38,437 bases of DNA from NCBI GenBank assembly GCA_017548125.1, contig JAFYNK010000073.1, positions 1 through 38,437 on the forward strand, read 5' to 3'. Below, one piece after another: positions 1 to 38,437 of this stretch. The position numbers and the translations under genes were made by a program. Under the pieces are notes generated by a model. The model searched no databases. It was not told the DNA's origin and saw only the letters and a list, made by a program, of their open reading frames with translations. Within the stretch, counting starts at the first letter, position 1. Each line of letters begins with the position of its first letter. Origin of the DNA: Bacteroidales bacterium (GTDB lineage: Bacteria > Bacteroidota > Bacteroidia > Bacteroidales > F082).

Positions 1-2
1 TA

Positions 3-140
3 CATGCTTTATGTTTTTTCTTGGAATCTTTTCGTCTTTCTTTCAATCACATAGCTCGCTATGTTCTTTCAAGAAAAACAAAAATCTTCTCAAAGAAAAA
101 TTCATAAATCATTTGCAAAGCAATTTATAGAAATCCCCTT
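3..140. repeat. Dispersed repeat, copy 1 (left part cut by window edge)
   Basis: Positions 3-104 repeat at 38336-38437 in the same orientation with two mismatches that I can see. The core holds a 7-bp hairpin (ACATAGC, loop TC, GCTATGT; 51-66) and an outer imperfect stem between about 11-25 and 67-79. At 122-140 lies a 19-mer (AATTTATAGAAATCCCCTT) whose inverted form (18 of 19 matching) sits at 38274-38292, before copy 2. No ORF is present. The identity of the element is unknown; a non-autonomous mobile or palindromic repeat is an inference. Confidence 0.75.
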
Positions 141-180
141 TAAAAAACTTTAGCTTTTTGTCTTGTAGTCTCGGTGTCTT

Positions 181-214
181 AAAAAAAGAGCGCTCCTTTA
201 ACAGAAGCGCTCTT
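181..214 (-). terminator. Rho-independent terminator of glyA
   Basis: A 9-bp perfect stem (AAGAGCGCT at 186-194, AGCGCTCTT at 206-214) with an 11-nt loop is followed, on the minus strand, by a U-tract (the A-run at 181-187). It lies about 58 bp past the glyA stop codon, separated from it by an array of 8-bp repeats. Confidence 0.85.
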
Positions 215-217
215 CAC

Positions 218-265
218 TTATAGTCTTGTTGACTTGTAGTCTTGTAGTCTTGTTGACTTGTGGTC
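218..265. repeat. 8-bp tandem repeat array (six units)
   Basis: Six consecutive 8-bp units variant on TTGTAGTC (TTATAGTC, TTGTTGAC, TTGTAGTC, TTGTAGTC, TTGTTGAC, TTGTGGTC) fill the gap between the glyA terminator and the glyA stop codon at 272. The complement (GACTACAA type) is the same unit family found at 16277-16309. Confidence 0.85.
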
Positions 266-271
266 TTCAAA

Positions 272-1552
272 TTACCAAGCGAACAATGGGAATTCTGACA
301 TCATTTCGTTGACTTTTTCTCTTACAGCTGTCAATTTAGCTGTGTTGTCGATGTTGCTGATAACGTCGTCGATCAATTCAACGATTGGTTCCATGTGTTC
401 TTCTTTAAGACCGCGTGTTGTGATAGCAGGTGTACCGATGCGGAGACCTGATGTTTGGAATGGAGAGCGGCTGTCGAATGGAACCATGTTTTTATTAACT
501 GTGATGTCAGCTTCAACGAGTGTGTTTTCAACCATTCTACCTGTGATTTCAGGGAATTTAGAACGGAGGTCGATGAGCATGAGGTGGTTGTCTGTACCGC
601 CTGAGATGATGTTGTAACCTCTGTCTGTGAAAGCTTTAGCCATCACTGTAGCATTTTTCTTAACTTGGAGGATGTATTCGAAGTATTCATCTGAGAGAGC
701 TTCGCCGAAAGCGACTGCCTTACTTGCGATGACGTGTTCGAGTGGACCACCTTGTACGCCTGGGAATACTGCGCTGTTGAGGAGAGCTGACATCATTTTA
801 ACTTCGCCCTTAGGTGTTGTCAAACCCCATGGGTTTTCGAAGTCGTCACGCATCAAGATCATACCGCCGCGTGGACCACGGAGTGTCTTGTGTGTTGTTG
901 TTGTGATGATGTGACAGTAATCTAATGGGTCGTTGAGGATGCCGCGTGCGATGAGACCTGAAGGGTGTGAAACGTCAGCCATCAAGATAGCGCCAACTTT
1001 GTCAGCGATTTCGCGCATGCGTTTGTAGTCCCAGTCACGTGAATATGCTGAAGCACCAGCGATGATGAGTTTAGGCTTTTTCTCAAGAGCAACCTTTTCC
1101 ATGTTGTCGTAGTCAACGCGGCCTGTTTCAGGGCTTACTTGGTATGCTACTGGGTTGTAGAGGATACCTGATGAGTTGACAGGTGAACCGTGTGAAAGGT
1201 GACCGCCGTGTGCGAGGTCGAGACCCATGAATGTATCACCAGGTTTCAAGCATGTTAACATAACTGCCATGTTTGCTTGTGCGCCTGAGTGTGGTTGAAC
1301 GTTAGCATATTTTGCGTTGAATAATTCGCATGCTCTTGCTATTGCGATTTCTTCTGTTTGGTCAACTATTTGACAACCACCATAGTAACGTTTGCCAGGA
1401 TAACCTTCAGCATATTTGTTTGTCATTACTGAACCCATGGCTTTTAATACTTGATCACTTACGAAGTTTTCTGAAGCGATAAGTTCGATGCCATGCATTT
1501 GGCGTTGTTTTTCTTTACGAATCAAGTTAAAAACTTTAGTGTCTTTTTTCAT
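272..1552 (-). CDS. glyA: Serine hydroxymethyltransferase
   Basis: This PLP enzyme interconverts serine and glycine and charges tetrahydrofolate with a one-carbon unit in the cytoplasm. The 426-residue product has the full family length. Visible signatures are IELIASENF near residue 22, the glycine-rich YYGG segment near 56, and the PLP-lysine motif [14 protein letters not shown], with Lys222 as the expected Schiff-base residue. The ATG start fits the family N-terminus. A TAnnTTTG promoter lies 77 bp upstream and a strong terminator lies downstream, so the gene is probably monocistronic. GcvH, encoded at 36645, belongs to the same glycine/one-carbon network but is not linked. Nothing in the sequence looks damaged. 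Confidence 0.98.
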
Positions 1553-1628
1553 GATTTATCTATTTTGTTGATATTAAATAAATTACATTACTAAGCGAGT
1601 GTTACGTCTCTACGCTTTTTTCAAATCT

Positions 1629-1636
1629 CAAAGGTA
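1629..1636 (-). promoter_or_regulatory. Bacteroidetes -7 element for glyA
   Basis: CAAAGGTA on the plus strand reads TACCTTTG on the minus strand, an exact match to TAnnTTTG. It lies 77 bp upstream of the glyA ATG, predicting a leader of about 70 nt. I see no convincing -33 TTG. Confidence 0.65.
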
Positions 1637-1678
1637 TAATATTTTTTTGAATAAAAAAGAAAAAAATTAAATCAATGC

Positions 1679-1754
1679 ATAATTCACAATTCATAATTCA
1701 TAATTGAATTGCTTTCCCAATAATTATGCATTATGAATTATGCATCATGAATTA
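1679..1754. repeat. Inverted arms of 7-bp tandem units upstream of the prenyl synthase gene
   Basis: The left arm (1679-1706) is four 7-bp units of the ATAATTC type. The right arm (1723-1754) is four-plus units of the ATTATGA type, the reverse complement of the left unit. A 16-bp spacer separates them. The right arm ends about 9 bp before the -7 promoter element of the downstream gene, so it overlaps the -33 region. The array creates an in-frame ATG at 1740 that is probably not a real start. Confidence 0.85.
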
Positions 1755-1762
1755 AAAAAAAC

Positions 1763-1770
1763 TATTTTTG
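1763..1770 (+). promoter_or_regulatory. -7 element for the polyprenyl synthase gene
   Basis: TATTTTTG matches TAnnTTTG exactly. It lies 18 bp before the ATG at 1788, implying a leader of only about a dozen nucleotides. It also lies inside the reading frame that would begin at 1740, which argues for 1788 as the true start. Confidence 0.7.
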
Positions 1771-1787
1771 TAAAAAATAAATCTATA

Positions 1788-2762
1788 ATGAACACTCTCG
1801 ACGCAATAAAAAAAACGATAGAGCCTGAATTGAAGCAATTCAATGATTTTCTTGAAGATAGCCTTAAATCTCCTATGCCTTTGCTTAATAGGATTTTGAA
1901 ATATGTCTTGAAACAGAAAGGCAAGCAGATCAGACCTTTGTTCGTCTTGTTGTCGGCTAAATGTCATGGCGAGATAAACGAAAACACTTATCGCGCTGCT
2001 GCTTTCATCGAGTTGCTTCATACTGCCACCTTGATTCATGATGATGTGGTGGATAATTCTGACAAACGTCGCGGTATGTTCTCTCTCAATGCTTTATGGA
2101 AAAATAAAATCTCTGTTCTCATCGGCGATTATCTTCTTTCTAAAGGAATGCTTCTGGCTTTGCAGAACAAAGATTATCAGATGTTGGATTGTATCTCTGA
2201 GACAGTCAAGGCGATGAGCGAGGGTGAGATTTATCAGATGGAGAAGGCGAGACGAATGGATATCACTGAGGAGGATTATTATGACATTATAGAAAGAAAG
2301 ACGGCTTCTCTTATAGCTTCATGTTGTACGGTAGGCGCTCTGTCTGTCGGCGCCAATGAGATGCAAGTTGAGAGAATGAAACGATTCGGAACATTGGCAG
2401 GAATAGCGTTCCAGATAAAAGATGATATATTTGATTATCAGCTGGATAATAAGACAGGAAAACCTGCAGGTAATGATATTCAGGAACATAAGATGACGCT
2501 GCCTTTGATTCATCTTCTTAAGATAAGCAGCAAGAGCGAGAGACGAAGCATCATAAGAAAGATTAAATATCACAGCGATGAGCTTGACGCTCGTCTTGAT
2601 ATAATAAATGAGGTGCAACAGAATCGTTGTCTCGATTATGCCAAAGAGAAGATGAATTCTTTCGTCAATGAAGCCTTGTTGCAACTTGATGATATTCATG
2701 ATTCTGAAGCGTTAAAGTCATTAAAGGAATTGGTCGATTATTGTATTAGCAGAGAGAAATAA
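1788..2762 (+). CDS. ispB: Trans-polyprenyl diphosphate synthase (octaprenyl synthase-like)
   Basis: This cytoplasmic, Mg-dependent enzyme condenses isopentenyl diphosphate onto an allylic primer to build the long prenyl chain used for menaquinone. With the start at 1788 it is 324 residues, typical of the family. The first aspartate-rich motif (HDDVVDN, Asp85, Asp86, Asp89) and the second (FQIKDDIFDY, around residue 205) are intact, and KGKQIRP near 45 is the usual IPP-binding segment. An upstream in-frame ATG at 1740 would add 16 residues encoded by repeat DNA and would lie upstream of the promoter, so it was rejected. The beta-barrel gene follows after 2 bp and is probably co-transcribed. 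Chain length cannot be read with confidence. Confidence 0.93.
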   Translation: MNTLDAIKKTIEPELKQFNDFLEDSLKSPMPLLNRILKYVLKQKGKQIRPLFVLLSAKCHGEINENTYRAAAFIELLHTATLIHDDVVDNSDKRRGMFSLNALWKNKISVLIGDYLLSKGMLLALQNKDYQMLDCISETVKAMSEGEIYQMEKARRMDITEEDYYDIIERKTASLIASCCTVGALSVGANEMQVERMKRFGTLAGIAFQIKDDIFDYQLDNKTGKPAGNDIQEHKMTLPLIHLLKISSKSERRSIIRKIKYHSDELDARLDIINEVQQNRCLDYAKEKMNSFVNEALLQLDDIHDSEALKSLKELVDYCISREK

Positions 2763-2764
2763 CT

Positions 2765-3424
2765 ATGAAGAAACTTTTACTTTTTATCGTTTTTGCATTT
2801 GCTTTTGGTGTAAATGTAATGGCGCAGAATTTTTTTGGCGGCGTCATATTAGGCGGAACGACTTCTCAGATTGGCGGTGATGCTCGTGGCGGTTATAATA
2901 AAGTAGGCGTTGTCGGGGGCGTTTTCGCTGGTCTTAATCTTGCTGAAGATTTCGATGTTCAGATGGAATTGAAATATATCCAAAAAGGTTCGTATTCGGC
3001 TGACTTTGAAAATTATCCTGCTTACGATCCTTTCTTGATAAAGTTGGATTATGCCGATTTGCCTATTGTCTTTAGTTATAATCTTAACAAAATAAATGTT
3101 AATGATATAAATCTTTCATGGCTTAGATTTGAATTGGGATTGAGTTTTGATTTTTTGATTAACTATAGACAGGAGATTTTAGGCGTTACTGTTCCAGCTA
3201 GCAATCCGTGGAACAAAGTTGTACTCAACACAATTGTTGGTTTCAGAGTAAATGTTAAAGATAATTTAGAGATTGGATTACGCGCCGTTGATTCGATGAC
3301 GTCAATATGTCAAAGCTTCAAAGAACCATATAGCAACGGTAATGTCGTTTATACCAGAAGGCTTTTCGGTAGATATGGGATGTTCAATGATGTTTTGCAG
3401 TTAGCGTTGTTTTGGAAGATATAG
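2765..3424 (+). CDS. Outer membrane beta-barrel protein (PorT-like family)
   Basis: The 219-residue product begins with a clear signal peptide ending in VMAQ near residue 21. It continues with alternating hydrophobic/polar strands and a conserved-looking GGVILGGTTSQIGG segment directly after cleavage, as in the outer-membrane beta-barrel family that includes PorT-like proteins. It ends in an aromatic-rich terminal strand (ALFWKI). The role is probably structural or in an envelope assembly process. The true T9SS PorT belongs to this broad family, but nothing here identifies this protein as PorT. It begins 2 bp after the prenyl synthase stop and is followed by a bidirectional terminator. Confidence 0.8.
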   Translation: MKKLLLFIVFAFAFGVNVMAQNFFGGVILGGTTSQIGGDARGGYNKVGVVGGVFAGLNLAEDFDVQMELKYIQKGSYSADFENYPAYDPFLIKLDYADLPIVFSYNLNKINVNDINLSWLRFELGLSFDFLINYRQEILGVTVPASNPWNKVVLNTIVGFRVNVKDNLEIGLRAVDSMTSICQSFKEPYSNGNVVYTRRLFGRYGMFNDVLQLALFWKI

Positions 3425-3429
3425 TCAAT

Positions 3430-3459
3430 AAAAAAAGCTGCTCAGAGGCAGCTTTTTTT
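3430..3459. terminator. Bidirectional terminator between convergent genes
   Basis: A 12-bp perfect stem (AAAAAAAGCTGC at 3430-3441, GCAGCTTTTTTT at 3448-3459) with loop TCAGAG gives a U-tract on both strands. It lies between the stop codons at 3424 (+) and 3477 (-). Confidence 0.9.
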
Positions 3460-3476
3460 ATGTCGTTTGTATTTTA

Positions 3477-4430
3477 TCAGATGCTTTTTCTTTTGATTCT
3501 GTTTTTGTCACCCCAAAGGCCGTAAACTTCGCTTACGTTGCCTGCTGTGATGAAAGCATTGATTTCGTTTTCGTTGATATATTTCATCAAGTCAGAGAAT
3601 TCGTCAGTGCTTAAGAGAGCGACGAGTTCAACTTTTTTCTCGCCAGTGTAGCCGCCTTCAACATTATAAACTGTAACGCCGCGTGAAATATCGTTGACGA
3701 TATATTCTTTGATGCGTTTGTATTCTGGGGAGATGATGCATACTTTCTTTTTTCTGTTGAAGCTTGCTGTGAAATAGTCAACAACCAAACCGTTAATCCA
3801 TGTGCCTATCAAACCGATGATGACCAAACGAGCAGGGTTGATCATGAAAGCTGTGCAGCAGATAACCCAGCCAGCTACTGATACAGATGTACCGATGTCG
3901 AAGTGTAAATATTTGTTAACGATTTTAGCTAAGATATCGAGGCCGCCTGTTGATGCGTTGATCTTGAACAATACAGCTTGTGCCAAGCTTAATAACAAGA
4001 CGAAGCAGCAGAGGTCAAGCCAGAGGTCGCCCATAATTGATGGAATTTCTGATGTTGGATCGATGAATTTTTCGTATGGGAACCATTTTTCCAAGACTCT
4101 AATCATAGGTCCTAAAATGAGAGCTGTATAAACAGTCTTGATGCCGAATTCTTTGTCAATCAATATGTAAGCTAAGATTAAAAGAATTGCGTTGATGACG
4201 AGGATAACTGTTGATACGTTAAGAGGGAATCCGAAAAACTTTTCGCATATTCCGCTGATGACGATTGAGAGACCGGAAATTGTACCGATGATAAGTTTGC
4301 TTGGTACGAGGAAATAATAAACTGCACATGCTGTGACAATCATTCCCAATGTCATGATAATCAGTTCAATCCAGAACTTTTTTGTTCCTAAATAATTGAT
4401 AATTTCTTTAAAATCTAATTTGACTTTCAT
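3477..4430 (-). CDS. YitT-family membrane protein (DUF161 + DUF2179)
   Basis: The 317-residue integral membrane protein has five or six hydrophobic segments over residues 18-215 (starting WIELIIMTLGMIVTACAVYYF). A soluble C-terminal domain of about 85 residues follows (GVTVYNVEGGYTGEKK through the end), characteristic of DUF2179. This is the standard YitT architecture. The substrate is unknown; members are often annotated as possible transporters, and the C-terminal domain is thought to be regulatory. The gene has its own TAnnTTTG promoter 21 bp upstream, divergent from the GH20 gene, and ends at a shared bidirectional terminator. Confidence 0.9.
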   Translation of the reverse strand: MKVKLDFKEIINYLGTKKFWIELIIMTLGMIVTACAVYYFLVPSKLIIGTISGLSIVISGICEKFFGFPLNVSTVILVINAILLILAYILIDKEFGIKTVYTALILGPMIRVLEKWFPYEKFIDPTSEIPSIMGDLWLDLCCFVLLLSLAQAVLFKINASTGGLDILAKIVNKYLHFDIGTSVSVAGWVICCTAFMINPARLVIIGLIGTWINGLVVDYFTASFNRKKKVCIISPEYKRIKEYIVNDISRGVTVYNVEGGYTGEKKVELVALLSTDEFSDLMKYINENEINAFITAGNVSEVYGLWGDKNRIKRKSI

Positions 4431-4450
4431 TGTATGAATTTTTTGGTGTG

Positions 4451-4458
4451 CAAAAGTA
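4451..4458 (-). promoter_or_regulatory. -7 element for the YitT-family gene
   Basis: CAAAAGTA reads TACTTTTG on the minus strand, matching TAnnTTTG, 21 bp upstream of the ATG. It forms a divergent pair with the GH20 promoter at 4501. Confidence 0.7.
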
Positions 4459-4500
4459 CAATATTTTATGATTCGTTTTTAATTTAGTTTACATTTTTAT

Positions 4501-4508
4501 TAGATTTG
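4501..4508 (+). promoter_or_regulatory. -7 element for the GH20 gene
   Basis: TAGATTTG matches TAnnTTTG. It overlaps a TTG codon at 4506 that could be misread as a start, so the ATG at 4524, 16 bp downstream, is the likely start. Confidence 0.7.
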
Positions 4509-4523
4509 CAGAAAAAGTTTTTT

Positions 4524-6284
4524 ATGAGAAAATTATTTGTCATATTATTGATTTCGATATCGTTGTTTTCATGTAAAGAAAAGAAAGTGTTTGACGGTGA
4601 AAATATTATCCCGACACCTAAAGAATTAATTATTACTAACGCAAAACTTCATCATTTAAAAGATGTTGTAGTTGTTGAATCTGCGGAAAATCTTATTTAT
4701 CCTCAAAATAAGGATGAGTATTTTCTTAAAACACAGAATGGCATTGCGTATATAGAAGGTAATGAAGTTTGGGCGAGACAGACATTAACGCAGCTTGCCG
4801 ACAGCGAAGGCCGCATCCCAGATGTGGAAATCCATGATTGGGCGGCTTATCCTTTTAGAGGCTTTATGCATGATACAGGACGTAACTTTCAGACATTGAA
4901 TATGTTGAAAGAAACGATAGATTTGATGTCGTTGTATAAGATAAATTATTTTCACTGGCATCTTACTGATAATCCTGCGTGGAGAATAGAGTGTAAGGCT
5001 TATCCTCAGCTCAATGACCCTCAATATCAGCGTCTGGGCCGTGACTGCGGAAAGTTTTATACATACGATGAGATTCGTGAGCTGATAACATACGCTAGAG
5101 AACGCGGCGTCACAATAATGCCGGAAATTGATATGCCTGGACATTCGGCTTATTTCAGGAGTGCATTCGGCTTCAGCATGGATTCCGAAGAGGGAATGAA
5201 AGTGCTGGAAAAATGTATAGAAGAATTTTGCAATGAGATACCTGCCTCGATGTGTCCTTATCTTCATATCGGTTCTGATGAAGTCCATATCGCTGATCCA
5301 AAAGGATTTATGACATTCACAGAGAATCTCTGCAAGAAATATAATCGCATTGCTGTGGCATGGGACCCTGGCCTTCCTTCCGACTCAACGACGGTACGTC
5401 AGATCTGGAACACTGCAGCTGGCTCCAATGCGGCAAGCACTAAAAAAGGCGGCCGTTATCTGGATTCTTTCATGGGTTATCTAAATTATTACGATCCTAT
5501 CTATTTCACTAATAAAGTATTCCTTCACAAGGCTTGCGCTCAGGACGTTCCTGATACAACAAACGCGTTGGGTGGTGTTTTGTGTTTGTGGAATGATGTC
5601 CGCGTTGACGATAAGACGCGTATCGCTCTTCATAACGGGATGATTAACGGAATGATGACTTTTTCCGAGCGTTTTTGGAATGGTGGCGAAGGTTCTTGTG
5701 ATGAACTTATGGCTTTTGAGGAAAAGATGGTTTGCCATAAGGAGAATCTGCTTAAGAATCATGACGTGCGCTGGAATCCTAACATACAGACTTTGTGGAA
5801 TATAACGATTGCCGATACGATAAATCTGGAGGCGAGAGGCGGCGCAATAGATGTGGATGACTTGTGTAGAGCTAATAATATTAACACAGGTGACACCGTC
5901 TCGGCTTGGGCTACAACGGAAATTTATTCTGATGAAGATAAGACGATAAAAGCGTGGGTCGGTTTTGAAGCGGCGGCTCGTTCTAACAGAATTTCAGGCG
6001 GCATCGGGCCTCAAGGAAAATGGGAAAACGAAGGCAGACTATTAATTAATGGAGAAGAATATTTTCCGTCACAGGTCTGGAACGAACCAGAGAAATATAA
6101 ATTCCATTATAACACTTGGCATCGTCCGGAAGAAGAACTGCCTTATACCGATGAGCAGTTCTACTGGATGCGCGAGCCAGTTGAGATAAATCTTAAAAAA
6201 GGCGTCAATAAAATTGAGCTTTATATACCTAAGACATTCAGAGGTCAAAGATGGAGTTTTGGATTTGTGTTGGCGAATGACTAA
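4524..6284 (+). CDS. GH20 beta-N-acetylhexosaminidase lipoprotein
   Basis: This predicted exo-enzyme removes terminal beta-linked GlcNAc/GalNAc from glycans. The 586-residue product starts with a lipoprotein signal (MRKLFVILLISISLFSC), so it is probably membrane-anchored. A short GH20 N-terminal region precedes the TIM barrel, which begins about residue 115. The barrel contains HDTGRNF, FHWHLTDNPAWRIE, PEIDMPGHS, and the catalytic pair in HIGSDEV (Asp252-Glu253). A C-terminal beta region (about 430-586) ends the protein and shows no T9SS sorting domain. There is no SusCD pair nearby, so it is not in a classical polysaccharide-utilisation locus. With GH33 and GH89 also encoded here, host-glycan trimming is the best inference. 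It converges on fthC across a heptad array. Confidence 0.92.
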   Translation: MRKLFVILLISISLFSCKEKKVFDGENIIPTPKELIITNAKLHHLKDVVVVESAENLIYPQNKDEYFLKTQNGIAYIEGNEVWARQTLTQLADSEGRIPDVEIHDWAAYPFRGFMHDTGRNFQTLNMLKETIDLMSLYKINYFHWHLTDNPAWRIECKAYPQLNDPQYQRLGRDCGKFYTYDEIRELITYARERGVTIMPEIDMPGHSAYFRSAFGFSMDSEEGMKVLEKCIEEFCNEIPASMCPYLHIGSDEVHIADPKGFMTFTENLCKKYNRIAVAWDPGLPSDSTTVRQIWNTAAGSNAASTKKGGRYLDSFMGYLNYYDPIYFTNKVFLHKACAQDVPDTTNALGGVLCLWNDVRVDDKTRIALHNGMINGMMTFSERFWNGGEGSCDELMAFEEKMVCHKENLLKNHDVRWNPNIQTLWNITIADTINLEARGGAIDVDDLCRANNINTGDTVSAWATTEIYSDEDKTIKAWVGFEAAARSNRISGGIGPQGKWENEGRLLINGEEYFPSQVWNEPEKYKFHYNTWHRPEEELPYTDEQFYWMREPVEINLKKGVNKIELYIPKTFRGQRWSFGFVLAND

Positions 6285-6285
6285 A

Positions 6286-6387
6286 GGCTAATGGCTAAAG
6301 GCTAAAGACTAATGGCTAAAGGAAATTCAACTTTTGTCTTTTGTCTTTAGCCTTTTGTCTTTTGTCTTTTGTCCTTAGCCTTTAGCC
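6286..6387. repeat. Heptad repeat array, two inverted arms filling a convergent intergenic gap
   Basis: The left arm (6286-6322) has five 7-bp units of the GGCTAAA type. The right arm (6332-6387) has eight units of the TTTTGTC/TTTAGCC type, largely complementary to the left arm. The array starts one base after the GH20 stop and ends exactly at the fthC stop codon (6388-6390). The transcript from either side could fold into an imperfect hairpin, and no other terminator is visible between these genes. Confidence 0.9.
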
Positions 6388-6912
6388 TTATAAAGAGATT
6401 ACGTCATTCATCTTGATGTCGTTGTCTTCTGTCGGGACTTCGTCAACGAGTTGGAAGTCGAAGCATATTCCGATTCGGGCGACGTTGAGATGTTTGCAGA
6501 GAAATCTGTCGTAGTATCCTTTGCCTCTTCCTATTCTGTTGCCGTTTTTGTCGAAGGCGACGCCTGGGACTACTATCAAGTCGTAATCTCCTGTATATTC
6601 TTCATTCTGAGGCTCTAAGATGTTGAAGTCGCCGACAGCGAAATCGGTGTCTTTTTTTAACTCAACAGGGATGATGTCGTCGCCGACAACAGTAGGAAGT
6701 ATTATTCTTTTCTCGTCACGCCATTTTTCAAGAAAATCGTGAGTATGCACTTCATCGGGAAGCGAGCTGTAAAGCATGACGTTTTTTGCTTCAATGAAAT
6801 GTCTGTTGTTTTCTAACTTGTTAAGTATCAGCTTTGATTGTTCTAGAAGCTGTTCTTTTGAATGCTGTTTCTTTAAGGTTTTTATATGACTTCTTAATTC
6901 TTTTTTATCCAT
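6388..6912 (-). CDS. 5-formyltetrahydrofolate cyclo-ligase
   Basis: This enzyme uses ATP to convert 5-formyl-THF to 5,10-methenyl-THF in the cytoplasm, recycling a folate inhibitor of serine hydroxymethyltransferase. The 174-residue protein matches the family length. It shows the basic N-terminus (KKELRSHIKTLKKQHS), the VMLYSSLPDEVHT segment, and the diagnostic C-terminal nucleotide-binding loop GRGKGYYDRFL near residue 128. It lies 47 bp downstream of pyk on the same strand with no TAnnTTTG element in the gap, so the two are probably one transcript. The stop codon abuts a heptad repeat array. Confidence 0.95.
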   Translation of the reverse strand: MDKKELRSHIKTLKKQHSKEQLLEQSKLILNKLENNRHFIEAKNVMLYSSLPDEVHTHDFLEKWRDEKRIILPTVVGDDIIPVELKKDTDFAVGDFNILEPQNEEYTGDYDLIVVPGVAFDKNGNRIGRGKGYYDRFLCKHLNVARIGICFDFQLVDEVPTEDNDIKMNDVISL

Positions 6913-6959
6913 ATTAGTTATTTGTTAATTAAATTATACATATCAATATCTGTTTTCGT

Positions 6960-8372
6960 TTATTTTCCTAGAGCGTCTTTTACATTATTGATTTCTAGGA
7001 ATGTCGAGCCTTTGCTTTCTCCGAAGTAGCCGCCGATATATGCGATTTTATCTTCCATATTGACGAATCCTTTTTGAAGAAGTTTTTCTACTGCTGTAGT
7101 ATATTGTTCGTGCAAATCTTTCTTATCATGTTGATATATAGGTATTATGCCATAACTTAGGGCAAGCAGTCGCATTGTTTTTTCTTTATAACATAAAGCT
7201 ACGACGGGGTTAGGGCCGCGGTATGATGATAGGATGCGAGCAGTTTTTCCTGTGTTGGAGTCTGTTATGATGCCTTTCACTCCGAGTATCTCTGTTGCTT
7301 TGATGGCGTTTTTGGCGAGGAACTCTGTCACGTTGCTGTTTTCGCTTAATTGTATTTCGATGTCGTTTTCGCGCAGTTTGTCTTTTTCGGCTTGTGCTGC
7401 GATGGAAGCCATCATCTTCACCGATTCGATAGGGTATTTCCCTGAAGCTGTCTCGCCGCTGAGCATAAGAGCGTCGGTACGATAATAAATCGCGTTGGCG
7501 ATGTCGGTTACTTCAGCTCGTGTTGGGCGAGGATTCTGTATCATGGTGTGGAGCATCTGAGTCGCGACGATGACGGGCTTGTTGGCGATGACGCATTTGC
7601 GTATAATCCTGCGTTGTATTCCTGGTATGTTTTCAATAGGGACTTCAATGCCGAGGTCGCCGCGAGCGATCATGATGCCGTATGAAGCCTCTATTATTTC
7701 ATCAATATTGTCAACTCCTTCCTGATTTTCAATCTTTGAGATGATTTTAATATCGCTGCCGTATTCGTCGAGGAGGTCTTGTACGGCTTTCACGTCTTCT
7801 TTGCTTCTCACAAAAGAATGTGCAATGAAATCGATGTCTTCTTCTATCGCTAGTTTGATATTGGCTTTGTCTTTCTCGGTCAGAGCTGGAAGCTTGATGT
7901 GTACTCCTGGAACATTGACGCTCTTTTTTGAACCGAGGCGTCCGTCATTTTGGACTATGGCATAAAGAGCGTCGTCTGTCTTATCGACGATTTTCATTGC
8001 GAGTTCTCCATCATCAAAAAGAACGTCGTTGCCGATACTTAAATCATGAACGAAATTGGAATATGATACGTTGACGCATTCGTGAGTGGTCGTTTCAGAA
8101 GGGTTGCCGCATATTTTCACCTTGTCGCCAGTCTGAAAATAAATGTATTCTTCAACATTAGTCGTTCTGATTTCAGGTCCTTTAGTGTCTATAAGAATTG
8201 CGAGATAGTTGGAAACCTCTCTTATATTGTTTATAACTTTTTTTATTCCTTCAGGAGTGGCGTGGGCTGTGTTTATTCTCATGACATTGACACCAGCCTT
8301 ATATAAATCTTGTAAAAAGTCAACCTCGCAGCGAAGGTCGCTAATGGAAGCTACTATCTTAGTTTGTTTCAT
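6960..8372 (-). CDS. pyk: Pyruvate kinase
   Basis: This enzyme transfers phosphate from phosphoenolpyruvate to ADP in the last step of glycolysis. The 470-residue product has the barrel, B domain (about 70-165) and C domain. Core motifs are present: DTKGPEIRT (about 62-70), HSFVRS, SKIENQEGV with the catalytic lysine, MIARGDLGIEVP, and ATQMLHTMI followed by PTRAEVTDIANAI. The N-terminal KIVASISDLR and RINTAHAT replace the common TIGPAS and RLNFSHG forms; this variant is the one I know from Bacteroides-type enzymes, so I read it as lineage-typical rather than damage. It has its own promoter 27 bp upstream and is probably co-transcribed with fthC. Confidence 0.96.
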   Translation of the reverse strand: MKQTKIVASISDLRCEVDFLQDLYKAGVNVMRINTAHATPEGIKKVINNIREVSNYLAILIDTKGPEIRTTNVEEYIYFQTGDKVKICGNPSETTTHECVNVSYSNFVHDLSIGNDVLFDDGELAMKIVDKTDDALYAIVQNDGRLGSKKSVNVPGVHIKLPALTEKDKANIKLAIEEDIDFIAHSFVRSKEDVKAVQDLLDEYGSDIKIISKIENQEGVDNIDEIIEASYGIMIARGDLGIEVPIENIPGIQRRIIRKCVIANKPVIVATQMLHTMIQNPRPTRAEVTDIANAIYYRTDALMLSGETASGKYPIESVKMMASIAAQAEKDKLRENDIEIQLSENSNVTEFLAKNAIKATEILGVKGIITDSNTGKTARILSSYRGPNPVVALCYKEKTMRLLALSYGIIPIYQHDKKDLHEQYTTAVEKLLQKGFVNMEDKIAYIGGYFGESKGSTFLEINNVKDALGK

Positions 8373-8398
8373 AGTGTTTATTTGTTAATATCAACAAA

Positions 8399-8406
8399 CA
8401 AAAATA
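8399..8406 (-). promoter_or_regulatory. -7 element for pyk-fthC
   Basis: CAAAAATA reads TATTTTTG on the minus strand, matching TAnnTTTG, 27 bp upstream of the pyk ATG. It falls in the 44-bp gap after the FMN reductase stop. Confidence 0.65.
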
Positions 8407-8416
8407 CGAAAAAACT

Positions 8417-8992
8417 TTATCCAACAAACTCAGCGAATTTCTCTGCTTGTTCTTTTATTTCATTGAGCTGTTCTTCAGTGAGTTTGAATTCTCCCTTGAC
8501 CCAAGCCTCCATGCCGAGAGCTATGCCGGTCTGAGGTTCTTTCATAACATCCATTTTGATATATTCCAACATGTCGTTCAGTTTGGCGCGGCATGATGCA
8601 GTCTTGTTTTTGCCTCCAGCGCCGCTGGCCGTGACTTTCTTTCCCTGGACAGCTGTAGGATTGGCGAAGTTGCTGATATCCATAGGACGAGACAGCCAGT
8701 CGAAGAGATTTTTCAATAATCCGGGATAGCTATGATTGTATTCCGGAGTGAAGATCCAGATGCCGTCGGCTTTGAGAATTTCCTGACGAACTCTATAGAT
8801 ATGTTCCTGATCATGGCTTAGATGTTGGCCTTGCCCTTTGATTTCTAAATCCTGATTCATGAAAGGAATGTCGTTGAAGTCGAGGTAAGAGATCTCATAT
8901 CTGTCTTTGAGATAATCTTCTGCTATCTTTGCGAGTTGTCTGTTGAATGATTCTTTACGAAAAGAGCCTATGATAAAAAGTAAATGTTTCAT
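8417..8992 (-). CDS. NADPH-dependent FMN reductase family protein
   Basis: This flavodoxin-fold oxidoreductase of 191 residues transfers electrons from NAD(P)H to flavin or quinone/azo substrates in the cytoplasm. The N-terminal strand and phosphate loop (LLFIIGSFRKESFNRQLA) bind FMN. TPEYNHSYPGLLKNLFDWLSR (about 82-102) is the family hallmark, and SGAGGKN near 125 is the second flavin-contact loop. The physiological substrate cannot be told from sequence. Pyk lies 44 bp downstream with its own promoter. I see no TAnnTTTG element in the approximately 100 bp upstream of this gene. Confidence 0.9.
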   Translation of the reverse strand: MKHLLFIIGSFRKESFNRQLAKIAEDYLKDRYEISYLDFNDIPFMNQDLEIKGQGQHLSHDQEHIYRVRQEILKADGIWIFTPEYNHSYPGLLKNLFDWLSRPMDISNFANPTAVQGKKVTASGAGGKNKTASCRAKLNDMLEYIKMDVMKEPQTGIALGMEAWVKGEFKLTEEQLNEIKEQAEKFAEFVG

Positions 8993-9091
8993 AATGGTAA
9001 AATTTATTGATTAAGACAAAGAAGTCGGCGGAATGTTTTAAGTGAAGGATTTTTAACAATTTTAGTTCATTATGCAACGATTTATGCAGAT

Positions 9092-9136
9092 AAAAAGAAC
9101 TCTGAAATTCTAATGTTTTAAAATTTCAGAGTTCTT
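9092..9136 (-). terminator. Terminator of the three-gene operon (copy A)
   Basis: A 15-bp perfect stem (AAGAACTCTGAAATT at 9095-9109, AATTTCAGAGTTCTT at 9122-9136) with a 12-nt loop. The minus-strand U-tract is the A-run at 9092-9096. It is identical to the hairpin at 10146-10187. Confidence 0.88.
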
Positions 9137-9199
9137 ATAAAGTCCTTGAAGTTCAAAAGTCTTAGTTCAAGGTTTAAGATTATTTTTCTTCGCTTAATT
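9092..9199. repeat. Direct repeat of about 105 bp, copy A (3' of the DUF3791/DUF3990 operon)
   Basis: Matches 10143-10257. The first 68 bp (9092-9159 against 10143-10210) are identical. The rest differs by a few substitutions and one 7-bp unit. It contains the terminator hairpin, a heptad array (AGTTCAA type, 9150-9177) and the last codons of the 72-residue gene. Confidence 0.9.
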
Positions 9200-9398
9200 T
9201 TTCATAAAGAGCAACAGGACCGAGATGCCATATCTTCGATGATTCGTTTTCAAGTTTTTTGTAGGTGTCAGAGGAGTATATTTCTCTTATAGCTTCAACG
9301 ATGCCGATGTTTTTATCATCTATAAGCATTTCTGTCATCCATGCAATTTTGCCAGGTAATAGCAAATACAGATTATCTTGGTTTATTTCTAAGTTCAT
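9180..9398 (-). CDS. Small hypothetical protein, third gene of the DUF3791/DUF3990 operon
   Basis: A 72-residue acidic, probably soluble protein with no signal peptide. I do not recognise a named domain. It has a predicted helical body (LLLPGKIAWMTEMLIDDKN, then VEAIREIYSSDTYKKLENE) and a conserved-looking IWHLGPVALYEKL near the end. It begins 2 bp after the DUF3990 stop, so translational coupling is likely. Its last codons (KLSEEK, stop) are nearly identical in DNA to the end of the pyruvate:ferredoxin oxidoreductase gene (KLSEGK), because both lie inside the duplicated 105-bp repeat. The native C-terminus may therefore have been replaced. A role as partner of the DUF3990 protein is inferred from position only. 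Confidence 0.75.
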   Translation of the reverse strand: MNLEINQDNLYLLLPGKIAWMTEMLIDDKNIGIVEAIREIYSSDTYKKLENESSKIWHLGPVALYEKLSEEK

Positions 9399-9400
9399 AA

Positions 9401-9880
9401 TTATATTATTTTTGATTCTATAAATTTGAGCGATTGTAAAGATTTTTCTGTATGAAACAAATATTGATCAACTAATTTGTATGTTTTTAATTCATTTATG
9501 AGATTTGCTTTGTCTAATAATCCGCTTTCATATAATGTGAAAGCAGCATAAACTCTATCGTTGGCTACAGGTCCATAAACGATGTCGTAATGATGGCAAA
9601 AGTTTTTATTTGTTCTGTTGTTCATTACAAAATCAAGCCATTCTTCAGTAGGTGAATTAAAAATAAGGCAATTTAATTGTTGTAATATAGATTCATCAAA
9701 TTCGAAAATGTTAACGAATCCATGAGATGTATTGTTTTCTGCTATTTTGCGTTGAACCCATTCTTTTGCTTGATTATATGATGTGGTGGTGTAAAAACCA
9801 TTTCCATAATCGAGTGTTCTGTTAGGTATCCTTATTTCAGGATGCCTTACTTCTTCAATGCTTCCGTGGTAAAGTTTCAT
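9401..9880 (-). CDS. DUF3990 protein, predicted ADP-ribosyltransferase fold
   Basis: The 159-residue protein opens with MKLYHGS and continues with [21 protein letters not shown] (residues 22-42). This is the pattern of DUF3990, which to my knowledge is grouped with the ADP-ribosyl superfamily. The early His in YHGS and the GFYTTT strand correspond to the NAD-binding H and Y positions of that fold. [13 protein letters not shown] (about 100-112) is the other conserved block. There is no signal peptide, so it is cytoplasmic. It overlaps the upstream DUF3791 gene by 26 bp and is followed 2 bp later by the 72-residue gene. An NAD-dependent toxin or effector role is an inference; activity has not been shown from this sequence. 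Confidence 0.85.
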
Positions 9881-10100
9881 GATTTTTTGGTTTTCTTAGT
9901 TCTATAAATTCATCAATGTCTTCTAAAATCCATTGTCGGCTTTGTGTATGCAGGATTTCATAATGTTCACAAAGGTAATCGAGTACGCCGTATTCGTATA
10001 ATATACGTGATGCTGTTTCACCTGTTATTTTCTTTTCGTTCTTATATTGTTCGATGCAGAACGAAATGAAGTATGCAATATCCTGCTTTTTGCTATTCAT
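9855..10100 (-). CDS. DUF3791 protein
   Basis: An 81-residue cytoplasmic protein with the DUF3791 pattern: an N-terminal helix ([18 protein letters not shown]), the [17 protein letters not shown] core (about 33-49), and a C-terminal [13 protein letters not shown]3791 and DUF3990 genes are known to me as frequent neighbours. It is the first gene of the operon, has its own promoter, and overlaps the DUF3990 start by 26 bp. In a toxin-antitoxin reading it or the 72-residue product would be the neutralising partner, but this is inference. The function of the family is not established as far as I know. Confidence 0.85.
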
Positions 10101-10119
10101 TTTTATTATAATATGTTTG

Positions 10120-10127
10120 CAAATATA
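10120..10127 (-). promoter_or_regulatory. -7 element for the DUF3791/DUF3990 operon
   Basis: CAAATATA reads TATATTTG on the minus strand, matching TAnnTTTG, 20 bp upstream of the ATG at 10100. It lies between the first gene and the second 105-bp repeat, so the cassette carries its own promoter and is not dependent on the upstream gene. Confidence 0.7.
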
Positions 10128-10140
10128 ACAAATTTTACAT

Positions 10141-10187
10141 AAAAAAAGAACTCTGAAATTCTAATGTTTTAAAATTTCAGAGTTCTT
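10141..10187 (-). terminator. Terminator of the pyruvate:ferredoxin oxidoreductase gene (copy B)
   Basis: The same 15-bp stem as at 9095-9136 (arms 10146-10160 and 10173-10187, 12-nt loop), followed on the minus strand by a U-tract (A-run at 10141-10147). Confidence 0.88.
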
Positions 10188-10257
10188 ATAAAGTCCTTGA
10201 AGTTCAAAAGCCTTAGTTCAAGGTTCAGAGTTCAAGATTATTTTCCTTCGCTTAATT
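10143..10257. repeat. Direct repeat of about 105 bp, copy B (3' end of pyruvate:ferredoxin oxidoreductase gene)
   Basis: The partner of 9092-9199, 1051 bp away in the same orientation. It holds the terminator, a heptad array at 10201-10235 (AGTTCAA, AAGCCTT, AGTTCAA, GGTTCAG, AGTTCAA; one unit more than copy A), and the last codons and stop of the oxidoreductase gene. Confidence 0.9.
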
Positions 10258-13200
10258 TCTTGTAGCCTTCGTAGCGAAGTTTTGCATATTGTTCAGTCTT
10301 AGCGAATAATTCTTTTGCTTCTTCTGGGAACATCTTAACCAATGAGTTGTAACGTACTTCTCCCATGATGAAGTTTTGGAATTTGCTCCAGTCTGGTTCT
10401 TTGCTGTCTAAGTGGAAGCCGTTTTGTCCAGCTTCTTCTTCAGCTGGGTTGTAACGGTAGAGGTGCCAGTAACCGCATTCTACTGCCAATTTTTCTTCGT
10501 GTTGAGTGCGACCCATGCCGACTTTGATGCCGTGGTTGATACATGGAGCGTAGCAGATGACGAGTGATGGTCCTGGATATGCTTCAGCTTCTTTGATAGC
10601 TTTGAGATATTGTGCTTGGTTAGCGCCCATTGCTACTTGTGCTACGTAAACATAGCCGTAGCTCTTAGCGATCATGCCGAGGTCTTTTTTGCGTAACTTC
10701 TTGCCAGAAGCAGCGAATTTAGCGACAGCGCCTGTTGGAGTAGCTTTTGATGACTGGCCGCCAGTGTTGGAATAAACCTCTGTGTCGAGAACCAAGACGT
10801 TGACGTCTTCGCCTGATGCCAATACGTGGTCTAAGCCGCCGAATCCGATGTCGTAAGCCCAGCCGTCACCACCGATGATCCATTGTGATTTCTTGATCAG
10901 ATGGTCTTTCATGTCAATGATTTGCTTGCAGTATGTGCAGTCGCATTTTCCTGCCATCTCGATGATTTGAGGAGCTAATTTTTCTGTAACTTGGCCGTTT
11001 TCACGATTGTCGATCCATTGTTGGAAGAGGTCTTTCAATTCTGATGAGCAGCAGTTGCATTCGTAGATAGCTTCTCTCATGATACGTTCAACGCGGTCGC
11101 GGAGTTTGTTTGTTGCGGTCTGCATGCCGAGGCCAAACTCAGCGTTGTCTTCGAACAAGCTGTTAGCCCATGCGACGCCTTTGCCGCTTCTGTTGTTCTT
11201 GCAGTATGGTGTTGAAGGAGCTGAACCGCCATAGATTGAAGAACAACCTGTTGCGTTAGCTACGAGCATTCTCTCACCGAAGAGTTGTGTGATAGTCTTG
11301 ATATATGGTGTCTCACCGCAGCCAGCACAAGCGCCGGAGAACTCGAACAATGGTTGAGCGAATTGGCTGTTCTTGATGTTAGCGTATTTGTCGATGAGTT
11401 CGTCTTTATAAGTCACTTTATGTTGACCATATTCCCAGTTTTCAGTTTCTTCGAGTTGGCTTTCGAATGGTTGCATTACCAATGCTTTTTCTTTAGCAGG
11501 ACATACGTCGGCGCAGTTGCCGCAGCCTGTACAGTCCATTACAGATACTTGCATGCGGAAGTGCATTCCTGCCAATTCTTTAGGCATCTTGATGTCGATG
11601 GCTTTCATTGACTCAGGAGCGTTAGCCAATTCTTCGTCTGTCATGACGACAGGACGGATAGCAGCGTGAGGACAAACCAAAGAACATTGGTTACATTGGA
11701 TACAGTTTTCTGATTTCCATTCAGGGACGAATGTAGCGACGCCGCGTTTTTCGTATGCTGTTGTACCAGCTGGGAATGTGCCGTCGATGATTTCTTCGAA
11801 TGTGCTTACAGGAAGGTCGTTGCCTAACTGAGCTGTCATTGGACGCATGATCTTGTTGATGAATTCAGGAGCGCCTTTCAATGGTTCCAATACGAAGTCT
11901 GGCTTGCAGCTTAATTTTGCCCATTCTGCAGGGATTTCCAATTTAGTGATTTCACCGCCGCGGTCAACAGCTGCGAAGTTCATCTTGACGATGTCTTCAC
12001 CTTTCTTGCCGTATGACTTCACGATGAATTTCTTCATTTGTTCAACAGCGAGGTCGTAAGGGATAACGCCAGAAATCTTGAAGAATGCTGATTGGAGTAT
12101 TGTATTTGTACGATTGCCTAAGCCTATTTCGCCAGCGATCTTGGTGGCGTCGATGATGTACATATTAATATTATGTACAGCCAAATATTTTTTAACGAAG
12201 TTTGGAAGGTGATTCTTTGTTTCTTCTACGTCCCATGGTGAGTTGTAGAGGAATGTTCCGTTGTCTTTCAATCCGCGTAAGCAGTCGTATTTGCTTAAAT
12301 AAGAAGGGACGTGAACAGCAACGAAGTCAGGAGTACCTACGAGATAAGGAGCCAAGATAGGTTTGTCGCCAAAACGGAGGTGTGAACAAGTGTAACCGCC
12401 TGATTTCTTTGAGTCGTAATCGAAATAAGCTTGGCTGTATTTGTTTGTGTTGTCACCGATAATCTTGATAGAGTTCTTGTTAGCGCCTACAGTGCCGTCA
12501 GCGCCGAGTCCGTAGAACTTAGCTTCGAATGTTCCTTCTGGGAGGATTGAGAATTCAGGAAGCATTGGGAGAGAACCGAATGTGACGTCATCGTTGATGC
12601 CGATGGTAAATCTGTTACGTGGTTCAGGACGTTCTAAATTTTTGAATACTGACAAGATGTGAGCTGGTGTTGTGTCTTTTGATGACAAGCCATAGCGACC
12701 GCCGATGATATGTGGCAAGTGTGTGCTGTGGTGTCTGAACAAATCGTTGTAAGCTTCAACGACGTCTAAGTAGAGAGGCTCGCCGTTAGCGCCAGTGTCT
12801 TTTGTTCTGTCTAAGACGCAGATACGTTTTACTGTGTCAGGAACAACATCCAAGAGGTATTTTACGCTGAAAGGACGATAGAGGTGGACGCTGACCAAAC
12901 CGACTTTCTTGCCTTCTGCGTTAAGTTTGTCAACGACAGTCTTGATGACGTCGGTGATAGAGCCCATAGCGATGATGATGTTTGTAGCATCAGGTGCGCC
13001 ATAGTATGTGAAAGGAGCATATTTACGACCAGTAATCTTGCTCATTTCTTTCATATATCTAGCTACTATGTCAGGAAGAGCATAGTAATATTTGTTTTGT
13101 AATTCGCGTGTTTGGAAATAGATGTCTGGGTTTTGAGCTGTACCGCGTGTTACAGGATGTTCTGGGTTTAATGAACGTTCGCGATATTCTTTAAGAGCTT

Positions 13201-13795
13201 TCCAGTTGACGAGTTTTATGATTTCGTTTTGGTCGGCAGCTTCAACTTTTTGGATTTCGTGTGAAGTACGGAAGCCGTCGAAGAAGTGCATGAAAGGAAC
13301 GCGGCCTTCAATAGCAGCGAGGTGAGCTACTGGAGCGAGGTCCATGATTTCTTGTACCGAACCTGTTGCCAAGAGAGCGAAACCTGTCTGACGAGCGCTC
13401 ATAACGTCGGCATGGTCGCCGAAGATTGACAACGCTTGTGCTGCCAAAGCACGTGCTGAAACATGAAATACGCCTGGAAGCAACTCGCCAGCGATTTTGT
13501 ACATGTTTGGAATCATCAACAAGAGACCCTGTGATGCTGTATATGTTGTCGTTAAAGCACCTGCTTGCAATGAACCGTGAACTGCTCCTGCAGCACCTGC
13601 TTCTGATTGCATTTCAACAACTTTAACATTTTCTCCGAAGATATTCTTTCTTCCAGCTGCACTCCATTCATCGATGTATTCTGCCATAGGTGATGATGGG
13701 GTGATAGGATATATCGCAGCAACTTCGCTGAACATATAAGACACGTGAGCTGCAGCGCAGTTGCCATCACATGTCATGAATTTCTTTTCTGCCAT
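10238..13795 (-). CDS. nifJ: Pyruvate:ferredoxin (flavodoxin) oxidoreductase
   Basis: This oxygen-sensitive cytoplasmic enzyme oxidises pyruvate with CoA to acetyl-CoA and CO2 and reduces ferredoxin. The 1185-residue single-chain form has the domains in the usual order: N-terminal pyruvate domain (EAGAAGAVHGSLQAGA, TYTASQGLLLM), CoA/gamma domain (about 410-630), and a two-cluster ferredoxin domain (CIQCNQCSLVCPHAA near 690 and CTGCGNCADVCPAKEKAL near 745). The TPP domain follows, with CAGCGETPY, NATGCSSIYGGS, GDGWAYDIGFGGLDHV and DTEVYSNTGGQSSKATPTG. All cluster cysteines are present. It indicates anaerobic fermentation. A promoter lies 65 bp upstream. Its last codons and terminator were duplicated downstream around the DUF3990 operon. 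Confidence 0.98.
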   Translation of the reverse strand: MAEKKFMTCDGNCAAAHVSYMFSEVAAIYPITPSSPMAEYIDEWSAAGRKNIFGENVKVVEMQSEAGAAGAVHGSLQAGALTTTYTASQGLLLMIPNMYKIAGELLPGVFHVSARALAAQALSIFGDHADVMSARQTGFALLATGSVQEIMDLAPVAHLAAIEGRVPFMHFFDGFRTSHEIQKVEAADQNEIIKLVNWKALKEYRERSLNPEHPVTRGTAQNPDIYFQTRELQNKYYYALPDIVARYMKEMSKITGRKYAPFTYYGAPDATNIIIAMGSITDVIKTVVDKLNAEGKKVGLVSVHLYRPFSVKYLLDVVPDTVKRICVLDRTKDTGANGEPLYLDVVEAYNDLFRHHSTHLPHIIGGRYGLSSKDTTPAHILSVFKNLERPEPRNRFTIGINDDVTFGSLPMLPEFSILPEGTFEAKFYGLGADGTVGANKNSIKIIGDNTNKYSQAYFDYDSKKSGGYTCSHLRFGDKPILAPYLVGTPDFVAVHVPSYLSKYDCLRGLKDNGTFLYNSPWDVEETKNHLPNFVKKYLAVHNINMYIIDATKIAGEIGLGNRTNTILQSAFFKISGVIPYDLAVEQMKKFIVKSYGKKGEDIVKMNFAAVDRGGEITKLEIPAEWAKLSCKPDFVLEPLKGAPEFINKIMRPMTAQLGNDLPVSTFEEIIDGTFPAGTTAYEKRGVATFVPEWKSENCIQCNQCSLVCPHAAIRPVVMTDEELANAPESMKAIDIKMPKELAGMHFRMQVSVMDCTGCGNCADVCPAKEKALVMQPFESQLEETENWEYGQHKVTYKDELIDKYANIKNSQFAQPLFEFSGACAGCGETPYIKTITQLFGERMLVANATGCSSIYGGSAPSTPYCKNNRSGKGVAWANSLFEDNAEFGLGMQTATNKLRDRVERIMREAIYECNCCSSELKDLFQQWIDNRENGQVTEKLAPQIIEMAGKCDCTYCKQIIDMKDHLIKKSQWIIGGDGWAYDIGFGGLDHVLASGEDVNVLVLDTEVYSNTGGQSSKATPTGAVAKFAASGKKLRKKDLGMIAKSYGYVYVAQVAMGANQAQYLKAIKEAEAYPGPSLVICYAPCINHGIKVGMGRTQHEEKLAVECGYWHLYRYNPAEEEAGQNGFHLDSKEPDWSKFQNFIMGEVRYNSLVKMFPEEAKELFAKTEQYAKLRYEGYKKLSEGK

Positions 13796-13859
13796 AATTG
13801 TTATTGTTTAGTATTTTAGCAAATTAAGTGACCTTGTTTAAGGGTTGTTTTTTAAAACG

Positions 13860-13867
13860 CAAATTTA
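13860..13867 (-). promoter_or_regulatory. -7 element for the pyruvate:ferredoxin oxidoreductase gene
   Basis: CAAATTTA reads TAAATTTG on the minus strand, matching TAnnTTTG, 65 bp upstream of the ATG and downstream of the terminator of the preceding lipoprotein gene. The region is very AT-rich, so a chance match is possible. Confidence 0.5.
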
Positions 13868-13890
13868 ATTAAATTAATAATATAAATATG

Positions 13891-13922
13891 AAAAAATAAA
13901 AAAAAGCGGAATAAAATCCGCT
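13891..13922 (-). terminator. Terminator of the Cys/His-rich lipoprotein gene
   Basis: A 6-bp stem (AGCGGA at 13905-13910, TCCGCT at 13917-13922) with loop ATAAAA, followed on the minus strand by a U-rich tract (A-run 13891-13905). It lies 48 bp past the stop codon. Confidence 0.8.
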
Positions 13923-13969
13923 CTATATATAAAACATCAAACGATGAATTGTTTTATGCTACCTTAATT

Positions 13970-14335
13970 TTATTTTGTAGCCTCGTGTTGATGGTTGCAA
14001 GTGCCGTGGTTGTGACCTTGACATTCAGCTTTTGGTTGTGCTTCGCATTTCTTTTCGCAAGCTGCTTTGTCGCATTGTTTTTCGCAAGCTGTTTTGTCGC
14101 ATTGTTTTTCGCATGCTTCAGCTTTATCGCATTTCTTTTCGCAAGCTGCGCCGTCGTGGTTATGACCTTGGCAAGCTTCTGCTTTATGACCGTCGCATTG
14201 ATGATCGTGGTTGTGACCTTCACATTTATGCTCTTTTTGTGCGTCACATTTTTGTGCGCCTTTTTGATTGTTGTTATTGCAGCAACTTGCTAATAATACT
14301 ACTGCTAAGCCTAATACTAAAAATAATTTTTTCAT
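13970..14335 (-). CDS. Cys/His-rich repeat lipoprotein, possible metal-binding
   Basis: A 121-residue lipoprotein (signal MKKLFLVLGLAVVLLASC, lipidated Cys18). The mature part is built almost entirely from Cys, His, Lys, Glu, Asp and Gln: 16 Cys and 11 His in total. Four CExxC motifs (CEKKC or CEKQC, at 65-69, 75-79, 84-88 and 93-97) follow one another with CDK linkers, and GHNH occurs three times (40-43, 57-60, 107-110). I know no named family with confidence. Composition suggests binding of soft or borderline metals, or redox sensing, at the envelope. It has its own promoter (29 bp upstream) and terminator, which argues that it is expressed. Several overlapping ORFs in other frames are artefacts of its internal repetition. 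Confidence 0.85.
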   Translation of the reverse strand: MKKLFLVLGLAVVLLASCCNNNNQKGAQKCDAQKEHKCEGHNHDHQCDGHKAEACQGHNHDGAACEKKCDKAEACEKQCDKTACEKQCDKAACEKKCEAQPKAECQGHNHGTCNHQHEATK

Positions 14336-14363
14336 TGTAATCTAATTTTAAAAGTTTGTCCGA

Positions 14364-14371
14364 CAAAGATA
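14364..14371 (-). promoter_or_regulatory. -7 element for the Cys/His-rich lipoprotein gene
   Basis: CAAAGATA reads TATCTTTG on the minus strand, matching TAnnTTTG, 29 bp upstream of the ATG at 14335. Confidence 0.7.
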
Positions 14372-14510
14372 AAAGTTTTTTTTGTAAAAAGAAACATGTT
14401 TGTATAGATTTTTTCTTTTTTGAATGTTAAAAGGGATTAACCAAAAATTCATATTTCTGTTAACATCTCGTTAAAAATTGTTAAAAACATAATTTATCCT
14501 TTATAAAAAC

Positions 14511-14542
14511 TTGACAAAAGAAAGTCGCATGTTGTAATTTTG
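14511..14542 (+). promoter_or_regulatory. Strong two-part promoter in the 428-bp gap
   Basis: TTGAC at 14511-14515 and TAATTTTG at 14535-14542 are separated by about 21 nt, matching the TTG / TAnnTTTG layout of Bacteroidetes housekeeping promoters. It is one of only two promoters in the window where I see both boxes. The sialidase has a separate -7 element 200 bp further on, so this promoter drives something shorter or gives a long leader. Confidence 0.65.
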
Positions 14543-14568
14543 TTGGAGAATTAAATAACCAAAGATTT

Positions 14569-14622
14569 ATGTTAATGAATAAGTTATATGCAGAAAACGT
14601 AAGGATGATTAAAGAAGAATAA
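14569..14622 (+). CDS. Very short ORF (17 codons) behind a strong promoter
   Basis: The ATG is 27 bp after the -7 element at 14535-14542; an in-frame ATG follows two codons later. The peptide would be MLMNKLYAENVRMIKEE. Just after the stop, another frame reads VEEDESLTVVSEIDIRQLMFC up to a TGA at 14687-14689, without a start of its own. The two parts look like one small reading frame broken by a frameshift, but a leader peptide or an untranslated RNA is equally possible. The remainder of the 14336-14763 gap contains the lipoprotein promoter, a hairpin at 14639-14658 and the sialidase promoter, and nothing else that I can support. Confidence 0.3.
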   Translation: MLMNKLYAENVRMIKEE

Positions 14623-14638
14623 AGTTGAAGAAGATGAA

Positions 14639-14658
14639 TCGCTAACTGTGGTTAGCGA
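14639..14658 (+). other. Stem-loop in the 428-bp gap
   Basis: A perfect 8-bp stem (TCGCTAAC, loop TGTG, GTTAGCGA). It is not followed by a U-tract, so it is not a standard terminator. It lies within the out-of-frame continuation of the short ORF and would be transcribed from the promoter at 14511-14542. Confidence 0.5.
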
Positions 14659-14741
14659 AATTGATATTCGGCAGTTGATGTTTTGCTGAAGAATTAAGTG
14701 AATTATATCTCAAAAAAAACTTTCGCCATTTGCCTTTTTTG

Positions 14742-14749
14742 TAACTTTG
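14742..14749 (+). promoter_or_regulatory. -7 element for the sialidase gene
   Basis: TAACTTTG matches TAnnTTTG, 15 bp before the ATG at 14764. The upstream in-frame start at 14698 would precede the promoter and was rejected. Confidence 0.7.
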
Positions 14750-14763
14750 CCAAAAATGATTTT

Positions 14764-15873
14764 ATGAAAAAGATTCTTTTACCTTTATTAATATTATTGG
14801 CGGTTATGCCTTCATGTGTCAAGAAAGATAAATTTGACGGTTTTACTCGTACCGTGGTTTATCGTCAGGGCGATTATGGTTCAAAGTTTTATCGTATTCC
14901 GACTTTGATAACGGCTAAGGATGGCAGCCTTGTCATTTTTACAGATAAAAGAAAAGAGAATGAAACAGACCTTCCAGAGGATATTGACGTTTTGTGTAAC
15001 TATAGCGTTGATGGCGGCTTGACATGGAGCGAGCCATATACAGTAGCGCAGGGCTTCGGTTATATGGAGGGCTTCGGCGATTGTGCGGTTACTTACACCA
15101 ACGATAAAAACGGACTCATCGCGATTTTCGTGGGAGGTCCTGGCTTCTGGCAATCGACGCCTACTAATCCGGATAGAACTTATAAATCAGTGAGTTATGA
15201 CAATGGAAGAACATGGAGCGAACCTGAAGACATCACGCATTTCATCTTCGGAAGCGATTGCGACGATCCAGTGAGAAGCAAATGGAGAGGATGTTTCTGC
15301 GCATCAGGTAATGGTCTTATCACAAGCAAAGGCAGAATCATGTTTGTGGCTTGTATCCGCGAGACAAGTGCTTATTCCATAAATAATTATCTGGTTTATT
15401 CTGATGACAATGGCGAGACATGGAACGTCTCGGGTCGTGCTTCTGTTGGTGGCGATGAGGCCAAGGTGGTTGAACTTAACAACGGCGACATCTTGATGAG
15501 CATCCGCGTCCATGGCAAGAGATGGTATAATATTTCACACGATGGAGGCGAGACATGGAACGAGACGCATTATGTATGGAACGACCTTTACGGACCTGCT
15601 TGCAACGGCGATTTGATAAGATATGACGAAAACACATTATTACATAGTCTGCCATCAGGCGATTCTCGTCGCGACGTGGCGATATACATCTCTAACGACG
15701 AAGGCAAGACATGGAACGAAGGTAAGATCGTGGTTCCTCGCTATTCTGCATATTCTTCATTATGCGTGCTTCCTGACAAGACAATAGGAATGTATGTGGA
15801 AGAGAAAGAATCAGACTCGACAGGATATGAGATGGTGTTTTATAGATTCCCGATTTCCTATTTGAAAGATTAA
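14764..15873 (+). CDS. GH33 exo-alpha-sialidase lipoprotein
   Basis: This predicted enzyme releases terminal sialic acid from host glycoconjugates at the cell surface or in the periplasm. The 369-residue product starts with a lipoprotein signal (MKKILLPLLILLAVMPSC). The family RIP motif is YRIPTL (Arg44). Five Asp-boxes (SxDxGxTW) occur at residues 81-88, 144-151, 213-220, 258-265 and 310-317, marking the blades of a six-bladed propeller. Asp61 in TDKRK fits the acid/base, Glu232 in DEAKVVEL and Tyr330 in SAYSSL fit the nucleophile pair, and Arg248 and Arg302/303 can complete the arginine triad. It stands alone without a sialic-acid catabolic cluster nearby. It converges on the ftsB-like gene over a heptad array. 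Confidence 0.93.
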   Translation: MKKILLPLLILLAVMPSCVKKDKFDGFTRTVVYRQGDYGSKFYRIPTLITAKDGSLVIFTDKRKENETDLPEDIDVLCNYSVDGGLTWSEPYTVAQGFGYMEGFGDCAVTYTNDKNGLIAIFVGGPGFWQSTPTNPDRTYKSVSYDNGRTWSEPEDITHFIFGSDCDDPVRSKWRGCFCASGNGLITSKGRIMFVACIRETSAYSINNYLVYSDDNGETWNVSGRASVGGDEAKVVELNNGDILMSIRVHGKRWYNISHDGGETWNETHYVWNDLYGPACNGDLIRYDENTLLHSLPSGDSRRDVAIYISNDEGKTWNEGKIVVPRYSAYSSLCVLPDKTIGMYVEEKESDSTGYEMVFYRFPISYLKD

Positions 15874-15874
15874 A

Positions 15875-15942
15875 GGCTAAGGGCTAAAGACTAAGGGTAA
15901 AGTCCAAAAGCCTTGGTTCTTGGTTCTTAGCTCAAAGTTCAA
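15875..15942. repeat. Heptad repeat array between convergent genes
   Basis: Consecutive 7-bp units of two types: GGCTAAG, GGCTAAA, GACTAAG (15875-15895), a shortened 5-bp unit, then AGTCCAA, AAGCCTT, GGTTCTT, GGTTCTT, AGCTCAA, AGTTCAA (15901-15942). It starts one base after the sialidase stop and ends 3 bp before the stop codon of the opposing gene. It joins unit types seen separately at 6286-6387 and 10201-10235. Confidence 0.82.
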
Positions 15943-15945
15943 TGC

Positions 15946-16242
15946 TTATTCTTTTGCCTCAATAACATAAACCACTTCGTTGTCGCGTTTCATCATGTAT
16001 TTCTCGCGTGCTATGCGTTCCATAAGGGCTGAGTCGCGGTAAAGTCTTTCGAGTGTCTCTTGCTGCTCCTTGATTTCCTTTTCGTAATACTCGACTTGTT
16101 TTTTGGCTTTCTTGAGCTTGTTGAAATTCTTTATCTGATAAAACAGATTGTATTGATCGACGAAGATTATCACTATCGCAAAAATCAATGTTGCGATGAT
16201 ATATTTGTTGTTGAATTTCTTTAAAATTTTCTTGAAGTCCAT
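15946..16242 (-). CDS. FtsB/DivIC family septum formation protein
   Basis: A 98-residue bitopic membrane protein of the divisome. A short cytoplasmic N-terminus (MDFKKILKKFNNK) is followed by one transmembrane segment (YIIATLIFAIVIIFV, about 14-28), a coiled coil rich in Lys/Glu (40-75), and the ending ALMERIAREKYMMKRDNEVVYVIE. That ending is the classic FtsB/DivIC C-terminus. It would bridge FtsQ- and FtsL-like partners to septal peptidoglycan synthesis. Length and architecture are normal. A -7 element lies 17 bp upstream. The gene is alone, convergent with the sialidase gene. Confidence 0.9.
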   Translation of the reverse strand: MDFKKILKKFNNKYIIATLIFAIVIIFVDQYNLFYQIKNFNKLKKAKKQVEYYEKEIKEQQETLERLYRDSALMERIAREKYMMKRDNEVVYVIEAKE

Positions 16243-16258
16243 GATTTGAATTTTTTTG

Positions 16259-16266
16259 CAAAGATA
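16259..16266 (-). promoter_or_regulatory. -7 element for the ftsB-like gene
   Basis: CAAAGATA reads TATCTTTG on the minus strand, matching TAnnTTTG, 17 bp upstream of the ATG at 16242. Confidence 0.7.
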
Positions 16267-16276
16267 GTTTTTTTAA

Positions 16277-16309
16277 GACTACAAGACCACAAGACTACAA
16301 GACAACAAG
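16277..16309. repeat. 8-bp tandem repeat array (four units)
   Basis: Units GACTACAA, GACCACAA, GACTACAA, GACAACAA, plus one base. It is the complement of the unit family at 218-265. It lies directly upstream of the ftsB-like promoter and about 70 bp from the poly-C tract. Confidence 0.85.
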
Positions 16310-16381
16310 TTAAGATAATGATGTAAAAATTGTTTCGTTTTAATGTTTTTAGAGCTTAAGTATTTGAAATATAGCTATTTA

Positions 16382-16389
16382 CCCCCCCC
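16382..16389. repeat. Poly-C tract (C8)
   Basis: Eight consecutive C residues in an otherwise very AT-rich intergenic region, about 87 bp upstream of the lipoprotein start at 16476. Such tracts can change length by slipped-strand mispairing. Whether this one varies is unknown. Confidence 0.7.
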
Positions 16390-16475
16390 GATTTTTGTAA
16401 GAAAATATTTGCTTTTTTGAATTTAAATTATAATCTTTGTAGCAATTATTTTATGTCTTATTTTAATTGGTAATT

Positions 16476-18278
16476 ATGAAAACTAAATGTATTTTAACAT
16501 CGTTAATAGTGCTGTTATTGATGATTGCATGCAATCCTAAAGAGAAGCCTATAGTTACAACCAATTCTGTCACTGATGTGACATCTGAATCTGTAGTTGT
16601 AGAAGCTAATGTCGAATCGGATGGAGGAGCTGAAGTTACAGACAGAGGTGTTTGTTGGAGCGTGACGCAAAATCCAACAATATCGGACGAACACAAGAAT
16701 AATGGAGCCGGCCTCGGAATATATGTCACACAAATAGATAATCTTGAAAATGCTACCAAGTATTATGTCAAGGCGTACGCTACAAACAGCGAAGGCACTT
16801 CATACGGTGAAGAAATATCTTTCGAGACATTGGAAGTCATAGATGACGACGATGATAATGATGGTGAAGACGACGGAGATGATGATGGAAATGACGACGG
16901 AAATGATGACTTGGAATTGCCAAATATCAAAATCACTAAAATAAGAGATGTTACGGAAAATTCTGCTATATGTGAAGTTGAACTGCTGTCGGATGGAGGA
17001 GGTGCAATTATAGAGAAAGGCGTTTGTTACAGCAAAGATTCAAATCCAACAATATCAGACAACGTCATAAAAGACGAAAGTGGAGAAGATATATTTGTCG
17101 TTAATATCACTGATTTGGAAGATGGCGTAAAATATAATGTAAGAGCATACGCTATAAATAAAAAAGGAATTTCATACGGAATGGTGAGAAATTTTACCAC
17201 GATACGAATTCCAGAAATGCCGACGATACAAACATCTTCGGTGTCGGATATAACAACATTAAGCGCTTTGTGCGAAGGTAAACTTATAGATCTGGGAGGG
17301 TCAAACTTTGTCTCAAAAGGATTCTGCTGGAGTACATCCCAAAATCCTACAATAGAAGATAGTTGTTTGGTTTTTATACATCCATATCCGGAAAAGTATA
17401 AGGAAACCATATCTAATTTGGAAGAGAACACAACGTACTATGTCAGAGCGTATATAACAACGGAAATGGGCACGTCATACGGTGAAGAAATTACTTTTAA
17501 GACTGTTGATGTGGAGTATGAAAATGGATATATTACTATTGATGGTGTGGAAAACTATAAGATGATTCCTGTTGAACCTGGAACGTTTTTAAGAGGTTAT
17601 CAGAATAAAGACCCGGAAGCGCCTCATTATTATGCGTCTGTTGCTTTTAACGAATCACCTATACATTATGTGACACTTACAACTCCATACCATATAGGAG
17701 AAACGGAAGTCACGCAAGATTTGTGGTATATAGTGATGGGCAACAAAAGACCTGTTTGGTGTGAAGGTGAACGTTTTCCCGTTGATATGGCACCGTGGGG
17801 ATGGGTGATGGATTTTATAGAAAGATTAAATGAGCTTACCGGAGCTGAATTCAGACTGCCAACGGAGGCGGAATGGGAATTTGCTTCTATCGGCGGCAAT
17901 AAGTCAAAAGGATATACATATAGTGGCAGTGATAATCCAGACGATGTGGCTTGGTATAATATAGAGGGCGTTATTGGAAGAGCTATTAAAGAAGTCAAGA
18001 CAAAAATGCCTAATGAATTGGGGCTCTATGATATGCATGGAAATGTGTTTGAATATTGTTCGGATAACTATGATTATTATAGTGCTTTTGTTACTGAAGA
18101 ATATCAGACTATTGTAGATCCTGTAGGTGTCGATTATGACAGATGGGGCAAGGTGTATCGTGGAGGACGTGCGCTTAATTCTGATCCGAGAGATTTTCTT
18201 AGCAGGTATCGTACAGGATATGGTTATGAAGAATTTCACATGACGGAATTTTATAAAGGATTTAGGTTGGCATTATAA
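16476..18278 (+). CDS. Lipoprotein with three FN3-like repeats and a formylglycine-enzyme-like (SUMF1) domain
   Basis: A 600-residue exported lipoprotein (signal MKTKCILTSLIVLLLMIAC). Three repeats of about 90 residues share the pattern GVCWS or GFCWS, NPTI, then YYVRAYAxNxxGxSYGEE (about 30-118, 148-242, 248-345). Repeats 1 and 2 are separated by an Asp/Asn-rich linker (121-147) that may bind calcium. The C-terminal domain (about 360-600) has FGE/SUMF1 signatures: GETEVTQDLWYIVMG, FRLPTEAEWEFA, ELGLYDMHGNVFEYC, YRGGRALN and a final KGFRLAL. The catalytic cysteine pair of true formylglycine enzymes is absent (LNSDPRDFLSRYRTG in its place), so binding or a structural role is more likely. The TTG at 16467 was rejected as start in favour of the ATG. 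Confidence 0.85.
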   Translation: MKTKCILTSLIVLLLMIACNPKEKPIVTTNSVTDVTSESVVVEANVESDGGAEVTDRGVCWSVTQNPTISDEHKNNGAGLGIYVTQIDNLENATKYYVKAYATNSEGTSYGEEISFETLEVIDDDDDNDGEDDGDDDGNDDGNDDLELPNIKITKIRDVTENSAICEVELLSDGGGAIIEKGVCYSKDSNPTISDNVIKDESGEDIFVVNITDLEDGVKYNVRAYAINKKGISYGMVRNFTTIRIPEMPTIQTSSVSDITTLSALCEGKLIDLGGSNFVSKGFCWSTSQNPTIEDSCLVFIHPYPEKYKETISNLEENTTYYVRAYITTEMGTSYGEEITFKTVDVEYENGYITIDGVENYKMIPVEPGTFLRGYQNKDPEAPHYYASVAFNESPIHYVTLTTPYHIGETEVTQDLWYIVMGNKRPVWCEGERFPVDMAPWGWVMDFIERLNELTGAEFRLPTEAEWEFASIGGNKSKGYTYSGSDNPDDVAWYNIEGVIGRAIKEVKTKMPNELGLYDMHGNVFEYCSDNYDYYSAFVTEEYQTIVDPVGVDYDRWGKVYRGGRALNSDPRDFLSRYRTGYGYEEFHMTEFYKGFRLAL

Positions 18279-18311
18279 AAAAAGGACGCTGTCAAACAGC
18301 GTCCTTTTTTT
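18277..18311 (+). terminator. Terminator of the FGE-like lipoprotein gene
   Basis: A 15-bp perfect stem (GGACGCTG with loop TCAAA and CAGCGTCC, extended by seven A:T pairs) ends in a run of seven T. It begins at the stop codon. Confidence 0.92.
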
Positions 18312-18383
18312 ATGAAAATTCCGTTTCAAATTCCTTTTTTGTCGTTTCGTCTAAAACATTAAACAATCTTGTCTTTTTAACAT

Positions 18384-18391
18384 TATATTTG
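18384..18391 (+). promoter_or_regulatory. -7 element for the efflux operon (tolC-like gene)
   Basis: TATATTTG matches TAnnTTTG. The ATG at 18396 would be essentially at the transcription start, whereas the ATG at 18411 lies 20 bp downstream and begins a clean signal peptide. I therefore use 18411. Confidence 0.72.
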
Positions 18392-18410
18392 TATCATGAA
18401 TTTTACAGAT

Positions 18411-19688
18411 ATGAAAAAGATATTTTTGTTTGTTTTTGTTTTCTCGTCGTTTTGGGCAAAGGCTCAGAACGATACGGTTTCTTTGAGGTTTACTCTGGAG
18501 GAATGTCTGGAGTATGCATTCTCCAACAGCTATAACCGTCAGTCGATGGAGTTGTCTAACAAGTCGCAGCAGCTTGCTTACGAACAATCAAAAGAGCAGC
18601 GTCTGCCTTCTGTCAATGCTTCTCTCAGCGAAAGTCTCTCCAACAGTAATTATTCTTCTAACTTTTCTGGCAATGTCGGCGTCAATGCTGGAATGTCGAT
18701 TTATCAAGGCGGACAGATTAACGCTAATATTAAAAAGGAAGAACTTGCTACAGAACAGTCGTCGCTCGAAATCACTCGTTATGATGATGAGTTGTCGATT
18801 CAGATTTTACAGTCGTTCTTGACTATACTCGGCAACGAAGAGCTCTTGAATTATCAGAAATCAGTCTTGAACAGCAGCCGCGAAGCTATGAAACAAGGCA
18901 GACGTAAATACGAAGTCGGCTCTATTATAGAGAGCGACTATCTTCTTCTTGTCGCTCAATATGCTTCAGATACAAACAACATCGTTGATACTCAGATAGA
19001 GATAGAAAACAATCTTATGAATCTTAAAGTATTGCTTTCCATGGATCCGATGAAAGACCTTCAAATTGTAAGCCCTGATACTTCAATAATGGAAAAGCTT
19101 TCTGTCTTCCCGACGCTTGAAGAGGCTGTAGAACAGTCTCTTGCCTATTCTCCAGACCTTAAGATAAGCAGTTACGACATTGATATTGCAAAACAATCGC
19201 TGCGTATTGCAAAGGCTAATTATTATCCTTCGGTGAATCTCAGCGCTGGCATCAGCACCGGACATTATAATTTTACTAATGTTGGAAGACAATTTGGCGA
19301 CAGATTGTCGGAACAAGTGGGCATTTCTGTCAGTGTGCCAATCTATAGCAGAGGATCGACAAAACTTCGTGTAAAACAAAGTGAGATAGCTTTGGAACAG
19401 TCACAACTTTCACACGAACAAAATGTGCTATCGACACGTCAGACTATAGTTCAGGAATATAAGAGCATGATTTCTACATATAATAAATATAATGTGTCGA
19501 AACAGACAAAAGACGCTTATTTGAAATCATTTGAATCGTATAACATTCAGTTTCAATATGGTTCTATAACTGCTGTGGAATTGCTTCAGCAACAAAACAG
19601 CTACCTCAACGCCTTGAATAACTTCATCCAGAATAAATATTCATTTATATTGCAAAGAAAGATTTTGGATATTTATATGGGAAAGTGA
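18411..19688 (+). CDS. TolC-family outer membrane efflux protein
   Basis: The outer-membrane channel of a tripartite efflux system, 425 residues. The signal peptide (MKKIFLFVFVFSSFWAKAQ) is followed by the typical SLRFTLEECLEYAFSNSYNRQSMEL start. Two homologous halves have long coiled-coil helices (about 35-70, 120-200, 240-270, 320-395) and two short barrel segments (SLSESLSNSNYSSNFSG and LSAGISTGHYNF). It heads a run of same-strand genes for an adaptor, ABC ATPase, permease and two-component system. A repeat region and a second promoter separate it from the adaptor gene, so the two parts may be partly independent. Confidence 0.93.
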   Translation: MKKIFLFVFVFSSFWAKAQNDTVSLRFTLEECLEYAFSNSYNRQSMELSNKSQQLAYEQSKEQRLPSVNASLSESLSNSNYSSNFSGNVGVNAGMSIYQGGQINANIKKEELATEQSSLEITRYDDELSIQILQSFLTILGNEELLNYQKSVLNSSREAMKQGRRKYEVGSIIESDYLLLVAQYASDTNNIVDTQIEIENNLMNLKVLLSMDPMKDLQIVSPDTSIMEKLSVFPTLEEAVEQSLAYSPDLKISSYDIDIAKQSLRIAKANYYPSVNLSAGISTGHYNFTNVGRQFGDRLSEQVGISVSVPIYSRGSTKLRVKQSEIALEQSQLSHEQNVLSTRQTIVQEYKSMISTYNKYNVSKQTKDAYLKSFESYNIQFQYGSITAVELLQQQNSYLNALNNFIQNKYSFILQRKILDIYMGK

Positions 19689-19692
19689 TTAA

Positions 19693-19748
19693 TTAGGAAT
19701 TAGGAATTAGGAGTTAGGAATTAGGAATTAGGAGTTAGGAATTAGGAG
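19693..19748. repeat. Heptad repeat array (eight units of TTAGGAA/TTAGGAG)
   Basis: Eight exact 7-bp units that differ only in the last base, in the order A A G A A G A G. It starts 4 bp after the tolC-like stop and precedes the inverted repeat and promoter of the adaptor gene. Confidence 0.95.
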
Positions 19749-19758
19749 TGGTTTGTAG

Positions 19759-19804
19759 AGACGTTTCAATGATTCCTAGAAATTAAACAAACATTGAAGC
19801 GTCT
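19759..19804. repeat. 13-bp inverted repeat in front of the adaptor gene promoter
   Basis: Arms AGACGTTTCAATG (19759-19771) and CATTGAAGCGTCT (19792-19804) match at 12 of 13 positions (the other is a G-T pair) around a 20-bp spacer. The right arm touches the -7 element at 19805. The GTAGAGACG edge (19756-19763) resembles a short palindromic repeat that I know as common in Bacteroidetes genomes, and its complement appears at 1604-1613 near glyA. It could be a repeat relic, an operator or a weak terminator. Confidence 0.75.
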
Positions 19805-19812
19805 TAAATTTG
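19805..19812 (+). promoter_or_regulatory. -7 element for the adaptor gene
   Basis: TAAATTTG matches TAnnTTTG, 22 bp before the ATG at 19834. The TTG at 19810 overlaps this element and is not a likely start. Confidence 0.6.
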
Positions 19813-19833
19813 AAAATTAAAATTTTAAAAAAT

Positions 19834-21210
19834 ATGAAAAAAGGTAAAATAATTATCATCTCTGTTATTGTGATAGCAGTTTTGGGTTTTGTTATGTTAA
19901 AAGTCTTTAAGAAATCGGACAAGGAGTTGGTGGTTCGAACATACGTTGTTGATAATTATACAGTTGAAAATACTGTGACAGCAACGGGAACTATCCAGCC
20001 TTTGGAGCAGGTTGAAGTCGGCACTCAGGTTTCAGGTGAGATTGACAAGATTTTTGTTGATTATAATTCAGTTGTTTCAAAAGGGCAGCTTCTTGCTGAA
20101 TTGGATAAGTCTAATTTATTAGAAAACCTTCGTCAGGCAGAGGCTAGCGTGCGCAGTGCTGAGAGCGAGCTTGAATATTCAAAGACAAGTTTTGAAAGAA
20201 CCAAGCAACTTTATGAAGCTAAGGCAGCCACACAGATTGCGTACGATGAGGCTCGTAATTCTTTGGTCAAGGCTGAGACCTCATTGCAGAACGCAGTGTC
20301 TAATCTTGATAAAGCAAAGGTGAACCTCGGTTATGCTGAGATATATTCACCTATAGATGGCGTCGTCCTCTCTCGTGAAGTGGAGGTGGGTCAGACTGTC
20401 GCTGCTTCTTATAGCACGCCTACATTATTTACAATAGCTCATGACCTTACGCAGATGAAGGTGGAAGCCGACGTTGACGAGGCTGATATAGGTCAGGTTA
20501 AGGTAGGACAAAAAGTCACTTTCTCTGTTGATGCTTATATTGATGATGTGTTTTATGGTGAGGTTCAACAGATTCGTTTGCAGCCAACGACGACAAATAA
20601 TGTTGTCACATATACTGTTATCATCACGGCTTTCAACCCTGATTTGAAGCTTCTTCCTGGCATGACAGCCAGCGTTACTATCGTCACTGAAGAAGAGACA
20701 GGCTTGGCTGTTCCTACAGAAGCCTTGAGTTTCATACCTTCAGAAGAATTTTTGAGTCAACAAGACTATAAGGATTTGAGGCCACAAGGTCCAAAAGCAG
20801 GAAAAGATATGCCTAAGTTTGATGGTGATATGCCTTCGTTCCCAGGAGGAATGCCACCACAGGGAATGCCACAGGGAATGCCTAAAGGCGCGAGACCAGA
20901 CTTTAACGGTCAGCCTCCATTTGGCGGTGAATTTCCAGGATTTGGTGGCAAGTCACCTGAGATGGTATGGGTTAAAGTCGATGGCAAGATGATGCCTCGT
21001 CCAATCAAGACAGGAATGAGCGACGGCGTATATAGAATTGTCGAGCAAGGACTTATGCAAGGCGATTCGGTAGTGTTGTCTGCTAATTATGTTGAGAAAC
21101 AGCTTAACTCGCAGAAGATGGGTAGCAACCCATTCATGCCAGGACCACCTCCAGGAGCAGGAAAAAACACTAATTCTAACAACAACGGTCGTACCACACC
21201 TAAAAGATAA
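19834..21210 (+). CDS. MacA-like periplasmic adaptor (HlyD family) with a Met/Pro/Gly-rich insert
   Basis: The membrane-fusion subunit links the inner-membrane ABC transporter to the TolC-like channel. The 458-residue protein has one N-terminal membrane anchor (about 5-20), a lipoyl/barrel-sandwich half (TGTIQPLEQVEVGTQVSGEI and IYSPIDGVVLSREVEVGQTV), a coiled-coil hairpin (about 95-165) and a beta-barrel (about 200-285). Between the barrel and the membrane-proximal domain is an unusual low-complexity stretch rich in Met, Pro, Gly and Phe (about 320-370, many GMP and FGG motifs). A second Pro/Gly/Asn-rich tail ends the protein. The ABC ATPase gene starts 7 bp downstream. The exported substrate is unknown. 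Confidence 0.92.
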   Translation: MKKGKIIIISVIVIAVLGFVMLKVFKKSDKELVVRTYVVDNYTVENTVTATGTIQPLEQVEVGTQVSGEIDKIFVDYNSVVSKGQLLAELDKSNLLENLRQAEASVRSAESELEYSKTSFERTKQLYEAKAATQIAYDEARNSLVKAETSLQNAVSNLDKAKVNLGYAEIYSPIDGVVLSREVEVGQTVAASYSTPTLFTIAHDLTQMKVEADVDEADIGQVKVGQKVTFSVDAYIDDVFYGEVQQIRLQPTTTNNVVTYTVIITAFNPDLKLLPGMTASVTIVTEEETGLAVPTEALSFIPSEEFLSQQDYKDLRPQGPKAGKDMPKFDGDMPSFPGGMPPQGMPQGMPKGARPDFNGQPPFGGEFPGFGGKSPEMVWVKVDGKMMPRPIKTGMSDGVYRIVEQGLMQGDSVVLSANYVEKQLNSQKMGSNPFMPGPPPGAGKNTNSNNNGRTTPKR

Positions 21211-21216
21211 TTCGTT

Positions 21217-21969
21217 ATGAGTCAGGCAATATTACAGATTGAAAATCTTAGGCGTGTCTTTCAGGTGGGAGTGGAGCAGGTTCATGCTCTGAAAGGCGTC
21301 TCTTTCTCGGTCAACAAGGGTGAGTTTGTGAGTATCATGGGTTCCAGCGGCAGTGGTAAGTCAACGCTGCTCAACATCTTGGGCTGCCTCGATACTCCAA
21401 CGTCGGGAGAATATCTCATCGACGGCGTCTCGGTGAAGGAACGCAGCAAAAACGATTTGGCTGACATAAGAAATCGTAAGATAGGTTTCGTGTTTCAGTC
21501 GTATAACCTTCTGGCACGTACCACAGCGCTCGAGAACGTGGAGCTGCCGTTGATATATAACAGCAGCGTCTCTTCGCGCGAGCGTCGCGAGCGCGCAAAA
21601 CATGCACTCGAAATGGTCGGTCTCACCGACAGAATGTTCCACACTCCTAACCAGCTGTCTGGAGGTCAGCAGCAGCGCGTCGCTATAGCTCGCGCTATCG
21701 TCAACGACCCTGTCATAATACTCGCTGACGAGGCGACAGGCAACCTCGATACCAAGACTTCTTACGAGATAATGAGTCTGTTCCAAGAGCTTAACGAGAA
21801 AGGCAAGACTATCGCATTCGTGACTCACGAACCTGACATCTCAGCGTTCACATCGCGTATCATAATGCTCCGCGACGGTCATATCATAAGCGATAAGACT
21901 AATGAGCCTCTTTCTGCTATGTTGGAAATTCAGAAATTCAAAACCTCAGAAATAATTCCTAACTCCTAA
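21217..21969 (+). CDS. MacB-type ABC transporter ATPase
   Basis: The cytoplasmic nucleotide-binding subunit of the efflux system, 250 residues. Walker A is GSSGSGKST (residues 42-50), the Q-loop is FVFQSYNLL, the signature is LSGGQQQRVAIARA, Walker B is VIILADEATGNLD, and the H-loop is FVTHEPD. This is the LolD/MacB class that works with FtsX-like permeases. In E. coli MacB the two parts are fused; here they are separate genes, 8 bp apart. The middle of the gene has a visibly higher G+C content than its neighbours. The last codons (LEIQKFKTSEIIPNS) lie in a locally AT-rich stretch and may vary. Confidence 0.95.
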   Translation: MSQAILQIENLRRVFQVGVEQVHALKGVSFSVNKGEFVSIMGSSGSGKSTLLNILGCLDTPTSGEYLIDGVSVKERSKNDLADIRNRKIGFVFQSYNLLARTTALENVELPLIYNSSVSSRERRERAKHALEMVGLTDRMFHTPNQLSGGQQQRVAIARAIVNDPVIILADEATGNLDTKTSYEIMSLFQELNEKGKTIAFVTHEPDISAFTSRIIMLRDGHIISDKTNEPLSAMLEIQKFKTSEIIPNS

Positions 21970-21976
21970 ATTAATT

Positions 21977-23197
21977 ATGAATATCTTTAATTTGATAAAA
22001 ATAGCATATAAGTCGCTGATGCGTAATAAGATGAGAGCTTTCCTCACTATGTTGGGCATCGTGATCGGCATCTCTTCTGTCATCACTATGGTTGGGGTGG
22101 GAGAGAGCTCGCAAGCAAGTATCAACAATCAGGTGTCACAGATGGGAACTAACCTCATCATGGTGCAGAGAGCCAGAATGCGTGAACGCGGCGTTTCAAC
22201 AGGACGCGACAATGTGCAGTCTCTTAAGGTTAAAGATGTTGACCTCCTCGCTAATAATACGAAATATATCTCGGCAGTAAGTCCAGTGTTTAACGCTAAT
22301 GCTCAGATTATCAATGGTAATTACAACTGGCAGGGAAGCGTCATGGGCGGTAACACCGACTTGATGGGAATCCGTAACTTCGAGCTTGCTACTGGCTCCA
22401 ATTTCACCGATGACGATATTAAGAAATATGCTAAGGTAGCACTTATCGGACATACTATCGTGGAAGAGCTTTTCGATGAAAATGTTGACCCAATAGGCAA
22501 GACTATCCGTGTCGGCAATATGCCTGTTAAAGTCATCGGAACATTGAAGCCAAAAGGCGAGAACCAGATGGGCGACGACCAGGATGATATTTTGTTAATG
22601 CCTTATACCACAGTACAAAAGCGAATCCTTGGAATAGATTTCGTTCACATGATTATGGCATCTGCTGTATCTGAAGATGTTGCTGAAAATGCTGTGGCAG
22701 AGATTGAAGCTATATTGCGTGCCTCTCATAAAATTCAAGATGGCGCCGCCGATGACTTCGAAGTGAGAACTCAGGCTGAGATGCTTGAAATGATGTCTTC
22801 AATAAGCGGAATGATGACGACATTATTAACGGCTATAGCAGCTATCTCATTGATAGTTGGCGGTATAGGTATCATGAATATCATGTATGTCACAGTGACG
22901 GAACGTACCAAAGAGATAGGCTTGCGTATGTCAATAGGCGCTCATAACAGCAGTATTCTGCTTCAGTTCTTGTGCGAAAGCGTCATATTGAGTCTCATCG
23001 GCGGACTCCTGGGAATAGTGCTAGGCTTGCTGATGTCGTACCTGCTGTCGGTAATACAAGGAATGCCTTATATCGTAAGTACTTCAGCTGTAATACTTTC
23101 GTTTGTGGTTTGCGCTGCGACAGGTATCTTCTTCGGATGGTATCCAGCAAAGAAAGCAGCTTCTTTAGATCCTATTAACGCTTTGAGATACGAATGA
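21977..23197 (+). CDS. MacB-type ABC transporter permease (FtsX domain)
   Basis: A 406-residue inner-membrane subunit with one N-terminal membrane segment (MRAFLTMLGIVIGISSVITM, about 18-37), a large periplasmic MacB domain (about 40-255), and a C-terminal FtsX domain with three membrane segments. The FtsX domain includes IAAISLIVGGIGIMNIMYVTVTERTKEIGLRMSIGA, a family hallmark. It couples ATP hydrolysis to mechanotransmission through the adaptor. The stop codon overlaps the start of the histidine kinase gene (ATGA), so translation of transporter and sensor is coupled. Confidence 0.95.
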   Translation: MNIFNLIKIAYKSLMRNKMRAFLTMLGIVIGISSVITMVGVGESSQASINNQVSQMGTNLIMVQRARMRERGVSTGRDNVQSLKVKDVDLLANNTKYISAVSPVFNANAQIINGNYNWQGSVMGGNTDLMGIRNFELATGSNFTDDDIKKYAKVALIGHTIVEELFDENVDPIGKTIRVGNMPVKVIGTLKPKGENQMGDDQDDILLMPYTTVQKRILGIDFVHMIMASAVSEDVAENAVAEIEAILRASHKIQDGAADDFEVRTQAEMLEMMSSISGMMTTLLTAIAAISLIVGGIGIMNIMYVTVTERTKEIGLRMSIGAHNSSILLQFLCESVILSLIGGLLGIVLGLLMSYLLSVIQGMPYIVSTSAVILSFVVCAATGIFFGWYPAKKAASLDPINALRYE

Positions 23198-24282
23198 TGA
23201 GAAATAAAACATTAAAAGATTATCCTGATATAAAACTTGTTGTATATCTGTCAGTTGCAATAAGCGTGCTGATGCATCTCATGATGTTTCTCTCTTTTAG
23301 ATTCGGCGAAGGTATAATATTCCAACAAATGGGTGAACATAAGAGACCGCCTTTCCATTTCGACGGTTTCCTGCTTAATGTGTTGTCAACTTTCCTGCTG
23401 GCTTTTGTGCTTTACATGTACAATATGTACATTCATAAAACTGTGAAACGCAGCAGAAATTATATGCTGCTGCTGATATTAGGCTCAATAATCATTACGG
23501 TGATATTGAGTTTCATCTTCACTTCTCTACATCCTTATCTGCTAGGTCATTCCGACTATCAGATTCCAATAAATAGAAAAGTTCATATCTACAGAAATGG
23601 CTTGATGAACGATTTCTTTGTCACAATGGTGGTGGTGTTTTCATGGCAATTGCTCGTTTCTAACTATAAAAGTCGTAAAATGGCTGTTGAAAATGAGAGC
23701 CTTATAGCAGAAAACCTGCTTACTCGTTATGAGATTCTGAAGAGTCAGATGAATCCACATTTCCTGTTCAATTCTCTCAATACTCTTCAGTCTTTGATAG
23801 AAATAGATAAGGAAAAAGCTAAAGATTACGTACAAGAACTGTCAAAGGTTTTGAGATATTCGCTGCAAAATCAAGAGGTTGTGACATTGGAAGAGGAAAT
23901 GCATCTCTCTAACTCTTATTGCAAACTTATGGAAATACGTTATGGCGATAATCTTAAAATCAATTTCGACATCGACGAACGGTTGAGAAAAAACGAAATC
24001 ATTCCTCTTACTTTGCAGGTTCTTATAGAAAATGCTATAAAACATAATGTCATCAGCGATAAACAGCCTCTCGTGATAAATATTACATCTGATTATGAAA
24101 AATGTAATGTTATGATATGTAATAAGATACAGCCTAAGATAAATAAAAGCCCAGGTAATGGAATAGGACTGGCTAATTTGTCGGAACGCTATAGATTAAA
24201 ATGGAATACAGATATTGAAATTCTCAATAATAATGTCGAATTTTGCGTTGTTATTAAGTTGAAAAATATTGACAAAAATTAA
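23194..24282 (+). CDS. LytS-type sensor histidine kinase
   Basis: A 362-residue sensor with four membrane segments (about 14-34, 58-78, 92-112, 138-156), a short coiled linker and a His_kinase domain. The phospho-acceptor is His189 in MNPHFLFNSLNTLQSL. The N-box is PLTLQVLIENAIKHN and the G-box GNGIGLANLSERY. There is no large extracellular sensor domain, so the membrane segments themselves or a partner protein probably detect the signal. The gene overlaps the permease stop by 4 nt, and its cognate regulator starts 5 nt after its stop. This points to a dedicated circuit for the efflux pump. Confidence 0.95.
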   Translation: MMRNKTLKDYPDIKLVVYLSVAISVLMHLMMFLSFRFGEGIIFQQMGEHKRPPFHFDGFLLNVLSTFLLAFVLYMYNMYIHKTVKRSRNYMLLLILGSIIITVILSFIFTSLHPYLLGHSDYQIPINRKVHIYRNGLMNDFFVTMVVVFSWQLLVSNYKSRKMAVENESLIAENLLTRYEILKSQMNPHFLFNSLNTLQSLIEIDKEKAKDYVQELSKVLRYSLQNQEVVTLEEEMHLSNSYCKLMEIRYGDNLKINFDIDERLRKNEIIPLTLQVLIENAIKHNVISDKQPLVINITSDYEKCNVMICNKIQPKINKSPGNGIGLANLSERYRLKWNTDIEILNNNVEFCVVIKLKNIDKN

Positions 24283-24286
24283 TTGT

Positions 24287-25051
24287 ATGAAAGCCGTTAT
24301 AATAGAAGATGAGAAAATTGCTGCTGAGTCGTTGAAAAACCTTGTTAATCAGTTGGATGAGAATGTTGAAGTGGTGGCTATGCTTCAGACCGTGGAAGAT
24401 AGCGTTGAGTGGCTTAGTGATAACAAACAGCCTGATTTGCTTTTCGTTGATATTCATCTTGCCGATGGCTCGTCATTTTCAATTTTTGAAAAAGTGAAAG
24501 TCGAATGTCCTATTATATTTACAACCGCATACGATGAATATGCTCTTAAGGCTTTTGAAGTCAATAGTATAGATTATTTGTTAAAACCAATTAACAAAGA
24601 CGATTTGCAGCGCGCTTTAAATAAGTACAAGAACTTAAAAGGACAAGCTTCCAACATTGATTATATGAATATTATGAGTCATTTGTTGGAGCAGACTAAT
24701 ATCGTTAATAATTATAAAGAGTTTTTCCTGATACCAGAACGTGATAAGTTGATTCCGCTTGCAACAAAGGATATTGCATTTATTTACATAGACTTAAAAC
24801 TTATCAAGGCGGTTACTTATTCTGGTAAGGTTTATTATATGAACCAGAATCTTGATGAGCTGATGAGTCAGCTTAGTCCTAAGAAGTTCTTTAGAGCGAA
24901 TCGTCAGTATATTATTGCACATGAGGCTGTTAAAGATGTTTCTGTCTGGTTTGGAAATAAAATATCGATAAATCTTATTGTTCCTACAGAAGAGAAAATC
25001 ATCGTCAGCAAGGCGCGTGTCACTGAGTTTAAGAACTGGTTTTCGTTTTGA
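24287..25051 (+). CDS. LytTR-family response regulator
   Basis: A 254-residue cytoplasmic transcription regulator. The receiver domain (1-120) carries the acidic pocket IEDEK and phospho-acceptor Asp55 in LLFVDIHLADG, then TTAYDEYALKAFEVNSIDYLLKP, typical of the LytT/AlgR group. The C-terminal LytTR DNA-binding domain (about 150-254) includes YYMNQNLDEL and FFRANRQYIIA. It is the last gene of the efflux run. Start: the ATG at 24287 is preferred over a TTG at 24269 that overlaps the kinase gene. Likely targets include this operon, as inferred from linkage. Confidence 0.95.
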   Translation: MKAVIIEDEKIAAESLKNLVNQLDENVEVVAMLQTVEDSVEWLSDNKQPDLLFVDIHLADGSSFSIFEKVKVECPIIFTTAYDEYALKAFEVNSIDYLLKPINKDDLQRALNKYKNLKGQASNIDYMNIMSHLLEQTNIVNNYKEFFLIPERDKLIPLATKDIAFIYIDLKLIKAVTYSGKVYYMNQNLDELMSQLSPKKFFRANRQYIIAHEAVKDVSVWFGNKISINLIVPTEEKIIVSKARVTEFKNWFSF

Positions 25052-25055
25052 AAAA

Positions 25056-25120
25056 GACTAATGACAAATGGCTAATGGCAAAAGGTTTGGATGACGAACT
25101 TTAGCCTTTAGTCTCTAGCC
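25056..25120. repeat. Heptad repeat array with inverted arms overlapping a stop codon
   Basis: The left arm (25056-25085) has GACTAAT, GACAAAT, GGCTAAT, GGCAAAA. The right arm (25100-25120) has TTTAGCC, TTTAGTC, TCTAGCC, largely complementary to the left arm. The right arm includes the stop codon and last codons of the GH89 gene, whose final residues (MARD) are encoded by repeat units. Same unit family as 6286-6387. Confidence 0.85.
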
Positions 25121-27297
25121 ATTAAGAGGTATTTCTTCCAAATTTTGGACAATACTCTTTTTGTGTCGCCTTGCGGTATGTCGGAGTAATTTAATTTCGC
25201 ATTCAAACTCCATTCTCTTTCCATTTTATACCAACCTTCTGGTGGCGATTGGCAATCGTTTTCAAAGAAATATTCCCATCGTGGCAAGTAAAATTCTTTT
25301 AACAATCCGCCCCAGGCTCTATATGAATAATCGCGTAAGCCGCCTTGGTTGGCGTTTATTTCCTCGCCCCATGTCGTTATCAGAGTGCGAGCGTTGTTCA
25401 GTTCAAGCCAGTTTTTGTCCGTTTCTGTCGTTCCTTCAACCTCATCGGCTATGTCGCGTGCCATCTGTGTCCAGTTGCCCAGCATGAAGTTTTTATTGGT
25501 GTTAAGCAAAATGTCGATGTCGTTAATCAACATAAGGAATCTGTCTCGATTCTTTTTGAATGACTTGATGTTGTTAGAGTTGTAATCTTTGTTAATATCT
25601 TTTAACAAGAAATAGGCATAATCCATCAATGCTTGGCGTGATATTTCTATCAAATCGAAGTAATAATTTTCGTTGGATAAGTCGGCTTCCAGCAATAGAC
25701 GAGCGGCTTCTCTTACGTCTTGAGGGTTGTAAAATATTTCTGTTCCGCCCCATGATGACACTCTATCTACTGTCAGTGAAGGACGTGCGCATACCACGGC
25801 TTCGTGCGGACCTTGAAGCGCTGTTGTGCAGTTGAGCGCTGAGTTTCTGAGCAGCTCCCATGCCTGAAGAGCGTTGTAATCTTCTTTTCCATAACGACTT
25901 ATACAATAATCGCGCATCCATTCTTTGGCGTCGGGTTTCTCTTCATGCCATGGCAATTCGAATAAAATGTCGTACAAGACAGGCACGGAACCTATGGCTT
26001 CTGGTGTCGCTCCTATTCCTTTTATGTTGGGATATGAATCTTTATTGTCAAAATATCCGTTTATCACTCCGTTGAAACGTCCCATGAAACCGCTGCGTCC
26101 ACCGAAGTTAGGCAGCATGCAATAGACTGCGTCGTGACCTTTATATTCTTGAAAATGAGTGTGTGCCGTCGAGAAAAGGTCGAGTATTATCAGATCGCCT
26201 TTTGCTACTTGATCGAGGACTTTGTACTGGTCGCTGCTCCATTGCCAATATTGAATCACCCATTTTTCATTGATGTCGTCGTTAGCCTCAGACATGGCGT
26301 CGGCAATTGCCTTGTATGCCGCTGCCACGTCAATGCCGCTGGTGTTAGCGCCCTCGTGAAATGGATCCATACTGTAATATTTTGATGGTCCCATGACTTC
26401 ATGAAGCACTTTGTAATAATTGGCAGCCAATGACTTAAAGTTTTCGTCGTTAGGATTTAAGATATAAGGACGAGTGAAACCGCACCAGTTGCCTTGTGCG
26501 TTGGCAGAAATACCTGTCTTTTCCGTGAAGTTGCTTGGCACCATTCCGCAGAATCCTGGCAGCACTGGCTCCATGCCGAGTTCGCGCATTCTGTCGCAAA
26601 TCTTTCTTGCCAAGATTTCCTGACGCTCGTACCACCAATCCGGATTCGGACCGCCCCATTGTTCGAGGTTGTTCATTCCCCACCAAGCCTGAAAACAAGG
26701 CCCTGCAATGAAGTCGTTGGCCTCTTCAGAGGAATAATTGTAATATTCTGTTAACAGTTTTTTCCATACCACATCGAGGCCTACAATCTGTAAAGGCATG
26801 TTGATTCCATGCAGCGCCATCCAGTCTATTTCCTTCTCCCAACGCTCCCAGGTCCAGACCGACATCGAATAAGAAAAAGTGCAGTAATTCAAATAATATC
26901 GATAATCGGCAGAACAATCATGACGTTCTTCTTCGATGGGCAAAGGGAAGTTATAATCTGATATATTGTTGATATATAAATTGTTCCATGATAAGTTTAT
27001 TTTAGCATAATGATTCAAATACCAGTTGATACCTGTCGTTATTGCTAATATGGAGTTGCCTTTTATACAAGGCTTTCCGTCTTTGGAGGTGATGATAAAT
27101 ATTGGCTTTTGACCGAGGTTTTCATCTAAAACAGTGAGTATCGGTAGTTGACTATTGGCTGTTGGCTCTTGAACTATGATTCTGTATAGAAATTCAGATA
27201 TTGTTCTTTCGGATACATTTGATGTGTCACTGCAAGCTGCGGCGACATCAAACGTTAATAAAAATAAACAAATAAAGGAGAGGAATATTTTTTTCAT
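25108..27297 (-). CDS. GH89 alpha-N-acetylglucosaminidase (NAGLU family)
   Basis: This exported exo-enzyme removes terminal alpha-linked GlcNAc, as found in gastric-type mucin caps and heparan sulfate. The 729-residue product has a signal peptide (MKKIFLSFICLFLLTFDVAAA), an N-terminal small domain, and a (beta/alpha)8 barrel from about residue 130. The highly characteristic WTWERWEKEIDWMALHGIN, AWWGMNNLEQWGGPNPDWWY and SMDPFHEG (a likely catalytic Glu) are present, as is an all-helical C-terminal domain (about 480-729). Length fits family enzymes without accessory modules. No SusCD genes are nearby. The extreme C-terminus is encoded by a heptad repeat. I see no clear promoter directly upstream. 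Confidence 0.95.
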   Translation of the reverse strand: MKKIFLSFICLFLLTFDVAAACSDTSNVSERTISEFLYRIIVQEPTANSQLPILTVLDENLGQKPIFIITSKDGKPCIKGNSILAITTGINWYLNHYAKINLSWNNLYINNISDYNFPLPIEEERHDCSADYRYYLNYCTFSYSMSVWTWERWEKEIDWMALHGINMPLQIVGLDVVWKKLLTEYYNYSSEEANDFIAGPCFQAWWGMNNLEQWGGPNPDWWYERQEILARKICDRMRELGMEPVLPGFCGMVPSNFTEKTGISANAQGNWCGFTRPYILNPNDENFKSLAANYYKVLHEVMGPSKYYSMDPFHEGANTSGIDVAAAYKAIADAMSEANDDINEKWVIQYWQWSSDQYKVLDQVAKGDLIILDLFSTAHTHFQEYKGHDAVYCMLPNFGGRSGFMGRFNGVINGYFDNKDSYPNIKGIGATPEAIGSVPVLYDILFELPWHEEKPDAKEWMRDYCISRYGKEDYNALQAWELLRNSALNCTTALQGPHEAVVCARPSLTVDRVSSWGGTEIFYNPQDVREAARLLLEADLSNENYYFDLIEISRQALMDYAYFLLKDINKDYNSNNIKSFKKNRDRFLMLINDIDILLNTNKNFMLGNWTQMARDIADEVEGTTETDKNWLELNNARTLITTWGEEINANQGGLRDYSYRAWGGLLKEFYLPRWEYFFENDCQSPPEGWYKMEREWSLNAKLNYSDIPQGDTKRVLSKIWKKYLLMARD

Positions 27298-27325
27298 AGA
27301 TGTTTCAGATTAAGGTTTTGGTGTT

Positions 27326-27382
27326 TTTAAAAACCACGAAGCTGCACTGATTTTTCGTGAGATGAATATGGTGCAGCTTCGT
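27326..27382 (-). terminator. Terminator of the phosphofructokinase gene
   Basis: A 12-bp perfect stem (ACGAAGCTGCAC at 27336-27347, GTGCAGCTTCGT at 27371-27382) with a 23-nt loop, followed on the minus strand by GG and a short U-tract. It starts 14 bp past the stop codon. The long loop makes it atypical; the spacing and position support a terminator. Confidence 0.72.
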
Positions 27383-27396
27383 AGATATTATTTGTA

Positions 27397-28614
27397 TTAC
27401 CAGTTAAGGATTTTCTTGAAGTCGTAATCTTCTGGATTTGAAACATATTGCTTTGCAGCTTCGTAGTCTGCAGGAGTAATATATTGGAGACAATCGCGGA
27501 AAACGAGTTTTGCTTTTTCGCCGTTCATGTTTACGAGACGAGGTTTAACTTTGCCGTTTTCATCTTCCACATCTTTAAGATACAATGGTTTAACTTCGCC
27601 TTTGTTGTCAGCTGTAACCATAGCGCCTGAAACGCCTTCGTCGAACAATTGTTTCACGCCGTAGCCTAAAATGCTGCAATAGAACAAGTCGAATGCACCT
27701 GGATCGACGCAGCGTACTTCGTAGCCTATTTCAACTGGACGGCTCTTGATAGAAAGTCCTAACTCAGAAATGCGTTTTTGTAATAAAGTGTTGAAGATGT
27801 GAGCTTTACTTACGTTGCCGAGTTCTGGGTGACCATGGTCGTCGTATGTGAAGTTGACGCCAGAGTTGTTGATTTCTTCGTCTGTCATGAAGTGGAAAAC
27901 GCCTTCGCTGATGATAGCAACGCCATAGTTGATGCCCAATATTCTACGTTTAACCATAGCGCTGATTACGAGCTTGAGGATACGGTCGAATGTAACTTCA
28001 GTGTTGTAGAACATTTCAGGGATGATGATCATCGGATAATGACATGCGGCGCCCATTCCGAATGCGAGGTGACCAGCTTCACGGCCCATAGCGGAAACCA
28101 AGAACCAGTTGCCGCTTGTGCGAGCGTCTTCATAAACAGTCTGAGAGATTCTTACGCCAGCTTCTTTTGCTGAGTAATATCCAAATGTTGGAGTTCCTTC
28201 AGGAAGAGGAAGGTCGTTGTCGATGGTCTTTGGAACGTGAATATTTTGAATCTTTACATTGTTAGCAGCCAAATATTTAGAAATACGATTAGCTGTTGAA
28301 GCAGTGTCGTCGCCACCAATAGTGACTAAAAGTTTCACATTGTTGTTAACAAAGAAATCTGTGTTGAATTCTTCATCTTTTGGTTTATAACGGCTCATTT
28401 GCAATGCTGAACCACCCATTCTTTGAATCAGATCTGCGTATGCAAAATCCATTTCAATAAGTTTTGGATTGGCTTTGAAAAGATTTTTGTAACCTTCATG
28501 AAGACCTATCACACGGTAATTGTCTTTCAAGAAAGTTTTAGCTATAGTACTGATAACAGTATTGATACCAGGAGCCGGACCGCCGCCGGCGAGAATTACA
28601 ATTGAAGGATTCAT
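27397..28614 (-). CDS. 6-phosphofructokinase, PPi-dependent type by active-site residues
   Basis: Phosphorylates fructose 6-phosphate to the 1,6-bisphosphate in glycolysis. The 405-residue product has the nucleotide/PPi loop GGGPAPGIN (residues 10-18), GGDD at 100-103 and PKTIDND at 128-134. ATP-dependent enzymes carry Gly at the second position of GGDG and Gly in PGTIDND. Asp103 and Lys129 here are the residues that mark pyrophosphate use, so the phosphoryl donor is probably PPi and the step reversible. MGREAGHLA is the conserved substrate-binding segment (E. coli PfkA form MGR). A -7 element is 42 bp upstream and a terminator follows, so it is probably monocistronic. Confidence 0.93.
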   Translation of the reverse strand: MNPSIVILAGGGPAPGINTVISTIAKTFLKDNYRVIGLHEGYKNLFKANPKLIEMDFAYADLIQRMGGSALQMSRYKPKDEEFNTDFFVNNNVKLLVTIGGDDTASTANRISKYLAANNVKIQNIHVPKTIDNDLPLPEGTPTFGYYSAKEAGVRISQTVYEDARTSGNWFLVSAMGREAGHLAFGMGAACHYPMIIIPEMFYNTEVTFDRILKLVISAMVKRRILGINYGVAIISEGVFHFMTDEEINNSGVNFTYDDHGHPELGNVSKAHIFNTLLQKRISELGLSIKSRPVEIGYEVRCVDPGAFDLFYCSILGYGVKQLFDEGVSGAMVTADNKGEVKPLYLKDVEDENGKVKPRLVNMNGEKAKLVFRDCLQYITPADYEAAKQYVSNPEDYDFKKILNW

Positions 28615-28655
28615 ATCAAATATTTTATTTAAAATTATGCTCGTTTATGAGTCTG

Positions 28656-28663
28656 CAAAGGTA
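28656..28663 (-). promoter_or_regulatory. -7 element for the phosphofructokinase gene
   Basis: CAAAGGTA reads TACCTTTG on the minus strand, an exact TAnnTTTG match, 42 bp upstream of the ATG. It is the same octamer as in the glyA promoter. Confidence 0.72.
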
Positions 28664-28707
28664 AAAATATTCTTAGTTTTATAATAAAAAAAGCTCAAAA
28701 AAAACTG

Positions 28708-28738
28708 TTGTTTCTTAGCATAAAAAATCGTACTTTTG
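28708..28738 (+). promoter_or_regulatory. Promoter for ruvA
   Basis: TTG at 28708-28710 and TACTTTTG at 28731-28738 are separated by 20 nt, fitting the full TTG / TAnnTTTG layout. The ATG of ruvA is 52 bp downstream of the end of the box. It probably also serves sprA, 17 bp after ruvA. Confidence 0.75.
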
Positions 28739-28789
28739 TCGTTTGATATAATCAACACTTTTTTCGAGAATTTGATGTTTAATTAAGAT

Positions 28790-29374
28790 ATGTATAGTTT
28801 TATTTCCGGTAAAGTTGCAGAAAAAAATCCAGCTTATGTGGTTATTGATAATCAAGGTATTGGGTATCTAATCAATATTACATTAAACACGTTTACAGCA
28901 ATAGGCGAACAATCGGAAGTTAAACTACATGTACATCTTGCAATCCGTGAAGACGCACATGTTCTTTATGGATTTTATACCGAGGAAGAACGCTCGTTAT
29001 TTCTACAGTTGATAACAGTATCGGGAGTGGGATGCAACACCGCTCGATTGATACTCTCTTCGTTGACAGTCAGGGAAACAGTAGATGCAATTTCAAGCAA
29101 CAACATAAAAGCAATCCAGAGTGTAAAAGGCATAGGTGCAAAAACCGCTCAGAGAATCATTGTTGATCTGCACGATAAAATATCAAAACTTAACATTTCA
29201 GAAGGCGAAAAAACTCCTGTAGGGTACAATACATTAAAAGAAGAAGCGTTATCTGCTTTGATGGTTTTGGGCTTCAACAGAACAAGCATTGAGAAAATTT
29301 TGGACAAACTGATGTCGCAGATGGAAAATCCTAATGTCGAACAACTGATCAAAGAAGCTCTTAGATTACTGTAA
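28790..29374 (+). CDS. ruvA: Holliday junction branch migration protein RuvA
   Basis: Binds four-way DNA junctions and loads the RuvB motor for branch migration. The 194-residue product has the OB-fold N-terminal domain (MYSFISGKVAEKNPAYVVID, about 1-62), a central pair of helix-hairpin-helix motifs (LITVSGVGCNTARLILSS and IQSVKGIGAKTAQRIIVDL), and a flexible linker to the RuvB-binding domain III (KEEALSALMVLGFNRTSIEKIL). The length is normal. It is the first gene of the ruvA-sprA-gcvH block and has a two-box promoter. Confidence 0.97.
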   Translation: MYSFISGKVAEKNPAYVVIDNQGIGYLINITLNTFTAIGEQSEVKLHVHLAIREDAHVLYGFYTEEERSLFLQLITVSGVGCNTARLILSSLTVRETVDAISSNNIKAIQSVKGIGAKTAQRIIVDLHDKISKLNISEGEKTPVGYNTLKEEALSALMVLGFNRTSIEKILDKLMSQMENPNVEQLIKEALRLL

Positions 29375-29391
29375 TTTATTGTTATTCAAGT

Positions 29392-32300
29392 ATGAGAAAA
29401 TATTTTTTATTAGATATTAACATCTTCAAACTATTCATATTATTAGGCATAATAATGTCGTCGGTTGCCATGAAGGCTCAGACATCCGACACCACCAGAC
29501 TCATATATCCGATTCCTTATGACGACGGCAATCCGCTTAATCAAAGCAACAATAAATCAGGATTTTATCTTCAAGATCCATCCAATATCACTCGTGAAAT
29601 AGTTTATGATCCTGTAACAGGACAATATACTTTCTACAGTAAAATCGGCGATTTTATGTATCGTGAACCTCAAAGCATGAGCCAGGACCTTTACATGAAA
29701 TATCAGAACGACAAGCTGAAAAAAGAATACTGGAAAGAACGCCGCGAAACAACAAGCGAAAACTCAAGCAATGGAAATCAGCTTATCCCTACAATCTATG
29801 TCGGAGGCAAAGCGTTCGATAAAATCTTCGGAAGCAATACCATCGACATCAAACTGCAAGGTTCCGCCGACGTTACTTTCGGAATTAAAAACCAAAAACG
29901 CAACGACCCTTCTCGACCTGTTGACTTGCAGAGCGTTACAAACTTCGACTTCGATGAAAGCATACAGTTGAGCGCTGCCGCTAAGATAGGCGATAAAATC
30001 GAATTTAAACTTAATTATAACACTGAAACTCAATTCACTTTCGATAATAAATTCACCCTGAAATACGAAGGCGATGAGGACGATATTGTTCAACTCATTG
30101 AAGCTGGTAACGTTAACATGCCTTTGAAAAGCTCTCTCATCACCGGAACTCAGTCTCTCTTCGGTATCAAAACAAAATTGCAATTCGGAAAAACAACAGT
30201 TACATCTGTCATTTCTTACCAAGAAAGTGAAACACAGAATATCACAGTAAGCGGCGGCTCGCTTAGCAACGAATACGAAATAGAGTGTATCGACTACGAA
30301 GAAAACAGACACTTCTTCCTTAGCCAATATTTTAGAGACAATTACGAAAACGCATTGAAAGACCTTCCTTTGGTAACTTCCGACATCAATATCAATAAAA
30401 TTGAAGTCTGGGTCACTAATACAACATCTAACTATGAAAACTGCCGTAATATAGTGGCTTTCACCGATTTGGGCGAAGGTAAGAACGAATGGATTTTCAA
30501 TGACAACGAAATACAACCTGCTGGCATCACTAACACACAATATCCTGATAATGCATCAAATACCCTGCTCAATGATATGGATTACAACTCCTTAAGATCA
30601 TTGAATAATGTCACCTCATATTTGACATCACAAGGTTATACCTCAGGTAAAGATTTTGAAAAGTTACAAAAAGCAAGAAAATTAAGTCCGTCAGAATATG
30701 TCCTTAACAGTAAATTGGGTTTCATCACGTTGAATATCAACTTGAACGCTAACCAAACTCTTGCTGTAGCATATCAATATACAGTCATCGGACAAGATAA
30801 AGTATATCAGGTTGGTGAATTTTCAGATCAAAATATCATAGACCCTAACGTGTTGGTTACTAAGTTGTTGAAGAGTACTACAATCAATACCAAGATGCCG
30901 ATGTGGGATCTTATGATGAAGAACGTTTATAACATAAGAGCATATCAGGTAAGCCAAAACGACTTCATCTTGAATATCTTGTACTTAGGAAACGATAACG
31001 GTGTCGCGACAGGTTATTTTGCTGACGCTGAAGGAGAATTGAAAGGTAAATCGCTGATTCACCTTATGAACGTCGATAACTTGAACACGCAACAAAATCC
31101 TATAGATGGCGGCGACGGATTGTTCGACTTTATCAACGGCGCTACCACCAACGGAGGAACAATAAACGCCTCAACAGGTCGAATCTATTTCCCTGTGCTT
31201 GAGCCATTTGGAAGCCATATCAGAAAAATATTCGCCGACAACCCTGTCCTCGCAGAAAAATATGCCTTCGACTCTTTATATACTCTGACAAAAACTTCCG
31301 CTGAACAATATACAGAGAAAAATAAGTTCAGACTTGAAGGCGAATATACTTCATCATCAGGTAGCGAAATCAATTTAAATGCGCTTAACGTATCTCCAGG
31401 ATCTGTCACAGTAACATCAGGAGGCACGCCTCTCACTGAAAACGTTGACTATACCGTCGATTACACGCTCGGCCGTGTCACCATCTTGAATGAAGCATTG
31501 CTCAACTCAGGCGCAAATATCAATATCTCATTGGAAAACAACACCGCCATGACTACAATGAAAAAATCATTCATGGGCGCAAGAGTGGAACATGAGATAA
31601 ATCCTGACTTCTTGATTGGAGGAACAATCTTACATCTTAACGAAAGAGCTTATACAACAAAAGTCAATTATAACGATGAGCCGTTGTCAAATACCATTTA
31701 TGGCTTTGACTTTAATTATCAGACTGATTCTCAATTATTGACAGACCTTATTGATAAATTGCCATTCATCGAGACAAAACAAAAGTCAAGAATTTCGGTA
31801 TATGGCGAATTTGCCCATTTTATCCAAGGCATAAACAAAGAAAACGGCCAGACAGGAACGTCGTATATAGATGACTTTGAAGGAGCTAAATCAACGATAG
31901 ACCTTCGCCAGTGGTCAACATGGAAATTGGCAAGTACTCCGCAATATCAGCATAATCTTTTCCCTGAAGCATATTCTACAATGGGACTTGATTTCGGCAA
32001 AAACCGTTCAAAAATAGCATGGTACACGATAGACCAGTCAGTGTTCTATAACAGAAGCAGCAGAATATTGCCTCCTAACATCACAAATGATGAATTGTCA
32101 GACCACAGAGTGCGACAAGTGTTTGAAACAGAAATCTTCCCTAACAAAGATTTCCAAGCAGGCGTTTCAACAAACGTATCTGTGTTGAACTTGGCATATT
32201 ATCCTAACATAAGAGGACCATACAACTATGATACTGAAAATCTTAACCAAGACGGTACATTCTCCGATCCTGAAAACAGATGGGGCGGTATCATGAGAGC

Positions 32301-35300
32301 TATTGAGTCTTCCGACTTCAATGCTACCAATGTCGAGTACATCGAATTCTGGCTGATGGACCCGTTCTTTGAAGGACAAGACCAAAGCAATACTGGTAAG
32401 TTGTACTTCAACTTGGGTGATATTTCTGAAGATATCTTACGCGACGGCAGAAAATCATACGAAAACGGATTGCCGACATCTGACAATGTAATTAACGTTG
32501 ACACAACTAAATGGGGTCGCGTGCCTTCATTGCAAGCATTGGTAGATGCGTTCGACTCTAATCCAGATTCAAGACAATATCAAGATGTCGGATATGACGG
32601 CCTTTCTAACTCCGATGAACAGTCATTCTTCAAAAACTATCTTGACATTTTGCAGACAAAAATATCAGGTGATGCTTTTGAACAAGCTAAAGAAGACCCT
32701 TCATCAGATGACTATCATTACTTTAGAGGTACTGATTACGACAATGACCCTAAGTATGGAAGCATTCTGGAACGTTACAAAAAATATAATGGCAACGAAG
32801 GTAACTCACCTTCAGAAACACAATATACTGAAGATTATAAAACTAATAACAGTACCCTTCCAGACGTTGAAGATATTAACAGCGACAACACGTTAAGCGA
32901 ATCGGAAAATTATTATCAATATGAAATTGACCTTGACCCTAACAAGATGATGAAAGCTGGTCAAAACAGAATCTCCGACATCCGTACAACGACAGTCACA
33001 ACAATCAACGGCGAAGTCAAGGAAATCAAATGGTATCAGTTCCGTATTCCTATCAAAGAGCCAGACAAAATCATCGGTAATATCGAAGGATATTCATCAA
33101 TACGTTTCATGAGAATTTTCATGAAAGGCTTCAAGAGCGACATCGTGCTTCGTTTTGCGACTTTGGATTTGGTAAGAGGCGAATGGAGAACTTATAACAA
33201 CGCAATACAAGCTCCAGGTGAATATATGCCAGGCGATCAAACAAACCACACTTTGTTCGAGCAGTCAGCTGTCAATATCGAAGAAAACAGCAGCCGCCAG
33301 CCTGTCCCTTACGTAATCCCACCTGGAATATATCAGGAAGTTTACACAGGAACTCTTTCATCATATCGTCAGAATGAACAGGCTTTACAGCTTTCAGTTG
33401 AAAACCTCGTCGATGGCGATGCAAGAGCTGTATATAAATCGACAAGTTTCGACTTTAGATATTACAAGAAACTCAAGATGTTCATACATGCCGAACAAAT
33501 GTACGAACATGAAACTATGGAAGACGGCGACCTTACCGTATTCTTACGATTCGGTTCCGACTTGACAGACAACTACTACGAATACGAAGTGCCTCTTAAA
33601 TTTACAAAATGGTACACTTCGTCAACTGAAGACCGTGCTATCTGGCCAGAAGAAAATGATATCGAAATTGATTTTGACGAACTTGTGAAAGTTAAAAATA
33701 ACCGCAATAAGTCATTGGGAACAAACAACGTTCAGACAAACAGAGTTTATAGCGAACTTTCTGGTAAAAATAAGATTAAGGTCTTGGGTAACCCTACAAT
33801 CAGCGAAGTCAGAAGCATGATGATTGGTATCAGAAATCCTAAGAAAAACAATGAAGTGGGCACTGATAAGAGTGCTATCATCTGGATTAACGAGTTGAGA
33901 CTTACCGACTTGAACAACAGCGGCGGATGGGCTGCGACAGGACGCATTGAGGCAACTTTGGCAGACTTGGGTCGCGTGACGGCAGCTGGTTCATACAACT
34001 CAGCAGGCTATGGCGCATTAGAGACAAAAGCTACCGAGTCAAACATGGAATCCAACGGCTTCTATAGCGTTTCGGCAGATGTTGATTTAGGTAAATTTAT
34101 GTCTCCAGAAAAGACTGGCATCACTGTGCCAATACATTATGACCAAAATCAAACATCTATAACACCAGAATACAATCCGTTTGACCCTGATGTCAAATTC
34201 AAGAACGCTCTTGACATCATAGAAGATCAGGCTGGCAAAGACTCTCTTAGAAAAGCTGCTGTTGATATCGTTAAGCAAACCAACTTCAACATCACTAATT
34301 TAAGAAAGAACCGTGTCGGAAACAAAAAGCCGCACTTCTGGAACATCGAAAACTTCAATGCTACATACGCTTATACCAAGCAGGAACAAAGAAGCAGCGA
34401 CATTGAATATTCTATCGATAAGACTTACAGAGGCGGACTCGGCTATTCATATTCTACCAACGCTAAAAACGTACAGCCTTTCGCTAATGCTAAATGGGCT
34501 TCTTCAAAATATCTGAAACTCATTAAAGACATCAACTTCTATTATATGCCTAAGAGCTTCTCGTTTAACACTGAAATGTTCAGGCAATATCAAGAGCAAA
34601 AACTGAGAAATAAAAGCACTGGTAATATTATCATCAGACCAACATACGCTAAAAACTGGGATTGGAGTCGTAACTATGACTTCCGTTATGACATCACTAA
34701 AGGCTTAAACTTCACGTATAATGCTAGTGCCAACGCATACATATACGAACCAGCAGGCAATCCAGAAAGAGAGACGGCTGAATGGGGCGCTAACAGAGAC
34801 ACCATCAGAAATGAAATCTACGGATTAGGCTCGATGTCGAGGTTTAACCAGACTTCAAAACTTAACTATACTATACCTATTAATAAATTGCCTCTTATGG
34901 AATGGATGACAGCTAATGCCAACTATACCGGAACTTACCGCTGGACAGCTTCATCTCGTTCAACACAGGCCATTATGGGTAATGTTAACGAAAACGAATC
35001 AATATTACAGTTTAATGGAAGCGCTGACTTTGCTAAATTATACAACAAGGTGCCATACTTCAAAGAAGTTACAACGCCTAAACGTGCAAGCGGAAAAAAT
35101 AGCAGAGACAACAGACAACCGCAAAAAGAAGAGAAAACGACTATAGATACAACAGGTAAAGCACCTAAGAAAAACTATGCTAAACTTATTGGCGACAACG
35201 CGACAAGAGTGCTGTTGAGCGTCAAGAAAGCTTCTTTCTCATTCTCGCAAAGCAGCGGTACCTCGTTGCCAGGTTATATGTACGAACCTGATTATCTTGG

Positions 35301-36558
35301 CATCAATACAATGACGGGAGCGCCTGGATGGGGATTCGTCTTAGGAAGAAACGATGACATATTAAATAATGCAATAAACAATAATTGGCTTACAACCGAC
35401 ACAACTTTCAACCAAGCATATTCTGAAAGATTCAATGAAAGTTACAACTATAAGGTTACTCTTGAGCCATTCCAGAACTTCAAGATTGATGTCACAGGAA
35501 ACAGAACCTACGTCGAGAACTTCTCCGAATATTTCAGATATGACTCTTATGGCGAGTTCCATACATACACACCTTCAAAAGGCGGCAACTTCAACATATC
35601 GCATCTCATGACAGCAACGTCATTCAAAGATGGTGATTTGTTGTTCGAGACAATGTTGAAAAACAGACAAGATATCGCTATGCGTCTCGCCTCAGAAAAC
35701 CAGGCATGGCTCGACTTAGGCTCCCCTATGGTTTATGACTCTATCGGAAACGGTATGTTCCCAGTGGGTTATGCAGCCAACTCACAGGATGTTCTCATCT
35801 ATTCATTCATGGCAGCATACTCGGGCAAGGACGTCAATGATGTGGAATTGTCATTGTTCAAGAAAATAGCATTGCCAAACTGGTCGGTCAACTTTACAGG
35901 TCTCACAAAAATCCCTGCGTTGAAGAAGATATTTAAAACCATCAACATAACACATTCGTATAAGTCAACATATTCAATTTCATCATGGGGAACAAACCTC
36001 AATTACGACGAAAACAACCCAATGTTGATGTACGAAGGCACCAACTTAAGAGTGCCGCAATACGATATGTCTCAGATCGTTGTTTCTGAACAATATGCTC
36101 CGCTGATAGGTCTTAAGCTGGCGTTTAACAACAACTTGTCGCCTTCGTTAGACTTCAAGAAAAGCAGGACGGTAACCATCAGCTTCATCAATAATCAACT
36201 TACAGAAGCTGAAGGCCGCGAAATCATCATCGGTTGCGGCTACACCTTTAAAGATTTAGGATTAGTCATATCATCACTTGGCGGAACTTCTAAAAATGCT
36301 AACGAGCTCACCATGAAACTTGACATCGGATTCAGAAGAGACAAGACTATTTTAAGAAGCATCGACGAAGATTACAGTCAAATATCGTCAGGTCAAAACA
36401 AGATAAACATTTATCTCACGGCAGACTATGACTTCAGCAACAGATTGGGCATGCAAGCGTTCTTCCGTCACGATATGACGGACCCATTTATTGCTAATTC
36501 ATTCAAGACATCCAACACATTTGCTGGTGTAACAATGAGATTTAGCTTGACACAATAA
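29392..36558 (+). CDS. sprA: Type IX secretion system outer-membrane translocon SprA/Sov
   Basis: The giant beta-barrel pore of the Bacteroidetes type IX secretion system, through which cargo with C-terminal sorting domains reaches the surface. The 2388-residue product is full length for the family. A signal peptide (about 1-30, ending MKAQ) is followed by DDGNPLNQSNNKSGFYLQDPSN and YKxR-like segments of the SprA N-terminal domain. There are many SAAAKIGDKIEFKLNYNTET-type strand repeats and two SprA_N regions (about 60-470 and 1080-1550). The barrel part runs to a terminal strand TFAGVTMRFSLTQ. It lies between ruvA and gcvH, an order I know from Flavobacterium. None of the exported proteins in this window shows a recognisable T9SS sorting domain, so cargo and partner genes must lie elsewhere. 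Confidence 0.97.
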   Translation: MRKYFLLDINIFKLFILLGIIMSSVAMKAQTSDTTRLIYPIPYDDGNPLNQSNNKSGFYLQDPSNITREIVYDPVTGQYTFYSKIGDFMYREPQSMSQDLYMKYQNDKLKKEYWKERRETTSENSSNGNQLIPTIYVGGKAFDKIFGSNTIDIKLQGSADVTFGIKNQKRNDPSRPVDLQSVTNFDFDESIQLSAAAKIGDKIEFKLNYNTETQFTFDNKFTLKYEGDEDDIVQLIEAGNVNMPLKSSLITGTQSLFGIKTKLQFGKTTVTSVISYQESETQNITVSGGSLSNEYEIECIDYEENRHFFLSQYFRDNYENALKDLPLVTSDININKIEVWVTNTTSNYENCRNIVAFTDLGEGKNEWIFNDNEIQPAGITNTQYPDNASNTLLNDMDYNSLRSLNNVTSYLTSQGYTSGKDFEKLQKARKLSPSEYVLNSKLGFITLNINLNANQTLAVAYQYTVIGQDKVYQVGEFSDQNIIDPNVLVTKLLKSTTINTKMPMWDLMMKNVYNIRAYQVSQNDFILNILYLGNDNGVATGYFADAEGELKGKSLIHLMNVDNLNTQQNPIDGGDGLFDFINGATTNGGTINASTGRIYFPVLEPFGSHIRKIFADNPVLAEKYAFDSLYTLTKTSAEQYTEKNKFRLEGEYTSSSGSEINLNALNVSPGSVTVTSGGTPLTENVDYTVDYTLGRVTILNEALLNSGANINISLENNTAMTTMKKSFMGARVEHEINPDFLIGGTILHLNERAYTTKVNYNDEPLSNTIYGFDFNYQTDSQLLTDLIDKLPFIETKQKSRISVYGEFAHFIQGINKENGQTGTSYIDDFEGAKSTIDLRQWSTWKLASTPQYQHNLFPEAYSTMGLDFGKNRSKIAWYTIDQSVFYNRSSRILPPNITNDELSDHRVRQVFETEIFPNKDFQAGVSTNVSVLNLAYYPNIRGPYNYDTENLNQDGTFSDPENRWGGIMRAIESSDFNATNVEYIEFWLMDPFFEGQDQSNTGKLYFNLGDISEDILRDGRKSYENGLPTSDNVINVDTTKWGRVPSLQALVDAFDSNPDSRQYQDVGYDGLSNSDEQSFFKNYLDILQTKISGDAFEQAKEDPSSDDYHYFRGTDYDNDPKYGSILERYKKYNGNEGNSPSETQYTEDYKTNNSTLPDVEDINSDNTLSESENYYQYEIDLDPNKMMKAGQNRISDIRTTTVTTINGEVKEIKWYQFRIPIKEPDKIIGNIEGYSSIRFMRIFMKGFKSDIVLRFATLDLVRGEWRTYNNAIQAPGEYMPGDQTNHTLFEQSAVNIEENSSRQPVPYVIPPGIYQEVYTGTLSSYRQNEQALQLSVENLVDGDARAVYKSTSFDFRYYKKLKMFIHAEQMYEHETMEDGDLTVFLRFGSDLTDNYYEYEVPLKFTKWYTSSTEDRAIWPEENDIEIDFDELVKVKNNRNKSLGTNNVQTNRVYSELSGKNKIKVLGNPTISEVRSMMIGIRNPKKNNEVGTDKSAIIWINELRLTDLNNSGGWAATGRIEATLADLGRVTAAGSYNSAGYGALETKATESNMESNGFYSVSADVDLGKFMSPEKTGITVPIHYDQNQTSITPEYNPFDPDVKFKNALDIIEDQAGKDSLRKAAVDIVKQTNFNITNLRKNRVGNKKPHFWNIENFNATYAYTKQEQRSSDIEYSIDKTYRGGLGYSYSTNAKNVQPFANAKWASSKYLKLIKDINFYYMPKSFSFNTEMFRQYQEQKLRNKSTGNIIIRPTYAKNWDWSRNYDFRYDITKGLNFTYNASANAYIYEPAGNPERETAEWGANRDTIRNEIYGLGSMSRFNQTSKLNYTIPINKLPLMEWMTANANYTGTYRWTASSRSTQAIMGNVNENESILQFNGSADFAKLYNKVPYFKEVTTPKRASGKNSRDNRQPQKEEKTTIDTTGKAPKKNYAKLIGDNATRVLLSVKKASFSFSQSSGTSLPGYMYEPDYLGINTMTGAPGWGFVLGRNDDILNNAINNNWLTTDTTFNQAYSERFNESYNYKVTLEPFQNFKIDVTGNRTYVENFSEYFRYDSYGEFHTYTPSKGGNFNISHLMTATSFKDGDLLFETMLKNRQDIAMRLASENQAWLDLGSPMVYDSIGNGMFPVGYAANSQDVLIYSFMAAYSGKDVNDVELSLFKKIALPNWSVNFTGLTKIPALKKIFKTINITHSYKSTYSISSWGTNLNYDENNPMLMYEGTNLRVPQYDMSQIVVSEQYAPLIGLKLAFNNNLSPSLDFKKSRTVTISFINNQLTEAEGREIIIGCGYTFKDLGLVISSLGGTSKNANELTMKLDIGFRRDKTILRSIDEDYSQISSGQNKINIYLTADYDFSNRLGMQAFFRHDMTDPFIANSFKTSNTFAGVTMRFSLTQ

Positions 36559-36597
36559 AAATTTTTAAAGAAGTAAAAATTATAAGAATAAAAATTG

Positions 36598-36605
36598 TAT
36601 TTTTG
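36598..36605 (+). promoter_or_regulatory. -7 element for gcvH
   Basis: TATTTTTG matches TAnnTTTG, 40 bp before the gcvH ATG, in the 86-bp gap after sprA. GcvH may thus be transcribed independently of sprA. Confidence 0.65.
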
Positions 36606-36644
36606 GCACATTAAAAAGTAATTACAAATTTAAAAATAAACAAA

Positions 36645-37022
36645 ATGAACATTCCAGCAGAATTAAGGTATTCAAAGGACCATGAATGGATCCGTTTAGA
36701 AGGTGAAACAGCTTACGTAGGTATCACAGACTTCGCACAACATGAATTAGGCGACATCGTTTTCGTTGACGTTGACACTGTTGATGAATCACTCGAAGCA
36801 GAAGAAACATTCGGTACAGTTGAAGCTGTTAAAACTTCTTCAGAATTATTATTGCCTGTAGCAGGTACAGTAGTAGAATTCAACGAACTTCTCGCTGACG
36901 CTCCTGAAACAGTTAACAACGACCCATACGGTGATGGCTGGATTATCAAAATTCAAGTTGCTAACGCAGCTGACATCGATGGTTTATTAACAGCTGAAGC
37001 TTATAAAGAATTAATCGGCTAA
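36645..37022 (+). CDS. gcvH: Glycine cleavage system H protein
   Basis: The small lipoyl carrier that shuttles the aminomethyl group between the P, T and L proteins of glycine cleavage. The 125-residue product begins [20 protein letters not shown], as in the family. The lipoylated residue is Lys63 in [15 protein letters not shown]. The end ([14 protein letters not shown], then [12 protein letters not shown]) is canonical. The P and T proteins are not encoded here. GlyA at the other end of the window shares the pathway. The vanZ-like gene starts 5 bp after the stop. Confidence 0.98.
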
Positions 37023-37027
37023 TAGCT

Positions 37028-37453
37028 TTGAAACGACTGTCGGAAGGAATTTATCCAAGTCTCATTTGCGCAATATTCATTATGATATTGATGGGACTGC
37101 CAGGAAAATGCTTTCCGACAGTTGTCAATTTCTGGGATTGGATAGGACCAGATAAAATAGTACATTTCATCCTCTTTGGTACATTCGCTTTTCTCACGCT
37201 TTGGGGTTATAGAAAAAAGATAATATCCAAAAACAACTCTTACAAAAAAAAGGCTTTTCTGCTGGCTCTAGTTTTGACAATTTCTTACGGAGGTCTGACT
37301 GAATTATTGCAAAAATACCTATTTATTAATAGATATGGAAGCGTTTTGGACTTCCTTGCTGACGCAATAGGTTGTGTTTTAGGCGTTATCGTTTTCTTTT
37401 TCTGTATCAAAAAAAAATTAAAAAAATTAAAAGTTTCAGAGAACAATATCTAA
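37028..37453 (+). CDS. VanZ-like family membrane protein
   Basis: A 141-residue protein with four predicted membrane helices (about 10-28, 42-58, 75-92, 103-127) and the VanZ-like signature DKIVHFILFGTFAFLTLWG. A polar loop, GLTELLQKYLFINRYGSVLDFLADAIGCVLGV, carries the conserved E, R and D residues. The function of the family is unclear; the name comes from a teicoplanin-resistance protein, but most members are not resistance genes. The start is a TTG placed 5 bp after gcvH; the next ATG (about residue 19) would remove the first membrane helix. Linkage after gcvH is the known order in Bacteroidetes. Confidence 0.88.
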   Translation: MKRLSEGIYPSLICAIFIMILMGLPGKCFPTVVNFWDWIGPDKIVHFILFGTFAFLTLWGYRKKIISKNNSYKKKAFLLALVLTISYGGLTELLQKYLFINRYGSVLDFLADAIGCVLGVIVFFFCIKKKLKKLKVSENNI

Positions 37454-37463
37454 AGAAATTTAT

Positions 37464-37471
37464 TACCTTTG
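37464..37471 (+). promoter_or_regulatory. -7 element for the tonB-like gene
   Basis: TACCTTTG matches TAnnTTTG, 45 bp upstream of the ATG at 37516. Confidence 0.7.
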
Positions 37472-37515
37472 TGCCGAAATAATTTTTTGAGTTTAATCTA
37501 GAAAAAAAATAAAAA

Positions 37516-38199
37516 ATGGAAGTTAAAAAATCACCAAAGGCAGATCTTGAAAACAAGAAACCTACTTTTATATTGATTGGTCTTGTTGTGACTTTATTCG
37601 TTATTTGGCGTGTTTTTGAATACAAAAGCTACGACAAACAGAATTTTGACGATTTACAAAGAACAGTTGAGGTTATAGAAGAAGAATTGGTTGAAATTAC
37701 AAAACAAGAACAACCAAAACCACAACCACCAGCACCAAAACCACAAGTAACTCAAATTCAAGTTGTAGAAGATGACGTTGAAGTAGAAGATGACATCGAA
37801 ATCGATGCTGAAGTTTCTCAAGATGAAGTAATCGAAGAATATTTCGCTCCAGCAGAAATTGAAGAAGAAGAAATCGTTGAAGCTGAAATCTTCAAAGTCG
37901 TTGAAGTTATGCCTGAATTCCCTGGTGGTCCTGCTAAAATGATGGAATATATCCAAAAAAATATTAAATATCCATTGATGGCTCGTGAAAGCGACATCCA
38001 AGGCCGTGTATTCGTTAACTTCGTTGTAGAACCAGACGGTTCAATCTCAAACGTAACAGTTATGCGTGGTATCGGCGGCGGTTGCGACGAAGAAGCTGTT
38101 AGAGTTGTTAATAGCATGCCTAAATGGAATCCTGGTAAACAACGTGGTACTGCAGTTCGCTGTTCATTCACAGTGCCAATCATCTTCAAATTGCAATAG
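37516..38199 (+). CDS. TonB-family energy transducer
   Basis: Transmits the proton-motive force from ExbBD in the inner membrane to outer-membrane TonB-dependent transporters. The 227-residue product has one membrane helix (about 18-34, FILIGLVVTLFVIW) and a Glu/Asp/Pro-rich periplasmic spacer (about 45-125, with a PKPQPPAPKPQ segment). The C-terminal TonB domain (about 128-227) starts VVEVMPEFPGGPAKMMEYIQ and includes KYPLMARESDIQGRVFVNF and RCSFTVPIIFK. This is the standard Bacteroidetes form. ExbB/ExbD and receptor genes are not in this window. It has its own promoter and is followed by a terminator. Confidence 0.95.
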   Translation: MEVKKSPKADLENKKPTFILIGLVVTLFVIWRVFEYKSYDKQNFDDLQRTVEVIEEELVEITKQEQPKPQPPAPKPQVTQIQVVEDDVEVEDDIEIDAEVSQDEVIEEYFAPAEIEEEEIVEAEIFKVVEVMPEFPGGPAKMMEYIQKNIKYPLMARESDIQGRVFVNFVVEPDGSISNVTVMRGIGGGCDEEAVRVVNSMPKWNPGKQRGTAVRCSFTVPIIFKLQ

Positions 38200-38222
38200 T
38201 ATTTTAACACTATCATAATACA

Positions 38223-38254
38223 AAAGAGTTGCTTGTAAAAGCGACTCTTTTTTT
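38223..38254 (+). terminator. Terminator of the tonB-like gene
   Basis: A 12-bp stem (AAAGAGTTGCTT at 38223-38234, AAGCGACTCTTT at 38239-38250, one G-T pair) with loop GTAA and a run of seven T. Confidence 0.9.
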
Positions 38255-38273
38255 ATACCAAAAACAGAATATT

Positions 38274-38437
38274 AAGGGGACTTCTATAAATTCCCTCGTT
38301 TAAATAATTTTTGACAGTAACAATTAAAACTTTTGCATGCTTTATGTTTTTTCTCGGAATCTTTTCGCCTTTCTTTCAATCACATAGCTCGCTATGTTCT
38401 TTCAAGAAAAACAAAAATCTTCTCAAAGAAAAATTCA
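38274..38437. repeat. Dispersed repeat, copy 2 (right part cut by window edge)
   Basis: The core at 38336-38437 matches 3-104. The 19-mer AAGGGGACTTCTATAAATT at 38274-38292 is the inverted form of the 19-mer at 122-140. Taken together, the two partial copies predict a full element of about 200 bp: inverted end, spacer of 43 bp, core of about 102 bp with a hairpin, spacer of 17 bp, inverted end. Confidence 0.75.

Follow-up and report, generated by a model that had tools for sequence, protein, structure and literature searches.

A candidate phage-defense cassette between two copies of the nifJ 3′ end in a Bacteroidales genome

Introduction

How does a three-gene cassette of about 1 kb come to lie between two copies of the 3′ end of its neighbor, with the neighboring gene left intact? 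The question is raised by a locus downstream of nifJ in a Bacteroidales bacterium (GCA_017548125.1, contig JAFYNK010000073.1), within a stretch of 38,437 nt to which, as a whole and not to the cassette, we refer as the window. Defense genes turn over fast, and the entry of very small defense units into chromosomes without an integrase or transposase is poorly understood. Genomic islands integrate at the 3′ ends of genes or tRNA genes, leaving attL and attR, and such integrase-type integration is usually recognized by direct repeats that lie at the 3′ end of a gene and leave that gene restored. Integron gene cassettes share a recombination site and are moved by IntI. The minimal mobile elements of Neisseria consist, according to the available part of their description, of different whole-gene cassettes that occupy the space between two conserved genes in different strains (PMC3898611). 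At the nifJ locus the joint is readable at single-base resolution: an empty site, a filled site, a copied stop and terminator, and six residues taken from the target gene.

Results

A complete transcription unit lies between the repeats

On the minus strand, the order of the locus is nifJ, repeat R1, a promoter box, the cassette genes M13A, M13B, and M13C, repeat R2, FMN reductase, and pyruvate kinase. The host gene nifJ (10238..13795) is intact and encodes a pyruvate:ferredoxin (flavodoxin) oxidoreductase, an ORF of 1185 aa with Pfam matches to POR_N, POR, EKR, and PFOR_II. Its last six codons and stop, a heptad array, and a terminator make up R1 (10127..10258), the native copy of the repeat. 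At 10120-10127, the letters CAAATATA become TATATTTG when read on the minus strand, which fits the Bacteroidetes −7 box TAnnTTTG. The cassette genes follow: M13A (9855..10100), encoding a DUF3791 protein of 81 aa (PF12668, 74 bits); M13B (9401..9880), encoding a DUF3990 protein of 159 aa (PF13151, 175 bits, 9e-52); and M13C (9180..9398), encoding a protein of 72 aa. M13A and M13B overlap by 26 nt, M13B and M13C are 2 nt apart, and these three are the only ORFs of at least 60 aa between R1 and R2. The last six codons and stop of M13C (9180..9200) lie within R2 (9076..9200), which now forms the 3′ end and terminator of the cassette. Beyond R2 come the genes for an NADPH-dependent FMN reductase (8417..8992; PF03358, 103 bits) and a pyruvate kinase (6960..8372; named by eye). 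A preliminary description of the locus had proposed a complete transcription unit, and its parts are all in place: three minus-strand genes, a −7-type box, and a terminator hairpin. A search of positions 8900-10700 gave no Rfam match at the gathering score.

The main repeat block spans 99 nt (9076-9174 vs. 10127-10225) at 93% identity and a spacing of 1051; after a 7-nt heptad difference, a second block follows (9165-9200 and 10223-10258). The 68-bp identical run reported in the preliminary description held when counted on the sequences, as did the 1051-nt spacing in the repeat search, whereas the extents given there had to be revised to 9076-9200 and 10127-10258, so that the copies start inside the coding ends. 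Each copy does hold, as had been described, the same hairpin, heptads, and the last codons of a gene (KLSEGK in nifJ and KLSEEK in the 72-aa protein). The hairpin, with a 19-bp stem and a T-run on the minus strand, is the same in R1 (10146..10187) and R2 (9095..9136), and both repeats folded better than their shuffles (z of −4.4 and −4.9). A search of the 2.73-Mb own genome for the exact hairpin pattern returned the R1 and R2 sites only, and the repeat search likewise found R at the nifJ site only. When the 38 kb were scanned against themselves in 60-nt windows (identity of at least 85% over at least 45 nt), nine of 1280 had a same-strand second copy; five of these were R and four were a dispersed repeat at both contig ends. 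Heptad arrays are common across the window.

The nifJ-FMN reductase junction varies among relatives

We searched 99 genomes of the genus, which are multi-contig assemblies, with the repeat and with the nifJ end and then read the loci nearest to the window nifJ. The preliminary description had predicted a cassette-free relative with a single repeat, and there is one: in G033 (locus L016), nifJ, one R, FMN reductase, and pyruvate kinase follow each other, and the flank on the FMN-reductase side is homologous among the window, G016, and G033. In G010, nifJ also adjoins FMN reductase, with a different terminator and no cassette. In G029, nifJ is followed by a single R, the gene for a 788-aa outer-membrane protein, and then FMN reductase, with no trio there; since this R is 108/113 identical to R1 of the window, we regard R as native to nifJ.

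Filled sites were found in three genomes. The window and G016 have the trio flanked by two R in the same gene order, and G035 has nifJ, R, a DUF3791 gene (M13A) with M13C, R, a PDC-S11 gene, and FMN reductase, with DUF3990 absent at the site. The G016 and G035 cassettes are preceded by the same promoter box as that of the window. A trio at this place without flanking repeats in all relatives, which had been named as an observation that would speak against duplication, was not what we saw: the trio of G016 and the pair of G035 have two repeats, and no repeats flank the diverged trio of G009, which lies near nifJ on the far side of an inverted FMN reductase gene. The remaining nifJ ends that we fetched had different neighbors. 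From these varied states we conclude that the nifJ-FMN reductase junction is a small insertion hotspot and that R is a property of nifJ. The empty site in G033 and the filled sites with two repeats also support the earlier proposal that the cassette entered with a duplication of the host 3′ end that left the host gene intact, and we consider an insertion accompanied by copying of the nifJ 3′ end to be likely. Recombination between the repeats could, we infer, remove the cassette cleanly, and among the relatives we saw no genome state necessarily explained by excision. Between R2 and the conserved flank of FMN reductase, by eye, the window and G016 differ over a stretch of some 50-60 nt, which could be left over from a different insertion history.

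The M13C ending is borrowed from nifJ

The C-terminus KLSEEK occurred in three of 175 distinct cassettes (duplicates dropped), all three at nifJ, and we conclude that this end of M13C was copied from nifJ. A recurrence of this C-terminus in unrelated genomes with no oxidoreductase next to it, which the preliminary description had named as speaking against its reading, was not seen: the other 172 cassettes lack KLSEEK. Close M13C proteins at other sites end like VALYEELQEE or ALYKELEEEL, and the final 21 nt of the window M13C are identical to the nifJ end of G029. The native M13C end by itself resembles the nifJ end (YKELEEEL vs. YKKLSEEK), with 19 of 27 nt matching in register when the M13C of G009 and the nifJ of G029 were counted, and part of the coding similarity is therefore older than the copying. 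This chance similarity in register may have guided the joining.

Within genomes, R1 and R2 are 92.8% (116/125, window), 97.1% (99/102, G016), and 82.9% (G035) identical, compared to 81-88% between the repeats of the three filled genomes. Informative columns showed a within-genome rather than an orthologous pattern by 12 to 3 for the window and G016 and by 7 to 4 for the window and G035. The closer match within than between genomes for the window and G016, together with these columns, indicates that the copies were homogenized or remade in at least one lineage. Weighing against this are the G035 repeats, at 83% alike, and the comparison of G016 with G035, in which three columns showed the within-genome and five the orthologous pattern.

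Between G016 and G035, dS was 0.19-0.22 for the cassette genes, 0.37 for nifJ, and 0.90 for FMN reductase. As the cassette values are low relative to both neighbors, the cassette has passed between these lineages at the nifJ site, which is compatible with entry by homologous recombination. Between the window and G016, the cassette dS (0.76-0.83) falls between those of nifJ (0.37) and FMN reductase (1.42), a result that would agree with ancient common descent. All three cassette genes are under strong purifying selection, with dN/dS of 0.03-0.11 overall and 0.07-0.08 for the window vs. G016 (0.07 for M13A).

These data also bear on a different sequence of events, in which the cassette was inserted without any duplication between the nifJ terminator and FMN reductase, and the nifJ end was copied over the M13C end only later, by gene conversion or template switching. 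The 19/27-nt similarity of the native ends would be enough to seed such copying, the repeats of the window and G016 converge within genomes, the 50-60 nt beside R2 are unrelated, and the diverged trio of G009 lies close to nifJ without repeats. However, R2 is present in all three filled sites that have a close cassette, no intermediate was seen, and similar duplications elsewhere involve unrelated gene ends (L070 and L086) and a tRNA (L055), described below. We consider later copying to be quite unlikely.

The trio is a known phage-defense candidate

PADLOC matched all three proteins to PDC-M13 models, in the order A-B-C (M13A to PDLC04433, 2.2e-35; M13B to PDLC04438, 9.5e-67; M13C to PDLC04441, 2.2e-32). 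PDC-M13 is an already known phage-defense candidate, and defense is accordingly a matter of candidate status here; to this extent the earlier suggestion of a mobile toxin-antitoxin or defense module is borne out. A rumen survey covering 6530 genomes and MAGs counted 3324 instances of PDC-M13 (PMC13356809).

The same description had called DUF3990 ADP-ribosyltransferase-like, which agrees with its listing in the Pfam ART clan (PMC7955679) and with a nearly invariant His-Tyr-Gln set. Among 176 M13B sequences, H5 and Y30 were present in 176/176 and Q139 in 175/176. Matched by eye to the HY-[E,D,Q] triad of CmdT (PMC11618068), the three residues agree with it, as would suit an ADP-ribosyltransferase. 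DUF3990 has also been described as the C-terminal domain of Rhs5, a predicted type VI Rhs effector of Serratia (PMC4524185). A search by sequence found no credible relative of DUF3990 in the PDB.

By hhalign, M13A is distantly related to M13C (probability 86, E 5e-6), and in five loci the two are fused beside M13B, by eye in the order C-A. The arrangement A-B-C was found in 92 of the 105 genus cassettes fetched from among the best matches listed. M13B stood alone in two of these 105, in another gene context, and this rarity, like the small adjacent partners, recalls type II toxin-antitoxin systems. Since the trio loci fetched are mostly the best DUF3990 matches among those listed, the sample leans to close relatives. 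That G035 retains both partners without DUF3990 is what one would expect if DUF3990 were a toxin and its partners two parts of the antitoxin. The trio is probably a toxin-antitoxin unit, with M13B as the putative toxin and M13A and M13C as putative parts of the antitoxin.

Distant matches to DUF3990 were present in nine of 50,697 phage records. Among 72,556 plasmid records, 74 had a match, which exceeded 60% identity in one; the search used on a viral contig collection returned no relatives. In-frame TGA codons flagged in many DUF3990 matches proved to be only the terminal stop in all 14 loci that were checked.

Duplicated 3′ ends occur at some other sites

It had been proposed that the same trio would be found elsewhere between other repeats. 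This was so at three further sites, which have clear 3′-end duplications, but not at most of the cassettes examined, and comparable repeats flank other units too. In L070 (G069), the trio lies in a 43-nt duplication of the end of an HD-phosphohydrolase gene (Pfam HD), and the stop of M13C is taken from the repeat, out of frame. In L086 (G011), a C-A fusion with M13B lies in a 62-nt 3′-end duplication of a gene that we took for rmlB. In L055 (G034), the trio is placed between the 3′ end of tRNA-Phe, with its terminator, and a partial copy of it. Arrays of the form host-R-cassette-R-cassette-R begin at the HD gene of G069 and at the rmlB-like gene of G011, the third copy closing the second insert; in G091 and G077, the HD gene is directly followed by the gene that in G069 comes after the last copy. 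At L115, L215, and L267, the duplication comprises a hairpin with T-run only.

Two units adjoining trios but containing none show the same feature. In L219, a nucleotidyltransferase-HepT pair follows a gene that was assigned by eye from its reading frame as EF-G, of which the last eight residues (EESKQDED) and the terminator are copied (84/85 nt); in L225, a CAAX-protease-like gene has a C-terminus borrowed from a further gene. With such trio-free units included, repeats range from 31 to about 130 nt and differ in sequence by site. The repeats at L117 and L124 and those of three HepT matches contain a promoter-like TTTGC, and L085 and L086 had heptad arrays in the first scan.

An integrative element would also leave direct repeats of the 3′ end of its target, with the target empty in other genomes, as is the case here. 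The cassette could be the remnant or satellite of such an element, for which the nifJ 3′ end served as attB and the repeats are attL and attR, its integrase having been lost or acting in trans. The tRNA-Phe site of L055 fits such an origin, and the arrays in G069 and G011 look like serial accretion. Against it, ORF and Pfam searches recognized a recombinase neither in the window cassette nor in the second segments of the two arrays (where one 92-aa ORF had no Pfam match), and the repeats vary by site in both sequence and length. Furthermore, the last frame of the cassette enters the repeat, in frame in the window and out of frame in L070, and an imprecise right end is therefore suggested. We thus view an integrative element as unlikely, and we give about even odds to the joining itself having been free of a recombinase.

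The nifJ trio, L219, L225, and the HD and rmlB-like genes with two inserts each might together represent a wider phenomenon, in which toxin-antitoxin or defense units lacking a recombinase enter chromosomes capped by a copy of a neighbor's 3′ end (codons, stop and/or terminator), the target staying intact and the newcomer's last gene taking a borrowed ending. We hold this generalization to be doubtful.

Flanking repeats as a class do not set the trio apart

We also compared flanking repeats between trio cassettes and control units after dropping duplicates and short flanks; the control units came partly from DNA beside trios. At a score of 60, repeats flanked 13 of 166 trio cassettes, compared to 9 of 161 controls bounded by intergenic space (p 0.28) and 11 of all 431 control units (p 0.005). 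At a score of 34, the count rose to 18 of 166, vs. 10/161 (p 0.10) and 14/431 (p 0.0005), respectively. In an earlier, wider test, 100 of 105 genus cassettes could be scored (five were dropped for short flanks), and 17 of them reached at least the 99th percentile of cross-locus pairs; the corresponding counts were 17 of 186 for pseudo-cassettes from the same genomes and 8 of 51 for those with intergenic space on both sides. Because the pseudo-cassettes and the intergenic-bounded controls give comparable counts, we claim no enrichment and reject flanking repeats as a class-wide signature of trio mobility.

Nine of the named Bacteroidales loci reached a score of 60 (79 of 80 scored, one having been dropped for a short flank). 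Among 29 genus HepT loci, one did so and three reached 34; none of 29 ferritin loci reached either score (one of 30 dropped in each set). Locus L053 was left out as being at the same place as L028, and the PADLOC scan of 70 control proteins gave counts per model rather than per protein, for which reason we state no rate from it. Inspected by eye, the control matches at L157 (position 13065) and L042 resemble RAYT genes accompanied by REP-like hairpins, those at L148 (3371), L153, and L157 (2113) are tandem paralogues, and that at L148 (9468) consists of heptads.

Gene 3′ ends were also scanned. Outside paralogue pairs, codons, stop, and terminator were jointly duplicated within 6 kb in one of 507 genes in 707 kb, namely nifJ; since the window was placed in this sample by choice, the relevant count is 0 of the remaining 506. 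Besides nifJ, the 77 matches were paralogue pairs, dispersed or heptad repeats, and shorter matches across the stop (e.g., L161, L163, L291, and L159). If the nifJ repeats were chance copies of a common type of terminator and heptad array, they would say nothing about insertion, and both the abundance of heptads in the window and the flanking repeats of other units lend themselves to that idea. The scan argues against it, as do the hairpin pattern confined in its own genome to the two copies, a similarity extending from the coding sequence across the stop and heptads into the hairpin, and the existence of an empty site. We consider chance copies highly improbable.

Discussion

The reading that we prefer, with a probability of roughly 0.6, is that a self-contained PDC-M13 cassette, free of a recombinase and probably a toxin-antitoxin unit, was capped by a copied nifJ 3′ end. 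The cassette, bringing its own promoter and three co-directional genes, would have inserted downstream of nifJ in an event that copied the segment from the sixth-last nifJ codon through the stop, heptads, and terminator; this segment now flanks it on both sides. With the left copy, R1, nifJ is whole and still terminated, and the right copy, R2, supplies the last cassette gene with its final codons, stop, and terminator. The first joining may have exploited the chance similarity of the M13C and nifJ ends and needed no recombinase encoded by the cassette, proceeding by template switching or by illegitimate, homology-assisted recombination; later recombination between the repeats would homogenize the copies and could move or remove the cassette. 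DUF3990 would be a toxin, an ADP-ribosyltransferase of the HY-Q type, that M13A and M13C keep in check, and the unit would be retained as a defense or addiction module. Both the enzymology of the insertion and the function of the trio are inferred.

If capping of this kind were general, it would explain how such units are placed beside core genes without cost, and defense or addiction units as yet unknown could be sought by looking for gene 3′ ends that recur downstream of a small module. At the nifJ site, excision between the repeats and exchange of the insert become directly testable.

Among known arrangements, the minimal mobile element is similar in that the nifJ-FMN reductase gap holds nothing (G033 and G010), the trio (window and G016), the pair with PDC-S11 (G035), or an outer-membrane protein gene (G029). 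As defined in the part of the source available to us (PMC3898611), however, such elements enter by homologous recombination, whereas the window cassette adds a duplicated upstream 3′ end and a borrowed C-terminus.

The direct repeats of the window, like those of genomic islands, correspond to the 3′ end of the target gene, and the target is restored. The cassette differs from islands in its size of ~1 kb, in having no integrase, in a repeat sequence that differs from site to site, and in the fusion of a cassette gene to the repeat. It differs from integron cassettes in that its repeats are not the same between sites and, again, in the lack of an integrase.

A title and abstract-opening search of open-licence papers found no description of such an arrangement. 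The window cassette matches the M13A, M13B, and M13C models in three adjacent genes, as PDC-M13 does; the copied host gene end is a feature of the window cassette that does not appear in the available parts of the PDC-M13 accounts that we found. The CmdTAC system is similar in its toxin, as H5, Y30, and Q139 of the window DUF3990 fit the triad of CmdT, and the main text of the CmdTAC paper, as available, does not use the term DUF3990 (PMC11618068). CmdTAC comprises a SecB-like chaperone and a different antitoxin, going by the same source, whereas the window DUF3990 is accompanied by two small DUF3791-type partners.

Borrowed gene ends in other units

Gene ends borrowed from a neighboring gene also occurred in units other than the three-gene PDC-M13 cassette, at two fetched loci where such units lie beside a cassette. 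At locus L219, a nucleotidyltransferase-HepT pair (3803-4469, minus strand) lies downstream of a putative EF-G gene, assigned by eye, whose 3' end (the last eight residues EESKQDED, the stop codon, and the terminator) is copied as the end of HepT with 84 of 85 nt identical. The CAAX-protease-like gene of L225 (4787-5485, minus strand) carries the C-terminus SKGRQGAAY, the final residues of the preceding gene, by way of a 31-nt repeat with 29 matches.

Direct repeats also flank ORF6N and DUF1016 genes at L161 7442-8452 (repeats of ~105 nt), L149 11161-12318 (~178 nt), and L163 17440-18351 (~31 nt), and the protein encoded at L149 11161-12318 matches PDC-S02 models. Elsewhere in L149, near-identical putative tRNA-Ser gene copies lie on both sides of a gene judged by eye to be chloramphenicol-acetyltransferase-like (2085-2696). 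In L052 and L135, the DUF3990 gene occurs without M13A (DUF3791) or M13C (the 72-residue protein), and the preceding gene resembles, by eye, an AbiEii-type nucleotidyltransferase.

Beyond the second repeat at the nifJ/FMN reductase junction of the related genome G035, we found a defense-candidate gene matching PDC-S11 (L193 1452-2555; 1.2e-123). The HD-phosphohydrolase gene of G020 adjoins a gene for a 105-residue protein (L191 3653-3967, minus strand) with a borderline Cas2 match (6.4e-5; 23.5 bits, below the cut-off of 23.8).

Repeats in the window and its genome

Both ends of the window (1-104 and 38336-38437) carry one dispersed repeat of ~80-130 nt with a palindromic core. This repeat was present in nine of 28 further stretches of the same genome, and because it lies at or near a contig end in seven of these nine, contigs seem to break at it. 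Tandem arrays whose period is 7-8 nt or a multiple of that length occur throughout the window (217-267, 1674-1754, 6271-6383, 16275-16309, and 19691-19747) and resemble the heptads of the direct repeats flanking the cassette.
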